Shown here: piece by piece, positions 1 through 64,000 of the stretch | Layout: each line of letters starts with the position of its first letter | How positions within the stretch are numbered: position 1 is the stretch's first letter | From: Methylibium sp. | GTDB taxonomy: Bacteria > Pseudomonadota > Gammaproteobacteria > Burkholderiales > Burkholderiaceae_C | Direction: 5' to 3' | Length of the DNA: 64,000 nt | NCBI RefSeq assembly: GCF_013817345.1 | Contig: NZ_JACDCW010000004.1 | Span: 1 to 64,000 of the forward strand | The notes under the pieces: model-generated | Told to the model about the DNA's origin: nothing | Databases searched by the model: none | Seen by the model: the letters and a program-made list of their open reading frames with translations, nothing else | Translations under genes and position numbers: made by a program

Positions 1-1
1 C

Positions 2-223
2 ATTCTGAGCCGGGTCGAGCGCGACTTCGGCGGCCGCGTCATCGAGGTCGAACTCGAGCGCGACGACGGCGAACTTGTTTACGAGCTCGAACTTCTGCTG
101 CCCGACGGCCGGGTCATCGAGCTCGAGTTCGACGCGCGCACCGGCGAACTCGTCAAGCTCGAAGGCGCGCGCCTGGAAACCGTCTTCAAGTTGCGCCCCG
201 GCGCCGGAGCTGCGTCGCGATGA
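2..223 (+). CDS. PepSY-domain protein (5' truncated by window edge)
   Basis: Frame 2 reads ILSRVERDFGGRVIEVELERDDGELVYELELLLPDGRVIELEFDARTGELVKLEG..., a PepSY-like repeat; stop overlaps the next ATG (ATGA). Confidence 0.75.
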   Translation: MLSRVERDFGGRVIEVELERDDGELVYELELLLPDGRVIELEFDARTGELVKLEGARLETVFKLRPGAGAASR

Positions 224-882
224 GGGTCCTGGTGGTCGAGGACGACGCTGCATTGCGCACGCAGATCGCCGACGCGCTGCGGGCCAGCGACCACGCGGTC
301 GACAGCGCCGCCAGCGGCATCGACGGTGAGCATCTCGGCCGGGTGGAGCCCTTCGACGCGGTGGTGCTCGACCTGGGCCTGCCCGGCCGCGATGGCCTGG
401 CGGTGCTGCGCGGCTGGCGTGCGGCCGGCGTGGCCACACCGGTGCTGCTGCTCACCGCGCGCAGCAGTTGGCAGGAGAAGGTGCTCGGCATCGACGCCGG
501 TGCCGACGACTACCTCGCCAAGCCCTTCCAGATGGAGGAGCTGCTGGCTCGGTTGCGTGCGCTGATCCGCCGCTCGGGTGGCCATGCGCAGGCGGAACTC
601 CGCTGCGGCCCCGTGCAGCTCGACACGCGTAGCTGTCAGGTCAGCGTGGCCGGCAGCGTCGTCAACCTGACCGGACATGAATACCGCGTGCTCGCATTCC
701 TGATGCACCACGCCGAACGCGTGGTGTCGCGCACCGAGCTGGCCGAGCACCTGTACGCCCGGGACGCGGACCGCGACAGCAACACGATCGATGTCTTCAT
801 CGCCCGACTGCGCCGCAAGTTGCCCGAGAACTTCATCGTCACGGTGCGCGGCTTGGGCTTCCGTGTGGGAGGCAGCGCATGA
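220..882 (+). CDS. OmpR/QseB-family response regulator
   Basis: REC domain (MRVLVVEDDAALRTQIADAL...LDLGLPG...AKPF) plus winged-helix trans_reg_C C-terminus. Confidence 0.93.
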   Translation: MRVLVVEDDAALRTQIADALRASDHAVDSAASGIDGEHLGRVEPFDAVVLDLGLPGRDGLAVLRGWRAAGVATPVLLLTARSSWQEKVLGIDAGADDYLAKPFQMEELLARLRALIRRSGGHAQAELRCGPVQLDTRSCQVSVAGSVVNLTGHEYRVLAFLMHHAERVVSRTELAEHLYARDADRDSNTIDVFIARLRRKLPENFIVTVRGLGFRVGGSA

Positions 883-2231
883 AGGCCGGCTCGCTCCAAC
901 GGCGCTTGCTCCTGGCAGCGCTGGCGTGGATCGCAGCCGCGCTGGCCGCCGCGGCCTTCGTGCTCGGCGGGTTGTTCCGCGAGCATGTGGAGGCGGAGTT
1001 GGCCACGCGCATGCAAGGCCACCTCGAGGAGCTGATTGCCGCGCTGGTGCGCGGCGAAGATGGTGGGGTGAGTCTGGACCGCGAACTGTCCGAGCCGCTG
1101 TTCCGCCAACCGTACGGCGGCTTCTACTGGATCGTGCAGCGGGGCGACACGGTGCTGCTGCGATCGCGCTCGCTGTGGGATCACACGCTCGCGTTGCCCG
1201 CTGGCACCGCATCCACGACAGGCGTGCAGCGCATCGAAGCCGAGGGCCCGCGCGATCAGCCGCTGGTGCTGTGGTCGCGCAGCGTGCAGTTGCCGAATGA
1301 CAGCGCGGCGCTGCGCGTGGCGGCGGGCGCGGACGTGAGCAACCTCGACGCCATGACACGCTCCTTCGCACGCACGCTGACCGTCTCGCTCGCCGTCGTG
1401 GCGGCGGCGCTCATGGCCGCGGCGGTGCTGCAGGTACGTCTGGGCCTTGCGCCACTCGGCCGCCTGCGCAAGGCTTTGCTCGCACTGCGCGCCAGCCGCG
1501 CGACGCGCGTCGAAGGGCGTTTCCCGAACGAGGTGCAGCCGCTGATCGACGACCTGCACGGGCTGCTCGACGAGAACACCGCCATCGTCGAACGCGCTCG
1601 CACCCAGACCGGCAACCTCGCGCATGCGCTGAAGACGCCGCTGGCGGTGATCACCAATGCGTCCGCGCAGCTGCCCGGCCCCGAGGGCGAACTGATCCGC
1701 GCGCAGGCCGGGCGCATGGCGCGCCAGGTCGAGCTGCAGCTGATGCGCGCCCGCGCCGCGGCCACGGCGCGCCAGCGCGGGCCGGGCAGCACGGTGCGGC
1801 TCGCCGTCGATGACCTGCAGCGCGCGCTCGAGCAGCTCTACCGCGAGCGAGGACTCGAGTTCACCGTGCGGCAGGAGGGGGCACCCGTGTTCAGCGGCGA
1901 GCAGCAGGACCTGCACGAGATGCTCGGCAACCTGCTCGACAACGCCGCGAAGTGGGCGCGCCGCCGCGTGCAGATCAGCTTGAGCGCGCCGCTGCGCCAG
2001 ATCGTCTGCGAGATCGAGGACGACGGTCCGGGCATCGCAGCGGCCGAGCGTGCCGTGGTGCTGCAGCGTGGCAGGCGGCTCGACGAATCGCAGCCCGGCT
2101 CGGGCCTGGGGCTGACCATCGTCGACGACCTAGCGCGGCTGCACGGTGGCAGCCTGACTCTCGGCGAGAGCCGTCTCGGCGGCCTGCTCGCCCGCCTGGA
2201 ACTGCCGGCGGCCGGCCACGCCAGTGCTTGA
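879..2231 (+). CDS. Sensor histidine kinase
   Basis: Two TM segments, H-box (NLAHALKTPLAVI), N-box (LLDNAAKWA), G-boxes (DDGPGI, GSGLGL); overlaps the regulator gene by 4 nt. Confidence 0.93.
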   Translation: MKAGSLQRRLLLAALAWIAAALAAAAFVLGGLFREHVEAELATRMQGHLEELIAALVRGEDGGVSLDRELSEPLFRQPYGGFYWIVQRGDTVLLRSRSLWDHTLALPAGTASTTGVQRIEAEGPRDQPLVLWSRSVQLPNDSAALRVAAGADVSNLDAMTRSFARTLTVSLAVVAAALMAAAVLQVRLGLAPLGRLRKALLALRASRATRVEGRFPNEVQPLIDDLHGLLDENTAIVERARTQTGNLAHALKTPLAVITNASAQLPGPEGELIRAQAGRMARQVELQLMRARAAATARQRGPGSTVRLAVDDLQRALEQLYRERGLEFTVRQEGAPVFSGEQQDLHEMLGNLLDNAAKWARRRVQISLSAPLRQIVCEIEDDGPGIAAAERAVVLQRGRRLDESQPGSGLGLTIVDDLARLHGGSLTLGESRLGGLLARLELPAAGHASA

Positions 2232-2280
2232 CTTCATTTGCCGCTTTTCCCATCCTTTACTCATCCAGCAGGAGATACAC

Positions 2281-2740
2281 CATGGCAAACACCGTTCGCA
2301 TCGATACCGCATCACCGGACAGAGGAGGCGGTCTGTCGACGGCTGTCTGGGTCGCGGGGCTGGCCGTCTTGCTGCTGTGGTCGCTGACGGCCTGGGCGAT
2401 GGCCCTGCTACTCACCGGCGGCGGTGAGTTCGCGGCGTCGCAAGCCGCGGCCTGGGCGCCGTTCTATCCGGAGGTCGAGCTCGCGCTCTCCACAACCTCG
2501 GCCTGGTTGAGCCAGTTCGGCACGGCGGCGCTGTGGATCGTGTGGGGGTTCGGTGCGGTGCTGATCGTCTTCGGCACATGGCTGGCGGCGCGCTGCGTGC
2601 GGGCACTGGAGCGAGGTTTCGACCGCTTGGCGCCGCAGGCTTCAGCCGCCTGGGGCGGCGCGCGCCATCGTCTCGAATCACGCACCGGTGCCGCTTCGTC
2701 CGCGCCATCGGCCGACGGGTCGCGGCCGGCCGGCTCATAG
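2281..2740 (+). CDS. Small membrane hypothetical protein
   Basis: MANTVRIDTASPDRGGG... with two hydrophobic segments; ATG after AGGAGATACACC. Confidence 0.65.
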
Positions 2741-2798
2741 CACACCGGCACCGCGCCGCAGGGGCGGGGGCGCCGCACCCGCTCCCTAAAATGGCCGG

Positions 2799-5700
2799 AT
2801 GAAACCCGCCTTCGTCCACCTGCGCAGCCACACCGAGTACTCCGTCGTCGATGGCACCTTGCGCATCGACGACATGGTGGCCGCGGCGGCGGCCGATGGT
2901 CAGCCGGCGCTGGCGATCACCGACCTCGGCAACCTGTTCGGGGCCGTCAAGTTCTACAGCGCGGCTCGCGGACAAGGTGTGCAGCCCCTCGTCGGTGCAG
3001 AGATCTGGCTGGAACCCGAAGTCGGCTCGACCCCCGGCGACCGGCAGGCCAGCCGCCTGCTGCTGCTCGCGCAGAACGGTAGCGGCTACTTGAACCTGTG
3101 CACGCTGATTTCGCATGCGTGGACGGAGAACGTGCAGCGCCACCAGGCCTGCGTCGCCTGGGCACGGCTGGCTGAACACAGCGAAGGTTTGATCGCGTTG
3201 TCAGGTGCTGATCTCGGCGGCATCGGACAGGCGCTGCTCGCCGGCGATGCGGCGCGCGCCGAGGCTTTGGCGCTGCGCCTGGCCGCCGTCTTTCCGCAGC
3301 GCTTTTATCTCGAACTCCACCGCGCCGGCCAGCCGGGCAACGAAGAGCAGGTCCGTGCCGCCGTGCCGCTGGCGGCCAAGCTCGGTCTGCCGGTGGTCGC
3401 CACGCATCCGCTGCAGTTCCTCGCACCCGACGATCACGAGGCGCACGAGGCGCGGGTCTGCATCGCGGAGGGCGAGTTGCTGTCCAACCCGAGGCGCATC
3501 AAGCGCTTCACGCGCGAGCAGTATTTCAAGAGCGCGGCGCAGATGCACGAGCTGTTCGCGGATCTGCCTTCGGCGCTGGCCAACACGCTGGCCATCGCGC
3601 GGCGCTGCCACCTCACGCTGACGCTGGGCAAGCCGCAACTGCCCGACTTCCCGATCCCCGAAGTGGGCGGCGAGCGCATGGCGCCCGAGGCCTACTTCCG
3701 GCATACCTCGCACGAGGGCCTGGAGCGCCGGCTGCGCCAGCTCTATGCCGACGAGGCGGCGCGCGAATGCGAACGCCCGCGCTATGCCGAGCGGCTGGAA
3801 TTCGAAATCGCAACCATCGTGAAGATGGGCTTTCCCGGCTACTTCCTGATCGTGGGCGACTTCATCAACTGGGCTCGCGCCAATGGCTGCCCGGTGGGTC
3901 CGGGCCGCGGGTCGGGCGCCGGATCGCTGGTGGCCTATGCGCTGGGCATCACCGACCTCGACCCGCTCGCCTACAACCTGCTGTTCGAGCGGTTTCTCAA
4001 CCCGGAGCGGGTGTCGATGCCCGACTTCGACATCGACTTCTGCCAGGCCAACCGCGACCGCGTGATCGACTACGTCAAGCAGAAATACGGCCGCGACGCC
4101 GTGAGCCAGATCGCCACCTTCGGCACCATGGCGGCGAAGGCAGCGCTGCGCGACGTGGGCCGTGTGCTCGGCATGGGCTACGGCCATGTGGACAGCATCG
4201 CAAAGCTGGTCCCGGCGCCGCCGGGCAAGAGCGTGACGCTCAAGCGCCCGCCGCCGGACTACAAGCCGGACGGGAGCGGCCCGATCTACGCGCGCCGCGA
4301 AGCGCCCGAGATCGAGGAGCGCGAGAAGCGGGAAGAAGAGGTCGCCGAGCTGCTGGCGTTGGCCGAGCGCCTGGAAGGTACGGTGCGCAACGTCGGCATG
4401 CACGCCGGCGGTGTGCTGATCGCGCCCGGGCGGATCACCGATTTCTGCCCGCTCTATCAGCAGCCCGGCAGTGTCGCGGCGGTGAGCCAGTTCGACAAGG
4501 ACGACGTCGAGGCGATCGGCCTGGTCAAGTTCGACTTCCTGGGCCTGGCCACGCTGACCATCCTGGAAATGGCGAAGGACTTCATCGTCGCACGCCACCC
4601 GCACCGCGCCGACTTCAGCTACGAGGCCTTGCCGCTCGACGATCCGAAGGTTTACAAGCTCTTTTCCGACGGGCTGACCGAGTCGGTCTTCCAGTTCGAA
4701 TCCGGCGGCATGCAGCGCATGCTGAAAGACGCCAAGCCGAGCCGCATCGAGGATCTGTTCGCACTCAACGCGATGTTCCGGCCGGGACCGATGGAGATGA
4801 TCCCGACCTTCTGCGCGCGCAAGCACGGCCGCGAGGAGGTGACCTATCCGCATCCGCTGCTCGAGTCGGTGCTGGGCGAGACCTACGGCGTGATGGTCTA
4901 CCAGGAACAGGTGATGCAGGCCGCGCAGGTGCTGGGCGGCTATTCGCTCGGCGGCGCCGACCTGTTGCGCCGCGCGATGGGCAAGAAGAAGGCCGAGGAG
5001 ATGGCCAAGCACCGCGCCATCTTCCGCGAGGGTGCCGCGAAGAAGGGTATCGGGCAAGCCAAGGCCGATGAAGTGTTCGACCTGATGGAGAAGTTCGCCG
5101 GCTACGGCTTCAACAAGAGCCATGCCGCTGCCTACTCGCTGCTCGCGTACCACACCGCCTGGCTCAAGGTGCACCACCCGGCCGAGTTCTTCGCGGCCAA
5201 CATGACGATCGAGATGGACGACGCCGACAAGCTGCGCGTCCTGATCCGCGACGCCCGGCAGTTCAGTATTGCCTTCGATGCGCCCGACATCAACGTGGGC
5301 GGCTGGCGTTTCGAGCCGACCTCCGACCGGCGCGTGCGCTACGGCCTGGGCGCCATCAAGGGCACGGGGCAGGGCGCGATCGAGGCCATCGTCGAAGCGC
5401 GCCGAGGCCACGAAGGCGGCCTGGACGATTCGGCAGGCCATCCCTTCAAGAGCCTGTTCGACTTCTGCGCCCGCGTGGACCGCAGCCGCGTCAACAAGCG
5501 CGTGGTGGATGCGCTGATCAAGGGCGGCGCCTTCGATGCGCTCGGCCCTGACCGCGCGCAGCTGATGGCCAGCGTGCAACTGGCCTTCGACTATGCCGAC
5601 AGCCAGGCCGCGCATGCGGAGCAGAGCGGCCTGTTCGACTTCGGCGCCGACGACGAGGACCAGCATGCCGCCTCGACCAAGGAGCCTGAACTCATCGCGG

Positions 5701-6359
5701 CCGAGCCGTGGAGCATCCGGCAGCGGCTCATGCTGGAGAAGCAGGCGCTCGGCTTTTACCTGTCAGGACACCTGTTCGACGAGAGCGCAGAGGAGGTGCG
5801 GCGCTTTTGCAAGCGCCGCATCGACGACCTGCTCGACAGCCGCGAGCCGCAGTTGCTGGCCGGCATCGTCACCGAATTGCGCGTCGTCAACGGCCAGCGC
5901 GGCCGTGTGGCGATCTTCAAGCTCGACGACAAGAGCGACCAGATCGAGGCGGTGGTCGCCGAAGATCTGCTGAGCGCGAACCGCGAATTGCTGGCCGAGG
6001 ACGAACTCGTCATCGTGCAGGGCAAGGTACAGCCCGACCGCTTCTCGGGCGGCGTGCGGCTCAACGTTCAGCAGGTGTGGAGCCTGGCGGCCGCACGCTG
6101 CAAGTTCGCGCGCTTCTTGCGTGTGGCAGTCAATGGCAGCGCGCCCGCATTGAGCGAGCTGCTGCGCGAGTTTCCGCCGCGCAGTGTTCGCACGGAGCAG
6201 GGTTCGCTCACCGAGGGCCTGGCCGTGCGCCTGCTGTTGCAGCGGCACAGTATCCAGGGCGAGGTCGACCTCGGCGACGACGGTCGGTTCTTTCCGTCCG
6301 ATGCCGCTTTGGCTCGCTGGAAATCGAGCGCAGCGCAGGCGGTCGTGATCTACGACTGA
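2799..6359 (+). CDS. dnaE: DNA polymerase III subunit alpha
   Basis: 1186 aa; PHP domain start FVHLRSHTEYSVVDGTLRI, PGRGSGAGSLVAYALGITDLDPL, MPDFDIDFC, YQEQVMQ motifs. Confidence 0.98.
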   Translation: MKPAFVHLRSHTEYSVVDGTLRIDDMVAAAAADGQPALAITDLGNLFGAVKFYSAARGQGVQPLVGAEIWLEPEVGSTPGDRQASRLLLLAQNGSGYLNLCTLISHAWTENVQRHQACVAWARLAEHSEGLIALSGADLGGIGQALLAGDAARAEALALRLAAVFPQRFYLELHRAGQPGNEEQVRAAVPLAAKLGLPVVATHPLQFLAPDDHEAHEARVCIAEGELLSNPRRIKRFTREQYFKSAAQMHELFADLPSALANTLAIARRCHLTLTLGKPQLPDFPIPEVGGERMAPEAYFRHTSHEGLERRLRQLYADEAARECERPRYAERLEFEIATIVKMGFPGYFLIVGDFINWARANGCPVGPGRGSGAGSLVAYALGITDLDPLAYNLLFERFLNPERVSMPDFDIDFCQANRDRVIDYVKQKYGRDAVSQIATFGTMAAKAALRDVGRVLGMGYGHVDSIAKLVPAPPGKSVTLKRPPPDYKPDGSGPIYARREAPEIEEREKREEEVAELLALAERLEGTVRNVGMHAGGVLIAPGRITDFCPLYQQPGSVAAVSQFDKDDVEAIGLVKFDFLGLATLTILEMAKDFIVARHPHRADFSYEALPLDDPKVYKLFSDGLTESVFQFESGGMQRMLKDAKPSRIEDLFALNAMFRPGPMEMIPTFCARKHGREEVTYPHPLLESVLGETYGVMVYQEQVMQAAQVLGGYSLGGADLLRRAMGKKKAEEMAKHRAIFREGAAKKGIGQAKADEVFDLMEKFAGYGFNKSHAAAYSLLAYHTAWLKVHHPAEFFAANMTIEMDDADKLRVLIRDARQFSIAFDAPDINVGGWRFEPTSDRRVRYGLGAIKGTGQGAIEAIVEARRGHEGGLDDSAGHPFKSLFDFCARVDRSRVNKRVVDALIKGGAFDALGPDRAQLMASVQLAFDYADSQAAHAEQSGLFDFGADDEDQHAASTKEPELIAAEPWSIRQRLMLEKQALGFYLSGHLFDESAEEVRRFCKRRIDDLLDSREPQLLAGIVTELRVVNGQRGRVAIFKLDDKSDQIEAVVAEDLLSANRELLAEDELVIVQGKVQPDRFSGGVRLNVQQVWSLAAARCKFARFLRVAVNGSAPALSELLREFPPRSVRTEQGSLTEGLAVRLLLQRHSIQGEVDLGDDGRFFPSDAALARWKSSAAQAVVIYD

Positions 6360-6478
6360 ATTTCGCGACTGCTTCGTCGCCTACGCCCCTAGAGCGAAGG
6401 CGCGCGCGGCACACTGGCCGCGCTTGTTTGCGTGCAGTCCGTCTGCCGCAACGGGGACTGCACCAACGGAGCTTGAAC

Positions 6479-6916
6479 ATGAAACATCTTTTCGTCGCCA
6501 CGCTGATGGTTGCCTTTGCCGCTTCACCGGCCTTCGCCGCAGATGTCGGCGTGTCGGTCAGCATCGGTCAGCCGGGCTTTTACGGCCGCATCGACATCGG
6601 CAACGGATATCCGCCGCCGCGAGTGATCTATGCGGAGCCGGTCGTCGTGGTCGAGCGGCCGGTCGCGGTGATCCAGCGGCCGATCTATCTGCGTGTGCCG
6701 CCCGGTCATGCCCGGGACTGGCGCAAGCACTGCGGCCGCTACGACGCTTGCGGCCAACGCGTCTATTTCGTGCAGGACGGCTGGTACCAGCAGGAATACG
6801 CGTCGCGCCATCGCGGGGGTGACCGTGACCGCGATGACGACCGCGACTACGGCAAGCGGCACAAGCACGACCACAAGCACGCCGGCAAGCGCCGGGGGCG
6901 CGACCGCGACGACTGA
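6479..6916 (+). CDS. Secreted hypothetical protein with charged His/Asp/Arg-rich C-terminus
   Basis: Signal peptide MKHLFVATLMVAFAASPAFA; tail RGGDRDRDDDRDYGKRHKHDHKHAGKRRGRDRDD. Confidence 0.75.
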   Translation: MKHLFVATLMVAFAASPAFAADVGVSVSIGQPGFYGRIDIGNGYPPPRVIYAEPVVVVERPVAVIQRPIYLRVPPGHARDWRKHCGRYDACGQRVYFVQDGWYQQEYASRHRGGDRDRDDDRDYGKRHKHDHKHAGKRRGRDRDD

Positions 6917-7032
6917 AACAAGCGGCCTGCGAGCGGCCCGCCGCCGTTACGCTTGGACCGACCGATAAGCACTGCGCCCCCGCCGCGTTTGCGCAGATCG
7001 CAGACCGCACGCCGCCGACTATCCTGCCCCGC

Positions 7033-8253
7033 GTGGCACCCATCACTGGCCTCATCCTCACCGGCGGCGGCGCTCGCGCGGCCTATCAGGTGGGTGTGCT
7101 GGCCGGGCTGAGCCGCCTGCGCCGCGAGGCCGGCGAGCTGCCCGGCAACCCCTTTCCCGTGATTGCCGGAACCTCGGCCGGCGCGATCAATGCAGCGGCG
7201 CTGGCTTGCGGCGCCGACGACTTCGATACTGCGGTGGCCTTGCTCAACCGCGTGTGGCGCAACTTCCACGCCGAGCAGGTCTACCGCGCCGACGCTTTCG
7301 GCGTGATCCGCAGCGGCGCCCGCTGGCTGTCCTTGTTCACTCTGGGCTGGGCGCTGACGCGATGGCGCCGCGCTCGGCCGCGTTCGCTGCTCGACAACTC
7401 GCCGCTCGAAGACTTGCTGCGCGAGTTGCTGCCGCTCGATCGACTGCGAGGCCACCTGCAGGCCGGTCATTTGCGCGCCCTGGCCATCACCGGGTCAAGC
7501 TATAGCACCGGCGAGCACCTGACTTTCTACGAGGCGGTGGATGAGATCGCGCCCTGGACGCGCTCGCAACGCGTTGCCGTGCGCGCCCGTTTGACGCATG
7601 AGCACCTGATGGCCTCGTCGGCGATTCCCTTCATTTTCCCGGCGGTGCCCCTGTCGGTCCTGGGACGCCGCGATCACGTGGGCGACGGCTCGATGCGGCA
7701 GTCGGCACCAATCTCGCCCGCCGTGCACCTTGGCGCGGACCGCATCCTCGTCGTCGGCGCCGGGCGGCTGAACGAGCCGGTGGGCGCACGGGCGGCAGTC
7801 AGTGGCTATCCGAGCCTGGCGCAGATTGCCGGGCACGCGCTGTCGAACATCTTTCTGGATGCGCTGGCCGTTGACATCGAACGGCTGCAGCGCGTCAACC
7901 ACACGCTGTCGCTGCTTGGACCCGAAGCACTCTCTCGCACTTCGCTGCGGCCGATCGAGCTGCTGGTGATCGCGCCGAGCCAGCGACTGGACGACATTGC
8001 CGCGCGCCACCTGCACTCGCTACCGACACCCGTGCGCGCCATGCTGCGAGCCGTTGGTGTTTCCGCCGGCGAGGTGCCATGCCAGAGCGGCGGCGATCGT
8101 GGCGCGGCGCTGGCCAGCTACCTGCTTTTCGAGGCGCCGTACACGCGCGAGCTGATTGCGCTGGGCGAGGCCGACACGCTGGCACGCCGAGAAGACGTGC
8201 TGCGCTTTTTCGGCTGGGGCCGCGCACGGAGCGGGCTGTCCGCGGCGGCGTAA
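7033..8253 (+). CDS. Patatin-like phospholipase family protein
   Basis: GLILTGGGARAAYQVGVL and GTSAGAINA (GxSxG) motifs; GTG start. Confidence 0.9.
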   Translation: MAPITGLILTGGGARAAYQVGVLAGLSRLRREAGELPGNPFPVIAGTSAGAINAAALACGADDFDTAVALLNRVWRNFHAEQVYRADAFGVIRSGARWLSLFTLGWALTRWRRARPRSLLDNSPLEDLLRELLPLDRLRGHLQAGHLRALAITGSSYSTGEHLTFYEAVDEIAPWTRSQRVAVRARLTHEHLMASSAIPFIFPAVPLSVLGRRDHVGDGSMRQSAPISPAVHLGADRILVVGAGRLNEPVGARAAVSGYPSLAQIAGHALSNIFLDALAVDIERLQRVNHTLSLLGPEALSRTSLRPIELLVIAPSQRLDDIAARHLHSLPTPVRAMLRAVGVSAGEVPCQSGGDRGAALASYLLFEAPYTRELIALGEADTLARREDVLRFFGWGRARSGLSAAA

Positions 8254-8267
8254 GACGATCGACCGTT

Positions 8268-8636
8268 TCAGCGGGTGCTTGCTTGCGGTTTGGCGATTTT
8301 CTGTGCTGCCGTTGTCGCCTTGGGGGAAGCCGCCGTCTTGCTCGCCGTCTTGGCTGCGGTAGACGCAGCGCCGGCATAGCTCGCGTCGTTGACGGTCAGC
8401 CCTGCAGCCGAAAAGCGCGCCGCATTGCCTGAGCCCACACCGGAGACGCGGTCGATCAGATCGTTCCAGTCCTTGAAGTTGCCTTTCTTGCGTTCGTCGA
8501 GCAGCTTGGTGGCGAGTGCCGGACCGATGCCTTTGACGCTATCGAGCGCGGCCATGTCGGCCTTGTTGACATCGACCGCGGCGAAGGCAGCAGCGGCAAA
8601 CAGCGCGAGCACGGCGCCGAACAAAGTCTTGAGCAT
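8268..8636 (-). CDS. ComEA-like helix-hairpin-helix DNA-binding protein
   Basis: Signal peptide plus VDVNKADMAALDSVKGIGPALATKLLDERKKGNFKDWNDLIDRVSGVG; Ala/Lys-rich C-terminal tail. Confidence 0.85.
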   Translation of the reverse strand: MLKTLFGAVLALFAAAAFAAVDVNKADMAALDSVKGIGPALATKLLDERKKGNFKDWNDLIDRVSGVGSGNAARFSAAGLTVNDASYAGAASTAAKTASKTAASPKATTAAQKIAKPQASTR

Positions 8637-8880
8637 GTTTTTCTCCTGGGGTTGAAGGACTGCAGCGCTTTCGAGCCTGCAGACAAATCCTAGGCGGCTG
8701 CGTCACGGCTGCCGACCCCAAGAGGAGGGCGTCACGATGGGGGCTGGGCAGCCGCGTTGCGGCGCGGCGGGCCTCGGCAAGCGCGACGACTGTTGCAAGC
8801 AAGGCGCCGGAGCAAGAGGAAGAGCGGGGCACGGGTGCCTCGCTTCACCACGGCCGCCGCGACTGCGACGCCTTCAGGAT

Positions 8881-9789
8881 TCAGCGAAACAGCTCGTTGT
8901 AGCTCACGCTGGCCGTGCCGAACTTACCGACCACCAGCCCGCCGGCCCGATTGGCGATCGGCATGGCGTCGCGCGCCGTCATGCCGCAGGCCAGCAGCGT
9001 GGCCATGGCCGCAATCACGGTATCGCCGGCGCCGGTGACATCGAACACCTCGCGGGCCTGAGCCGGAACCGCGGCCGTGCCGGCTGTATCGAACAGCGTC
9101 ATGCCTTCCTCGGAGCGGGTGAGCAGCACGGCTTGCAGGCCCAGCGTCTTGCGCAGGGCCTGCACGCGCTCAAGCAACTGCGCCTCGCCCGCCCATCCCC
9201 CGATGACCAGCGCAAGTTCGGCGCGGTTCGGTGTGACCAGGTCGGCGCCGGCATAGGAGCGATAGTCGCTGCCCTTGGGATCGACCAGCACCGGCTTGCC
9301 GGCGCGTCGCGCCGACTCGATCATGCGCGGGATGTGGGTGAGACCGCCCTTGCCGTAGTCGGAGAACAGCACCGCGTCGTGCTCCGGCAGCACGCGTTCG
9401 TAGTCGGCAAGCATCTGGGTGAGCACTTCGTGCTCCGGCTGGTTCTCGAAGTCGATGCGGATCAGCTGCTGCGAGCGGCCGATGACGCGCAGCTTCACGG
9501 TGGTGTAGAGCTTGGGGTCGCTGCCGAGCAGCGAGGTGATGCCTTCGCGTTCGAGGAGTCGGCGCAGCACGCGCGCCGGCTCGTCGTCGCCGACGGCGGT
9601 CAGCAGTGTGGCCTGCGCTCCCAGCGCCTTCACGTTGAGCGCCACGTTGGCCGCGCCGCCCAGGCGCTCCTCCTCGCGGTTCACGCGCACCACTGGCACA
9701 GGCGCCTCGGGCGAGATGCGCTCGACCGCGCCGAACCAATAGCGGTCGAGCATTGCGTCACCGACCACCAGCACGCGGGCTGCCGCCAT
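8881..9789 (-). CDS. hldA: D-glycero-beta-D-manno-heptose-7-phosphate kinase
   Basis: PfkB/ribokinase-type: VLVVGDAMLDRYWFGAVERISPEAPVPVV...FDVTGAGDTVIAAMA; kinase domain only. Confidence 0.92.
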   Translation of the reverse strand: MAAARVLVVGDAMLDRYWFGAVERISPEAPVPVVRVNREEERLGGAANVALNVKALGAQATLLTAVGDDEPARVLRRLLEREGITSLLGSDPKLYTTVKLRVIGRSQQLIRIDFENQPEHEVLTQMLADYERVLPEHDAVLFSDYGKGGLTHIPRMIESARRAGKPVLVDPKGSDYRSYAGADLVTPNRAELALVIGGWAGEAQLLERVQALRKTLGLQAVLLTRSEEGMTLFDTAGTAAVPAQAREVFDVTGAGDTVIAAMATLLACGMTARDAMPIANRAGGLVVGKFGTASVSYNELFR

Positions 9790-9889
9790 GCGCTCCTTGC
9801 TCGGGACGCTGCTCACGGCGATTTTCCGGGCGCTGCGGTCGCCGGCCGGCACGAAGCGCCTGCTGCACAGCAGTGAGTCGGCGGCCGCC

Positions 9890-11059
9890 TCATTGATCCT
9901 CCTGGCGCCGGGGCGGATAACTGTCCCAGGTCTGGCAACCGGGACATTGCCAGAAGTAATGCTGGGCCTCGAAGCCGCAGGCCGCGCAGCGGTAGCGTTG
10001 GCCGGGTTTGGCGGCGGCGGCGGCGAGTAGCTGGAGTTGCTCGGCATCGGCCACCGACAGACTCTCGCCGCGCGCGAGTTGTTCCTTGAGCAGCACTACG
10101 GCGGCCGAGAGCGTCGGGTGAGCCTGCAGGTGCGCCCTCAACAGCGACTGGCGCTCGGCGGCGTCCGGCGTCAGGCGAAGCAGGGCGGTCAACAAATCGA
10201 GGCTGGGCTGGCGCTCGTACACCGCCTTCAGACGCGACGAAGCCGCAGCGTCGTCGTTGCAAGCGAGGGCGCTGGCGGCGTAATCCCCTGCGATCAGCGG
10301 GAACGTGGTCGGCTGCACTGCCAGCAAGTCGTCCCAGACGGCGAGCGCTTCACGATGGCGACCCGCCTGCACGTGACGATGCCCCTCCAGCACCCGCGGC
10401 CGCGCGGCTTGCGGCGCGGCCGTGCGGGCCTCATGCAGCGCTGCTTCGGCCTCGGCCGCGCGGCGGCACGTTTCGGCCTCGAGCGCGATCTCGCAGTGAT
10501 AGTGGGCAACGCGTGTGGCGAACGAACCGGCACCGGCCGCCTCGAGCTGACGCGCGATTTCGATCGCGGCAGGCCAATCGCGGGTGCGCTCATAAAGCGT
10601 GAGCAGCTCGAGCTTGGCGTCGGTGCCGAAGGCGCTGCCTTCGAGCGCCTTGAAGGCCGCCTCGGCGCGGTCGAACAGGCCGGCCTTGAGAAAGTCCTGA
10701 GCGAGCGCGTGCTGGGCCCGGTCGCGTTCGGTGACCGACAAGTCGCCCCGGCCGAGCAGGTGCTGGTGCACGCGCACAGCGCGCTCGTACTCGCCGCGGC
10801 GGCGGAACAGGTTGCCCAGGCCGAAGTGCAGCTCCGAGGTTCCGGGGTCCTGTTGCACCGCTTCGATGAAGGCATCGATGGCCTTGTCGGGCTGTTCGCT
10901 GAGCAGCAAGTTCAGCCCCTTGTAATAGGCCTTGGGCGATTCCTGCTGTTCGCGCTTCCACTGCTTGAGATCGAAGCGCGAGGCGAGCCAGCCCAGCGCG
11001 AAGGCCACCATCAGGCCGAGCAGGCCCAGCGGAAGGGCTGTCTGAGGATCAAACTCCAT
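9890..11059 (-). CDS. lapB: Lipopolysaccharide assembly protein LapB (TPR and rubredoxin-like zinc site)
   Basis: N-terminal TM, AYYKGLNLLLSEQPDKAIDAFIEAVQQDP TPRs, C-terminal YRCAACGFEAQHYFWQCPGCQTWDSYPPR. Confidence 0.95.
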   Translation of the reverse strand: MEFDPQTALPLGLLGLMVAFALGWLASRFDLKQWKREQQESPKAYYKGLNLLLSEQPDKAIDAFIEAVQQDPGTSELHFGLGNLFRRRGEYERAVRVHQHLLGRGDLSVTERDRAQHALAQDFLKAGLFDRAEAAFKALEGSAFGTDAKLELLTLYERTRDWPAAIEIARQLEAAGAGSFATRVAHYHCEIALEAETCRRAAEAEAALHEARTAAPQAARPRVLEGHRHVQAGRHREALAVWDDLLAVQPTTFPLIAGDYAASALACNDDAAASSRLKAVYERQPSLDLLTALLRLTPDAAERQSLLRAHLQAHPTLSAAVVLLKEQLARGESLSVADAEQLQLLAAAAAKPGQRYRCAACGFEAQHYFWQCPGCQTWDSYPPRRQEDQ

Positions 11060-11372
11060 CGCGCGGTGGATGTTCCAGCGGCGCTGGCTCGACGGCGCGC
11101 GCCGCTTCCACCTCGAGCATCGTCGTGGCGGTGTCGCTGCGCGGCACGCGCTGCGCTTGGGCGTCGCGGCGCAACCGCCACCAGCTCGGCAGCATCGCCA
11201 TGATGCCTAGGGCACAGCCCAGGCCGAAGGCGGCAAGCACGATGAAAACCATCGGCGCACGCCATTCATGACCGAAAAACCACCTCACGGCGGCGTCGTG
11301 CTGGTTGTTCAACGCGAACGCGAACAGCGTGAAGAAAATCGCGGCTCGGAAGAGCCAGAGGACGATGCGCAT
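11049..11372 (-). CDS. lapA: LapA domain-containing protein
   Basis: MRIVLWLFRAAIFFTLFAFALNNQHDAAVRWFFG; overlaps lapB. Confidence 0.88.
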   Translation of the reverse strand: MRIVLWLFRAAIFFTLFAFALNNQHDAAVRWFFGHEWRAPMVFIVLAAFGLGCALGIMAMLPSWWRLRRDAQAQRVPRSDTATTMLEVEAARAVEPAPLEHPPRDGV

Positions 11373-11418
11373 GGTCGCGGGATTCTATCGACGCCCTCGG
11401 TCTGCGTCGCGAACGCGT

Positions 11419-11751
11419 TCAGGGCGCTGGTGTGTCGGCGGCTTGCGCGGCCTGGGCTTCGAGCGCGGCGGTGCGGGCGTCGACCGCCTCGCGCAGTGCC
11501 TTGCCAGGTTTGAAATGAGGCACCAGCTTTTCGGGAATCAGCACCTGCTCGCCGGAGCGCGGATTGCGGCCCATGCGCGGCGGGCGGCGATTGATCGAAA
11601 AGCTGCCGAAACCTCGTATTTCGATGCGGTGACCTCGCGCGAGGGCATCGCTCATCGCGTCGAGAATGGTCTTGACGGCGAACTCGGTGTCGCGCTGCGT
11701 CAGCTGGCTGAAGCGTTCACCGAGCAGGGCCACGAGATCGGAACGGGTCAT
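11419..11751 (-). CDS. ihfB: Integration host factor subunit beta
   Basis: [21 protein letters not shown]...[31 protein letters not shown]. Confidence 0.97.
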
Positions 11752-11824
11752 CGGTCGGTGCGCTCGCGAGTGGCAGGACGGGCCTGCACGAATGCCCTCG
11801 CGCTGAGGCGTGAAGGCATGCGCG

Positions 11825-11854
11825 CAGGCTGGAAGCCGAGGGGCTTCCAGCCTG
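11825..11854 (-). terminator. Strong hairpin between rpsA and ihfB (weak U-tract)
   Basis: caggctggaagcc/ggcttccagcctg, 13-bp perfect stem just 3' of rpsA on the minus strand. Confidence 0.55.
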
Positions 11855-11862
11855 TGGATCGA

Positions 11863-13578
11863 TCAGTTGTTGCCCTGGTCCAGCTTGGCCTTGAGCAACG
11901 CGCCCAGGCTGGTGGTGCCGGCGTTCTCGCGCTCGGAAGTCTGCGACAGGCGCTGCATCGCCTCCTGGTTGTCGACGTTGTCCTTGGCCTTGATCGACAA
12001 CTGGATCGAGCGCGTCTTGCGATCGATGTTGATGATCAGCGTGGAGACTTCTTCGCCTTCCTTGAGCACGTTGCGCGCGTCTTCCACGCGGTCGCGAGAG
12101 ATCTCGCTGGCGCGCAGGTAGCCGGTGACATCTTCCGTCAGCTGGATCTCGGCGCCCCGCGCGTCGACCGTCTTGACCGTGCCGGTCACCGTCATGCCGC
12201 GGTCATTGACCGAGGTGTAGGTGGTGAACGGGTCGGAGTCGAGCTGCTTGATGCCCAGCGAGATGCGCTCGCGTTCCACGTCGATGGCCAGCACGATCGC
12301 CTCGACCTCCTGGCCCTTCTTGTAGTTGCGCACCGCGGCCTCGCCCGGCTCGTGCCAGGACAGGTCGGACAGGTGCACCAAGCCGTCGATGCCGGCCGCC
12401 AGACCCACGAACACGCCGAAGTCGGTAATCGACTTGACCGGGCCCGTGAGCTTGTCGCCGCGCTTGTGCTCCTGGGCGAACTCGTCCCAGGGGTTGGCCT
12501 TGCACTGCTTCATGCCCAGGCTGATGCGGCGCTTGTCCTCGTCGATCTCGAGCACCATGACTTCGACCTCTTCGCCCAGAGTGACGAGCTTGGAGGGTGC
12601 GACGTTCTTGTTGGTCCAGTCCATCTCCGAGACGTGCACCAGGCCTTCGATGCCCGGTTCGATCTCGACGAACGCACCGTAGTCGGCAATGTTGGTGACC
12701 TTGCCGAACAGGCGGGTGCCTTGCGGGTAGCGGCGCGACACGCCGACCCAGGGATCGTCGCCCATTTGCTTGAGGCCGAGCGAGACGCGGTTCTTTTCGG
12801 CGTCGAACTTGAGCACCTTGGCGGTCAGTTCCTGGCCGACCTGCACCACCTCGCTCGGATGGCGCACACGGCGCCAGGCCATGTCGGTGATGTGCAGCAG
12901 GCCGTCGATGCCACCCAGGTCGACGAAGGCGCCGTACTCGGTGATGTTCTTGACCACGCCTTCGACGAAGGCGCCTTCGCGCAGCGTGGACAGCAGCTTG
13001 GCGCGCTCTTCGCCCATCGAAGCCTCGACCACGGCACGGCGCGACAACACGACGTTGTTGCGCTTGCGGTCGAGCTTGATGACCTTGAACTCCATCGTCT
13101 TGCCTTCGAACGGCGTCATGTCCTTGACCGGACGCGTGTCGAGCAGCGAGCCGGGCAGGAAGGCGCGGATGCCGTTGACGAGGACGGTGAGCCCGCCCTT
13201 GACCTTGCCGTTGACGGTGCCGGTGACGAAATCGCCCGACTCGAGCGAGGTTTCGAGCGACATCCAGGACGCCAGGCGCTTGGCCTTGTCGCGCGACAGG
13301 ATGGTGTCGCCATAGCCGTTCTCGATCGCGTCGATGGCGACGGAGACGAAGTCGCCGACCTGGACTTCGAGTACGCCCTGGTCGGTCTTGAATTCCTCGA
13401 TGGGGACGTAGGCTTCGCTCTTGAGGCCGGCATTGACGACCACGAAGCTGTGCTCGATGCGCACCACCTCGGCAGAGACGACTTCGCCGGTGCGCATGTC
13501 TGAGCGCTTGAGCGATTCCTCGAACAGGGCGGCGAACGATTCCATGCCTTGCGACGAGGCGGTTGCGAGTTCTGACAT
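11863..13578 (-). CDS. rpsA: 30S ribosomal protein S1
   Basis: [23 protein letters not shown]...; six S1 repeats. Confidence 0.97.
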
Positions 13579-13734
13579 TGGGTTATTTCCTAGGGACCGG
13601 CGAACCGGTGCTGCTGCCACGGGCGTGGCGGGTTCAGTTGAAAAACCGACGTTTCCTTGTACCTGTGCTGCCGGATGGCGGCAGCGAAAGAGGCACTGCG
13701 AAGAAGCGTCGGGCCTGGGACTGTTCGGCGGGGC

Positions 13735-15861
13735 TCAATACGGCTCCGAGCCCCTACCGAACGGCTGCATCGCTGCCCACCAATCGAGCACCTGTTCGAC
13801 CGAGGCATCGATCGAGAGTGCAGAGTTGTCGAGTAGCTTGGCCTCCGAAGGCGCCTTCAAAGGCGCGATGCTGCGGTTTTGGTCCCGTGCATCGCGCGCC
13901 TCGAGGTCGTCGCGAAGGGCTGAAAGATTAGCAGAAATTCCTTTTGAAATCAACTGCTTATGGCGTCTTTCCGCGCGCGTTGCGGCACTTGCGGTAAGGA
14001 ACACCTTGAGCGCGGCATCCGGGAAAACGACGGAGCCCATGTCGCGGCCATCGGCCACGAGCCCCGGCAGGCGGCGAAAGCTCAATTGCAACTCGAGCAG
14101 CGCCTTGCGCACGGCGGGCAGCGCCGCGACCTGCGAGGCCAGGCTGCCGACCGCTTCTGCGCGCAGTGCGTCGGTCACGTCCTCGCCGCCCAGCAGTGCG
14201 CGAAGTTGGTCGAAGCGTAGCGGCAGTTGGCGCGCCAGGGCCGCAACGCGGCGCTCGTCGTTGGCATCGATGCCCGCACGCAAAGCGGCCAGCGCGGTGG
14301 CGCGATAGAGCGCGCCCGAGTCGAGATGGTGGTAGCCGAGCCGCAGCGCCAACTCGTTGCCAAGCGTGCCCTTGCCGGAGGCCGTCGGCCCGTCGACCGT
14401 GAGGACCGGGATCGTGTCGCGGTCTGCTCGGGCAATGGAGAAGAGGACGCTGAAATAGTCGGGAAAGGTCTTTCCGACGCAGCGCGGGTCGAGCACGCGA
14501 ACCGGCACGCTTGGGCGCTTGGCATCGAGGACCGTTCCACCCGTGCGCTGGTCATCCAGCGCAAACACGCCGGCTGATTCCGGCGCACCGGCGGCCAGCG
14601 CATTGAACGCCGCAAGGGATGCGCACATGGCCATGCGGTGGTCGTCGTAGGTGTGGATCGACGCAGCCCGCCAGTGCGTGGGGGGACCGACTTCGATGAA
14701 GTCGGCACCCTCGACGACGCGGGCGCCGAACTTGCGCAATTCCGCCGCCATCGCGGCAATGCGGTCGGTTTCCTTGACCCGCCAGCTTGCGATGTTGGTA
14801 AGCCGCGTGGTGCCGTCGGCATAGAGCGCCATCATGGCCAGCGTCATTGCCGCATCGGGGATGTGGTTGCAGTCGAGCGTGATGGCTTTCAGCGGCCAGG
14901 CGCCGCGCCGGACCTGCAGCGCGTTGGCTTCCTCGACAATGTCGGCGCCCATCGCGCGCGCCGCCTCGATGAAGCGGATGTCGCCCTGGATGGAGCCGAT
15001 TCCTGCGCCCTCGATGCGCAACGGGGCTTCGGTTGCCGCGATCGCGCCAGCAGCGATGAAGTAAGAGGCCGATGACGCATCGCCCTCGACGTGGATGTCG
15101 CCCGGCGAGCGGTAGACGCTTGAGGCCGGGAGGGTGAAGCGTTGCCAGCCCTCGCGCCGAACGTGAACGCCGAAGCGCTCCAGCAGCGCCAGCGTGATCT
15201 CGATGTAAGGCTTGGAGATCAGCTCGCCCTCCACCTCGATGACCCGCTCGTGTTCAGCAGCGACCAGCGGCAGAGCCATCAGCAGGGCTGTGAGGAATTG
15301 GCTGGAGACGTCGCCGCGCACGCAGATCGGGGTGCCCTGCCGTAGCTGGGTCGGACCCTCCAGGCGCAAGGGCGGATAGCCCGGCTGGCTCAGGCAGGTG
15401 ATGCTGCAGCCGAGCGAGCGCAGGGCATCGATCAAATCGCCGATCGGTCGCTCGTGCATGCGCGCCACACCGCTCAGCTCGAAGCAACCGCCTTGCGTTG
15501 CCGCCAGCAGCGCGAGCGCCGCCGCAAGCGGGCGCATCGCGGTACCGGCGTTGCCGAGAAAGAGTTGCGCCTCGTGCACCGACAGCCGGCCGGCGAGGCC
15601 GGTGATGCAGATCGAGCCCCCGTGGGTTTCGACTGCGCAGCCCAGTGTGCGCAAGGCGTCGATCATCACCCGCGTGTCGTCGGAGTCGAGCAGGTCATGA
15701 ATGCGTGTGCGGCCGGCGCTCAGGCCGGCGAGCAGCAGCACGCGGTTGGAGATGCTCTTGGAGCCCGGCAGACGCACGGTGCCGCTGACGCCGAGCAAAG
15801 GCGGCAGATCGAGAAACGCGGGCGCCATGGCGCGGCTGGCATCGGACATCGGAAAGCTCAC
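13735..15861 (-). CDS. aroA/cmk: Bifunctional 3-phosphoshikimate 1-carboxyvinyltransferase / cytidylate kinase
   Basis: EPSPS motifs ([33 protein letters not shown]) followed without a stop by CMK ([41 protein letters not shown]). Confidence 0.95.
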
Positions 15862-15877
15862 AACCGCGGTCGCGCCT

Positions 15878-16762
15878 TCAGCGCGTGCCGCCCGGCTTAG
15901 GGTTGCTCATCTGCCAGCCGGCGCGCATGTCGGAGGCGCTGCGGATCAAGTCTTCGAGCGCCTCGTGGTTGCCGAGCTTCATCACGTGCTCGAGCGCGTC
16001 GAGCGTGTGGCGGAAGCGCTGTGATTGCTTGAGAACTTCTTCGCGGTTGCTGATCAGCACGTCGCGCCACATTACCGGGTCGCCCGCGGCGATGCGGGTG
16101 AAGTCGCGAAAGCCCGGGCCGGCCAGCGACAGGAAGTCGCGCCCCGCGGGCTGCTTGGCCACCGACGAAAAATAGGCGAAGGCCAGCAGGTGCGGCAGGT
16201 GGCTCACGGCGGCAAACGCCGCGTCGTGGTTTTCAGCGCTCATCTTCAGCACCTGGCAGCCGATCGCTGCCCAGACATCGGTCGCCTTTTGCAGCAGTAC
16301 AGGATCGGTCTGCACCAACGGCGTAAGGATGACCTGGCGGCCCGCATAGAGCTGCGCATCGGCGTTCTCGATGCCGGCCACTTCCTTGCCGGCAATGGGG
16401 TGCGCCGGCACGAAGCAGCCGACCTTGTCTTTGAGCACGCGCCGGGCGGCATCGACGACATCGCGCTTGGTGCTGCCGACATCCATGAAGAGAACATCGG
16501 GCTCGACCAGGTGGCGCACGGCCTTGAGGGTGGCTTCCGTCGCAGCGACCGGCACTGCCAGCAGCACCAGGTCGGAGCCCGAGACAGCCAGCAACGCCGA
16601 TTCAGCGGCAGTGTCGATCACACCGAGCTTCTTCGCTCGCTCGGTGGTCGATGGCGACTTGCTGTAGCCGACCACCCGCTTGACCAACCCGGCACGCTTG
16701 AGTGCGAGCGCGAACGAGCCGCCCATCAGGCCGCAGCCGATCACCCCGAGTTGATTGAACAT
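15878..16762 (-). CDS. tyrA: Prephenate dehydrogenase
   Basis: [52 protein letters not shown]. Confidence 0.94.
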
Positions 16763-16780
16763 GGGCAGCAGCGCTCGCGA

Positions 16781-17905
16781 TCAGTGAACGTCCAGCGGGT
16801 AGGTGCCCAACAGCTTGAAGAACGAGCAAGCCGCGCGCAATTCGCCCAGGGCCGCAGCCAATGCCGGCTGCTCTGGATGGCCCTTGAGGTCGATGTAGAA
16901 GTAGTACTCCCACTGATCGGCGCTGCGCGCCGGGCGCGACTCGAAGCGCGTCATCGACACGCCGTGTTCCTTCAGCGGCACCAGCATGTCGTGCACCGCG
17001 CCCGGCCGGTTGGTGACCGAAACGACCAGGCTGGTGCAGTCGTGGCCCGAGGACTGCGGCTGCGGGTTGCGTTCGGGGTGGCTGACGATAACGAAGCGGG
17101 TGCGGTTGTGCGGGTCGTCCTGGATCGCGGGCGCCACGATATGCAAGCCGTACTCGCTGGCGGCACGTTCGCTCGCCACAGCCGCCAGTTTCGGGTCCAG
17201 CGAAGCCAGCCGCGCGCCTTCGGCGTTGCTCGCCACCGGCCGGCGTTCCACATCGGGCAGGTGATAGCTAAGCCATCCATGGCACTGAGCGAGCGCCTGC
17301 GGATGTGCGCACACGGCCTTGATGCCGGAGACGGCGTTGTCCCGGCGCAGCAGGTTGTGGCGAACGAACAGGCTCGTCTCGCCCACGATGAAGAGCGGCG
17401 TCGTCAGGAACAGGTCTAGCGAGCGTGCGACCACGCCTTCAGTGGAATTCTCGACTGGAACCACGCCGAAGTCGGCGGCGCCTGCGGTGGTGCTGCGGAA
17501 CACCTCGTCGATGCTCGCACAGGGCACCTGCACGATCGAGGAGCCGAAATAGCCTAAAGCTGCGAGTTCGCTGAACGTGCCGGCGGGGCCGAGATAGGCG
17601 ACGCGAGTGGGAATTTCCAGAGCCCGGCAGGCCGACATGATCTCGCGCCAGATCGGCGCCACGCTGTCGGTTTGCAAAGGACCACCATTGCGAAGCTTGA
17701 GCCCATCGATCACTTGCGCCTCGCGTTCGGGCCGGAACACCACCGAGCCCTCTCGCTTCTTGATGCCGCCGACCTGCAGCGCCAATGCGGCGCGGCGGTT
17801 CAACAGAGTCAGCAGGTCACGGTCGACCAAATCGATCTGCTCGCGCAGTCCGGCCAGGGCCGGATCACCGGGAGCATGTGGCGGCGCGTCGTCGGAGTCA
17901 GGCAT
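16781..17905 (-). CDS. pheA: Chorismate mutase/prephenate dehydratase (P-protein)
   Basis: CM domain [23 protein letters not shown] plus [17 protein letters not shown] and [25 protein letters not shown]. Confidence 0.95.
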
Positions 17906-19019
17906 GGCGTGCCGCAAATTCTCGCATGTAGCCCACCAGCGCCTGCACCCCTTCGAGCGGCATCGCGTTGTACAGCGACGCTCGCAGACCACCGACGCTT
18001 TTATGCCCTTTGAGCTGCAACAGACCTTGCGTCTCGGCGCCCGCAAGGAAAACCGGATCGAGCGAACTGTCGGGCATAAAGAAGGGCACGTTCATGCGCG
18101 AACGAGCCGAAGGCTCGACTCGGTTGACGTAAAAACCCGAGCGGTCGATGGCGTCGTAAAGAAGCGAGGCTTTCTCGATATTGCGCCGCTCCAGCTCCGC
18201 CACGCCACCCTGATCAGTCATCCACTCGAAGACGAGGCCGGCAACGTAGATGGCCCACGTCGGCGGCGTGTTGTACATCGAGTCATGTGCCGCAACCACC
18301 GAGTAATTGAACGCAGCGGGGCAAACTCGCAGCGCGTGACCGAGCAGGTCCTCGCGCACAAAAACCAGCGTCAACCCGGCCGGGCCGATATTCTTTTGCG
18401 CGCCGCCGTAAGCCAGGCCGACTCTCGACCAGTCGATCGGTCGCGAGGCCAGGTGCGAAGAGCAGTCGATCACCAGCGGCGCATCGCAGCCGAGCGCGTG
18501 CAAGTCGGGCAACTCGTGAAACTCGATGCCGTTGATCGTCTCGTTGCTGCACACGTGCACGTAGTTCGCGCGGGCGCTGAGCTGCCAGCCGGCCGGATTG
18601 GGCAGCCGCGTGTGGTTCGCTTCACCCGGTTGCACGTTGCTGGCGACGACGCGCGCCTCACCGTAGCGCAGCGCCTCCTGATGCGTCTTGAGCGACCACT
18701 GGCCCGTGACGACATGGTCGGTCACGCCGCCGCGCGACAGGTTGAGCGGCACAATCGAGTTCTCGGCGATTGCACCGCCCTGCATGAACAGAATCTTGAA
18801 GTGCGGAGGAACGGCAAGCAAGGCACGCAGCTGGTGCTCGGCGCTCGCGAAGATCTCGCCGAACTCGCGGCCCCTGTGGCTCATCTCCATGACACCGATG
18901 CCGCTGGATCGACCATCGGCGCAGCGCCAGTCCAGCATCTCGGCCGCAGCGCGCTCGAGCACCGACGGTGGGAGGGTGGCCGGTCCGGCCGAGAAGTTGT
19001 AGGGTCGCTCGGCCATCAC
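17898..19019 (-). CDS. serC: 3-phosphoserine/phosphohydroxythreonine transaminase
   Basis: [30 protein letters not shown]...[21 protein letters not shown]. Confidence 0.96.
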
Positions 19020-19621
19020 CTCGCCGGAGCACTGCCTGCGCCACCGGCGCCGGAGGGGGGCTGAACGTTCAGGCGTTGCGCCATCGACTGCTCCAAGGCG
19101 CGCAGCTTCGGCTCGATGGTGCCCCGCGAGTCCGCGACGAGCTTGTCGGAGAGGGCACGCTGCATTTCAGCTCCGAGCGACTGGAACTTGCGGTTGACCG
19201 GCGACTCGAGGAGTCCAATCAGTTGGACGAGCTCCGCTTCGCTGAAATTCGCCTCGAGGACCGGGCCGATCGTCGCCGGCGCGAGTTCGACAGCGCGTTT
19301 TGCCAGGATGGGCACGGCCTCCTCGGCGTACTTCTTCGCATCGGCCTGAATTTCCTTGGCGACCGCCTCACGCCTGTCCGCCGGCAGATTGCTCTGAATG
19401 ACCAGTGCGGCGCGTTGCATCATCTGAGCGGCGGGCTGTTCTGCAAGCACGCGCGCCGCGCCTTCGATACCGGGGCGTTGCAGCTGCAGCACCTTCGCGA
19501 CCAGTTCCTTCTTCGCCTTGCTTGCCGCAGGAGCGGAAGCGGGCGCCGCAGCAGGAGCCTGAGCGAGTACGGGGCTGGCTAGGGCAATCGACGCGGCCAG
19601 CATGATCGTCTTGAGCTTCAT
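19016..19621 (-). CDS. DUF2059-like secreted protein
   Basis: Signal peptide [22 protein letters not shown]; sits between gyrA and serC; family call from recalled similarity. Confidence 0.75.
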
Positions 19622-22251
19622 TGAATCTCCTCCCCGGGGTCGCCGGTCGTTGTGTCGGTTTCCGCATCGGCAGCGTCGTTCTCGACGATGCGCTGCAGTC
19701 CGCTGAGCTGCGAGTCGGCGTCCAGGGCGATCAAGGTGACGCCCTGGGTGGCGCGGCCGAGTTCACGGATCTCGCTGACCCGCGTGCGCACCAGCACACC
19801 GCGGTCGGTGATGAGCATGATCTCGTCTGCCGGCCGGACCAACGTGGCCGCGACGACCTTGCCGTTGCGCTCGGTCTGCTGGATCGCGATCATGCCTTTG
19901 GTGCCACGGCCATGCCGTGTGTACTCGGTGATCGAGGTGCGCTTGCCGTAGCCGTTTTCCGTTGCGGTGAGCACGCTCTGGCTTTCGTCTTCTGCGACCA
20001 GCATCGCGATCACGTTCTGGCCTTCCTCCATCATCATGCCGCGCACGCCGCGCGCGTTGCGGCCCATGGGGCGGACATCGTTTTCGTTGAAGCGCACCGC
20101 CTTGCCGCCATCGGAGAACAGCATCACGTCGTGGCCGCCGTCGGTCAGTGCTGCACCGATGAGGTGGTCGCCCGGATCGAGGTCGACGGCGATGATGCCG
20201 GCCTTGCGCGGGTTGTTGAACTCGTCCAACGCGGTCTTCTTCACCGTGCCGAGCGCCGTGCCCATGAAGATGAAGTGATCGGCCGGAAAACTGCGGAATT
20301 CGCCGGTCAGCGGCAGCACGACAGTGATTTTTTCGCCGGCCTGCAGCGGAAACATGTTGACGATGGGCTTGCCGCGCGCATTGCGCGAGCCTTGCGGCAC
20401 TTCCCAGACCTTGAGCCAGTAAACCCGGCCGCGGTCGCTGAAGCACAGCATCCAGTCGTGGGTGTTGGCAATGAAGAGCTGGTCGATCCAGTCGTCTTCC
20501 TTGGTCTGCGTGGCCTGCTTGCCGCGACCGCCGCGGCGCTGAGCCCGGTACTCTGCGAGCGGCTGGCTTTTCACGTAGCCGGTGTGGCTGAGCGTCACCA
20601 CCATGTCGGTCGGCGTGATCAGGTCCTCGGTACCGAGTTCCTGCACGTTGTGTTCGATGCGGCTGCGCCGTGCGCCCAGCTTGGTCTGGCCGAACTCCTG
20701 CTTCAGCGCGATCAGTTCCTCGCCAATGATGACGGTCACACGCTCGGGTTTGGAGAGAATGTCCAGCAGATCGGCGATCTGCGCCATCACCTCCTTGTAC
20801 TCGCCGATGATCTTGTCCTGCTCGAGGCCCGTCAGGCGCTGCAGGCGCATCTGCAGGATCTCGCCGGCCTGGTCATCCGACAGGCGGTACAAGCCGTCGG
20901 GCTGCATGCCGTAGCTGGCGGGCAAACCATCGGGCCGGTAAGCTTCCCGACCGCCGGGGGTATCGACCTCGGCACGCGCGAGCATCTCCCGCACCAATGA
21001 CGATTCCCAGTTGTGTGCCATCAGCCCCTGCCTCGCCAGGGGCGGTGTCGGCGAATTCTTGATGATTTCGATGAAGCGGTCGATGTTGGCCAGCGCCACC
21101 GCCAGACCTTCGAGCACGTGGCCCCGTTCGCGCGCCTTGCGCAGCTCGAACACCGTGCGCCGTGTGACGACTTCGCGGCGGTGCTCGAGGAAGATAGCGA
21201 CCAGTTCGCGCAAATTGCACAGCTTGGGCTGGCCGTCGATCAGCGCAACCATGTTGACGCCGAAGCTGTCCTGCAGCTGGGTCTGCTTGTACAGGTTGTT
21301 GAGCACCACCTCGGGCACTTCACCGCGCTTGAGTTCGATGACGACGCGCATGCCGGACTTGTCGGATTCGTCCTGGATATGGCTGATGCCTTCGAGCTTC
21401 TTCTCGTGAACGAGCTCGGCCATGCGCTCGAGCAGCGTCTTCTTGTTTACCTGATACGGGATTTCATCGACGATGATGGCCTGGCGTTGGCCGCGATCGA
21501 TGTCTTCGAAGTGGCACTTGGCGCGCATCACCACCTTGCCGCGCCCGGTGCGATAACCCTCGCGCACGCCGACCAGGCCGTAGACGATGCCGGCGGTCGG
21601 GAAGTCGGGCGCCGGAATGATTTCCATCAACTCGTCGATGGAAGCGTCGGGGTTTCTCAATAAGTGCAGGCAGGCGTCGACCACCTCGTTCAAGTTGTGC
21701 GGCGGAATATTGGTCGCCATCCCGACAGCGATACCTGACGATCCGTTGACCAGCAGATTGGGAAGCCGTGTTGGCAGCACCAGCGGCTCTTTTTCCGAGC
21801 CGTCGTAGTTCGGCCCGAAGTCCACCGTTCCTTTGTCCAGATCGGCCAACATTTCGTGGGCAATCTTCGACAGACGGATTTCGGTGTAGCGCATCGCGGC
21901 GGCGTTGTCCCCGTCGACCGATCCGAAATTGCCTTGTCCGTCGACCAGCATGTGACGCAGCGAGAAATCTTGCGCCATCCGCACGATGGTGTCGTAGACC
22001 GCCGTGTCGCCGTGCGGATGGTATTTGCCGATCACGTCACCGACGATGCGAGCGCTTTTCTTGTAGGCGCGGTTCCAGTCGTTGTTCAGTTCGTGCATTG
22101 CAAACAGCACGCGCCGGTGGACTGGCTTGAGACCGTCGCGCGCGTCTGGGAGGGCGCGGCCGACGATCACGCTCATTGCGTAGTCGAGGTAGGAGCGCCG
22201 CATCTCCTCTTCGAGGCTGATCGGCAGGGTTTCCTTGGCGAATTGGCTCAT
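19618..22251 (-). CDS. gyrA: DNA gyrase subunit A
   Basis: [50 protein letters not shown]-terminal pinwheel with [11 protein letters not shown]. Confidence 0.98.
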
Positions 22252-22545
22252 GCGTGGGGCACTGGTCGGCGGTAAGGATCCGCAGACGACGCAGCGCGCA
22301 GGCACGCGCGCTGCTGTGATGGGCGGGGAAGGCCTGATTCTATGTGTGCCAGGGCTGTCGCCCTGGCGCAACAACCGTTCGCCTCCTCACACAGGCGACA
22401 GGCAAAGACTTGTCCCTTAGATGTCGTATGGCACAATGATTTGTCAGTTCTAAAGCGTGCAGAAGCCGGTAATAGCCGGCATCCGTTCGTTATTTGTTTA
22501 TGGACACGTGCAGCTGTTGCTGCGGCCCATCCTGAGAGGAGAATC

Positions 22546-23214
22546 ATGAATAAATTAAACAAGGTGGCGGTGCTCTTCGCCGTCGCTGCCCTCGCCGGTT
22601 GTGCGTCCACGGCGCCTGGCGGTTCGGCTTCCGGCACGAGCGACAACTGGAAAAACGTCGAAGGTAATGTCTGGAAGAACGGCACCAGCGAGCTGTGCTG
22701 GCGCGACAATTCTTGGTCCCCAGCGACTGCCGACCCGCGTTGCGATGGCGCACCGCCGCCGCCTGCTCCGCCGCCTGCTCCGGTGGCTGCACCGGCCCCG
22801 GCTCCTGTCGCGCCACCGCCCCCTGCTCCCGCTCCGATCGTTGTTCCGGCGCCGGTTAGCGAAAAGGTGACATTCGCTGCCGACACCTTCTTCGACTTCG
22901 ACAAGGCCGTTCTCAAGCCGGCGGGTCGTGAGAAGATCGACGACTTGGTCAGCAAGATGGGTGGAATGAACCTCGAGGTGGTCATCGCCGTGGGTCACAC
23001 CGACTCCATCGGCTCCGATGCTTATAACCAGCGTCTCTCGTTGCGCCGTGCCAATGCGGTCAAGGCTTACATCCAGTCCAAGGGTGTCGAGCAGAATCGG
23101 ATTTACGTTGAAGGCAAGGGCGAGAAGCAGCCTGTGGCCGACAACAAGACCGCCGAAGGCCGAGCCAAGAATCGTCGGGTTGAAATCGAAGTGGTCGGTA
23201 CGCGCACTCGATAA
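22546..23214 (+). CDS. OmpA-family peptidoglycan-binding lipoprotein
   Basis: Lipobox LAGCAS, Pro/Ala-rich linker, OmpA C-terminal domain [30 protein letters not shown]...NRRVEIEV. Confidence 0.93.
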
Positions 23215-23234
23215 GCAGCAACTGCTGTCTCGAC

Positions 23235-23260
23235 AACCCCGCTGCGGCGGGGTTTTCTTT
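23235..23260 (+). terminator. Rho-independent terminator of the ompA-like gene
   Basis: aaccccgc-tgcg-gcggggtt followed by ttttcttttttt. Confidence 0.88.
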
Positions 23261-23333
23261 TTTCAAAGCGTTGGGAAGTCGCCGTGCAACCCAAAACGGG
23301 TCGGGCTGTTTCGTTGCCGCTAACATCTATGGC

Positions 23334-24032
23334 ATGACCAATGCCGATCCTCAGGAACTTGCCAAATTCAGCGAGCTCGCCCACCGGTGGTGGGACCCGG
23401 AGAGCGAGTTTCGACCACTGCATCAGATCAATCCGCTGCGGCTCGAATGGATCAACGGACTGGTATCGCTACGAGAACAGCGCGCACTCGACGTCGGCTG
23501 CGGCGGCGGAATTCTGAGTGAAGCGATGGCACGGCGAGGTGCCCACGTGCTGGGTATCGATCTTTCGACAAAGGCTTTGAAGGTCGCGCAGCTGCACGCT
23601 TTGGAAGCAGGATCGGTTGCGCCCGAGTACCGCGAAATATCGGCCGAAGGTTTGGCCGAAGAGCAGCCCGGTAGCTTTGATGTCGTCACTTGCATGGAAA
23701 TGCTCGAACATGTGCCCGATCCTGTATCGATCGTGCATGCCTGTGCAGCACTGGCCAAGCCGGGCGGGTGGGTGTTCTTTTCGACACTCAACCGCAATCC
23801 AATGTCTTTCCTGTTCGCGATCGTCGGCGCCGAGTACCTGCTTCGATTGCTGCCTCGAGGGACCCACGAGTACGCGAGGTTCATACGGCCCAGCGAACTG
23901 GCCCGCTGGTGCCGGAACGTCAGGCTGGAGATCGTGGCCACACGGGGCATGACCTACAACCCGCTAACACGCCGCTATGCACTGAGCGAGGACACCCGCG
24001 TGAACTACCTCCTCGCCTGTCGCAAAACATGA
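23334..24032 (+). CDS. ubiG: Bifunctional 2-polyprenyl-6-hydroxyphenol methylase/3-demethylubiquinol 3-O-methyltransferase
   Basis: [58 protein letters not shown]. Confidence 0.96.
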
Positions 24033-24724
24033 AAGACGCCATGAAGATGCTTACGAAGGCGCGCTTCGAGGTTCAGGCTGTGCTGTTCGATCTTGACGGC
24101 ACGCTTGCTGACACTGCGCCGGACTTGGGGGGCGCCGTGAACCGCATGCGCGAAAGGCGCGGCATGGCGGCGTTGCCGCTCGAACTGCTGCGCCCGGTTG
24201 CGTCTTCGGGCGCGCGCGGCATGCTTGGCGTTGGCTTCGAAGTGACGCCTGAAACGCCGGGCTACGATCTGCTGCGTGACGAATTCCTTGCCGAATACGC
24301 CTCGGCACTCGACCGCGATTCCCGCTTGTTCGACGGCATCACGGAGTGTCTTGCCGCGCTCCGAACGCAGGGGTTGCGTTGGGGCATCGTCACCAACAAG
24401 GCCGAACGTTTCACGACTCCCGTGGTGGCCGGGCTGGGGCTGGCGGCGCATGCTGCCGTGGTGATCGCCGGCGACACCACCGCATACGCCAAGCCTCATC
24501 CGGCGCCGCTGCTCGAGGCCTGTCGGCGGCTTGGCGTTGCACCGCATCAGACAGTGTATGTGGGCGACGATCTGCGAGACATGCAGGCTGCCCGCGCTGC
24601 AGGCATGCCGTGTATTGCCGCCGCCTATGGTTATCTCGGCGGAACCCCTGATCTGGAAGCATGGGAACCGGACGCAGTGATCGCGACGCCAGGCGCTTTG
24701 CCACCGCTGCTGCGCACTGTTTGA
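24029..24724 (+). CDS. gph: Phosphoglycolate phosphatase (HAD family)
   Basis: [40 protein letters not shown]; overlaps the ubiG stop. Confidence 0.92.
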
Positions 24725-24807
24725 AACCGGCCGGCGCCGGGAGATGGCAAGCGCCACGACGCAAGGGGCTTGAAGCGCCGAGCGGCTACCCCACCTACAA
24801 TGCATTA

Positions 24808-25168
24808 GGGGCCGACCTGGTTTCGACGTGGGTACGGACTCGGAGTGGGGCACGCCGAGCATCAGTGAGCTCGTAAATCCAGCTGAAAACAAACCAACTG
24901 CGAACGAAGAACGTTTCGCCCTCGCCGCTTAACACCGGTGAGCCTCTCAACGGCAGGCCGATGGGCCGGGCCCGCAAGGGCTGAGAGGTCATGCACATCG
25001 GCTGGTTCTGAGCTGCGTCACGCAGCGCTGAACGAGATCTAGTGACTGGCGCTGTCCGTAGCGTGCTCCTGCGCGACGGTAGCGTAAGACTCAAATCAGA
25101 GAGCTAAGCGTGTAGATCTGCCCGGGAATGGCTTGCGGACGGGGGTTCGATTCCCCCCGGCTCCACCA
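24808..25168 (+). ncRNA. ssrA: Transfer-messenger RNA (tmRNA)
   Basis: 5' GGGGCCGACCTGGTTTCGACGTGGG and 3' GGGGGTTCGATTCCCCCCGGCTCCACCA; tag ORF 24900-24932 encodes ANEERFALAA-stop. Confidence 0.97.
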
Positions 25169-25300
25169 AGTTACTGTTCTACGAAGTTCACCAAAGACTA
25201 AGGCGCCAAGTAAATCAACGACTTGGCGCCTTTTTTTGTTCGCCGTGGACCGCCGAAGTCCGCAGTAACCGGCCGGTGCTACAGTAACTTACGCAGTAAC
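25168..25300. repeat. Four CAGTAAC/GTTACTG heptamers (candidate integrase arm-type sites)
   Basis: gttactg at 25170-25176 (inverted); cagtaac at 25263-25269, 25282-25288 and 25294-25300. 25168-25177 (aagttactgt) is a perfect 10-bp inverted repeat of acagtaactt at 25281-25290. Confidence 0.7.
25200..25237 (+). terminator. Rho-independent terminator between ssrA and integrase
   Basis: aaggcgccaagt ... acttggcgcctttttttt; 12-bp stem plus T-tract. Confidence 0.9.
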
Positions 25301-25353
25301 TGCCTCAAACGGGTACTGCATCCGAAAAGTTGCTGCATCGGAAGGGCGCTCCC

Positions 25354-26649
25354 ATGGGACGGCATCTGATTCCAGGCGACACAACGATCCGCAGCATCAA
25401 GCCGGGCGACGCGCGCAAGCGTCTGAGCGATGGCGACGGGTTGTATCTGCTGTTGTTCGTCAAAGGTGGCGCCCACGGCTGGCGGCTGGATTACGGCTTC
25501 GGCGGCAAGCGCAAAACACTGAGCCTGGGCACCTATCCCGATACCGGCCTGAGGCTGGCGCGCAAAAAGGCCGACGAGGCGCGCAAGCTGGTGAGCGAGG
25601 GCACCGACCCGAGCGACATTCGCAAGGCGGCGAAGTCGGTGCAGCAGGCCGCTGCGGAAGCGAAGGTGCGCGAGGATGATGGGTTGCTGCCGCTCGATAG
25701 CTTTGAGGCGGTGGCGCGCGAATGGATCGATACCGTGCATGGCTCCAAGGTGAGCGCCGGGCACGCCGAGCGCACGCGCATCCGCTTGGAGCAGGATGTT
25801 TTTCCCTGGCTCGGGGCGGTGCCGCTGGCCGGCATCAAGGCGCCCGACCTGCTGGCTTGCCTGCGCCGGGTGGAAGCGCGCGGCGCGATCGAAACCGCGC
25901 ACCGCATCAAGCAAGCCTGCGGGCAGGTGTTTCGCTACGGCGTTGCAACCGGCCGCTGTGAGCGCGATCCCTCGGGCGACCTGCGCGACGCGCTGCGGCC
26001 GATCGAGACCCGCCACCATGCCGCGATCATCGAACCCGAGCGGGCCGGCGAGCTGCTGCGCGCGATGGCCGACTACCGGGGCCAGCCCGTCACGCGCGCG
26101 GCGCTGCAACTGGCGGCGCTGGTGTTCCAGCGGCCCGGCGAGATTCGTAAGGCGGAGTGGGCGGAGTTCGATCTAGACGCCGGCCTGTGGAGCATCCCGA
26201 GCGAGCGCATGAAGCGCACGCGGCAGGGCAAGGTGAGCGGGTCGGCGCATGTCGTGCCGCTGTCCACGCAAGCCGTTGCGGTGCTGCGCGACTTGCAGCC
26301 GCTCACCGGGCATGGGCGTTTCGTGTTCCCCAGCCTGCGCACAGGCGAGCGCTGCATGAGCGACAACGCGATCCTGTCGGCGCTGCGGCGCATGGGTTTC
26401 CCGAAGGACGAGATGACAGGCCACGGTTTCCGGGCTATGGCCCGCACGATGCTGGCCGAGCGGCTGGGCGTTGACGAGGCAGTGATCGAGGCGCAACTGG
26501 CGCATGCGGTGCGCGATAGTCTCGGGCGTGCGTACAACCGAACCGAGTTCGTGGAGCAGCGCCGCGCAATGATGCAGACATGGGCCGACTATCTCGACAA
26601 GCTGCGCGATGGCGCGGACGTGCTGGCGTTTCCGAACAAGGCCGCATGA
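25354..26649 (+). CDS. Tyrosine-type site-specific integrase (DUF4102/P4-like N-terminus)
   Basis: SDGDGLYLLLFVKGGAHGWRLDYGFGGKRKTLSLGTYPDTGLRLARKKADEAR; catalytic region QRPGEIRKAEW...GHGFRAMARTML...AYNRTEF. Confidence 0.95.
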   Translation: MGRHLIPGDTTIRSIKPGDARKRLSDGDGLYLLLFVKGGAHGWRLDYGFGGKRKTLSLGTYPDTGLRLARKKADEARKLVSEGTDPSDIRKAAKSVQQAAAEAKVREDDGLLPLDSFEAVAREWIDTVHGSKVSAGHAERTRIRLEQDVFPWLGAVPLAGIKAPDLLACLRRVEARGAIETAHRIKQACGQVFRYGVATGRCERDPSGDLRDALRPIETRHHAAIIEPERAGELLRAMADYRGQPVTRAALQLAALVFQRPGEIRKAEWAEFDLDAGLWSIPSERMKRTRQGKVSGSAHVVPLSTQAVAVLRDLQPLTGHGRFVFPSLRTGERCMSDNAILSALRRMGFPKDEMTGHGFRAMARTMLAERLGVDEAVIEAQLAHAVRDSLGRAYNRTEFVEQRRAMMQTWADYLDKLRDGADVLAFPNKAA

Positions 26650-26750
26650 CGGGCTGATTCGTTTTCGCCGCGCCTAGGCTGATCCCCGAAAATCCGCAAC
26701 CTTGGCGGGCCGGCGCGGCGATCCTTTCAGGCGTTGCGCGAGGGGCGCAT

Positions 26751-27329
26751 TTGGAACTCAATCACGAACTGCAGCGGCGGAGGGTTGGGAAGCAGCTCAA
26801 GCAGTACATCGCCGAAGGATCATTCGTATCTCGTGTGTACAACGCGATAGGCTCACAGCTTCACTTCATTCTTGTGGAGTGGCCCGATGAAGATGAAGTG
26901 GCGTTCTCACTGCGTGACCCCATGAATTCACTGCAGGGGTCGCTCCTCAGTGGATGGACGTTTGACCATGGCTGGATCGCAAGTAACGACGGAAGCTACA
27001 CGGACGACAACGGGGCAAAAATTCCAGATGATGTGCCCGCTTCGTGCTCATCCGTTGAACTACTGGCCGCTTACGGACTGTGGTTCGTTGAAACCGAGTT
27101 CTTCGCGTTAGGGCTGCTCCGAGACAGCGACTACAACGAACACGGGTTCACTTACGCGCAGGTTCAGCAGCATCAATGCGCCTGTTTGCTGCTTGCGCAT
27201 GAAGCAGTTCTCTACGCAAAAGAGTTCATTGACGGGAGTCAGCTTAGTCCGGCTGATATTGAGGAGGCGATTAGCCGGCGCAGAACCCCAAGGCCCGGCA
27301 TGTCGGTCGCCGGGATAGGAAGCTTGTAA
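26751..27329 (+). CDS. Hypothetical protein, candidate cargo of the element
   Basis: 192-aa ORF (TTG start) with Trp/acid-rich composition and lower GC than its neighbours; no family recognised. Confidence 0.6.
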   Translation: MELNHELQRRRVGKQLKQYIAEGSFVSRVYNAIGSQLHFILVEWPDEDEVAFSLRDPMNSLQGSLLSGWTFDHGWIASNDGSYTDDNGAKIPDDVPASCSSVELLAAYGLWFVETEFFALGLLRDSDYNEHGFTYAQVQQHQCACLLLAHEAVLYAKEFIDGSQLSPADIEEAISRRRTPRPGMSVAGIGSL

Positions 27330-27351
27330 ACGGCATCGCTGCGGGCGTAAC

Positions 27352-27537
27352 TCATGCGGCCTGTCCGGCTCGACGCAGCCACTCGCGCACCTGGCCAGCG
27401 CGCCAGCGCGAGCCGCGGCCACTTAGGCGAACCGCATGGGCGGACGTGCCGGCCTTCATGCGCGCGTAGATCGCGGTCTTCCGGAACCCGTCATCGCCAT
27501 GACGGTCGGAAGGACGGCCAGCATCAGTCCTATCCAT
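27352..27537 (-). CDS. AlpA-like phage regulatory/excisionase protein
   Basis: GFRKTAIYARMKAGTSAHAVRLSGRGSRWRAGQVREWLRRAGQ resembles the AlpA HTH (SxxTIYxxxxxGxFPxxxxLxxRxxxWxxxxVxxW). Confidence 0.65.
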   Translation of the reverse strand: MDRTDAGRPSDRHGDDGFRKTAIYARMKAGTSAHAVRLSGRGSRWRAGQVREWLRRAGQAA

Positions 27538-27633
27538 GACCGGGTACGTAGCTTGCTGCAGCCGGTTGCGATGTTCGTGTTCGACGGCTCGCGAAATCGT
27601 CCGATGGACTTCTAGGAAACCCGAGGAGAAATC

Positions 27634-27945
27634 ATGAGAGCGCTATCAATCTTGTCCGCGCTGGCAATCGCCAGTGTTTGTGCGCCCGCACTTTCCCAAA
27701 CCGCTACGGAGCGAGGCAGTGCCGGCTCGACCACAGGCACGACAACGTCCCAGGAAGAGATGAACCGTGGAGTGCCGGGAGTGGATGTGGATGCCGGTCG
27801 CAACGCCAAAGGTGCGATCGATGTCGATCGAGACCAGAACACCAACGTCCGAAACGCACCGGGTGCGCGGGACTTGGATCGCCGAACTGGTGACAAGCCG
27901 ACCGGGACTGATGGAGCACGGGCGCCACGCGCGGACCGCGGGTAA
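27634..27945 (+). CDS. Small secreted, probably disordered hypothetical protein
   Basis: Signal peptide MRALSILSALAIASVCAPALSQ followed by a low-complexity Asp/Arg/Gly region. Confidence 0.55.
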   Translation: MRALSILSALAIASVCAPALSQTATERGSAGSTTGTTTSQEEMNRGVPGVDVDAGRNAKGAIDVDRDQNTNVRNAPGARDLDRRTGDKPTGTDGARAPRADRG

Positions 27946-28249
27946 CGGCAGGGCACTCTCGCGACCAGGGCCGCCGTCGTGAGGCCGCTGGTCGCCCCGC
28001 GGGTGAGTGACTCGCGGGAGACCCGCTGCTAGTGTGAGCCCGGCTCGGCCCCACGCTTGCAGGGCTGTAGCCGGTTGATGCAGTGTGTCAGCGCACCGTC
28101 GACCGGTTGCAGGTGCCTGATGCTTGGTGCAGAGGCGGCGGGTTGTGTTGCCTGCGGCATGCAGGAAACAGCAGTTTTCTTGATCGTTCTGCGCGGCTGT
28201 CCGTCGTGCTGTCGCTAACCAATCGTCAAACGAAAGCATAGGAGCCCCG

Positions 28250-28726
28250 ATGAAGAAGAGTGATCATCCCGAAGCGTTCGGCGTCTTCAAGCCCGTGGGT
28301 AATGTTGTGGTTTCCTTCCCCGAAGAGAAGGACATGAAAGGCGCTGCCGATGCGCTCGCCAAAGCCGGTTTTGGGGGCAGCGACGTTGTGCGTTACACGC
28401 CGCAGGAAATGCTCACCCAGATCGACGAGGACATGGCGAATGCGAGCGTGCTCGCGTCCATCGGTCAGGAAATGAACTTGGTAAAGGCGCATCGCGCGCT
28501 GGCCGAGAAGGGCTTTCACTGGCTGGTGGTCAAGGCCTCGGCGGACGATCAGGCCCGCCGCGTCGCAGATGTGGTCCGGCCTTTCAACGCTGAGCGGGCT
28601 CAGAAGTACGGACGGCTGCTCATCGAGGAGCTCATTGAACATCGGGACGATGAGCGCCAGATGCCCGAATCACCTTCTCGCGGACTCGACGCACAGACTC
28701 CTTCGGGCCGAGAAAACGAGCGCTGA
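28250..28726 (+). CDS. Hypothetical protein (possible stress-associated alpha/beta domain)
   Basis: 158 aa, GVFKPVGNVVVSFPEEKDMKGAADALAKAGFGGSDVVRYTPQEM; preceded by AGGAGC. Confidence 0.7.
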   Translation: MKKSDHPEAFGVFKPVGNVVVSFPEEKDMKGAADALAKAGFGGSDVVRYTPQEMLTQIDEDMANASVLASIGQEMNLVKAHRALAEKGFHWLVVKASADDQARRVADVVRPFNAERAQKYGRLLIEELIEHRDDERQMPESPSRGLDAQTPSGRENER

Positions 28727-28731
28727 GGAAC

Positions 28732-29979
28732 TCAGCGGGCGCCGCGGTAAGTCCACCAAGGCAAGACCTTGGTGAGTGCCAGCACAGCGCCGGGTTCGGT
28801 GGCTTGGTAGCCCGGCAGCTCGTTCAGCGTTCGTGCCCACGCCGGTGAGCCGAGCAAGGCGACCAAGCGTTTGATCGCACGCTGGTTTAGCGTACTTTTC
28901 AAGGTGACGAGGAAATAGCGCTCCCGCGCGAGCGCAATGAAGTCGAGTCCGCTGGCGTGGGCTGCAGCCTGCAGGCCGAATGCGCCATCGGCCGCGCCGC
29001 TGGCCACAGCCTGAGCGGCGGCCACATGCGAGGGTTCCAGTAGCGCAAAACTCAGCGGCGAGGCGAGGCCGGCCTGCTCGAGCAACTCGTTCAGCAGAAC
29101 TTGCGTGCCGGTAGATTCCGCGCGGCCGACCCACCGCAATTCACGGCGCGCCATGTCGTGCAGCGACCTGACGCCGTGCGGATTGCCACGTGGGAGCATC
29201 AATCCCTGCACGCGCTGTGCATAGCCGATCAGCTTGTGGCGGCCCGGCTTGAGCCGTGCCCTGTAGGCGCGTGCACTGACCGAGCCGCGCGCCGCGCCAT
29301 CGAGCACATGAAAGCCCGCCAATTGCGCGCGCCCCGCGTCGAGCGCTCGCAGCGCCTCCAAGCTGCCGGCGAACTCCAGATCGATGTGCAGTTGTTCGGC
29401 CAACGCGAGCTCGCGCAGCAGCGGCAAGGAATGGTCGTGGCTGGCGCAGAGGGAGAGCACGTCGATGCGGTCGTCGAATGCGTCGGCGAGTGCCCGCTCC
29501 AACTCCATGCGCAAGGCTTCGATCTGCGGCGCCAAGCGGGCCTGCGCACGCCGCTCGGCCCAGAGCAGCTTTTCGCCGAACGGCGTGAGTGCCGCCGGCT
29601 GACCCTTCTTCCAGACGATCAATGAGCGGCCTAGCTGAGCCTCCCACCGCCGCAGCTCACCCCAGACGTGGCGATAGGACAGGCCCAAGGCTCCGGCCGC
29701 CGACTGGACCGAGCCGTGCCGGTGCAGCGCGTCGATCAGGGCGAACAACGGGTGGTGCACCGCGCCGAGCGGGCGCTCGGTGCCCAAGGTGTATGTGAGT
29801 TCCACGCGTTGCGGCAGTCGCAAAACCGCGTCGGGCATGGGAAAGGCACGCGCCGATGCGCCCCCGCCCTGCGCAGCGCCCGATACGGAGGCATCGCCTT
29901 TTTGCGTGTGCTGTGGCTCGAAAGGTTCGCTGGCGTCGCCTTCGGTGTCTTTCGGGGCTCGGGAATGTTCGCTATGCAT
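28732..29979 (-). CDS. ModE-like HTH regulator with periplasmic-binding-protein-like C-terminal domain
   Basis: LIDALHRHGSVQSAAGALGLSYRHVWGELRRWEAQLGRSLI (ModE/LysR-type HTH) plus PBP-like domain (RWVGRAESTGTQVLLNELLEQAGL...VASGAADGAFGLQAAA). Confidence 0.85.
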   Translation of the reverse strand: MHSEHSRAPKDTEGDASEPFEPQHTQKGDASVSGAAQGGGASARAFPMPDAVLRLPQRVELTYTLGTERPLGAVHHPLFALIDALHRHGSVQSAAGALGLSYRHVWGELRRWEAQLGRSLIVWKKGQPAALTPFGEKLLWAERRAQARLAPQIEALRMELERALADAFDDRIDVLSLCASHDHSLPLLRELALAEQLHIDLEFAGSLEALRALDAGRAQLAGFHVLDGAARGSVSARAYRARLKPGRHKLIGYAQRVQGLMLPRGNPHGVRSLHDMARRELRWVGRAESTGTQVLLNELLEQAGLASPLSFALLEPSHVAAAQAVASGAADGAFGLQAAAHASGLDFIALARERYFLVTLKSTLNQRAIKRLVALLGSPAWARTLNELPGYQATEPGAVLALTKVLPWWTYRGAR

Positions 29980-30072
29980 CGTCGTTCATATCGCCACCGC
30001 GGAGAACCGTCCCTAGCATCGCAGGCGTTGCAGTGTGCCGTACCGGCGCTGAGCTTCAGGTCCGAACGTCAC

Positions 30073-30843
30073 ATGAACACTTTTGTCGAAAGCCTGCATA
30101 CCGCGGTTGTCCTGATCGTGCAGGCCGAGGCGCGATTGTGGGAGGTCGTGGCGCTGTCGCTCGGCGTGAGCGGCACTGCCTGCTTGCTGGCCGCTGGCAT
30201 CGGCTTGGCCGGAGGTGCCGCCTTGGCCGTAGCGCGCTTTCCCGGCCGACGCGCCCTGCTGGTGTTGTTGAACACCTCGCTGGCTCTGCCGGCCGTGGTC
30301 GTGGGGCTGGTGATCTACTTGTTGCTGTCGCGCTCCGGACCGCTCGGTGCCTGGGGGTTGCTCTTCACCCCGACCGCGATGGTGATCGCTCAGACCGTGC
30401 TCGTCTTGCCGATCGTCACCGCGCTGACGCGCGAGGCTGTCGAGTCGAGCTGGCAGCTCAATGGCGAGCAGCTGCGCTCCCTCGGGGCAGGGCGCTGGAT
30501 GAGCGGCGCGCTGTTGCTGTGGGACGAACGGATGGCGCTCTTGACGGTGCTGCTGGCCGCTTTCGGCCGGGCCATAGCCGAAGTGGGCGCAGTGATGATC
30601 GTCGGCGGCAACATCGACGGTCACACCCGGGTAATGACGACCGCCATCGCCCTGGAAACCAGCAAGGGCGACCTCCCTCTGGCGCTCGCGCTGGGCATGG
30701 TGCTGCTCGGTGTGGTGCTGCTGCTGAACGTACTGATCGCGGTGCTGCGCGGCTGGTCCGCGCGGGTGCATGGGCAAGCAGAAGGCGCCGCTCCGGGCGC
30801 AATGCCACCCGGGGCAGTGGCGGTGGGAGCAGCGCGTGGCTGA
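30073..30843 (+). CDS. tupB: ABC transporter permease, tungstate (TupB)-like
   Basis: VALSLGVSGTACLLAAGIGLAGGAALA, SLALPAVVVGLVIYLLLSRSGPLG, AFGRAIAEVGAVMIVGGNIDGHTRVMTTAIALETSKGD. Confidence 0.82.
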   Translation: MNTFVESLHTAVVLIVQAEARLWEVVALSLGVSGTACLLAAGIGLAGGAALAVARFPGRRALLVLLNTSLALPAVVVGLVIYLLLSRSGPLGAWGLLFTPTAMVIAQTVLVLPIVTALTREAVESSWQLNGEQLRSLGAGRWMSGALLLWDERMALLTVLLAAFGRAIAEVGAVMIVGGNIDGHTRVMTTAIALETSKGDLPLALALGMVLLGVVLLLNVLIAVLRGWSARVHGQAEGAAPGAMPPGAVAVGAARG

Positions 30844-31648
30844 GCCCCTGATCACACTGGAAGGCGTTGGCCTGAGTTATGGCGCCCATGTGGCCTTGCG
30901 CAGCATCGATCTGAGCATTGCCGCCGGCGAATGCGTCGCCCTTGTCGGCGCGAACGGTTCGGGCAAGAGCACCTTGCTGCGTGTCTTGCATGGGCTGTTG
31001 AAGCCCAATGTCGGACTTCGTCGGGAAGGGGCGGTGTCGGCCGGCGGCGTCCGGCTCCGGGAGTCAGCGGGACAGGCGAGCGCTGGGATCGCGGGCAGAG
31101 CGGCCGCTGCGCCGCGGAGCGTGATCCTGGGCGCCGCCGAGCCCCGTCGCGCGGTTCGGTTCGCAATGCTGTTCCAGCGTCCCTTCCTGTTGCGCCTTTC
31201 GGTTCAGGGCAACGTGCGCTTGGGTCTGTGGCTGGCGGGCGTGCGCGGCGCGAATGGGCGCGCGCGATGTGCCGAGGCCCTGCACCGGGTCGGCCTCGTG
31301 TCCGAGGCGCGGCGTCCCGCCCGCGCGCTGTCGGGCGGGCAACAACAGCGCCTCGCGCTGGCACGCGCTTGGGCGCTGCAGCCCGACGTGCTGCTGGTCG
31401 ACGAGCCGACTGCGAGTCTCGATCCGAGTGCCAGGCGGGAGGTGGAGGCCCTGCTTGCAGAGTTTGCCGCGCATGGCATGACGCTCCTCATCGCCTCTCA
31501 CAACCTCGGCCAGGTCAAGCGTCTGGCGGGGCGCGTTATCTACCTCGAGCATGGCCGCGTGCTGGCCGATCTTTCCGCGGCGCAGTTCTTCGACGGCGAG
31601 GTGCCGCCGGAAGCTCGTTTGTTCCTCAAGGGCGAACTGCCGTGGTGA
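30836..31648 (+). CDS. tupC: ABC transporter ATP-binding protein, tungstate (TupC)-like
   Basis: Walker A GANGSGKST, LSGGQQQRLALARA, Walker B VLLVDEPTASLD; GTG start overlaps the permease. Confidence 0.82.
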   Translation: MAEPLITLEGVGLSYGAHVALRSIDLSIAAGECVALVGANGSGKSTLLRVLHGLLKPNVGLRREGAVSAGGVRLRESAGQASAGIAGRAAAAPRSVILGAAEPRRAVRFAMLFQRPFLLRLSVQGNVRLGLWLAGVRGANGRARCAEALHRVGLVSEARRPARALSGGQQQRLALARAWALQPDVLLVDEPTASLDPSARREVEALLAEFAAHGMTLLIASHNLGQVKRLAGRVIYLEHGRVLADLSAAQFFDGEVPPEARLFLKGELPW

Positions 31649-31756
31649 GCGGCTTCGAAGTTAGATGGAGCCGCGAACCCGACCGGTGAGTGCTCCACGT
31701 TTTTTGCTCGCCGGTCTCCGCCGTACGGCATGCCGCGCTGCGCCGCGCAGTGTTGC

Positions 31757-32992
31757 CTAGAGCGGCTCCAGCCCGAGCGGGCGGCTTTCTGCGAACACGG
31801 TGTTGCCGTTGCGTTGATGTGCCTGGACGGCGCGCCGCCGCCCCTGGCGCTTGGCCTCGTACAGGGCCAAGTCGGCGCGGTGCTGCGCTGACTCGAGTGT
31901 TTCGCCGGCGGTGACGTCGACCACACCGAAGCTCAGGCTCAGGTGAAGCGGGATGCGCCCGCTGCGGTGCTCTTCGTCGATGCGGGTCGTCACGCGGTCG
32001 GCGACCAGCAAGGCTTCATCGACGTTGGTGCCGGGCAGCAACAGCATGAACTCGTCGCCACCGACGCGGCCGAGCACGTCGTGCGTGCGCAGCGTTTCGC
32101 GCGTGCAGCGCGCCACCAGCCGCAAGGCCTCGTCGCCGAGAGCGTGGCCGAGGCTGTCGTTGATGCGCTTGAAATGGTCGATGTCGAACAGCATCAGGAC
32201 CGCACGTGCCGCGGCGCCGCCGATGGCCGCACCGGCCAGTTCCTCGAAATGGCGGCGGTTGGGCACCTGGGTCAGCATGTCGATGTCGGCGAGTATGCGG
32301 AGCTGGCGCTGCGTTTCGCGCAGGTCGCGTTCCGTGCGCTCGTGGGTCAGCACAAGACACAGGTGCACGGTGAACAACATCGCCACCATGGTCGAAAGGA
32401 CCACCCAGGGTGTCAGCAGAGTATGTCCCGGCACAGCGATTGCGCCCGTGATCAGCGGCTGCGCTGCGGCCAGCAGCGGCACCAGCGCCTGAGCGATCAT
32501 CACCAGGGCCAGCGCCTTGAGCGTGCGGCTGCCGCCGAAGTCCTCCAGTCGTGCAATGAACCAGGCGGCATACGAGTGCAAGGCCAGCAAGGCTGTCGCG
32601 AACGTGATCGAGCGCCCAAGCTGGAAGGCCGGGCTGGCCCAGGCCGCCAACCAGGGCAGGTAGCACAGGCTCAGAGTCAGCAGGTCCACGGCGACCGATG
32701 CAGGCAGGCGGTCCCGGTTGTAGAAGCGCCGCAGGCCGGTCACGACCAGCACGGGCCACGCCAGCACGAGCAGGTTGGCACCGACCACTGCACCCGGCCA
32801 AACCGGTCGCAGCCACTGCAACGCGCCGCCGGCCGCCGCGAGCCACATCGCCGCCACCCACCATCCATAGCCTCGGTACACGCGCTGGTTGGCGCCGAAA
32901 AAACTCATGAGGGCGGCGGCCGAGCCCATCACCAGCACCGACAGCATCAGGACGGTGGGGAAATGGACGGTGAACGAATCGCCAGCAAACAT
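31757..32992 (-). CDS. Diguanylate cyclase with N-terminal multi-TM sensor
   Basis: VGGDEFMLLLPG with upstream RTHD (I-site, five residues before GGDEF); N-terminal hydrophobic segments. Confidence 0.94.
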   Translation of the reverse strand: MFAGDSFTVHFPTVLMLSVLVMGSAAALMSFFGANQRVYRGYGWWVAAMWLAAAGGALQWLRPVWPGAVVGANLLVLAWPVLVVTGLRRFYNRDRLPASVAVDLLTLSLCYLPWLAAWASPAFQLGRSITFATALLALHSYAAWFIARLEDFGGSRTLKALALVMIAQALVPLLAAAQPLITGAIAVPGHTLLTPWVVLSTMVAMLFTVHLCLVLTHERTERDLRETQRQLRILADIDMLTQVPNRRHFEELAGAAIGGAAARAVLMLFDIDHFKRINDSLGHALGDEALRLVARCTRETLRTHDVLGRVGGDEFMLLLPGTNVDEALLVADRVTTRIDEEHRSGRIPLHLSLSFGVVDVTAGETLESAQHRADLALYEAKRQGRRRAVQAHQRNGNTVFAESRPLGLEPL

Positions 32993-33043
32993 CGGTGCCT
33001 CTTCGAGTGCCGAAGGATTCTTGCAGAGGGAATCTTTTCGAAT

Positions 33044-33060
33044 CCTCCCCCAAGAGGGGG
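33044..33060. repeat. Short palindromic intergenic repeat (cctcccccaagaggggg)
   Basis: Hairpin ccccc-aaga-ggggg type in the intergenic region between divergent genes. Confidence 0.5.
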
Positions 33061-33151
33061 TGGCGGCTGCTGAAGTCGGCCCGGTGCCGCAGCGGTCAAA
33101 CGCTAGCATGGGCCTCGTGCGATGAACGTTTGCTCACAGGAGGGCTGGGAG

Positions 33152-33967
33152 ATGGCGATGGATGTGGTCGATTACGAGATCAAGGGCGCAGAAATGCAGT
33201 TCGTGGAGATCGAACTCGATCCCGGCGAGGCGGCTATCGGCGAAGCGGGCAGCTTGATGTTCATGGACGCCGGCATCGGCATGGACACGGTATTCGGCGA
33301 CGCTTCGGCGCAACAAGCAGGCTTGTTCGGCAAGTTGCTGGGTGCCGGCAAGCGCTTGGTGACTGGCGAATCGTTGTTCACCACGGTCTATACCAATCAA
33401 GCCACGGTAAAGCAGCGTGTCGCGTTTGCCGCGCCTTACCCGGGCAAGATTCTGGCGATGGATCTGCACCGTCTGGGCGGCAGCCTGATCTGCCAGAAGG
33501 ATGCCTTCCTGTGCGCTGCTCGCGGCGTGAGTCTGGGCATTGCCTTTCAGCGCCGGCTGTCGGCCGGCTTCTTCGGCGGCGAGGGCTTCATCATGCAAAA
33601 GCTCGACGGCGACGGCCTGGCTTTCGTGCATGCCGGCGGCACCGTGCTCAAGCGCGAGCTGCAGGCGGGCGAAACGCTGCTGATCGATACCGGCTGCGTG
33701 GTCGCCTATTTGCCGACGGTGGCCTTCGAGGTCCAGTACGTCGGGAAGATCAAGACCGCGTTGTTCGGCGGGGAGGGCCTGTTCCTGGCGAAGGTCACCG
33801 GCCCGGGTAGCGTATGGCTGCAAAGCCTGCCGTTCTCGCGGCTGGCATCGCGCGTGTTCGCCGCCGCGCCGCAAACAGGAGGCGGCGGCCGGGGCGAAGG
33901 TTCGGTGCTGGGCGGCTTCGGCGCGGGCGGGCTGCTGGGCGGCGTTCTCGGCGGCGACAGGCAATAG
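33152..33967 (+). CDS. AIM24/TIGR00266-family protein
   Basis: YEIKGAEMQFVEIELDPGEAAIGEAGSLMFMD...GGSLICQKDAFLCAARGVSLGIAFQRRLSAGFFGGEGFIMQKLDG. Confidence 0.93.
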   Translation: MAMDVVDYEIKGAEMQFVEIELDPGEAAIGEAGSLMFMDAGIGMDTVFGDASAQQAGLFGKLLGAGKRLVTGESLFTTVYTNQATVKQRVAFAAPYPGKILAMDLHRLGGSLICQKDAFLCAARGVSLGIAFQRRLSAGFFGGEGFIMQKLDGDGLAFVHAGGTVLKRELQAGETLLIDTGCVVAYLPTVAFEVQYVGKIKTALFGGEGLFLAKVTGPGSVWLQSLPFSRLASRVFAAAPQTGGGGRGEGSVLGGFGAGGLLGGVLGGDRQ

Positions 33968-34051
33968 CAGCACGCCGACCCGGGAAACAGTCTGCGTGCG
34001 GGCGGATTGTTCTGGCGGCGACGGATCAGCGCAGGCCGATGTTGTTGCCGG

Positions 34052-35920
34052 TCAGCCGAGTGCCTGCGTACGCGCCTGAAGCCAAGCCAGTACCTCTCCT
34101 TCGACAAGCGGTGAAAGCCGCTCCCTCACCACGGCGTGGTAATCGTTCAGCCACTCCACTTCGTCGCTGCGCAACAGCGAACGCTCGATGCAGCGCGTGT
34201 CGATCGGGCACAGCGTCAGCGTCTCGAAGCGCAGGAACTCGCCGAACTCGTCGCTCGGCGCCGGCACGGTCAGCACGAGGTTCTCGATCCGCACGCCCCA
34301 GCGGCCGGGGCGGTACAGGCCCGGCTCGACCGAGGTGATCATCCCGGGCTGCATTGCCATCTCGGGCGTGACCACCGCCTTGCTGATGCTCTGCGGTCCC
34401 TCGTGCACATTGAGGAAATAGCCGACGCCGTGTCCGGTGCCGTGCCCGAATTCGCAGCTGGCGGCCCACAGCGGCGCGCGCGCGATCGCATCGAGCATCG
34501 GCCCGGGCGTGCCGAGGGGAAAGCGGGCTTGGGACAACGCGATCGTGCCCTTGAGCACCAGCGTGTAGTCGCGCTTCATGGCCGCGCTGGGCATGCCGAT
34601 GGGCCAGACGCGCGTGACGTCGGTCGTGCCGCCGAGGTACTGCGCGCCCGAGTCGATCAGTAGCAGACCGTTGGCCTCCACGCCGCCCTGGCGCGAGATG
34701 TGCGCGGGTGCTTTCTCGGTGGCGCGGTAATGCGGCATCGCGCCGTTCGCGTTGAAGCCGGCGATGACCGGAAAACTCAGGCCGACATAGCCGGGCTGCC
34801 TGGCGCGCTCGGCGCTCAGCCGCTGTGCGACCGTCAATTCGGTGATCGCCTCATGGCCCAGTGCGCGCTCGAACCAGGCATAAAAGGTGCACATCGCCGC
34901 ACCGTCGTGCGCCATGGCTTCGCGCACGAAGGCGGCCTCGGCATCGTTCTTGCGGCTCTTGAAGAGCGTCGTCGGATTGATCGACTCGATCAGGTGCACG
35001 CCGTGGGCGACGGACTCTCGCAAGGCGAGCGTCACGCGCTTCGGATCGATGAGCAGCGTGCTGCCGGCGGGCAAGGCGGCGAGCGCCGGGCGGGCCTGTT
35101 CGTAGGGCCGCAGGCGCACGCCGTCAGCGGCCAAGGTCGCGGCCAGCGCCGAATCGACCTTGCCTGCACCGACGAAAAGCTGCGCCTCGCCATCGCGCTC
35201 GACCATCGCGTGCGCCAAAAATACCGGGTTGTATTCGACGTCGGCGCCGCGCAGATTGAAGAGCCAGGCGATGTCGTCGAGGGTCGAGATCAGGTGATGC
35301 GTGGCGCCCTGCCTGGCCATGGCTTCGCGCAGGCGAGAGAGCTTGGCATTTCGCGCGGTGGCTGCATGCGGTGCGAGGTGTTCGTACAGCGCCGCGGCGG
35401 GCAGGGCAGGGCGTTCAGGCCAAGCGCCTGCGAGCGGATCCTCGCCGGTGTGCAACGCGATGCCGGCGGCCGCCAGCGTGCTGCTCAGTTGCTCGGCGGC
35501 GGCCAGACCGAGCACCGCGCCGTCAACCGCGACCGTGCCACCCGATGCAAGCTGCGAAATCAGCCAATGCACGTGCGCATTCGACTGCGCCGTGGCGATC
35601 TTCACCAGCTCGATCCCGCTGCCGATCAGCTCGGCCTCGGCCTGTTCCCAGTAGCGGCTGTCGGCGAACAGGGCCGCGCGGCTGTCGGCCAGCACGGCCA
35701 GCGTGCCCATCGACCCGGTGAAGCCGGAGAACCATTCACGAGCCTGCCAGTGACCCGGCAGGTACTCGGAGAGATGCGGATCGCTCGACGGCAGCAGCAC
35801 CGCGTCGAATCCCTTCGCGCGCATCGCCTCGCGCAGTCGCTCGAGGCGCAGGCGGATCGCTGAGAGGCGGGTGTCCAAAGCGCTTCTCCTTGCTGGCTGA
35901 AAAGCGGCGCGGCGGTGCAT
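34052..35920 (-). CDS. Xaa-Pro aminopeptidase (M24, three-domain type)
   Basis: GFDAVLLPSSDPHLSEYLPGHWQAREWFSGFTGSMGTL; metal site LLIDSGAQYLGGTTDVTR, GHGTGHGVGYFLNVHEGP. Confidence 0.94.
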   Translation of the reverse strand: MHRRAAFQPARRSALDTRLSAIRLRLERLREAMRAKGFDAVLLPSSDPHLSEYLPGHWQAREWFSGFTGSMGTLAVLADSRAALFADSRYWEQAEAELIGSGIELVKIATAQSNAHVHWLISQLASGGTVAVDGAVLGLAAAEQLSSTLAAAGIALHTGEDPLAGAWPERPALPAAALYEHLAPHAATARNAKLSRLREAMARQGATHHLISTLDDIAWLFNLRGADVEYNPVFLAHAMVERDGEAQLFVGAGKVDSALAATLAADGVRLRPYEQARPALAALPAGSTLLIDPKRVTLALRESVAHGVHLIESINPTTLFKSRKNDAEAAFVREAMAHDGAAMCTFYAWFERALGHEAITELTVAQRLSAERARQPGYVGLSFPVIAGFNANGAMPHYRATEKAPAHISRQGGVEANGLLLIDSGAQYLGGTTDVTRVWPIGMPSAAMKRDYTLVLKGTIALSQARFPLGTPGPMLDAIARAPLWAASCEFGHGTGHGVGYFLNVHEGPQSISKAVVTPEMAMQPGMITSVEPGLYRPGRWGVRIENLVLTVPAPSDEFGEFLRFETLTLCPIDTRCIERSLLRSDEVEWLNDYHAVVRERLSPLVEGEVLAWLQARTQALG

Positions 35921-35971
35921 ATGCCGACCGCGCCGGGCGACGCGGCTGCACCGCCGATCGCTGCCGCAATT

Positions 35972-37372
35972 TTAGGCGCTGCGCTCGGCGGTGGGGCGGG
36001 GCGCCAAGTCCGGGTCGGCCACCACGCGGGCCTGACGCTCGAAGCTGAAATAGGCCCACGCCCAATCGGTCAGCACCACCATCCGGTTGCGAAAGCCGAT
36101 CAGGAAGTAGATGTGCACGAACAGCCAGAACAGCCAGGCCAGACCGCCGCTGAACTGCACAGGGCCGAGCACCGGCATGTCGACCGCCGCAACGGCTGCC
36201 CGCCGTCCGATCGTGGCCAGCGAGCCGTAGTCGGCATAGCGAAACGGCTTCGTCGGCTCGCCCTGCAGGCGAGCGAGCAGGTTGTTGGCCGCTGTGCGGC
36301 CCATCTGCTTGGCGGCGGGGCTGACGCCCGGCACGGGCTGCGGCGTGCCGGTCTTGTCGGGGCTGGTGGCGGCCGCCAGATCGCCGACAACGAACACCTC
36401 GGGGTGGTCGTTCACGCTCAGGTCCGCATTGACCACCACGCGCCCGGCGCGATCGAGCACGCAGCCGGTGGTCGCAGCGAGAGAGGCGCCGAGCGGCGAA
36501 GCGGCCACACCGGCCGCCCACACCACGGTCTGCGCATCGAGCCTGCGGGTGCTGCCGTCGAGCGCCTCGTAAGTCAGCCCGTCGGCATCGATCGTGCTGA
36601 CCTTGGCGTTGGTCAGCACTTCCACTCCGAGCGAGCGCAGTTGCTCCAGCGCCTTCTGCGACAGCTTGTCGCTGAAAGCGCTGAGCACGCGCGGCCCGCC
36701 CTCGACCAGCACGACGCGCGTGCGCTTGGAGTCGATGCGGCGGAACTCCTCGGGCAGCGTGTGCTGCGCGATCTCGGCCAGCATGCCGGCCATCTCCACG
36801 CCGGTCGGTCCGGCGCCGACCACCGCGAAGGTCAGGCAGGCGTTGCGCCGCGCCATCTCGGCCTCGCGCTCCGCACGCTCGAAGGCCAGAAGCACGCGGC
36901 GTCGAATGTTGAAGGCATCGGCCAGCGTCTTGAGCCCCGGCGCGTGAGCCGCCCAGCCGTCGTTGCCGAAATAGCTGTGGGTGGCACCGGCGGCGACGAT
37001 GAGGTAGTCGTAGTCGATGCGCTCCGGGCCGCCGTCGGCCATGCCGCGATCTTCGAGCAGCACGCTTCTCGCGCTGGCGTCGATGCGGCTCACCTCGCCG
37101 AGCAGGATGGTGAGGTTGCCGCGCCGCATCTCGCTGCGCAGGATGTGGCGTATCGGCCCCGAGATGGCCGGTGCGGACAGCCCCGCGGTGGCCACCTGGT
37201 ACAGCAGCGGCTGGAACAGGTGATGGTTGGTGCGGTCGATCAGCGTGATCTCGACGGCCGCCTTGGACAACACGCGCACCGCCTCGATGCCGCCAAAGCC
37301 GCAACCGACGATGACGACACGAGGCTTGGAGGGCGCGGCGGACGAGGAAGTGGCAGGCGAAGGTGTGGTCAT
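35972..37372 (-). CDS. Type II NADH dehydrogenase / FAD-dependent oxidoreductase
   Basis: RVVIVGCGFGGIEAVRVL, FAVVGAGPTGVEMAGMLAE, VFVVGDLAA; C-terminal amphipathic/TM region. Confidence 0.93.
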   Translation of the reverse strand: MTTPSPATSSSAAPSKPRVVIVGCGFGGIEAVRVLSKAAVEITLIDRTNHHLFQPLLYQVATAGLSAPAISGPIRHILRSEMRRGNLTILLGEVSRIDASARSVLLEDRGMADGGPERIDYDYLIVAAGATHSYFGNDGWAAHAPGLKTLADAFNIRRRVLLAFERAEREAEMARRNACLTFAVVGAGPTGVEMAGMLAEIAQHTLPEEFRRIDSKRTRVVLVEGGPRVLSAFSDKLSQKALEQLRSLGVEVLTNAKVSTIDADGLTYEALDGSTRRLDAQTVVWAAGVAASPLGASLAATTGCVLDRAGRVVVNADLSVNDHPEVFVVGDLAAATSPDKTGTPQPVPGVSPAAKQMGRTAANNLLARLQGEPTKPFRYADYGSLATIGRRAAVAAVDMPVLGPVQFSGGLAWLFWLFVHIYFLIGFRNRMVVLTDWAWAYFSFERQARVVADPDLAPRPTAERSA

Positions 37373-38742
37373 GAGGCCGTCGGGTTGAGAGTTTGGGCGC
37401 CCAGTGCGCGCAGTTTCTTGCGCACCAGGTCGATGTGGCTGCGCAGCGCGTACAGCTCGTCGGCATGCGAGAGCGGCACCTGCAGCTGCTTGACCCTGGA
37501 GTCGAGTTCGTCGAGGTCGTTCATGAGCGGCTGCGCGCCCTGCGGGCCGTCGGCGAGGCCTTCCTCGATCTGGCGCAGCCGCGCATACCAGCGGAACACG
37601 CGCGAGCGAACCCGCAATTCGTAAAGCGGTGGCAGTACGCGCGAGAGCGGAATCAGCACCACGATCACGCCGGCCAGCACCACCCACATGCGGTCGATCA
37701 GGTTGGCCAGCCAGAACGGCAGGTAGCGCTGAAGGAAAGGCGGGCCCGACTGGAAAAAGCGCTCGGCCTCTTTGGCCAGCGGCAGCTCGCTGCCGAGCAG
37801 GCTCGGGAACTCACCCCGCCTTTGGAACCAGCCGGCACCGCTGTGGATGGCGCTTGCCGCCTGCACGAAAAGCTGCTGCAGGGCCGGGTGAGCGTCTTCG
37901 CGCGCGACGAGCATCGCGGTGGGTGCGAGCAGGCGGATGTCTTGCGCCGGCACGTCTTCGCCGAGCTTGACCACGCCGCGCGGCAGCAGCACGGGCGAGA
38001 CGACGGGCAGGCGCCGCGAATAGGCCTCGGCCTGGGCGAAATCCATCAACCCGATGCCGGGTGTGAGCAGCAGCATCTGCACCAGGGGCGACTCCGGCGC
38101 CGAGGTGTAGACGAGCGCATCGGTATCGCCCGCGAACAGGCTCACCACGGCCGGCGTGTTGCCCAGGCGCTGCACGACCAGATCTTCCGGCGCTAGGCCG
38201 TTGGCGTCGAACAGCCGCAGCATCAGGTTGGTCACGCCGCTGCCGGGGGCGCCGATGTTCACGCGCCAGCCCTTCAGTTGAGCCAGGCTTTCGAGTTGCT
38301 CTCTGCCGAGCTTTTGCTTCGCAGCGGCCTCGCGATAGAACAACCACACCGGCTCGTAGAACAGGCTGCCAAGCGACATTAGATCCGGCGGTGGCCCCTC
38401 GTCGTTGCGCCGCAGCCGGCCGGCGCCGCCTTGCACGAAGGCGAAATCGACGCCCGATTCCGGATCCTGCAGCAGCTTGAGGTTCTCCGAAGAACCCTGT
38501 GTCGGACGCAGTTCCACTTCGATGCCGAAGCGCTGCAGATGGGCCTTGTAGCGCTGGCCGAACTCGGCATAGGCGCCTTGTTCGGGGCCCGTGGCCAGCG
38601 TGACTTTCGTCGGTGGCGTGGGGTCGAGCGCCCAGTAGGCCAGCACCAGCAGGGCCAGCGCGATCAGCACGAAAGGACCGCCCGTGACGAGCAGGTCGCG
38701 CGTATTGATCAGGGTGTCGCGGAACTTCGGCAAACGGGGCAT
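37369..38742 (-). CDS. TAXI-family TRAP-type solute-binding protein with C-terminal TM and cytoplasmic tail
   Basis: VTLATGPEQGAYAEFGQRYKAHLQRFGIEVELRPTQGSSENLKLLQ...; TM WVVLAGVIVVLIPLSRVLPPLYEL near C-terminus. Confidence 0.88.
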   Translation of the reverse strand: MPRLPKFRDTLINTRDLLVTGGPFVLIALALLVLAYWALDPTPPTKVTLATGPEQGAYAEFGQRYKAHLQRFGIEVELRPTQGSSENLKLLQDPESGVDFAFVQGGAGRLRRNDEGPPPDLMSLGSLFYEPVWLFYREAAAKQKLGREQLESLAQLKGWRVNIGAPGSGVTNLMLRLFDANGLAPEDLVVQRLGNTPAVVSLFAGDTDALVYTSAPESPLVQMLLLTPGIGLMDFAQAEAYSRRLPVVSPVLLPRGVVKLGEDVPAQDIRLLAPTAMLVAREDAHPALQQLFVQAASAIHSGAGWFQRRGEFPSLLGSELPLAKEAERFFQSGPPFLQRYLPFWLANLIDRMWVVLAGVIVVLIPLSRVLPPLYELRVRSRVFRWYARLRQIEEGLADGPQGAQPLMNDLDELDSRVKQLQVPLSHADELYALRSHIDLVRKKLRALGAQTLNPTAS

Positions 38743-38797
38743 CGGCGGGGGCAATGACAGGAGGCGGCTCAGCGGTGATTCTCGTTCAGCGCCGCGA

Positions 38798-39691
38798 TCA
38801 CGCCCTTGCCCCGCTGCGCCGGCTGCGCCACAAGCTCTCGGCGCTGTAAAGCGCCAGTGCCGCCCATATCGCTCCGAACCCGATCGCGCGCCGCGCATCG
38901 AAGCGTTCGTCGAAGATCAGCACACCCAACAGCAATTGCAGGGTCGGCCCGATGTACTGCAGCAGGCCGAGCAGTGCGAACGGAATGCGCCGCGCACCGG
39001 CGGCAAACAGCAGCAGCGGTATCGCGGTAATCGGTCCGGCGGCGATTAGCAGCCATCGCGTGGCGCCGCCGCTGTCAGTGAACGCGGCCTGACCTTGCAG
39101 CGCGAGCCAGGCCAGCACGGCGAGCGCGATCGGCCCCAACATGAGCGTCTCCATGGCCAGCCCTTCGAGCGCACCGAGCGGCGCGGTCTTGCGCAGCAGG
39201 CCGTAGCCCGCGAACGACACCGCAATCGCCAGTGCGATCCAAGGCGGCGCGCCGGCTTGCACGGTGAGCCACGCGACACCCGCCGCAGCCAGCGCCACGG
39301 CCACCCACTGACCGCGCCGCAGTCGCTCGCCGAGAACGAGCGCGGCGAACAGCACGTTGACCAGCGGATTGATGAAATAACCCAGGCTCGCCTCGACAAT
39401 GCGGTCGCTGGACACCGCCCAGATGTAGAAAAACCAGTTGATCGCGATCAGCAGCGAACTGGCCGCGCAACTGCGCAGCACGCGCGGATCGCGCAGTGCC
39501 GCGCCGAGCCACGTCCAACGCCGTTGCGCGGCCAGCAATGCGGCCACGAAGAGCAGCGACCAGGTCACGCGGTGCGCCAGCAGCTCCAGCGGCGGCACTG
39601 CCTGCAGCGCCTTGAAGTACAGCGGGAAAAGTCCCCAGCATGCATAGGCGAGGCTGGCCTGCAGGATGCCGCGGTTGATGTTGGAGGGCAC
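38798..39691 (-). CDS. rarD: EamA-family transporter, RarD
   Basis: GILQASLAYACWGLFPLYFKALQAVPPLELLAHRVTWSLLFV...NWFFYIWAVSSDRIVEASLGYFINPLVNVL; GTG start. Confidence 0.92.
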   Translation of the reverse strand: MPSNINRGILQASLAYACWGLFPLYFKALQAVPPLELLAHRVTWSLLFVAALLAAQRRWTWLGAALRDPRVLRSCAASSLLIAINWFFYIWAVSSDRIVEASLGYFINPLVNVLFAALVLGERLRRGQWVAVALAAAGVAWLTVQAGAPPWIALAIAVSFAGYGLLRKTAPLGALEGLAMETLMLGPIALAVLAWLALQGQAAFTDSGGATRWLLIAAGPITAIPLLLFAAGARRIPFALLGLLQYIGPTLQLLLGVLIFDERFDARRAIGFGAIWAALALYSAESLWRSRRSGARA

Positions 39692-39738
39692 GGTGGTCGC
39701 GATGCGGGCCGGCTCGCATGCCGGCCGGGGCGGGGGTG

Positions 39739-40089
39739 TCAGTCCACGCCGAGCAGGTCGACTTCGAACAGCAGCGTCGCGTTCGGCGGGATCACGCCGC
39801 CGGCGCCGCGTGCGCCGTAGCCCAGCGCAGCGGGGATGACGAGTCGGCGCGACCCGCCGACCTGCATGCCGGCCACGCCTTCGTCCCAGCCCCGGATCAC
39901 CATGCCGGCGCCGAGCTCGAACTCGAAGGCTTGGCCGCGGTCCTTGCTGGAGTCGAACTTGGCGCCTGCCTTGCCGTCGTCGTAGAGCCAGCCGGTGTAG
40001 TGCACGCTGACCTTCTGCCCTGCAGCGGCGGTGGCGCCGCTGCCAACGGTGGTGTCTTCGTACTGCAAGCCCGAGGGAGTGGTGTGCAT
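39739..40089 (-). CDS. FKBP-type peptidyl-prolyl cis-trans isomerase
   Basis: VSVHYTGWLYDDGKAGAKFDSSKDRGQAFEFELGAGMVIRGWDEGVAGMQVGGSRRLVIPAALGYG. Confidence 0.96.
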   Translation of the reverse strand: MHTTPSGLQYEDTTVGSGATAAAGQKVSVHYTGWLYDDGKAGAKFDSSKDRGQAFEFELGAGMVIRGWDEGVAGMQVGGSRRLVIPAALGYGARGAGGVIPPNATLLFEVDLLGVD

Positions 40090-40329
40090 GGCAATCCTTT
40101 ATGGAATGAGAACGGGAATGGGTCGGGCAGCCAGCATAACGGCCGGCGCAAGCGTTGCCGTGCGGCCGTGGCCGTTGCGCTTCGTGGGAACACGGCGACA
40201 AGCGTGCAGTTCTCTGTGAGGTTCGACACGCTTCGTGCTGCGGTGGACGCGGCATCACGCCAGCGAGGCGCGTTGCGGCGTCCAATGCGGAACTGAAACT
40301 GTTTGTCACGTTTGCCCGTCCTGCCTGGA

Positions 40330-42075
40330 ATGAGCGCTTCCCTCGCTGAGATCGACCCCGACGCACTCGCGCCGGGCACTCGCCTGTCCGAGTTCGAGAT
40401 CGAGCGGGTGCTGGGGATCGGCGGGTTCGGCATCGTCTACCTGGCGTTCGACCATGCGCTCGAACGTCATGTGGCCTTGAAGGAATACATGCCGGCGGCG
40501 CTCGCGGCCCGGCGCGGCGGCACACAGATCGCCGTGCGCTCGGAAGCGCACGTCAAGACCTTCGGCATCGGGCTGCGCTCTTTCGTGAACGAGGCGCGGC
40601 TGCTGGCGCGCTTCGACCATCCGGCGCTGGTCAAGGTCTACAGATTCTGGGAAGAAAACGGCACCGCCTACATGGTGATGCCTTACTACGAAGGCCAGAC
40701 GCTGAGCATCGCGCGCACCGCGATGGCGTCGCCGCCGAACGAGGACTGGCTGCTGGCATTGGCCGACGCGATGCTCGGCGCGTTGGAGGCGCTTCACCGC
40801 GAGCAGGTCTATCACCGCGACGTCGCGCCCGACAACATCCTGCTGCAGCCGGACGGCGCGGCCGTGCTGCTCGACTTCGGCGCGGCGCGGCTCGTGATCA
40901 GCGACCGCACGCAATCGCTCACCGCCATCCTCAAGCCGAATTTCGCGCCGATCGAGCAGTACGGCGAATCTTCGCAGCTGCTTCAGGGCCCCTGGACCGA
41001 CCTCTACAGCCTGGCTGCGGTACTGCACTTCTGCCTCATCGGCCGTGCGCCCGTGCCGGCGGCACTGCGCATGCTGCACGACGAACTGCCCTCGTTGCTC
41101 GCGCTTGGCGATGAGCTGACCGCGGCCGACGGCTCGCGCTACAGCGCCGCCTTCCTTGGCGCCATCGACGCGGCGCTGGCCGTGCGGCCGCAAGCCAGAC
41201 CGCAGCATGCGGCGGCCTTTCGGGCCGCTCTTCACGGCGAGCCGGCGCCGCCGGTCGGGGCGGAACTCATCGCCTTGCCGGCCAAGCCACAGAGCGGTCT
41301 TTCACGGGCGCCTTTTGCGCCGACCGAGGCACGGCTGCGGCGCTCGGGCGGCGAGGCCGCCGTGACCACGGCCTGGGCGACGATCGGCCCGAGAACCGAT
41401 TCATCGGCCCGAGCTTCGGCCGCGAAGGCGGCACGAGCACCGGGCAAGCGCTCCGTGCAGGCCGCAGCGGCGGTGCTGGCGCCGTTCGTGACGATGCCGC
41501 CGCGGCGCCTGGCGATGCTTGGCCTGGCGCCTGTAGTCCTTGCAGCGCTGATGGGGTACTCGGCGATGCGGCCGGAAACACCGGCGGCCGAGTTCGTCGA
41601 AAGCCGCGCGCCCTTGTCGCCGGCCATGCGGGCGCCGAGCGTTGCAGAGCCGCCCCCGTCGGTGCAGATCGTCACCGAACTCATCGTGGAACCTGCGCAG
41701 ACTGCTGCCGCCCCGGCGCTTGTCTCTCCATCGCCGCCCGTGTCGGCAGCGCCTGTCGCGCAACGCAAGGCGCCGGCCACCACCATCTCTTCCGGTGAAA
41801 GCCCGCCTTCTGCACTGGAGACGACGCGGCAGGCAGCTACCGACGAGGCCGTCGCCGCGGCGGCCGACAGTTCTTCGGCGCGCACGCAACGCGCGCGTCC
41901 GGTGCGCGCTCCCGCAGCAGCGGCGCAGACGGCACGGCAGTCCTGCGGCGACCGCAATTTCTTTTCGATGCAGTTCTGCCTGCAGCGCCAGTGCAGAAAG
42001 CCGGAGTTCGCGCGAGACGCCGAATGCCTCGATCTCCTGGAACGGCAAGGCCAACAGACCCGGCCCTCGTTCTGA
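40330..42075 (+). CDS. Serine/threonine protein kinase with TM and Cys-rich C-terminal segment
   Basis: GIGGFGIVYLA, VALKEYMP, HRDVAPDNILL, LLDFGAAR; TM RLAMLGLAPVVLAALMGYSAM; C-terminus SCGDRNFFSMQFCLQRQCRKPEFARDAECLDL. Confidence 0.92.
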   Translation: MSASLAEIDPDALAPGTRLSEFEIERVLGIGGFGIVYLAFDHALERHVALKEYMPAALAARRGGTQIAVRSEAHVKTFGIGLRSFVNEARLLARFDHPALVKVYRFWEENGTAYMVMPYYEGQTLSIARTAMASPPNEDWLLALADAMLGALEALHREQVYHRDVAPDNILLQPDGAAVLLDFGAARLVISDRTQSLTAILKPNFAPIEQYGESSQLLQGPWTDLYSLAAVLHFCLIGRAPVPAALRMLHDELPSLLALGDELTAADGSRYSAAFLGAIDAALAVRPQARPQHAAAFRAALHGEPAPPVGAELIALPAKPQSGLSRAPFAPTEARLRRSGGEAAVTTAWATIGPRTDSSARASAAKAARAPGKRSVQAAAAVLAPFVTMPPRRLAMLGLAPVVLAALMGYSAMRPETPAAEFVESRAPLSPAMRAPSVAEPPPSVQIVTELIVEPAQTAAAPALVSPSPPVSAAPVAQRKAPATTISSGESPPSALETTRQAATDEAVAAAADSSSARTQRARPVRAPAAAAQTARQSCGDRNFFSMQFCLQRQCRKPEFARDAECLDLLERQGQQTRPSF

Positions 42076-42234
42076 GGTGATGCGGGCCGGGGCCCTGCGC
42101 GGAGCCGGAGCGGCGGCTCGGACGGGTCCAATGTTCCAGGCGCAACAAGTTCTACGGCGCAGCCCCAGTGCCCACGCTCCGACTCGCGGGGTATACCGGT
42201 TGCTTCCGGCACAAGCCGTCCGCCGTCCGCCGAC

Positions 42235-43953
42235 ATGAGCACCGTTCCCGCCGATCGACCGCACCTCGCGCACTGGCCCAAGCGCCTGCCGCGCGAACTG
42301 GTGGTGCCCGACACCACGCTGTGGTTCAACCTGGAAGTCGCAGCGCGCCGCTACCCTGACAAGCCCGCCTACGTGTTCTTCGGCCGAGAACTCGGTTACG
42401 GCGAACTGCAGCGCCAGGCCGAGGCGCTGGCCGGTTGGCTGCAACAGGTGGCCGGTGTGAAGCGTGGCGATCGGGTCGCGCTGTATCTGCAGAACTGCCC
42501 GCAGTTCGTTGTCGCCTGCTATGCAGTGTTGCGGGCCGATGCCGTGGTGGTGCCGGTCAACCCGATGAACAAGGCCGAGGAGTTCGGCCACTACATCACC
42601 GATCCCGAAACGCGGGTCGTCGTGTGCAGCGCCGATCTCGCCGCGAACGTGGCGCAGGCCGATGCCGCGCTGCCTTCCGGGCAGCATCTCGCGCACCTCC
42701 TGGTCACGCGCTACGACGACGCGCTGCCCGAGCGCTTCGATCCCGATCTGCCGGTGCCGCAAACAATGGCGCAATGGCTGCGCGCCGATCCGCCGCTGCC
42801 GCAAGGCTTGCCGGTCACGCGCTGGAACGATGCGCTCGCCGCAGGCCATGCGCCCCGCCCGCACACCGCTGGGCCCGACGATCTGGCGCTGCTGCCCTAC
42901 ACCTCTGGCACCACGGGGCTGCCCAAGGGCTGCATGCATACGCACCGCACGTTGATGCACAACACGGTCGGCGGTGGGCAGTTCGGCTTCGGCGGGCCGG
43001 AGGCGGTGAGTCTGGGGGTGGTGCCGCTCTTTCACATCACGGGCATGGTCTACAGCGTGCTCGGGTCCGTCTATCTCGGTGGAACCGTCGTGCTCATGCC
43101 GCGCTGGGACCGCGAGCTGGCGGGCGTGCTGATGTCGCGCCATCGGGTCACGCACTGGACTTGCATCCCGACGATGATCATCGACCTGTTCGCGAGCCCG
43201 AACTACCGCTCTTTCGATCTGTCTCGGCTGCGCTACCTGAGCGGCGGTGGCGCGGCGATGCCGCAGGCCGTGGCGCAACGGCTGCTCGACGAGTTCGGCG
43301 TCGCCTTCGCCGAAGGCTACGGCCTGACAGAGACCGCTGCCCCCACGCACGCCAATCCGCCTGAACGCGCCAAGCTGCAATGCCTGGGCATGCCGATCTA
43401 CGGCACCGACTCGCGCGTGATCGATCCGCTGACGCTGGAGGAGTTGCCGCCCGGCGAGGTGGGCGAGATCGTCACGCACGGGCCGATGGTCTTCACGGGC
43501 TACTGGCGCCATCCCGAAGCGACGGCTGAGGCCTTCGTGAGGATCAACGGCGACGACAAGCTGTTCTTCCGCACCGGCGATCTCGGTCGCATGGACGAGG
43601 AAGGCTACTTCTTCCTCACCGACCGACTCAAACGCATGATCAACGCGAGCGGCTTCAAGGTCTGGCCGGCCGAGGTCGAGTTGATGCTCTACAAGCACCC
43701 CGCCGTTCAGGAAGCCTGCATCATCGCCAGTCGCGATGCCTACCGCGGCGAATCGGTCAAGGCGGTGATCGTGCGGCGCGACGACCACGCCGCCGCCACT
43801 GCCGAAGAGATCATCGACTGGGCGCGCGAGCAGATGGCGGCCTACAAGTACCCCCGTGTCGTCGAGTTCGTCGATGTGCTGCCGAAGTCGGGCGCCGGCA
43901 AGGTGCTGTGGCGGGTGCTGCAGGAACGCGAGAACCGCCGGAGTGCCGGTTAG
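42235..43953 (+). CDS. Long-chain fatty-acid-CoA ligase / AMP-binding enzyme
   Basis: PYTSGTTGLPKGCMHTH, GYGLTETAAPTHANP, YFFLTDRLKRMINASGFKVWPAEVE. Confidence 0.95.
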   Translation: MSTVPADRPHLAHWPKRLPRELVVPDTTLWFNLEVAARRYPDKPAYVFFGRELGYGELQRQAEALAGWLQQVAGVKRGDRVALYLQNCPQFVVACYAVLRADAVVVPVNPMNKAEEFGHYITDPETRVVVCSADLAANVAQADAALPSGQHLAHLLVTRYDDALPERFDPDLPVPQTMAQWLRADPPLPQGLPVTRWNDALAAGHAPRPHTAGPDDLALLPYTSGTTGLPKGCMHTHRTLMHNTVGGGQFGFGGPEAVSLGVVPLFHITGMVYSVLGSVYLGGTVVLMPRWDRELAGVLMSRHRVTHWTCIPTMIIDLFASPNYRSFDLSRLRYLSGGGAAMPQAVAQRLLDEFGVAFAEGYGLTETAAPTHANPPERAKLQCLGMPIYGTDSRVIDPLTLEELPPGEVGEIVTHGPMVFTGYWRHPEATAEAFVRINGDDKLFFRTGDLGRMDEEGYFFLTDRLKRMINASGFKVWPAEVELMLYKHPAVQEACIIASRDAYRGESVKAVIVRRDDHAAATAEEIIDWAREQMAAYKYPRVVEFVDVLPKSGAGKVLWRVLQERENRRSAG

Positions 43954-44056
43954 CGCCGGGCGGTGCGCCTTCCAGTGTTTCTGCTCCGGGCCGGCCTGCG
44001 CAAGAACCGATGGGCGCGATGCTGCGGCGTCGTCGGCGCCGGATAGAGCGCATTTC

Positions 44057-44338
44057 TCAGCGCTGCGCCAGCAGGTCCTGCGTCTCGGGATGGCGGCGCA
44101 TGTAGAGCGCCACGTAGGAGCACAGCGGCTCGACTTTCAGGCCCTCGGCGCGTGCCCATTCCAGCGCGACCCGCACCAGCGCGGCGGCAATGCCACGGCC
44201 CTGCAGCGCCGAGGGCACGACGGTATGGGGCATCACCATCACGTCGCCGTGCAGGCGGTAGTCGGCGATGCACACGTGCCCATCGACAGTCGCCTCGAAG
44301 CGCGAGGCGGTCTCGTTTCGGATCACGTCGGTCGTCAT
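44057..44338 (-). CDS. GNAT-like N-acetyltransferase (short)
   Basis: VIRNETASRFEATVDGHVCIADYRLHGDVMVMPHTVVPSALQGRGIAAALVRVALEWARAEGLKVEPLCSYVALYMRRHPE. Confidence 0.9.
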   Translation of the reverse strand: MTTDVIRNETASRFEATVDGHVCIADYRLHGDVMVMPHTVVPSALQGRGIAAALVRVALEWARAEGLKVEPLCSYVALYMRRHPETQDLLAQR

Positions 44339-44519
44339 GCGGATGCGGCTCCTTGTTCCACGGGATTTAGTGTGCACGCCAATGGGTCGGGCGGTGGTCC
44401 GGGTGGCCGGCCGCCCCTCGTCGGTTGGGGGTCGAATCAGCAGACCGCGGCCATGAATCGTGAGGGCACTGCAGGTGGCCGTCGTCCGCGACTGCAAGCC
44501 TGTCGCACACCCGCCAAAT

Positions 44520-45044
44520 TCACACCCAGCCCATCATGCCGAGCACCGCACCGCCCGTGATCAGCCACAACAAGTGCAGCCGCGTGCGCCACACGAGCAG
44601 CGCGGCAGCGGCGGTGACCAGGAGCGCACGCCATTCGGTGAGCGGTGCAGTGAGCAGCCAGCCGGTGGCCGCGATCAGTGCCAGCGTGACCGGCGCCATG
44701 CCCAGCTTGAAGGCGCGCACGGCGCGCCAGTCCTGCCGTGCATGGCCCCAGCGCGAAGCAAGCAGCGCCAGGGTGGCCGAAGGCAGCAGGATGCCCACCA
44801 AGGTGACGGCGGCGCCTGGCAAGCCGGCCGCCTGGTAGCCGAGTATGGCGACGAACAGCACGTTCGGGCCCGGAGCGGCCTGCGCGATGGCGATCGACGA
44901 TGTGAACTGGGCGTCGTTCAGCAACTGCTGCTCTACCACCATCCAGCGGTGCATGTCGGGCGCCACCGTGATCGCCCCGCCGATCGACAGCAGCGACAAC
45001 AGCAGGAAGTGACCGAACAGGCTGAGCAGTAGCTCGGTGTTCAT
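44520..45044 (-). CDS. Chromate transporter, short-chain subunit
   Basis: LLSLLSIGGAITVAPDMHRWMVVEQQLLNDAQFTSSIAIAQAAPGPNVLFVAILGYQAAGLPGA. Confidence 0.9.
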   Translation of the reverse strand: MNTELLLSLFGHFLLLSLLSIGGAITVAPDMHRWMVVEQQLLNDAQFTSSIAIAQAAPGPNVLFVAILGYQAAGLPGAAVTLVGILLPSATLALLASRWGHARQDWRAVRAFKLGMAPVTLALIAATGWLLTAPLTEWRALLVTAAAALLVWRTRLHLLWLITGGAVLGMMGWV

Positions 45045-45138
45045 CGAAGCACCCCGGCGCTTCGTCTCGAGTCGGCGCGCGGAGATTCGTCGCCGAACTC
45101 GACAGGGGCACGTTCGCGGTCCTGTCGGCGCTGCCGCT

Positions 45139-45729
45139 TCATGCGCCGGCCTGACTGCGGGCGAGTCTGTGCCACGCCAGCGCGCAAGCGACTGCACCGA
45201 GACCGAGCAGCACCCACACCAGCGGCCAACGCAACACCGCGATCGCCACGAAGCAGGCCGCCCCCAGGCCGATCGTCAGCGGCAAGCCGAGCGCGTTGCC
45301 TCGCAGCGAAGCGGCGAGCTTGAATGCGGTGCCGAGAATCATGCCCGCCGCCACCGCGCCCATCCCGCGCAGCGCGCCGGCCACCATGGGCTGCGCCTCG
45401 AAGCGGGTATACAGCGCCGCGGCCGCGAGCACGAGGGCCAGCGGCACGGCCATCATGCCGGCCAGCGCGATGAACGCGCCGCGCGTGCCGAAGAAGCGGT
45501 CGCCGACCATGATGGCAAGGTTGCACACATTCGGCCCTGGCATCACCTGGGCGAGGGCCAGCATCTCGACGAATTCGGCTTCGCTGAGCCAGCGCCTGTT
45601 CTCGCACAACACACGCTGGGCGACGGCAAGCACGCCGCCGAAACCCTGCAGCGCCAGGCCGGTGAAGGCGATGAACAGTTCGGTGCAGGAAGCGGGGCGC
45701 GACAGGGGCAGGGGGTCAAGGGCCTTCAT
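45139..45729 (-). CDS. Chromate transporter, short-chain subunit
   Basis: FIAFTGLALQGFGGVLAVAQRVLCENRRWLSEAEFVEMLALAQVMPGPNVCNLAIMVGDRFFGTRGA. Confidence 0.9.
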   Translation of the reverse strand: MKALDPLPLSRPASCTELFIAFTGLALQGFGGVLAVAQRVLCENRRWLSEAEFVEMLALAQVMPGPNVCNLAIMVGDRFFGTRGAFIALAGMMAVPLALVLAAAALYTRFEAQPMVAGALRGMGAVAAGMILGTAFKLAASLRGNALGLPLTIGLGAACFVAIAVLRWPLVWVLLGLGAVACALAWHRLARSQAGA

Positions 45730-45857
45730 TCGGCGTGATTCTCTGCGTGTTGCAGGGCCGCGTTGTCCCCGGCATGACCGGCGGGCCGGGCGGTGAATGA
45801 GACAGGTCGAAGTCGCACGGCAGGGGAAACGGCCGTCCCCGGACTGCAATGCGGACT

Positions 45858-45913
45858 GCAATGAAAAACGCGGCCGAAGCCGCGATGCAATGAAAAACGC
45901 GGCCGGAGCCGCG
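45858..45913 (-). terminator. Tandemly duplicated Rho-independent terminator downstream of cold-shock gene
   Basis: Two 27-nt copies gcaatgaaaaacgcggccg(a/g)agccgcg, 29-nt period, one mismatch; minus strand reads cgcggct-tcggccgcgttttt. Confidence 0.85.
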
Positions 45914-45942
45914 TCTTGTCTGTAGCGTCGATCCGCCGCTGA

Positions 45943-46152
45943 TTACAGCGGGCGGATGTTCGCAGCCTGCGGGCCCTTCTGGCCTTGCTTCACTTCGAAC
46001 TCGACACGCTGGTTCTCGAGCAGGGTCTTGAAGCCCGAGCCCTGGATGTCGCGGAAATGCGCGAACACGTCGGCGCCGCCGCCGTCCTGGGCGATGAAGC
46101 CGAAGCCCTTGCTTTCGTTGAACCACTTGACGGTGCCGGTTTGCATGCTCAT
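45943..46152 (-). CDS. cspA: Cold-shock protein
   Basis: [36 protein letters not shown]... Confidence 0.96.
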
Positions 46153-46401
46153 AAAACGTTCCTATCGGTCAAAAGATTAAGGCACAGCAACATGCCGCGC
46201 TCGTGCAGAGACACTCAAGAAACGCTACCTGGGGGGTACGAGCCAGACGGCCATCGAGCGATGACCGGATTGAACAAACCTCTAGAACCACGGTCTTGCG
46301 TATATCTACAAGCGAATTGTATCTCACCGGCTCGACGCATTGAAGCAAGCGTCCCCGCAGAATGCGAGGCCATTGCAACGGCCTTCAACCGAGGAAACAC
46401 C

Positions 46402-46884
46402 ATGAGCGACTCCCCCTTACCTGAAGAATCCGGCGCACGCTGGATGCACGATGGCGTGCGCGTGATCGCGGCCGGTCAGCTTGATGCCAACACGGCACAG
46501 ACGCCCGGCATGGACCGCAAGGCGGCGATCAATTTCGCGCGCGTCGGGGCGCAGAAGTTGTGGGCCGGAACCGTGCACATCCATCCGGATGCGAAGACCG
46601 GCGCGCACCACCACGGGCCGCTGGAGAGCGTGATCTTCGTGGTCAAAGGCCGCGCACGCATGCGCTGGGGCGAGCAGCTCGAGTTCACCGCCGAAGCCGG
46701 ACCGGGCGACTTCATCTACGTGCCGCCCTTCGTGCCGCACCAGGAGATCAACGCCAGCGCCGACGAGACGCTCGAATGCGTGCTGGTCAGAAGCGATGGC
46801 GAAGCGGTGGCGGTCAACCTCGACATCGAACCCGTGGAAAAGCCGCAGACGGTGTTGTGGATCGACCCGATTCACCGTGGCTGA
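46402..46884 (+). CDS. Cupin domain-containing protein
   Basis: GTVHIHPDAKTGAHHHGPLESVIFVVKGRARMRWGEQLEFTAEAGPGDFIYVPPFVPHQEIN. Confidence 0.92.
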   Translation: MSDSPLPEESGARWMHDGVRVIAAGQLDANTAQTPGMDRKAAINFARVGAQKLWAGTVHIHPDAKTGAHHHGPLESVIFVVKGRARMRWGEQLEFTAEAGPGDFIYVPPFVPHQEINASADETLECVLVRSDGEAVAVNLDIEPVEKPQTVLWIDPIHRG

Positions 46885-47191
46885 GCCGGATGCGGGCCGG
46901 AACGAGGTGCCGCGCGTGAGCACACGCCTGCAACAGATCGACTTTGCACTGCGGGGCGAGTTCATCACCCTCGACGCGTTGCTCAAGGCCACCGGGCTGG
47001 CCGGCAGCGGCGGTGCAGCCAAGGCGTTGATCGCCTCGGGTCGCGTGCAGGTCGACGGCCAGGACGAACTGCGCAAGACCGCCAAGCTGCGCGCCGGCCA
47101 GGTCGTCGCCGTTCAAGGCGCGCGAGTGCGAGTGTTGAGCGAGGCGTCACCGGCGAGCGAGTCACCCGAACGTCAGCAATCACCACCCTGA
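46877..47191 (+). CDS. S4 RNA-binding domain protein (start ambiguous: GTG 46877 or 46916)
   Basis: QQIDFALRGEFITLDALLKATGLAGSGGAAKALIASGRVQVDGQDELRKTAKLRAGQVV. Confidence 0.85.
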   Translation: MAEPDAGRNEVPRVSTRLQQIDFALRGEFITLDALLKATGLAGSGGAAKALIASGRVQVDGQDELRKTAKLRAGQVVAVQGARVRVLSEASPASESPERQQSPP

Positions 47192-47253
47192 CATGCGGCG
47201 GTCATCAACGCTGCACTACCGTGCGGAGCTGTCTGCACTGGCGAAGAACTCCT

Positions 47254-48447
47254 ATGAAAACGCTTGCGCTGCTGTTCGCCGGTTTCGCCCTCGTCGCGGG
47301 CACGGCCCGCTCGCCGGCCGAGGGGCGAGGTTCGACAGGGAAGACCGCACCGACGGCAGCACCGCTGGTCATCAGCCACCGCGGCGCGAGCGGCTATATG
47401 CCGGAACACACGCTGGCCGCGTACTGGATGGCGATCGAGCAGGGCGCTGATTACATCGAGCCCGACCTGGTCAGCACCAAGGACGGCGTGCTGGTCGCGC
47501 GCCACGAGAACGCGATCGCCATCCTCAATGCGGACGGCAGCCTGCGAGAGGCCACCACGAACGTTGCCGAGCGCCCCGAATTCGCGGACCGCAAGTCGAC
47601 GAAGCGCATCGACGGTGACAGCATCACCGGGTGGTTCACCGAGGACTTCACCTTGGCCGAACTCAAGACCTTGCGCGCCCGCGAACGCCTGCCCGCGCTG
47701 CGCGCGGCCAACACGCGTTTCGACGACATGTTCGAGGTGCCGACCTTCGAGGAAGTGCTCCTCCTCGTCGCCCGGACCAACGAGCGCCGACGCGCCGAGG
47801 CGACATCGGGGCGCGGCAAGAGCAAGGGCTTCACACCGGTCGGCATCTATCCCGAAACAAAGCACCCCAGTTACTTCGAGGGCATCGGCCTGGCGCTCGA
47901 GGAGCCGCTGGTGCGCTCGCTTGAACGCTACGGCTACCGCCGTGCCGATGCGCCGGTGTTCGTGCAGTCCTTCGAGACCGCGAACCTGAGAAAACTCGCG
48001 CGCATGACACGCGTGCCGCTCGTGCAATTGCTGTCCAACGGCGGCAAGCCCTGGGATTTCGTGCTGAGCGGCGATCCGCGCGGCTACCTCGACCTCGTGA
48101 CACCCGCCGGTCTGACCGAGATCGCGCGGTATGCGCATGGCATCGGTCCATCCACGCCGATGATCATTCCGCTGGTGGGCGGCCGGCTCGGCACGCCGAC
48201 CTCGCTGATCGCCGATGCGCATGCCGCCGGCCTGCTGGTGCACGGCCATACCTTCCGCGCCGAAAACGCCTTCTTGCCGGACGAGTTCAATGCCGGCAGC
48301 GACCCCGCCGCGCTCGGCGACCTGGCCGGTCAGCTGCGTGCCTTTCTGCAACTCGGCATGGACGGCTTCTTCACCGACCATCCCTTCCTCGGCAAGCAGG
48401 CGCGCGACGCCTTCGTCATGCAGCCTCGAGGAGGCACACGGCCGTAG
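47254..48447 (+). CDS. glpQ: Glycerophosphodiester phosphodiesterase
   Basis: LVISHRGASGYMPEHTLAAYWMAIEQGADYIEPDLVSTKDGVLVARHE. Confidence 0.94.
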   Translation: MKTLALLFAGFALVAGTARSPAEGRGSTGKTAPTAAPLVISHRGASGYMPEHTLAAYWMAIEQGADYIEPDLVSTKDGVLVARHENAIAILNADGSLREATTNVAERPEFADRKSTKRIDGDSITGWFTEDFTLAELKTLRARERLPALRAANTRFDDMFEVPTFEEVLLLVARTNERRRAEATSGRGKSKGFTPVGIYPETKHPSYFEGIGLALEEPLVRSLERYGYRRADAPVFVQSFETANLRKLARMTRVPLVQLLSNGGKPWDFVLSGDPRGYLDLVTPAGLTEIARYAHGIGPSTPMIIPLVGGRLGTPTSLIADAHAAGLLVHGHTFRAENAFLPDEFNAGSDPAALGDLAGQLRAFLQLGMDGFFTDHPFLGKQARDAFVMQPRGGTRP

Positions 48448-48549
48448 AGAGCGCAGAGCGGTGCACAGTCCACTGTGCATATACAAGCACAAGCGGCGAG
48501 CGTGGCGTCGCGTTCCAAGCGGGCCACGCCGATGCGCAGCGTGTGTGCT

Positions 48550-49305
48550 TCAGGCGCCGCGCACGTCGGCCACCGGCTCGCGGCCGAAGTCGCTGCCTTG
48601 CAGGCAGCGCAGGACCTTGGCGGCCGCCTCGGCCGGCGTGTCGAGCCGGCCCTGCGACTTGAGTTCGACGAAGCGATCGCGATCCGGAAAGCCGGCCGGA
48701 TCGCTCTCGCGCAATTGAGTCTGCATGTCGGTGTCGACCACGCCGGGCGCCAGTGACACCACCTTGACGCCGCGCGCTTGGCCTGCAGCATCGAGGGCGA
48801 TCACGCGCGAGGCGTGGTCGAGGCCGGCCTTTACCGCGCAATACGCCGCCTGGCCGGCCATCGCGTAGCGGCCCAGGCCAGAGGAGATGTTGAGCAGCCG
48901 GCGCTCGGCACGCCAGTTCTGTGTGCCGCGCAGGAAGGCCGCGGTCAGAAGCAATGGTGCCTCGAGTCCGACGCGCAGTGCACGCGACAGGTCCTCGGGG
49001 TCGCTCGCCTCCAGCGGGCCGGCGCGAGCCAGCGCGGCGGCGTTGTTGATCAAGGTTGCCGTGGCGAAGCGCTGGGCATCGAACGCGCCGAGCCATGCGT
49101 CGAGGGCCGCCGCCGCGAGCGGCTCGGCCAGGTCGACAGACCATTGCTCGCACGAAGCGCCGGCAGCACTTGCCAGTTCGGCCAGCCGCGGATGCTCACG
49201 GCGCGAGAGTGCAAGCAGGGTCACGCCGGGCGCGAGCAGTTGCTCGGCCAGGGCCGCGCCCAGGCCGCGCGAGGCGCCGGTGAGGATGCAGAGGGTCTCG
49301 TTCAT
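48550..49305 (-). CDS. SDR-family oxidoreductase
   Basis: CILTGASRGLGAALAEQLL, INNAA, ISSGLG...YCAVKAGLDHASR (YxxxK). Confidence 0.93.
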   Translation of the reverse strand: MNETLCILTGASRGLGAALAEQLLAPGVTLLALSRREHPRLAELASAAGASCEQWSVDLAEPLAAAALDAWLGAFDAQRFATATLINNAAALARAGPLEASDPEDLSRALRVGLEAPLLLTAAFLRGTQNWRAERRLLNISSGLGRYAMAGQAAYCAVKAGLDHASRVIALDAAGQARGVKVVSLAPGVVDTDMQTQLRESDPAGFPDRDRFVELKSQGRLDTPAEAAAKVLRCLQGSDFGREPVADVRGA

Positions 49306-49331
49306 CGCAGGCCTTTCTTCGGTGGTTTTCT

Positions 49332-50573
49332 TCAGGGGGGCTCGGCGCGCAGCCGCTCGCGCCGCGCGAGATCGGGGAAGAGTTTCATCCACGTACCGGC
49401 GATCAGCAGCGTGCCCACGCCGCCCAGCACCACCGAGCCGACCGGCCCGAGCAGCGCCGCCGTGGCGCCCGACTCGAACTCGCCGAGCTGGTTGCTCGCG
49501 CCGATGAAGATCGAGTTGACCGCGCTGACCCGTCCGCGCATGGCGTTGGGCGTTTCCAGTTGCACCAGCGATTGGCGGATCACCACGCTGACCATGTCGG
49601 CCGCGCCCGCCACCGCTAGCGCCGCCATCGAGAGCCAGAACAAGGTCGACAAGCCGAAGACCAGCATCGACACGCCGTACACGGCGACGGCAGCGAACAT
49701 GCGCCGGCCGACGCGGCGCTGGAACGGCCACAGCGAAAGCGCCACCGACATCGCCAGCGCGCCGGCCGCCGGCGCACCGCGGAGCAGGCCCAGGCCCCAG
49801 GGACCGACGTGCAGGACGTCCTTCGCGAACATTGGCAGGAGCGCCGTCGCGCCGCCGAGCAGCACCGCGAAGAGGTCGAGCGAGATCGCGCCCAGCACCA
49901 CCGGCCGGTGACGGATGAAGCGAAAGCCGGCCAGCACCGTCTCCAGGCTCATCGGCTCCCGGAGTGGCGCAATGTGCGTGTAGCGCACGCCGGCGAACAG
50001 CACGCTGGCGGCGGCGAAGAGCAGCATGCACACGCCGTAGGTCGCGCTGGCGCCGGCCACGAACAGGAAGCCGCCGATGGCCGGCCCGCCGATGACGGCC
50101 GCCTGCATGCCGGCCGAGTTGAAGGCCATCGCCCGCGGCAGCACCGCATCGGGCACGAGCAGCGGCAGCAAAGCCTGCTGCGCCGGCATCTGGAACGCCT
50201 TGGCGCAGCCGATCGCCACCGACAGTCCCAGCAGCAACTCGCGGCTGGCCCAGCCGCCCAGCGCGGCGGCGACCAGCAGCACGGACACCAGCGCCTGCGA
50301 CGCCATGGCAAGGCCCACGATGCGACGCCGGTCGAGCTGGTCGGCGGCATGGCCTGCAATCAGCACCAACGCCAGTGCCGGCGCGAACTGGAACAGCCCG
50401 ACCAAGCCCAGGTCCCAGGCGCTGCCCGTCAGCGTGTACATCTGCCAGCCGATGGCCACCATCAGCATCTGGTTGGCCATCGTCGCGGCCACGCGGCCGG
50501 CGAAAAAGCGCATGAGCGCGGGGTAGTGGCGCAGCGGCGTGGTGTCGTCGTCGGCGATCGTTTCTGCGTTCAT
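49332..50573 (-). CDS. MFS transporter (EntS-like)
   Basis: LMRFFAGRVAATMANQMLMVAIGWQMYTLTGSAWDLGLVGLFQFAPAL; 12-TM pattern. Confidence 0.92.
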   Translation of the reverse strand: MNAETIADDDTTPLRHYPALMRFFAGRVAATMANQMLMVAIGWQMYTLTGSAWDLGLVGLFQFAPALALVLIAGHAADQLDRRRIVGLAMASQALVSVLLVAAALGGWASRELLLGLSVAIGCAKAFQMPAQQALLPLLVPDAVLPRAMAFNSAGMQAAVIGGPAIGGFLFVAGASATYGVCMLLFAAASVLFAGVRYTHIAPLREPMSLETVLAGFRFIRHRPVVLGAISLDLFAVLLGGATALLPMFAKDVLHVGPWGLGLLRGAPAAGALAMSVALSLWPFQRRVGRRMFAAVAVYGVSMLVFGLSTLFWLSMAALAVAGAADMVSVVIRQSLVQLETPNAMRGRVSAVNSIFIGASNQLGEFESGATAALLGPVGSVVLGGVGTLLIAGTWMKLFPDLARRERLRAEPP

Positions 50574-50729
50574 GGAAGGGCCGGCGCTGGGTTGGCGCTG
50601 ACCTTAGCGCAACACCGGGCGGGCGCAGTGGGACGCCCCTTCCCACGCATTCGCAGCACGGAAGCCTCGCCGCCAACGACATGCCGGGCATCGTGTGCCA
50701 TCGCCAAGCACGCGCTTAATATTGCCGCC

Positions 50730-50999
50730 ATGCCCCGCGTCGAGTTCACGCCGCAGCTCAAGCGATTCACCGAAACACCGCGCATCGATGTGCCGGCCGC
50801 GACCTTGCGCGAGGCGCTCGACGCCGCCTTCGAGCGCAACCCGCGTCTGCGCGGCTACGTGCTCGACGATCAGGGTCATGTGCGCGCCAACGTCGTCATC
50901 TACATCGACGGGCAGGCCAGCCGGGACCGGCTGGCGCAGGGCGATCCGCTGCGGCCCGACAGCAGCGTCTATGTGCTACAGGCGCTGTCCGGGGGCTAG
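50730..50999 (+). CDS. MoaD/ThiS-family beta-grasp protein ending in GG
   Basis: MPRVEFTPQLKRFTETPRIDVPAATLREALDAAFERNPRLRGYVLDDQGHVRANVVIYIDGQ...SSVYVLQALSGG. Confidence 0.88.
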   Translation: MPRVEFTPQLKRFTETPRIDVPAATLREALDAAFERNPRLRGYVLDDQGHVRANVVIYIDGQASRDRLAQGDPLRPDSSVYVLQALSGG

Positions 51000-51035
51000 A
51001 GTCGGATCGCTCGCTTTGCAACGGGGGAGGTTTGG

Positions 51036-52124
51036 ATGAGCACCAATGCCGTCAACGATCGCGCCTGGGTGGCCACGCGCAAGGGCTTGTTCGAGCTGAG
51101 CCGCCACGGCGCCGTCTGGCGCATCGAGCGCGTCAGTTTCCTCGGCGAGCCCGTCACGGCCGTGCTGCCGCCGGATGGGCAGGGCCGCATGCTGGCGGCG
51201 CTCAACCTGGGGCACTTCGGCGTCAAGGTGCATGCCTCGGCCGACAGCGGCGCGAGCTGGACGGAAGTGGCGGCGCCGGCCTATCCGCCGCAGCCCGAAG
51301 ACGCGGCCGGACCGGCCTGGAAAACCGTGCTGATCTGGGTGCTGGAGCAGGCGCACGGCACCGTCTGGGCCGGCACCTTGCCGGGCGGCCTGTTCCGCTC
51401 GGCCGACTTCGGCCGCTCCTGGCAACTGGTCGAGCCGCTGTGGCAGCAGCCGGGGCGGCTCGAGTGGTTCGGTGGCGGCTACGACGTGCCGGGCATCCAT
51501 TCGATCTGCCCGCATCCGCAGCGCGAGCGCGAGCTGCTGATCGGCGTGAGCTGCGGCGGCGTGTGGGTGACGCGCGACGACGGCGCGAGCTGGGCGCTGC
51601 AGGCGCGCGGCATGAGCGCGGCCTACATGCCGCCGGAGCGCGCTGCCGACGAGAACATTCAGGACGCGCACCGCATCGCGCGCTGCGACGGTAGCCCCGA
51701 CACGTTGTGGTGCCAGCATCACAACGGCATGTGGAGCAGCAGCGACAACGCCGCAAGCTGGCAGCCCATCACCGAAGTGCCGGTGTCGAGTTTCGGCTTC
51801 GCGGTCGCCGCGCACCCACGCGATCCGCTCACGGCCTGGTTCGCGCCGGCGCAGGCCGACGAGCGGCGCGTGCCTTCGGGCGGCGCGATGGTGGTCAACC
51901 GCACGCGCGATGGCGGCGCCAGCTTCGAGACCTTGCGCGAGGGCCTGCCGCAGCGCGATTGCTACGACCTGGTCTATCGCCACGGCCTGGCGGTGGCCGA
52001 CGATGGCGTCAACTTGCTGATGGGCAGCACCACCGGCAACCTCTGGTCGAGCAGCGATGCGGGCGAGCTCTGGCATTCGGTTTCCGCGACGCTGCCGCCG
52101 ATACACGCAGTGTGCTTCGGCTGA
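51036..52124 (+). CDS. BNR/Asp-box repeat beta-propeller protein
   Basis: Six Asp-box-like motifs: SADSGASW, SADFGRSW, TRDDGASW, SSDNAASW, TRDGGASF, SSDAGELW. Confidence 0.9.
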   Translation: MSTNAVNDRAWVATRKGLFELSRHGAVWRIERVSFLGEPVTAVLPPDGQGRMLAALNLGHFGVKVHASADSGASWTEVAAPAYPPQPEDAAGPAWKTVLIWVLEQAHGTVWAGTLPGGLFRSADFGRSWQLVEPLWQQPGRLEWFGGGYDVPGIHSICPHPQRERELLIGVSCGGVWVTRDDGASWALQARGMSAAYMPPERAADENIQDAHRIARCDGSPDTLWCQHHNGMWSSSDNAASWQPITEVPVSSFGFAVAAHPRDPLTAWFAPAQADERRVPSGGAMVVNRTRDGGASFETLREGLPQRDCYDLVYRHGLAVADDGVNLLMGSTTGNLWSSSDAGELWHSVSATLPPIHAVCFG

Positions 52125-52235
52125 GGCCTGCCGTCTGCGGCCACAGGCCACAGGCCAGAATCGTCCCTTCGGCCGATGCCGGGCGCCGGCCTGCCGCCCA
52201 CACTGGCCCTCCGGGTTTCAACGTCCAAGGCGCTC

Positions 52236-52390
52236 ATGCACATCCTCCTCGTCGATGACCACGCGCTGTTCCGCGAAGGCATGGAACTCGTGCTCAGCGC
52301 ATCGACCCCGGCATTCGCGCAAGCCACGCGGGCACGGTGGACGCGGGCGTTCGCCTGCTGCAGCAGGCGCCCTTGCCGCAACTCGTGCTG
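52236..52390 (+). pseudogene. Frameshifted, truncated response regulator receiver domain
   Basis: MHILLVDDHALFREGMELVL in one frame, then after a ~1-nt loss IDPGIRASHAGTVDAGVRLLQQAPLPQLVL in another; stops where the phospho-Asp motif would follow. Confidence 0.75.
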
Positions 52391-52575
52391 CCGAGGAACA
52401 CGACCGCCATCGCTGCGGCACAGGCCGCGTAGGACCCCCAGCCGACGCCCGGCACGATGAGTAGCCCGAGGATCCCGGTGGCGGCGATCGCCATCCGGGT
52501 GCCGACCTTCACCTGCTGCGCCAGCGTCCGAATGCGCTCGACCCGGCAGCGCTCCTCCGCCTGTGACTGGAGCAT
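52294..52575 (-). pseudogene. Small membrane ORF whose 3' part runs antisense into the response-regulator relic
   Basis: MLQSQAEERCRVERIRTLAQQVKVGTRMAIAATGILGLLIVPGVGWGSYAACAAAMAVVFLG... then the antisense of the REC fragment from ~52390. Confidence 0.4.
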
Positions 52576-52756
52576 CGCGTGCCCTTTGTGTTTTTTGCAA
52601 CGGGCAGCTTACGCAAGTTCGGTGCGGCGGACCAGTCATTCCAACGGCGGAGCCGGCCTGCAGGCGCGGCGTGGGCGCGCGGCATCCCGCTGCGGTCGAG
52701 AAAGTCCAGCGTCCTCGGGGGCCGGCGGAAGGACTGCTTTTGCTGCGCCGATTGCT

Positions 52757-53467
52757 CTAGAACGGCACGGTCGACGCGAAGCGATGTGGCTCTTCCGTTG
52801 CCGGATGCGCCAGCTCCAGTTCGCTCGCGTGCAGCAGCAGCCGCGGAGCACGGCGCTGGATCTCCGGCGGCGCGTACAGCAAGTCGCCGAGGATGGGATG
52901 GCCGATGGCGCCGAGGTGCACGCGCAACTGGTGGCTACGGCCGGTCAGTGGTTCGAGCTCGAGGCGACTGCAGTCGCGCTCGGCTTGAACGGTCAGCACG
53001 CGCCAGCAGGTCAGCGAGGCTTTGCCGTGGACGTGATCGACTTGCTGGCGCGGGCGCCTTGGCCAGTCGGCCGCGAGCGGCAGATCGATGCGGCCGCTGG
53101 CTTGCACCGGGCAGCCGGCCACCACGGCCATGTAGCGCTTGCCCACCTCGCGCTGTTCGAAGGCGCGGGAGAGTCGGCGCTGCGCGTCGAGGCCGCGCGC
53201 GAACACCATGAGTCCTGAAGTCGCTTGATCGAGCCGGTGCACGATCAGCGCGTCGGCGAACGCGTCTTGCACACGCGCGGCCAGGCAGTCGCGCTTGGCC
53301 TCGCCGCGGCCGGGCACGGCCAGCAAGCCGGCGGGCTTGTCGATGATGAGCAGGTGCGCATCGGCGTAGACGACCTGCAGCTCGGTGCAGGGCGCCGGGG
53401 GCGGTGGAGCGAGGCCCGCGTTCGCATTCGCGATTTCGGGTTCGTTGCCGATCGATGCTGCATTCAC
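52757..53467 (-). CDS. RluA-family pseudouridine synthase
   Basis: LLIIDKPAGLLAVPGRG, IVHRLDQATSGLMVFARG, GRSHQLRVHLGAIGHPILGDLLY. Confidence 0.94.
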   Translation of the reverse strand: MNAASIGNEPEIANANAGLAPPPPAPCTELQVVYADAHLLIIDKPAGLLAVPGRGEAKRDCLAARVQDAFADALIVHRLDQATSGLMVFARGLDAQRRLSRAFEQREVGKRYMAVVAGCPVQASGRIDLPLAADWPRRPRQQVDHVHGKASLTCWRVLTVQAERDCSRLELEPLTGRSHQLRVHLGAIGHPILGDLLYAPPEIQRRAPRLLLHASELELAHPATEEPHRFASTVPF

Positions 53468-53474
53468 GTCGGGT

Positions 53475-54128
53475 TCACGCGGCCACGATGATCGGAAACT
53501 CGGCCCGCAAGCCGCCTTCGCCGGGAAGGAACGCCACCGTCAGCGCCGCTCGCTCGGCCTCGCCGTCCAGGCGACGCCAGAGGAAGTCGCGCGCATTTCG
53601 CGGCTCACCCTCCACGTAGACCTGCGTCGTCAGCAGTTCGCGCCGGCCGAGCCGGACCTTCACATGGATGTGCGGCGTGCGCCCGCTGTAGGGCGCCGGG
53701 CGCAAGGTGCGGAAACGGTACCGTCCCTGCGCGTCGACGCTCACGCGGCCGAAGCCCTGGAAGGTCAGGTCGGCTTTACCGCCGTCGGCCGGGTGGTGGT
53801 AGTGGCCGTTGTCGTCGCACTGCCAGATCTCGACCTGTGCGCCGCTCACCGGCCGGCCCCCGGCATCGCGCACGGTGCCGCTGAGCCAGGCCGGCTGGCC
53901 GCGGGTGTAGGCCTGCTTGCCGGTTCGCAGCAGATCGAAGTCGTTGTCCGTGGGCAAGGCGACCGGGTAGAACGGACCTTCGGTCTGTGCCGGCGTAAGG
54001 AGAAGCGGCGCGGGTTCTGCGGCCCGGGCGCGCAGCCAGAGCGTGGGCAGGGCGAGGGCCGCGGCGCCGGTCAAAGTGCTGCGCAGTAGGCGGCGGCGCG
54101 GGGCGGTAAACGGGGCGGTGTTCGGCAT
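53475..54128 (-). CDS. Intradiol ring-cleavage dioxygenase-like protein (TAT-like signal)
   Basis: RRRLLRSTLTGAAALALP; QTEGPFYPVALP, VEIWQCDDNGHYHHP, RYRFRTLRPAPYSGRTPHIHVKV. Confidence 0.9.
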   Translation of the reverse strand: MPNTAPFTAPRRRLLRSTLTGAAALALPTLWLRARAAEPAPLLLTPAQTEGPFYPVALPTDNDFDLLRTGKQAYTRGQPAWLSGTVRDAGGRPVSGAQVEIWQCDDNGHYHHPADGGKADLTFQGFGRVSVDAQGRYRFRTLRPAPYSGRTPHIHVKVRLGRRELLTTQVYVEGEPRNARDFLWRRLDGEAERAALTVAFLPGEGGLRAEFPIIVAA

Positions 54129-54165
54129 GTGCTGAATCTCGTTCTGGCGCGCAAAGCGGGCCGCG

Positions 54166-54200
54166 CCCTCACCCCAACTCTCTCCCAAAGGGAGAGGGGG
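54166..54200. repeat. Dispersed palindromic intergenic repeat (ccctcaccccaactctctcccaaagggagaggggg)
   Basis: Inverted ctctccc-aaa-gggagag with typical CCCTCACCCCAA lead-in. Confidence 0.7.
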
Positions 54201-54236
54201 ACTATAAAAACTCGGCTCTCAGGAGCATCGAAAACG

Positions 54237-56306
54237 TCAGGGGGGCGGCGCACCGGTGGCGAGTCGATCATGCCCCTCTGCCTTCAGCAGCGTTTCCTGC
54301 AAAAACAGCACCGTCGCGTAGAACTGGTAGTCGGCGTTCTCCTTGCGCGCGAAGCCGTGGCCTTCGTTCTCGGCGCGCAGGTACCAGACCGGCACGCCGT
54401 TGGCGCGCACCTTCTCGACGATCTGCTCGGCTTCGGTCCAGGGCACGCGCGGATCGTTGCGGCCCTGCACCACGAACAGCGGCTTTTCGATCTTCTCGGC
54501 GTTGTTCAGCGGCGAGATGCGTTGCAAGAACTTGCGCATCTGCGGATCGCGTTCATCGCCATATTCGACACGGCGCAGATCACGTCGGTAGCTCTCCGTG
54601 TTGTTGAGGAAAGTCACGAAGTCGGAGATGCCGACGATGTCGATCGCCCCGGCGATGCGCTCGGCGTAGTGCACGCTGGCCGCCAGGCTCATGTAGCCGC
54701 CATAGCTGCCGCCGGCGACCAGTACGCGCGAGGCGTCGAGGCCGCTCTGGCCGGCGATCCAGTCGAGCAAGTTGCCCAGGTCCTTGACGGCGTCCTCGCG
54801 CTGAAAGCCGTTGTCCAGGGTGAGGAAGGTCTTGCCGTAGCCCGCAGAGCCGCGCACGTTGGGCTCGATGATGGCGACGCCCAGTTCGTTGATCAGGTAA
54901 TTCCAGCGGCCCAGAAAACCCAGGCTGGCCTGGCCCTCGGGCCCGCCATGCACCAGCACCACCACCGGTCGCTTGCCGGTGAAGCGGGCGGGCGGCGGGC
55001 TCAGCACGCCGGAGATTTCGCGGCCGTCGAAGCTTGTCCAACGCACGATGCGCTGTGGCAGGAAGCTCGCGGCGTCCAGGCCCGGCGGCACGTAGGGGCG
55101 CGTCCAGGGCTGCACCGTGCGGTCAGCCGCATCGAGCGCGTAGAGCTGGTTGGGGCCCTGCGCGCTGTCGATCGCGAAAGCGAGCCGGTTCGTTGCCGGG
55201 TGAAAGCCCACGCTGTTGACGCTGCCCGGCGGCAGCGGCGGCACCGGCCGCTCGCGCAGGCTGTCGGCGTCGAAGATTCGCAGCTCGGTGCGGCCATCGA
55301 CGTTCATGCGCACAGCGATCTGCGCGCCGTCGTCGCTGAGGGCGACGCCGCTCGCGTCCCACGGGATGTGCGCGGTGATGCGCTGCAAGCCGCCGCTGGC
55401 GAAGTCGTGGAGCATCAGCTCGCGAAATTCGCCGGCGCGGTCGCTCACCACGAAGAGGCCCGAGCCGTCGCGCTTGAAGCCGATCGGGAAATGCGTCGCC
55501 TTGACCGCCTCGCCCTTGGCCGGCAGCAATTGCGTGGGCGTGCCGGTGGCCAGGTCGATCAGCCAGACCTGCGATTCGGTGGCCGAGCGGTAGCGCGTGA
55601 TGGCGAGCCGGCGGTCATCCCGCGACACCGCGCCGCCGAACCAGCCGGGCCCCGGCAGCTCGGCCAGCTTGCGCCGGGCTTCGGGGCGCAGCGGATCGAT
55701 CAGCCACAGCGTCGTGCCCGGGTTCGCGCGGGTGCCCTCCTGCGCGGTGCGGTCGAGCGGCACCGAGGTGACGAGCAGCTCCGAGCGGCCGTGCAGCCAG
55801 TCGACGATGCCGTGGCGCTCGTCGGGATCGGTCAGCAGGCTGACCTTGCGGGTGTCGAGGTCGAGCCGGTAGAGCTGGTTGGCCTCGTTGCCGTCGGCGC
55901 TGCGCGAGAACACCAGGTAGCGGCCATCGGTGGGCTCGTAAGTCGCCTCGCGGACCGGATCGGCGAAGTCGGTGAGCTGCTCGAGCGGCGCCAGCGGTGC
56001 CGTCGCGCGGAACAACTGCGCTGTGTTGGCGCCGGCCTTGCGGTGGGTGACCAGCATCTCGCTCTTCTGCGGATGCCACTCGACGAAGCCGTGGCCGCGG
56101 AAGTTGGTGTACTGCTCGACCTGGCGCACCAGTGACATCGGAATCGGCGGAATGCCCTGCACGAAGAGGTTCTCGTTGGGCAGCAGGGTGCCGGCACTCG
56201 GCGAGGAAGCCGGCGGCGTGCTGCAAGCAGCGCTCAGCAGGCCTGCCGCGGCCACGGCGACGATTCGGCCTAGGCTGCGTCTTCCCAGACCAGTCCTCAT
56301 CGGCAT
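54237..56306 (-). CDS. S9-family prolyl oligopeptidase-like lipoprotein
   Basis: Lipobox LLSAACS; propeller repeats; VVVLVHGGPEGQ, VAGGSYGGYMSL (GxSxGG), GHGFARKEN. Confidence 0.94.
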   Translation of the reverse strand: MPMRTGLGRRSLGRIVAVAAAGLLSAACSTPPASSPSAGTLLPNENLFVQGIPPIPMSLVRQVEQYTNFRGHGFVEWHPQKSEMLVTHRKAGANTAQLFRATAPLAPLEQLTDFADPVREATYEPTDGRYLVFSRSADGNEANQLYRLDLDTRKVSLLTDPDERHGIVDWLHGRSELLVTSVPLDRTAQEGTRANPGTTLWLIDPLRPEARRKLAELPGPGWFGGAVSRDDRRLAITRYRSATESQVWLIDLATGTPTQLLPAKGEAVKATHFPIGFKRDGSGLFVVSDRAGEFRELMLHDFASGGLQRITAHIPWDASGVALSDDGAQIAVRMNVDGRTELRIFDADSLRERPVPPLPPGSVNSVGFHPATNRLAFAIDSAQGPNQLYALDAADRTVQPWTRPYVPPGLDAASFLPQRIVRWTSFDGREISGVLSPPPARFTGKRPVVVLVHGGPEGQASLGFLGRWNYLINELGVAIIEPNVRGSAGYGKTFLTLDNGFQREDAVKDLGNLLDWIAGQSGLDASRVLVAGGSYGGYMSLAASVHYAERIAGAIDIVGISDFVTFLNNTESYRRDLRRVEYGDERDPQMRKFLQRISPLNNAEKIEKPLFVVQGRNDPRVPWTEAEQIVEKVRANGVPVWYLRAENEGHGFARKENADYQFYATVLFLQETLLKAEGHDRLATGAPPP

Positions 56307-57319
56307 TCTTTCAAGCCGAATTCCCTGGCAAGCAGGGCATAAGAATGGCGGCGCGCCGCCGGCGAGTGGGCCCAGGTGTTGATCACCAGTTCTTCGAGTT
56401 CCAGGCTCGCGGCCAGCGCCCGCAGCTTGTCGGCCACTTGCCCGGCCGTGCCGACAAAGGCCTTGCGCTGCCCGGCTTCGACACCGGCCCGCTCTTCTTC
56501 GCCGAAGCCGCGCTCGGCGATGTCGTCGGGCGCCTGCAAGGGGCCCAGGCGCCCGCGCAGGTAGTCGGAGCGCCAGCGGTCGCGGCTCAAGGCGTGGTGG
56601 CGCGCTTCGGCCTCGCTGTCAGCGGCCAGGGCCCAGACGCAGATCGTGACTTCGGGCAACGGGTGGCGTTCGCTCGGCCGGTACAGACCGCGGTAGAGCT
56701 CGAGCGCCTGCTCGACGCCCTGGCCGTCCATGAAGAAATAGGCGAATGCATACGGCAGGCCCAGGTGCGCGGCGAGTCGCGCACCGTAGTCGGAGCTGCC
56801 CAGGATCCACAACTGCGGCGCGTGTTGGATGCTGTTCGGCGCTTCGGCCGGCCCGCCGCGCGGATGCGCGACGAGGCCGCGGTGCTGCGCGCCGCTGCTC
56901 CAGGCCTGAAGGTCGAGCACCTGCTCGGGGAAATCTTCCGCACCGGGCCGCGCATGCGGGTTCAGCGCCAGCGCGCTGCGCCGGTCGCCGCCGGGCGCGC
57001 GGCCCACACCGAGGTCGATGCGCCCGGGCGCCAACGCGTCGAGCACGCGGAACTGCTCGGCCACCTTGAACGCAGAGTAGTGCGGCAGCATGACGCCGGC
57101 GCTGCCGAGGCGGATGCGCTCGGTGCGCGCCGCGATCGCCGCCAGCAGCACCTCGGGCGCCGTGCCCACGATGCTGGGCAGGCTGTGGTGCTCGCTGAGC
57201 CAAAAGCGCTGGTAGCCGAGTGCCTCGCAATGCGGCGCAAGCGAGAGCGTGTCGCGGATCGCGTCGGCCTCGCTGGCGCCGCTGAGGGCGACCGATTGAT
57301 CGAGAACGGAAAGTCTCAT
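56297..57319 (-). CDS. LLM-class flavin-dependent oxidoreductase
   Basis: LSVLDQSVALSGASEADAIRDTLSLAPHCEALGYQRFWLSEHH...RIDLGVGRAPGGD. Confidence 0.95.
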   Translation of the reverse strand: MRLSVLDQSVALSGASEADAIRDTLSLAPHCEALGYQRFWLSEHHSLPSIVGTAPEVLLAAIAARTERIRLGSAGVMLPHYSAFKVAEQFRVLDALAPGRIDLGVGRAPGGDRRSALALNPHARPGAEDFPEQVLDLQAWSSGAQHRGLVAHPRGGPAEAPNSIQHAPQLWILGSSDYGARLAAHLGLPYAFAYFFMDGQGVEQALELYRGLYRPSERHPLPEVTICVWALAADSEAEARHHALSRDRWRSDYLRGRLGPLQAPDDIAERGFGEEERAGVEAGQRKAFVGTAGQVADKLRALAASLELEELVINTWAHSPAARRHSYALLAREFGLKECR

Positions 57320-57472
57320 GCGGTGGGTGTTCGGTAGGCGCGCCGTGGACCCGCGGTGGGCGCGTGGTGAGCGTCGCGCGCCTGGGCTGTCTGCCGCGCA
57401 TTGTCGGCAGGCCGCCGCGCCGCTGCGGCCGCTGCGCCGGGCGCCACTGCCCGCGGCAGGGGCAGCGCCGCG

Positions 57473-57727
57473 TCAGCCGCGTGCGGCGCGTGCGCGTTCG
57501 CGCAGCATGAACAGATAAAGGCTTTCGACTTTCTCGCGCGCCCAAGGCGTCTTGCGCAGGAACTTCAGGCTCGACGCGATGCTCGGCTCGCTGGTGAAGC
57601 AGCGGATGGCGATGCGCTCACCGAGCCCCGGCCAGCCGAAGTAAGCCACCAGCTCGGTAAGCATCGCCTCGAGTGTCAGCCCGTGCAGCGGGTCGCGCGG
57701 CGGGGGTGCGGTCATGGGCCGGTTCAT
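57473..57727 (-). CDS. VF530-family putative DNA-binding protein
   Basis: DPLHGLTLEAMLTELVAYFGWPGLGERIAIRCFTSEPSIASSLKFLRKTPWAREKVESLYL. Confidence 0.9.
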   Translation of the reverse strand: MNRPMTAPPPRDPLHGLTLEAMLTELVAYFGWPGLGERIAIRCFTSEPSIASSLKFLRKTPWAREKVESLYLFMLRERARAARG

Positions 57728-57787
57728 CGAAGCGGGGGCCTGAGCGCGCCGACACGACGCTCGTCGAAGGCCTGCGCCCCGCAAGCG

Positions 57788-57810
57788 AAAACGGCGGCCG
57801 AAGCCGCCGT
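57788..57810 (-). terminator. Rho-independent terminator of the Tim44-like gene
   Basis: Minus strand acggcggc-ttcg-gccgccgttttcg. Confidence 0.85.
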
Positions 57811-57836
57811 GGATGTCGTCGCTTGCGCGCGAACGC

Positions 57837-58757
57837 TCAAGCCGGGGTCGGCGAAATGCCGGCGATCGCCCACTCGCGCTCGCCCTGCACCGGCTTGACG
57901 AGGTGCCAGAGTTCGTCGAAGGGCTCGGCCGTCCCGTCAGCGTCCTCGCGGATCAGGCCGTGGAAGCGCACCGACACGATCCACTGGCCGTCTTCCTGCG
58001 CGGTATCGAGCACTTCGGCTTCCAGTTGCACCACGTCGGTCTTCTGGGCGGCGGCGCCACGCTCCTGAAGGTCCAGGCGCAAGGAGGCGAACAGCTCGGG
58101 CGTCGTGAAGCGGCGCAAATCGTCCACTTCTGCCGCGTCGTTGGCCGCTTGCAGGCGGATGAAGATCATCTTGGCGATGCGCTCGAACTCCGCGGCGTCG
58201 AAGCCGGCGGGTTGCACTGCCGAGATGCGGGAATCGACGGCGCTGCCGGCGGCGACGGCTGGCGTCGCAAGGGCGCTGCGCTGCATCGGTTCGGGCTCTT
58301 CGGCCCCCGGCCCGCCGCGTGGCGCACCGGCGCCGGCGAACTGCAGATTGCCCGGAGCGGCGCGTGCCGTGGGCGCGCCGACATTCAGGCGCCGCATCAG
58401 CCAGCGGATGGCGATGAAGGCCACCGCCGCCAGCAGCAGGAGGGTGACGAAGTTGGCCAGGCCCTCGCCGAAGCCGAAGTGGCTCAGCAGCGCGGCGATG
58501 CCCAGGCCGGCCGCCAAGCCCGCGAGGGGGCCCAGGAACGAGCGCCTGCCCGCCGCCGCGGCGCCGGCAGCAGCCGGCGCGGCTGCGGTTGCGCCAGGGC
58601 TGGGCTTGGGTGCCACGTCAGCCTGTTTGGGCGGCATCTGCCGCTGCATGCCAGCGGCCCGGCCGCCGCCCAGGCGGCGCGCTTCGGCGTCGGTGGGGGC
58701 GAAGTTGAGCGTCACCCCGGCCAGCGCCATCGAAAGTGCTATCAGCAATGTCTTCAC
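57837..58757 (-). CDS. Tim44-like domain protein
   Basis: GTG start; signal/TM region, FDAAEFERIAKMIFIRLQAANDAAEVDDLRRFTTPELFASLRLDLQERG. Confidence 0.9.
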   Translation of the reverse strand: MKTLLIALSMALAGVTLNFAPTDAEARRLGGGRAAGMQRQMPPKQADVAPKPSPGATAAAPAAAGAAAAGRRSFLGPLAGLAAGLGIAALLSHFGFGEGLANFVTLLLLAAVAFIAIRWLMRRLNVGAPTARAAPGNLQFAGAGAPRGGPGAEEPEPMQRSALATPAVAAGSAVDSRISAVQPAGFDAAEFERIAKMIFIRLQAANDAAEVDDLRRFTTPELFASLRLDLQERGAAAQKTDVVQLEAEVLDTAQEDGQWIVSVRFHGLIREDADGTAEPFDELWHLVKPVQGEREWAIAGISPTPA

Positions 58758-59005
58758 AACGGTCTCCTCGATCGGTTCATTCAAGCCGCCTCGGTGCGGC
58801 ACTTGCCGTCAGACCCTGTTCGAGTCGTTCGGTTCAGCGCGACACCGTTCGGTGGTTGCGGTCCAGGACTGCATGCTACGCGGGCTGAGCGGATCAGAAT
58901 CATCGCCGCGCACGGGAGCACGAGCCATGTAGCAATCGGAGCGCCTGTCGCAGCGGCAAGCGCTGCGCCGCGATCGGGTCTTGCAAGCGGTTTGGCACGC
59001 CGGCC

Positions 59006-60013
59006 TCAACGCGGCGGCGGTACGGTGGGGTCGAAGAGCCGTTGCCGCATCCAGGTGAGTGCGCGCGCCACGTCGGGCCGCTGGCGAAGCAGTTGCGGGG
59101 TGACGGAGACAGTCCGTCCCTCCTGCCGTTCGGCCAGCGCGAAGGAGAAGGTGTAGTAGGGCTCCTGGCCCATGCGCAGGTCGCTCATCATGAGGCGGCC
59201 TTCCACCTCGGCGGTCTTGAAGAAGCCGCGGCTGAACCAGGCCAGGCGCTCGGCGTGCTGATTGCCGCGCAACGCCTCGAACAAGGCCTCGCCGCGCGGG
59301 AATGCGTCGAAGCTCATGTGCCGCTGGTCGTCGAAGAGCGAACGAAACCCCTCGACGTAGCCTTCGGGCGTGATGGCGACCACCCGCCAGAGCAGCGTGT
59401 TGAAGGGCGTGGGAGTGACCAGCAGGCGCTCCACCGTCACACCCTGCTCTCGCAGTGCATCTCTCGCAACCGACTCCACCCGCTGCTGCGCGGCGAAGCT
59501 CCAGGCCAGATAGGCGCTGCTCAGCGCCAGACCCGCCAGGTTCCAGCGCAAGCCCCGCCGGTTGCTTGCGACCAGTGCGCCGCCCACGCCGACCAGCAGC
59601 GGCAGCGTGTAGAGCGGATCGATGATGAAGATGCTGCCCACGCCGTAGGGGTGGTCGGTGAACGGCAGGGCGAGCTGTGTGCCGTAGACCGTCATCGCGT
59701 CGAGCAGCGGGTGGGTCACCAGCACCAGCCAGACGGCAAGCCACCAGCGCCTGAAGCGATCGGCCTCGCCGTGCAGCCGGGCGATCAGGCCGGCGAGCAG
59801 CGGCGCGAGCAGCGTCAAGTAGAAAAGCGCGTGGCTCTGCGCGCGGTGCCAGGTCATGTTGCTGACCGGATCGCCATGGTCGATGAAGGAATCCAGGTCG
59901 GGCAGCGTGCCGCAGACGGCGCCCCAGAGCGCCGCCTTCCACACGGCCGTGCGCCGGCCCATCACGCCGATGCCGACGGCCGCGCCGAGTGCCAGTTGAG
60001 AGAGCGAATCCAT
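59006..60013 (-). CDS. Membrane-bound metal-dependent hydrolase (YdjM-like)
   Basis: MDSLSQLALGAAVGIGVMGRRT...GTLPDLDSFIDHGDPVSNMTWHRAQSHALFY...THPLLDAMTVYG. Confidence 0.92.
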   Translation of the reverse strand: MDSLSQLALGAAVGIGVMGRRTAVWKAALWGAVCGTLPDLDSFIDHGDPVSNMTWHRAQSHALFYLTLLAPLLAGLIARLHGEADRFRRWWLAVWLVLVTHPLLDAMTVYGTQLALPFTDHPYGVGSIFIIDPLYTLPLLVGVGGALVASNRRGLRWNLAGLALSSAYLAWSFAAQQRVESVARDALREQGVTVERLLVTPTPFNTLLWRVVAITPEGYVEGFRSLFDDQRHMSFDAFPRGEALFEALRGNQHAERLAWFSRGFFKTAEVEGRLMMSDLRMGQEPYYTFSFALAERQEGRTVSVTPQLLRQRPDVARALTWMRQRLFDPTVPPPR

Positions 60014-60127
60014 GGCGGCGCATTGTGGTGCGGGCGGGCCGGGCCTGCGCGCACGCGCAAGGGCGCCGGCTGCTAGAGTCGGTTTCGCCGGGGGTGGCTC
60101 GGCACAACTGCATCAGGAGTCCAGACG

Positions 60128-61003
60128 ATGCCCGCAGCAAGCTTCAGCGTCCGTGCCGTGTCCCTGCTCGTGTGCGCATGCGCCGCGATGTCGCTGGCTC
60201 CGGCGGCCGTCGCCGCGCCGGGTGGCCTGCCCACCAACGTGCAGCACACCGACTCCTCGCCGCAGTGGGAAAAGCTGCGCACCGCGCTGTTCAAGGATCG
60301 CAAGGTGGAAGCCGGCACAGGCAAGGTCGAGCTCACCGTGCCGCTGCGCGCCGCCTACGGCGCTTCCGTGCCGGTGAAGATCACGTCCAAGCTGCCGCAA
60401 GCGGCTGACCTTTACGTCAAGCGCGTCTACCTCCTGGTCGACAAGAACCCCTCGCCGGTGGCGGCCGTTCTGGACCTCACCACCGAGATCGGGCAGGCCG
60501 ATTTCGAGACACGGTTGCGGGTCGACGAATACAGCCACATCCGCGTGGTCAGCGAGCTTTCGAACGGCGAACTGCACATGCACTCGCGCTACGTCAAGGT
60601 GTCCGGCGGCTGCTCGGCGCCGCCGAACCGCGACCAGCTGCACAACATCGGCAAGACCGTGTTCAAGCTGCCTTCGGGCGTCAAGCTGAACGAGCCGACC
60701 GCCGTCGACGTGCAGGTCACGCACCCCAACGACACCGGCTTCGAGCTCAACAACGTCACCGTGATGTTCATTCCGCCGCACTTCGTGCGCAGCCTGAAGG
60801 TGAGCTATGCGGGACGCAAGCTGTTCGATGCCGAACTCGACTTCTCGATTGCCGAGAACCCGGCCTGGCGCTTCAACTTCGTGCCGCGCGGCGAAGGCGA
60901 GCTCACCGCCGAGGTCGAGGATTCCAAAGAAGGCCGCTTCACCGGTTCGCTGGCCGTGCGCGCGCCGGCCGACGTGGCTCAGGCCGGCGCGGCCGCGCAG
61001 TAG
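60128..61003 (+). CDS. SoxYZ-like carrier protein (quinoprotein dehydrogenase-associated type)
   Basis: SoxY-like half with YVKVSGGCSAPP carrier Cys fused to SoxZ-like half (HPNDTGFELNNVTVMFIPPHFVRSLKVSYAGRKLFDAELDFSIAENPAWRFNF). Confidence 0.85.
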   Translation: MPAASFSVRAVSLLVCACAAMSLAPAAVAAPGGLPTNVQHTDSSPQWEKLRTALFKDRKVEAGTGKVELTVPLRAAYGASVPVKITSKLPQAADLYVKRVYLLVDKNPSPVAAVLDLTTEIGQADFETRLRVDEYSHIRVVSELSNGELHMHSRYVKVSGGCSAPPNRDQLHNIGKTVFKLPSGVKLNEPTAVDVQVTHPNDTGFELNNVTVMFIPPHFVRSLKVSYAGRKLFDAELDFSIAENPAWRFNFVPRGEGELTAEVEDSKEGRFTGSLAVRAPADVAQAGAAAQ

Positions 61004-61038
61004 TCGCTGCGGTGCACGGGGCCGTCTCGCAGCGCGCC

Positions 61039-61572
61039 ATGGGCCGGATCTTCCTTGCCGCTTGCATGGCGCTCGCACTGCTGACCGGCGTGCCGGGCGA
61101 AGCGGTGGCGGGAATTCCTGCGGCGTACCAGCCGATCGTGATCGAGCCGACCGGCGCGCCCGCGAAGACCGAGTTCGACCTGACCGACGCACTGGCCCGC
61201 GCGCGACGCGAGAACAAGTCGCTTTATGTCTATCTGGGCGCGAGCGACTGCCGCTTCTGCCGCAAGTACGAGGCTTTCCTCGACGCTCACGCCGATGAAC
61301 TGCAGGCGGAGTTCGCGGCCCGCTACCTGGTGGTGGATTTGCGGAGTTCGCTTTCCAGGCCCTCCGGGCAGGTTTTCATCAAGGTGGGCGACAAGAGCCT
61401 GCCTTACGCCGAGTTCCAGGCGTCGATCGGTGACGAGCGTGCCCGACTGCTGGTCTACCCGAGCGTGTGGCTGCTCGATGCTCAAGCCCGGCCGTTGATG
61501 CAGATGCCCTCCGGGGCCGGCACCTTCTCCACGGTGCCCGAGCAGCTCGAAATCCTGCACCTCGTGCAGTAG
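61039..61572 (+). CDS. Periplasmic thioredoxin-fold protein (CRFC active site)
   Basis: Signal peptide; KSLYVYLGASDCRFCRKYEAFLDAHADELQ, YPSVWLLDAQARPL (cis-Pro). Confidence 0.87.
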   Translation: MGRIFLAACMALALLTGVPGEAVAGIPAAYQPIVIEPTGAPAKTEFDLTDALARARRENKSLYVYLGASDCRFCRKYEAFLDAHADELQAEFAARYLVVDLRSSLSRPSGQVFIKVGDKSLPYAEFQASIGDERARLLVYPSVWLLDAQARPLMQMPSGAGTFSTVPEQLEILHLVQ

Positions 61573-61791
61573 TTTTCGACGCGCCCTTGCAGTGCGTCGA
61601 GCGCTGTCGGCGTTGTCCGACAGCCGAACACGCCTGAGCCCGACTGCACTTGCGAGCGCTCGCCTTTATCTTTTCCGGGCAGTTGCAAACATCGCCGACC
61701 TGCGGCGCTTGCGCCTCTGGGCGAAAGCGCTGACGCCGGTACATCACACAGCCCCGCTCACAGGGCGGGCCTTTCTCTGAAGGAGCTTCTT

Positions 61792-62229
61792 ATGGACCGC
61801 AAACGATTGCTCACCCCCCTGCTTGTCACTACCTTTGCGGCGCTCGCCTTGACGGGCTGCGACAACCGGAACGACACCACCGTCGGCGAGCAGGTCGACT
61901 CGGCCATCGCGAAGGCGGATCGCAGCACCGAGAACGCCCGTGACCAGATGGCCGAAACGGCCCGTGACGCCCGCGCGGCCACGGCTGATGTGGTACGCGA
62001 TGCCGGCAATGCCGTCTCCGACGCGGCGATCACCGCTAGCGTCAATGCCGAACTCGCCAAGGATCCGGCTTTGAGCTCGTTGCGGATCGATGTCGACACG
62101 GCCAGTGGCCGCGTCGCCCTCAAGGGCAGCGCTCCCGACCAAGGTGCCCGTGACCGCGCCACACAACTTACTCAGAGCGTGGACGGCGTCACAGCGGTCG
62201 ACAACCAGTTGACCGTCAGCAAGAGCTGA
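61792..62229 (+). CDS. BON-domain lipoprotein
   Basis: Lipobox LALTGCD; ITASVNAELAKDPALSSLRIDVDTASGRVALKGSAPDQGARDRATQLTQSVDGVTAVDNQL. Confidence 0.93.
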   Translation: MDRKRLLTPLLVTTFAALALTGCDNRNDTTVGEQVDSAIAKADRSTENARDQMAETARDARAATADVVRDAGNAVSDAAITASVNAELAKDPALSSLRIDVDTASGRVALKGSAPDQGARDRATQLTQSVDGVTAVDNQLTVSKS

Positions 62230-62312
62230 TCAAAGTGGTCAAGCACTGATAGAGCGAAACGGTAGCCTCGCCGCGTCAAGCTGCGAGGCGCTGCTTTTCC
62301 GTTTCGACCGCC

Positions 62313-62340
62313 AAGCCAGCTCTTGCGAGCTGGCTTTTCT
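62313..62340 (+). terminator. Rho-independent terminator of the BON gene
   Basis: aagccagctc-ttgc-gagctggcttttct. Confidence 0.87.
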
Positions 62341-62465
62341 ACGTCGGCAGGCGGACGCAGCCGCCGCCGCCGTAACAGTCCCTGCGCCGCCCCGGCGGTA
62401 TGCCTCGCACGAGAATGTTCGCAGCGCCCCGGCCGGGCCGTGCTGGCCAACCTCGGAGATCCTGC

Positions 62466-64000
62466 GTGTTCACATGGTTCGAAAAGCTGGTGCACCCGTA
62501 TCCGCAGGGCGCTCCCACTGCCCCGCCGCACGGGCTGCTGCGCTTTCTCTGGGCCTGCACCGGCGGCATGCGTCCCTTTCTGATGGCGATGACCTTGTTG
62601 ACGGCCGCCATCGGCGTGTTCGAGGCGCTGCTGTTCGCCATGCTCGGGCGCATCGTCGACTGGCTGGCCGAGGTGCAGCCCGCGCAGTTGTGGACGCAGG
62701 AGCGCGGCACCTTGCTGTTGCTCGCGGCCGTGATCCTGGCCAGCCCGCTGCTTGTCGCCGTGCAGAGCCTGCTCAAGCAGCAGACGCTGGCCGGCAACTT
62801 TCCGATGCTGCTGCGCTGGAACTTCCACCGCCTGATGCTTGGCCAGAGCATGAGCTTCTACCAGGACGAGTTCGCCGGACGGGTGGCAACGAAGGTCATG
62901 CAAAGCGCGCTGGCCGTGCGCGACACCTGGATGATCCTGGCCGAGCTGCTGGTCTTCGTGACGATCTACTTCGTGACCATGCTGTTCATCGTCGGCACGC
63001 TCGACGCGTGGCTGCTGCTGCCCTTTCTGGGCTGGGCGGCGCTGTACCTCGGGGCGCTGCGCTTCTTCGTGCCGCGCCTGGGCTCCGTGGCGCGCGAACA
63101 GGCCGATGCGCGCTCACTGATGACCGGACGCATCACCGATGCCTACACCAACATCGCCACGGTCAAGCTGTTCTCGCACGCGGGGCGCGAAGCTGCCTTT
63201 GCGCGCGGCGCAATGCAGGAGTTCATGACCACCGTGCACGCGCAGATGCGACTGGTGACCGGCTTCGAGATCGTCAACCACACGCTCAGCATGCTGCTGA
63301 TCCTCGGCACGGCGGGCGCGACGCTTGTGCTGTGGGCGCAGGGAGCCGTCGGCGTCGGTGCGGTCGCTGCGGCCACGGCGATGGCCCTGCGCCTGAACGG
63401 CATCTCGCACTGGGTGATGTGGGAGATGGCCTCGCTGTTCGAATACATCGGCACGGTGCAGGACGGTATGAACACGCTGTCGAAACCGCACACGGTGCTC
63501 GACCGTCCCGGCGCGCGGCCGTTGATCGTGAGCCGTGGCGAGATCCGTTTCGACGACGTGAGCTTCGCCTATGGCGGCGAGCGCGCGGTGATCGATCGGT
63601 TGCAGCTGCACATCCGCGCCGGCGAAAAGATCGGCCTGGTCGGCCGTTCGGGCGCCGGCAAGTCCACGGTGGTCAACCTCTTGCTGCGCTTTCACGACGT
63701 GGCCGCGGGCCGCGTGCTGATCGATGGCCAGGACATTGCCGAGGTGCAGCAGGATTCGTTGCGTGAGCAGATCGGCATGGTCACCCAGGACACCTCGCTG
63801 CTGCACCGCTCGGTGCGCGAGAACATCCTCTACGGCCGGCCCGATGCGCTCGATGCCGACATGGTGGCTGCCGCGCACCGCGCGGAGGCGCAAGACTTCA
63901 TCGCCGACCTGACCGACCCGGCCGGCCGCCGCGGCTACGACGCCCATGTCGGCGAGCGCGGCGTCAAGCTGTCCGGCGGCCAGCGTCAGCGCATCGCGAT
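62466..64000 (+). CDS. ABC exporter, fused TM/ATP-binding (3' truncated by window end)
   Basis: GTG start VFTWFEKLVHPYPQGAP; TM domain; Walker A GLVGRSGAGKST; Q-loop MVTQDTSLLHRSVRENILYGRP; VKLSGGQRQRIAI. Not in ORF track because no stop is present. Confidence 0.93.
   Translation, partial: MFTWFEKLVHPYPQGAPTAPPHGLLRFLWACTGGMRPFLMAMTLLTAAIGVFEALLFAMLGRIVDWLAEVQPAQLWTQERGTLLLLAAVILASPLLVAVQSLLKQQTLAGNFPMLLRWNFHRLMLGQSMSFYQDEFAGRVATKVMQSALAVRDTWMILAELLVFVTIYFVTMLFIVGTLDAWLLLPFLGWAALYLGALRFFVPRLGSVAREQADARSLMTGRITDAYTNIATVKLFSHAGREAAFARGAMQEFMTTVHAQMRLVTGFEIVNHTLSMLLILGTAGATLVLWAQGAVGVGAVAAATAMALRLNGISHWVMWEMASLFEYIGTVQDGMNTLSKPHTVLDRPGARPLIVSRGEIRFDDVSFAYGGERAVIDRLQLHIRAGEKIGLVGRSGAGKSTVVNLLLRFHDVAAGRVLIDGQDIAEVQQDSLREQIGMVTQDTSLLHRSVRENILYGRPDALDADMVAAAHRAEAQDFIADLTDPAGRRGYDAHVGERGVKLSGGQRQRIA

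Follow-up and report, generated by a model that had tools for sequence, protein, structure and literature searches.

The window analysed here is a stretch of 64,000 nucleotides from Methylibium sp. (contig NZ_JACDCW010000004.1). Two of its genes, both on the forward strand and separated by a gap of 36 nt, encode a small ubiquitin-like protein (Ubl) and a beta-propeller. The Asp-boxes of the propeller were found with the pattern [ST]x[DN]x[GA]xx[WF], which matches exactly six times in its 362 aa. The features of the locus are:

50730..50999, + strand: ThiS/MoaD-type ubiquitin-like (sulfur-carrier-like) protein (Ubl), 89 aa (ORF, Pfam, AlphaFold2/Foldseek)
50991..50996, + strand: Gly-Gly codons at the C-terminus of the Ubl (ALSGG end; sequence, exact C-terminus in 110/117 complete homologues)
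51023..51030, + strand: Shine-Dalgarno-like GGGGGAGG ahead of the propeller start (read from the sequence)
51036..52124, + strand: seven-bladed Asp-box beta-propeller, 362 aa, signal peptide not evident (ORF, AlphaFold2, Foldseek 3b7f)
51237..51260, + strand: Asp-box 1, SADSGASW, residue 68 (motif scan)
51399..51422, + strand: Asp-box 2, SADFGRSW, residue 122 (motif scan)
51498..51500, + strand: His155, invariant, predicted on the central-channel face (conservation; placement inferred from strand pattern)
51570..51593, + strand: Asp-box 3, TRDDGASW, residue 179 (motif scan)
51669..51671, + strand: His212, invariant, predicted on the central-channel face (conservation; placement inferred from strand pattern)
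51714..51722, + strand: Gln227 and His229 of the QxHxG motif, predicted on the central-channel face (conservation; placement inferred from strand pattern)
51738..51761, + strand: Asp-box 4, SSDNAASW, residue 235 (motif scan)
51903..51926, + strand: Asp-box 5, TRDGGASF, residue 290 (motif scan)
51978..51980, + strand: Arg315, 98-100% conserved, predicted on the central-channel face (conservation; placement inferred from strand pattern)
52050..52073, + strand: Asp-box 6, SSDAGELW, residue 339 (motif scan)

Upstream of the two genes a divergent MFS transporter is encoded; downstream, the first gene that can be recognised is a pseudouridine synthase on the opposite strand, so the pair forms its own two-gene unit. 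Promoter and terminator scans gave results at chance level. The start of a frame at 52236-52460 resembles a response regulator receiver (MHILLVDDHALFREGMELVL), but the similarity is lost further on; the frame has no Pfam match and is perhaps a decayed gene.

Fold and family of the two proteins

The Ubl ends in VLQALSGG followed directly by the stop codon. It matches the ThiS family (Pfam: PF02597) with 23.8 bits against a cut-off of 22.5. Its AlphaFold2 model has a pLDDT of 87.6, and the nearest structures found by Foldseek are SAMP1, a Thermus MoaD-related protein, CysO and the BexX/CysO complex, with MoaD, Urm1 and the Ahp1-Urm1 complex also among the matches. SAMP1 is the top match both in Foldseek (3po0, TM 0.81) and in NCBIfam (SAMP1 equivalog NF041918), where the score of 31.7 bits stays below the curated cut-off of 60. 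Because the profile match is above cut-off and SAMP1, MoaD and CysO are recovered with the predicted beta-grasp fold, the protein qualifies as a member of the ThiS/MoaD ubiquitin-like superfamily. A first-pass annotation had described an 89-aa beta-grasp protein ending in QALSGG, followed 36 nt further on the same strand by a protein with six Asp-boxes; the reading frames, the ThiS profile, Foldseek and the motif scan bear out both descriptions.

With MoaD the Ubl shares the fold family and the Gly-Gly, but moaD and moaE lie elsewhere in the genome, about 2 kb apart on another contig (C128), and moaE was not recognised beside the pair. It does not meet the definition of a MoaD, encoded with or partnering MoaE, as the moaE of the genome adjoins another MoaD; in 25 pair-bearing genomes the moaE positions also differ from those of the pair. 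Neither is it the ThiS of thiamine synthesis, as no NCBIfam match to the ThiS equivalog was obtained and a separate ThiS is encoded on C162. That the Ubl is the only MoaD or ThiS of the genome is thus ruled out. No moaE, E1 or thi gene adjoins the pair in the window, and ThiF-type E1 enzymes are encoded on C100, C143 and C184. A further ThiS-type protein with a Gly-Gly end (...WPPIAGG), distinct from both the MoaD and the ThiS of this genome, is found on C105.

The propeller model has a pLDDT of 92.5, and the nearest structure is 3b7f (TM 0.89), the Reut_B4987 protein of Ralstonia eutropha. Sequence comparison places both in the same family (E 1e-47), although they are only 32% identical. Full-length homology, repeated Asp-boxes and the seven-bladed fold together satisfy membership of this 3b7f Asp-box family. 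The motifs of 3b7f (GTSPQGLFRS) place it in a clade with a downstream Ubl; it is described as having 7 blades and a function 'Not known' (PMC2716378). Far weaker Foldseek matches are GH74 enzymes, YCF48 bound to a D1 peptide and sortilin with peptide ligands. According to their PDB titles, YCF48 and sortilin, likewise Asp-box propellers, bind peptides from partner proteins, but with a TM of only about 0.35-0.55 to our model a common function is not shown.

The residues T14, K16, H155, H212, Q227, H229 and R315 are kept in 97-100% of the propellers with a linked Ubl and in 89-100% of those without. W101, H155, H212, Q227, H229 and R315 are predicted to lie on a single central-channel face, a placement inferred from strand order without a check against coordinates.

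Two variants of the propeller were seen in other loci. A gammaproteobacterial clade (L023, L024, L027-L030, L032, L033) carries a Lys/Arg-rich N-terminal extension of 25-40 residues (25-42% K+R), possibly for nucleic-acid or membrane binding. In L021 (508-2670) a Ser/Thr protein kinase domain stands in frame, N-terminal to a paired propeller.

Recurrence of the pair across phyla

Propeller and Ubl were searched separately in 274 genomes sampled from the same class. The Ubl stands alongside in 25 of the 28 readable full-length propeller loci, and 21 of 24 Ubl matches adjoin a propeller. In the close relatives of the window the Ubl is encoded upstream, in more distant ones downstream. Annotated plasmid records of Mitsuaria, Pseudomonas aeruginosa and Burkholderia contain the pair as well, labelled 'MoaD/ThiS family protein' beside 'exo-alpha-sialidase' or 'hypothetical protein', as do records of Cupriavidus, Nonomuraea and Arthrobacter. 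In a sample of Actinomycetota (the phylum of Lentzea, 247 genomes) the pair was present in 22 of the best 30 loci.

A scan of 84,980 species genomes gave 80 loci, most with the Ubl directly downstream. Their titles name Gammaproteobacteria, Actinomycetota, Chloroflexota, Acidobacteriota, Planctomycetota, Verrucomicrobiota, Eremiobacterota, Omnitrophota, Nitrospira, Myxococcota and others; many of the loci come from metagenome-assembled genomes, and individual phylum labels may be wrong. The two genes are neighbours in about a dozen bacterial phyla and look like a widespread two-part system.

We tallied 148 propellers, 145 of them with informative surroundings. A homologous Ubl on the same strand was found at 118 of the 145: directly downstream in 98, downstream with one gene (yqeC-like) between in six, and upstream in 14, leaving 27 without one. 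Every one of the 118 Ubl matches in the tallied loci is at the partner position. At a density of about 4 ThiS-type genes per 4.1 Mb, chance would place a same-strand Ubl neighbour within 1 kb at ~0.1% of loci, so the pairing is far above chance. The tallied loci are related by descent and the count is not a probability, yet both gene orders persist with few changes: the four arrangement states need nine changes on the propeller tree, and presence or absence seven. When the Ubl is downstream, the commonest spacing is -4, an ATGA overlap of 4 nt, and most others are +2 to +11. Propellers without a linked Ubl occur in Streptomyces, Rhodobacterales and some others.

The first-pass annotation had proposed an uncharacterised two-gene system and had named a neighbourhood survey as the test that could refute it, either by a failure to recur outside close relatives or by an association of the Ubl with moaE/moeB in most genomes. 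The proposal passes on both counts: the two genes are found together in many phyla, in either order, and most genomes do not have moaE next to the Ubl.

The plasmid records name the two proteins separately, as if a sialidase and a stray MoaD were unrelated neighbours. Linkage across phyla in both orders speaks against such a coincidence, which we find scarcely credible and which the linkage survey rules out. The sialidase label itself is unsupported, as a FRIP-like motif is found in 0 of the 148 propellers and, for the window propeller, Pfam gave nothing of the sialidase family beyond short BNR repeats. The window propeller shares Asp-boxes and the propeller fold with GH33 sialidases, but has no FRIP motif, no sialidase Pfam match and no evident signal peptide, and this reading was rejected.

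Patristic distances of the two proteins correlate over 117 pairs (mirror-tree r=0.91; permutation maximum 0.21), and limiting the comparison to distant pairs leaves r=0.74. Much of this correlation can come from vertical descent common to both; it shows that Ubl and propeller have not been reshuffled. Natural fusions of the two were not seen in these loci.

In L061 (964-2892) one open frame of 643 aa combines an E1-like domain with a Ubl matching the same profile, and no propeller is nearby. The small downstream ORF of a haloarchaeal propeller (L073) was rejected as a partner, as it resembles a membrane protein and not a Ubl.

The Gly-Gly tail, E1 enzymes and third genes

Exact C-terminal Gly-Gly is present in 110 of 117 complete Ubls, while in six it is followed by 2-5 residues (L080, L118, L128, L144, L149, L184), which would need trimming before activation, and in one it is absent. 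This last Ubl, of Nonomuraea (L067, 5060-5374), stands beside a propeller and ends in LPALA, and no Gly-Gly was found in its other frames either. Since the Ubls are only about 20-30% (about 25%) identical to that of the window, the near-universal tail is the pattern expected of an E1-activated protein. E1 was found in 25 of 25 pair-bearing gammaproteobacterial genomes, that is, in all those tested. A conserved exact Gly-Gly and an E1 in the same genomes are what is asked of an E1-activated sulfur carrier or Ubl, and both are present; adenylation and the thiocarboxylate remain inferred.

A purely non-covalent role, with the Ubl as subunit or stabiliser of the propeller, would equally predict tight linkage and co-diversification, and the Nonomuraea Ubl without Gly-Gly would fit it. 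TmoB, a non-covalent subunit of toluene monooxygenase, is a precedent. However, an exact Gly-Gly kept at about 25% identity is hard to explain without activation, and we regard this role as improbable.

The tail and the fold would also suit a covalent modifier of the SAMP/Urm1 kind with the propeller as main conjugation target or adaptor. SAMP1 and Urm1, both with modifier and carrier roles, are among the nearest folds, an Ahp1-Urm1 complex is among the Foldseek matches, and the six Ubls with residues after the Gly-Gly resemble processed precursors. Against this, E2-like proteins and JAB peptidases were not recognised among the recurrent neighbour clusters, in a comparison without dedicated profiles, and no propeller Lys or Cys is conserved specifically in paired members, Lys16 being invariant in unpaired ones too. 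A specific acceptor Lys or Cys was sought, and none separates the two groups. Residues that do differ, e.g. G283, T332 and W129, may only reflect that many unpaired members are from Streptomyces. Conjugation to the propeller stays possible but is, in our estimate, unlikely.

Third genes recur beside the pair in some lineages. In four gammaproteobacterial loci (L075-L078) propeller and Ubl are separated by a further gene. It is YqeC in L077 (TIGR03172, above cut-off), and the intervening genes of L075, L076 and L078 are homologous to it; L035 has a similar ORF by inspection and L037 a matching spacing. The pair is followed by a MoeB-type E1-rhodanese in L075 and L076 (MoeB equivalog match) and by MoaA in L078. 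MoeA is nearby in all four, and the same loci encode a formate-dehydrogenase-like protein, a TorD-like chaperone and a Tup-like permease. In two genomes (G155, G266) an E1 is encoded on the strand of the propeller, about 1.9 kb beyond it, and in Omnitrophota (L081, L120) an E1-rhodanese (Pfam ThiF and Rhodanese) is divergently adjacent. E1 thus stands beside the pair in two phyla. The absence of moaE, moeB and thiG noted in the first-pass annotation holds for the window; in a minority of relatives E1 (moeB/moeZ), yqeC, moeA or moaA adjoins the pair, and in that lineage a link to Mo/W-enzyme biology is possible.

Such loci could point to a side branch of Mo/W (or Se) cofactor metabolism, with the Ubl as a specialised MoaD and the propeller as a maturation factor of Mo/W enzymes. 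The order propeller-yqeC-Ubl, then moeB and moeA or moaA, is found in several Gammaproteobacteria with formate dehydrogenase and tungstate-transporter-type genes nearby, and moaE is present in 25/25 pair-bearing genomes against 200/274 of the class sample (hypergeometric ~2.5e-4). No correction for genome size or descent was applied to this enrichment, though, the molybdenum context is limited to one small clade with most pairs having no such gene nearby, and the genome of the window has its separate moaD and moaE. We consider a cofactor role for the pair unlikely.

A different set of neighbours, an ECF-type sigma factor with DUF6596 together with YCII-domain and/or VOC/3-dmu-9_3-mt proteins, was found in 19 of 91 loci, often on the same strand as the pair and within 3 kb. 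The combination of DUF6596 sigma factor, YCII and VOC stands beside the pair in several phyla (e.g. L106, L127, L140, L154). Because of this combination the sigma factors may be identified as ECF42-type, which is an identification by neighbours only and not a group assignment. According to a review (PMC8999054), a YCII protein is a conserved neighbour of ECF42 sigma factors, and one of these factors in P. putida affects oxidative-stress sensitivity.

A possible sulfur carrier with a propeller partner

The best supported reading is a dedicated Ubl with a propeller as its partner. Among the closest known parallels are the MoeZ-activated carriers of the CysO type (Mycobacterium CysO; BexX/CysO), which have the same beta-grasp fold (TM 0.84-0.86) and the exact Gly-Gly, and an E1-rhodanese is linked in some relatives of the window pair. 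They differ in that no cysteine synthase or JAB was recognised with the window pair, whose partner is an Asp-box propeller.

We propose that Ubl and propeller are one functional unit in which an E1-activated thiocarboxylate carrier docks on the propeller and delivers sulfur to an acceptor, a proposal whose chances we see as evenly balanced. A MoeB/MoeZ-type E1, either a housekeeping enzyme or one encoded beside the pair, would adenylate the C-terminal Gly of the Ubl, and the tail would be converted to a thiocarboxylate. The activated tail would then dock on the cytosolic propeller, most likely on the central-channel face with the conserved His, Gln, Arg and Trp residues, which is a guess without a model of the complex. 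There the sulfur would pass to a small-molecule or protein acceptor of unknown identity. The activation half of this scheme rests on the Gly-Gly tail, the E1 links and the fold; activation, thiocarboxylate formation, docking and transfer are all inferred, with no chemistry or binding data.

Three observations count against the scheme. E1 adjoins the pair at only few loci, the Nonomuraea Ubl has no Gly-Gly, and propellers without a linked Ubl conserve the polar face equally well, which implies a core activity of the propeller that can in some cases do without a linked Ubl. These unpaired propellers could be served by a Ubl encoded elsewhere.

The gene neighbourhoods of ThiS/MoaD proteins known in 2006 (Iyer et al. 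2006, Table 1, PMC1779556) do not include this pairing, and that paper has no mention of propeller, BNR or sialidase. A paper on a BNR protein of the thiocyanate cluster (PMC5744179) does not mention a MoaD protein. In the open-licence literature we found no description of a MoaD/ThiS protein paired with a BNR, propeller, sialidase or COG4447 protein, and a prior description is not excluded. PA1356 of P. aeruginosa is presumably this propeller, by locus numbering. It is mentioned once as promoting biofilm formation in a transcriptome paper (PMC11538994), an unconfirmed claim.

Databases annotate the Ubl and the propeller as two unrelated genes. For the propeller family, which public records label as sialidase, a structure (3b7f) but no function has been available since 2007. 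The pair gives this orphan fold a partner, and simple tests become possible. More tentatively, and with somewhat less than even confidence, we suggest that the propeller may be an enzyme dedicated to accepting sulfur, or a conjugation target, which draws on the thiocarboxylated Ubl to yield a new thio-metabolite or modified protein and in some lineages belongs to an ECF42-type stress module. The defined recipients of ThiS/MoaD-type carriers are thiazole synthase, MoaE, cysteine synthase, tRNA thiolases and thiosugar enzymes. A carrier that keeps a non-canonical Asp-box propeller as its partner in many phyla points to a sulfur-transfer or Ubl pathway that has gone unrecognised.
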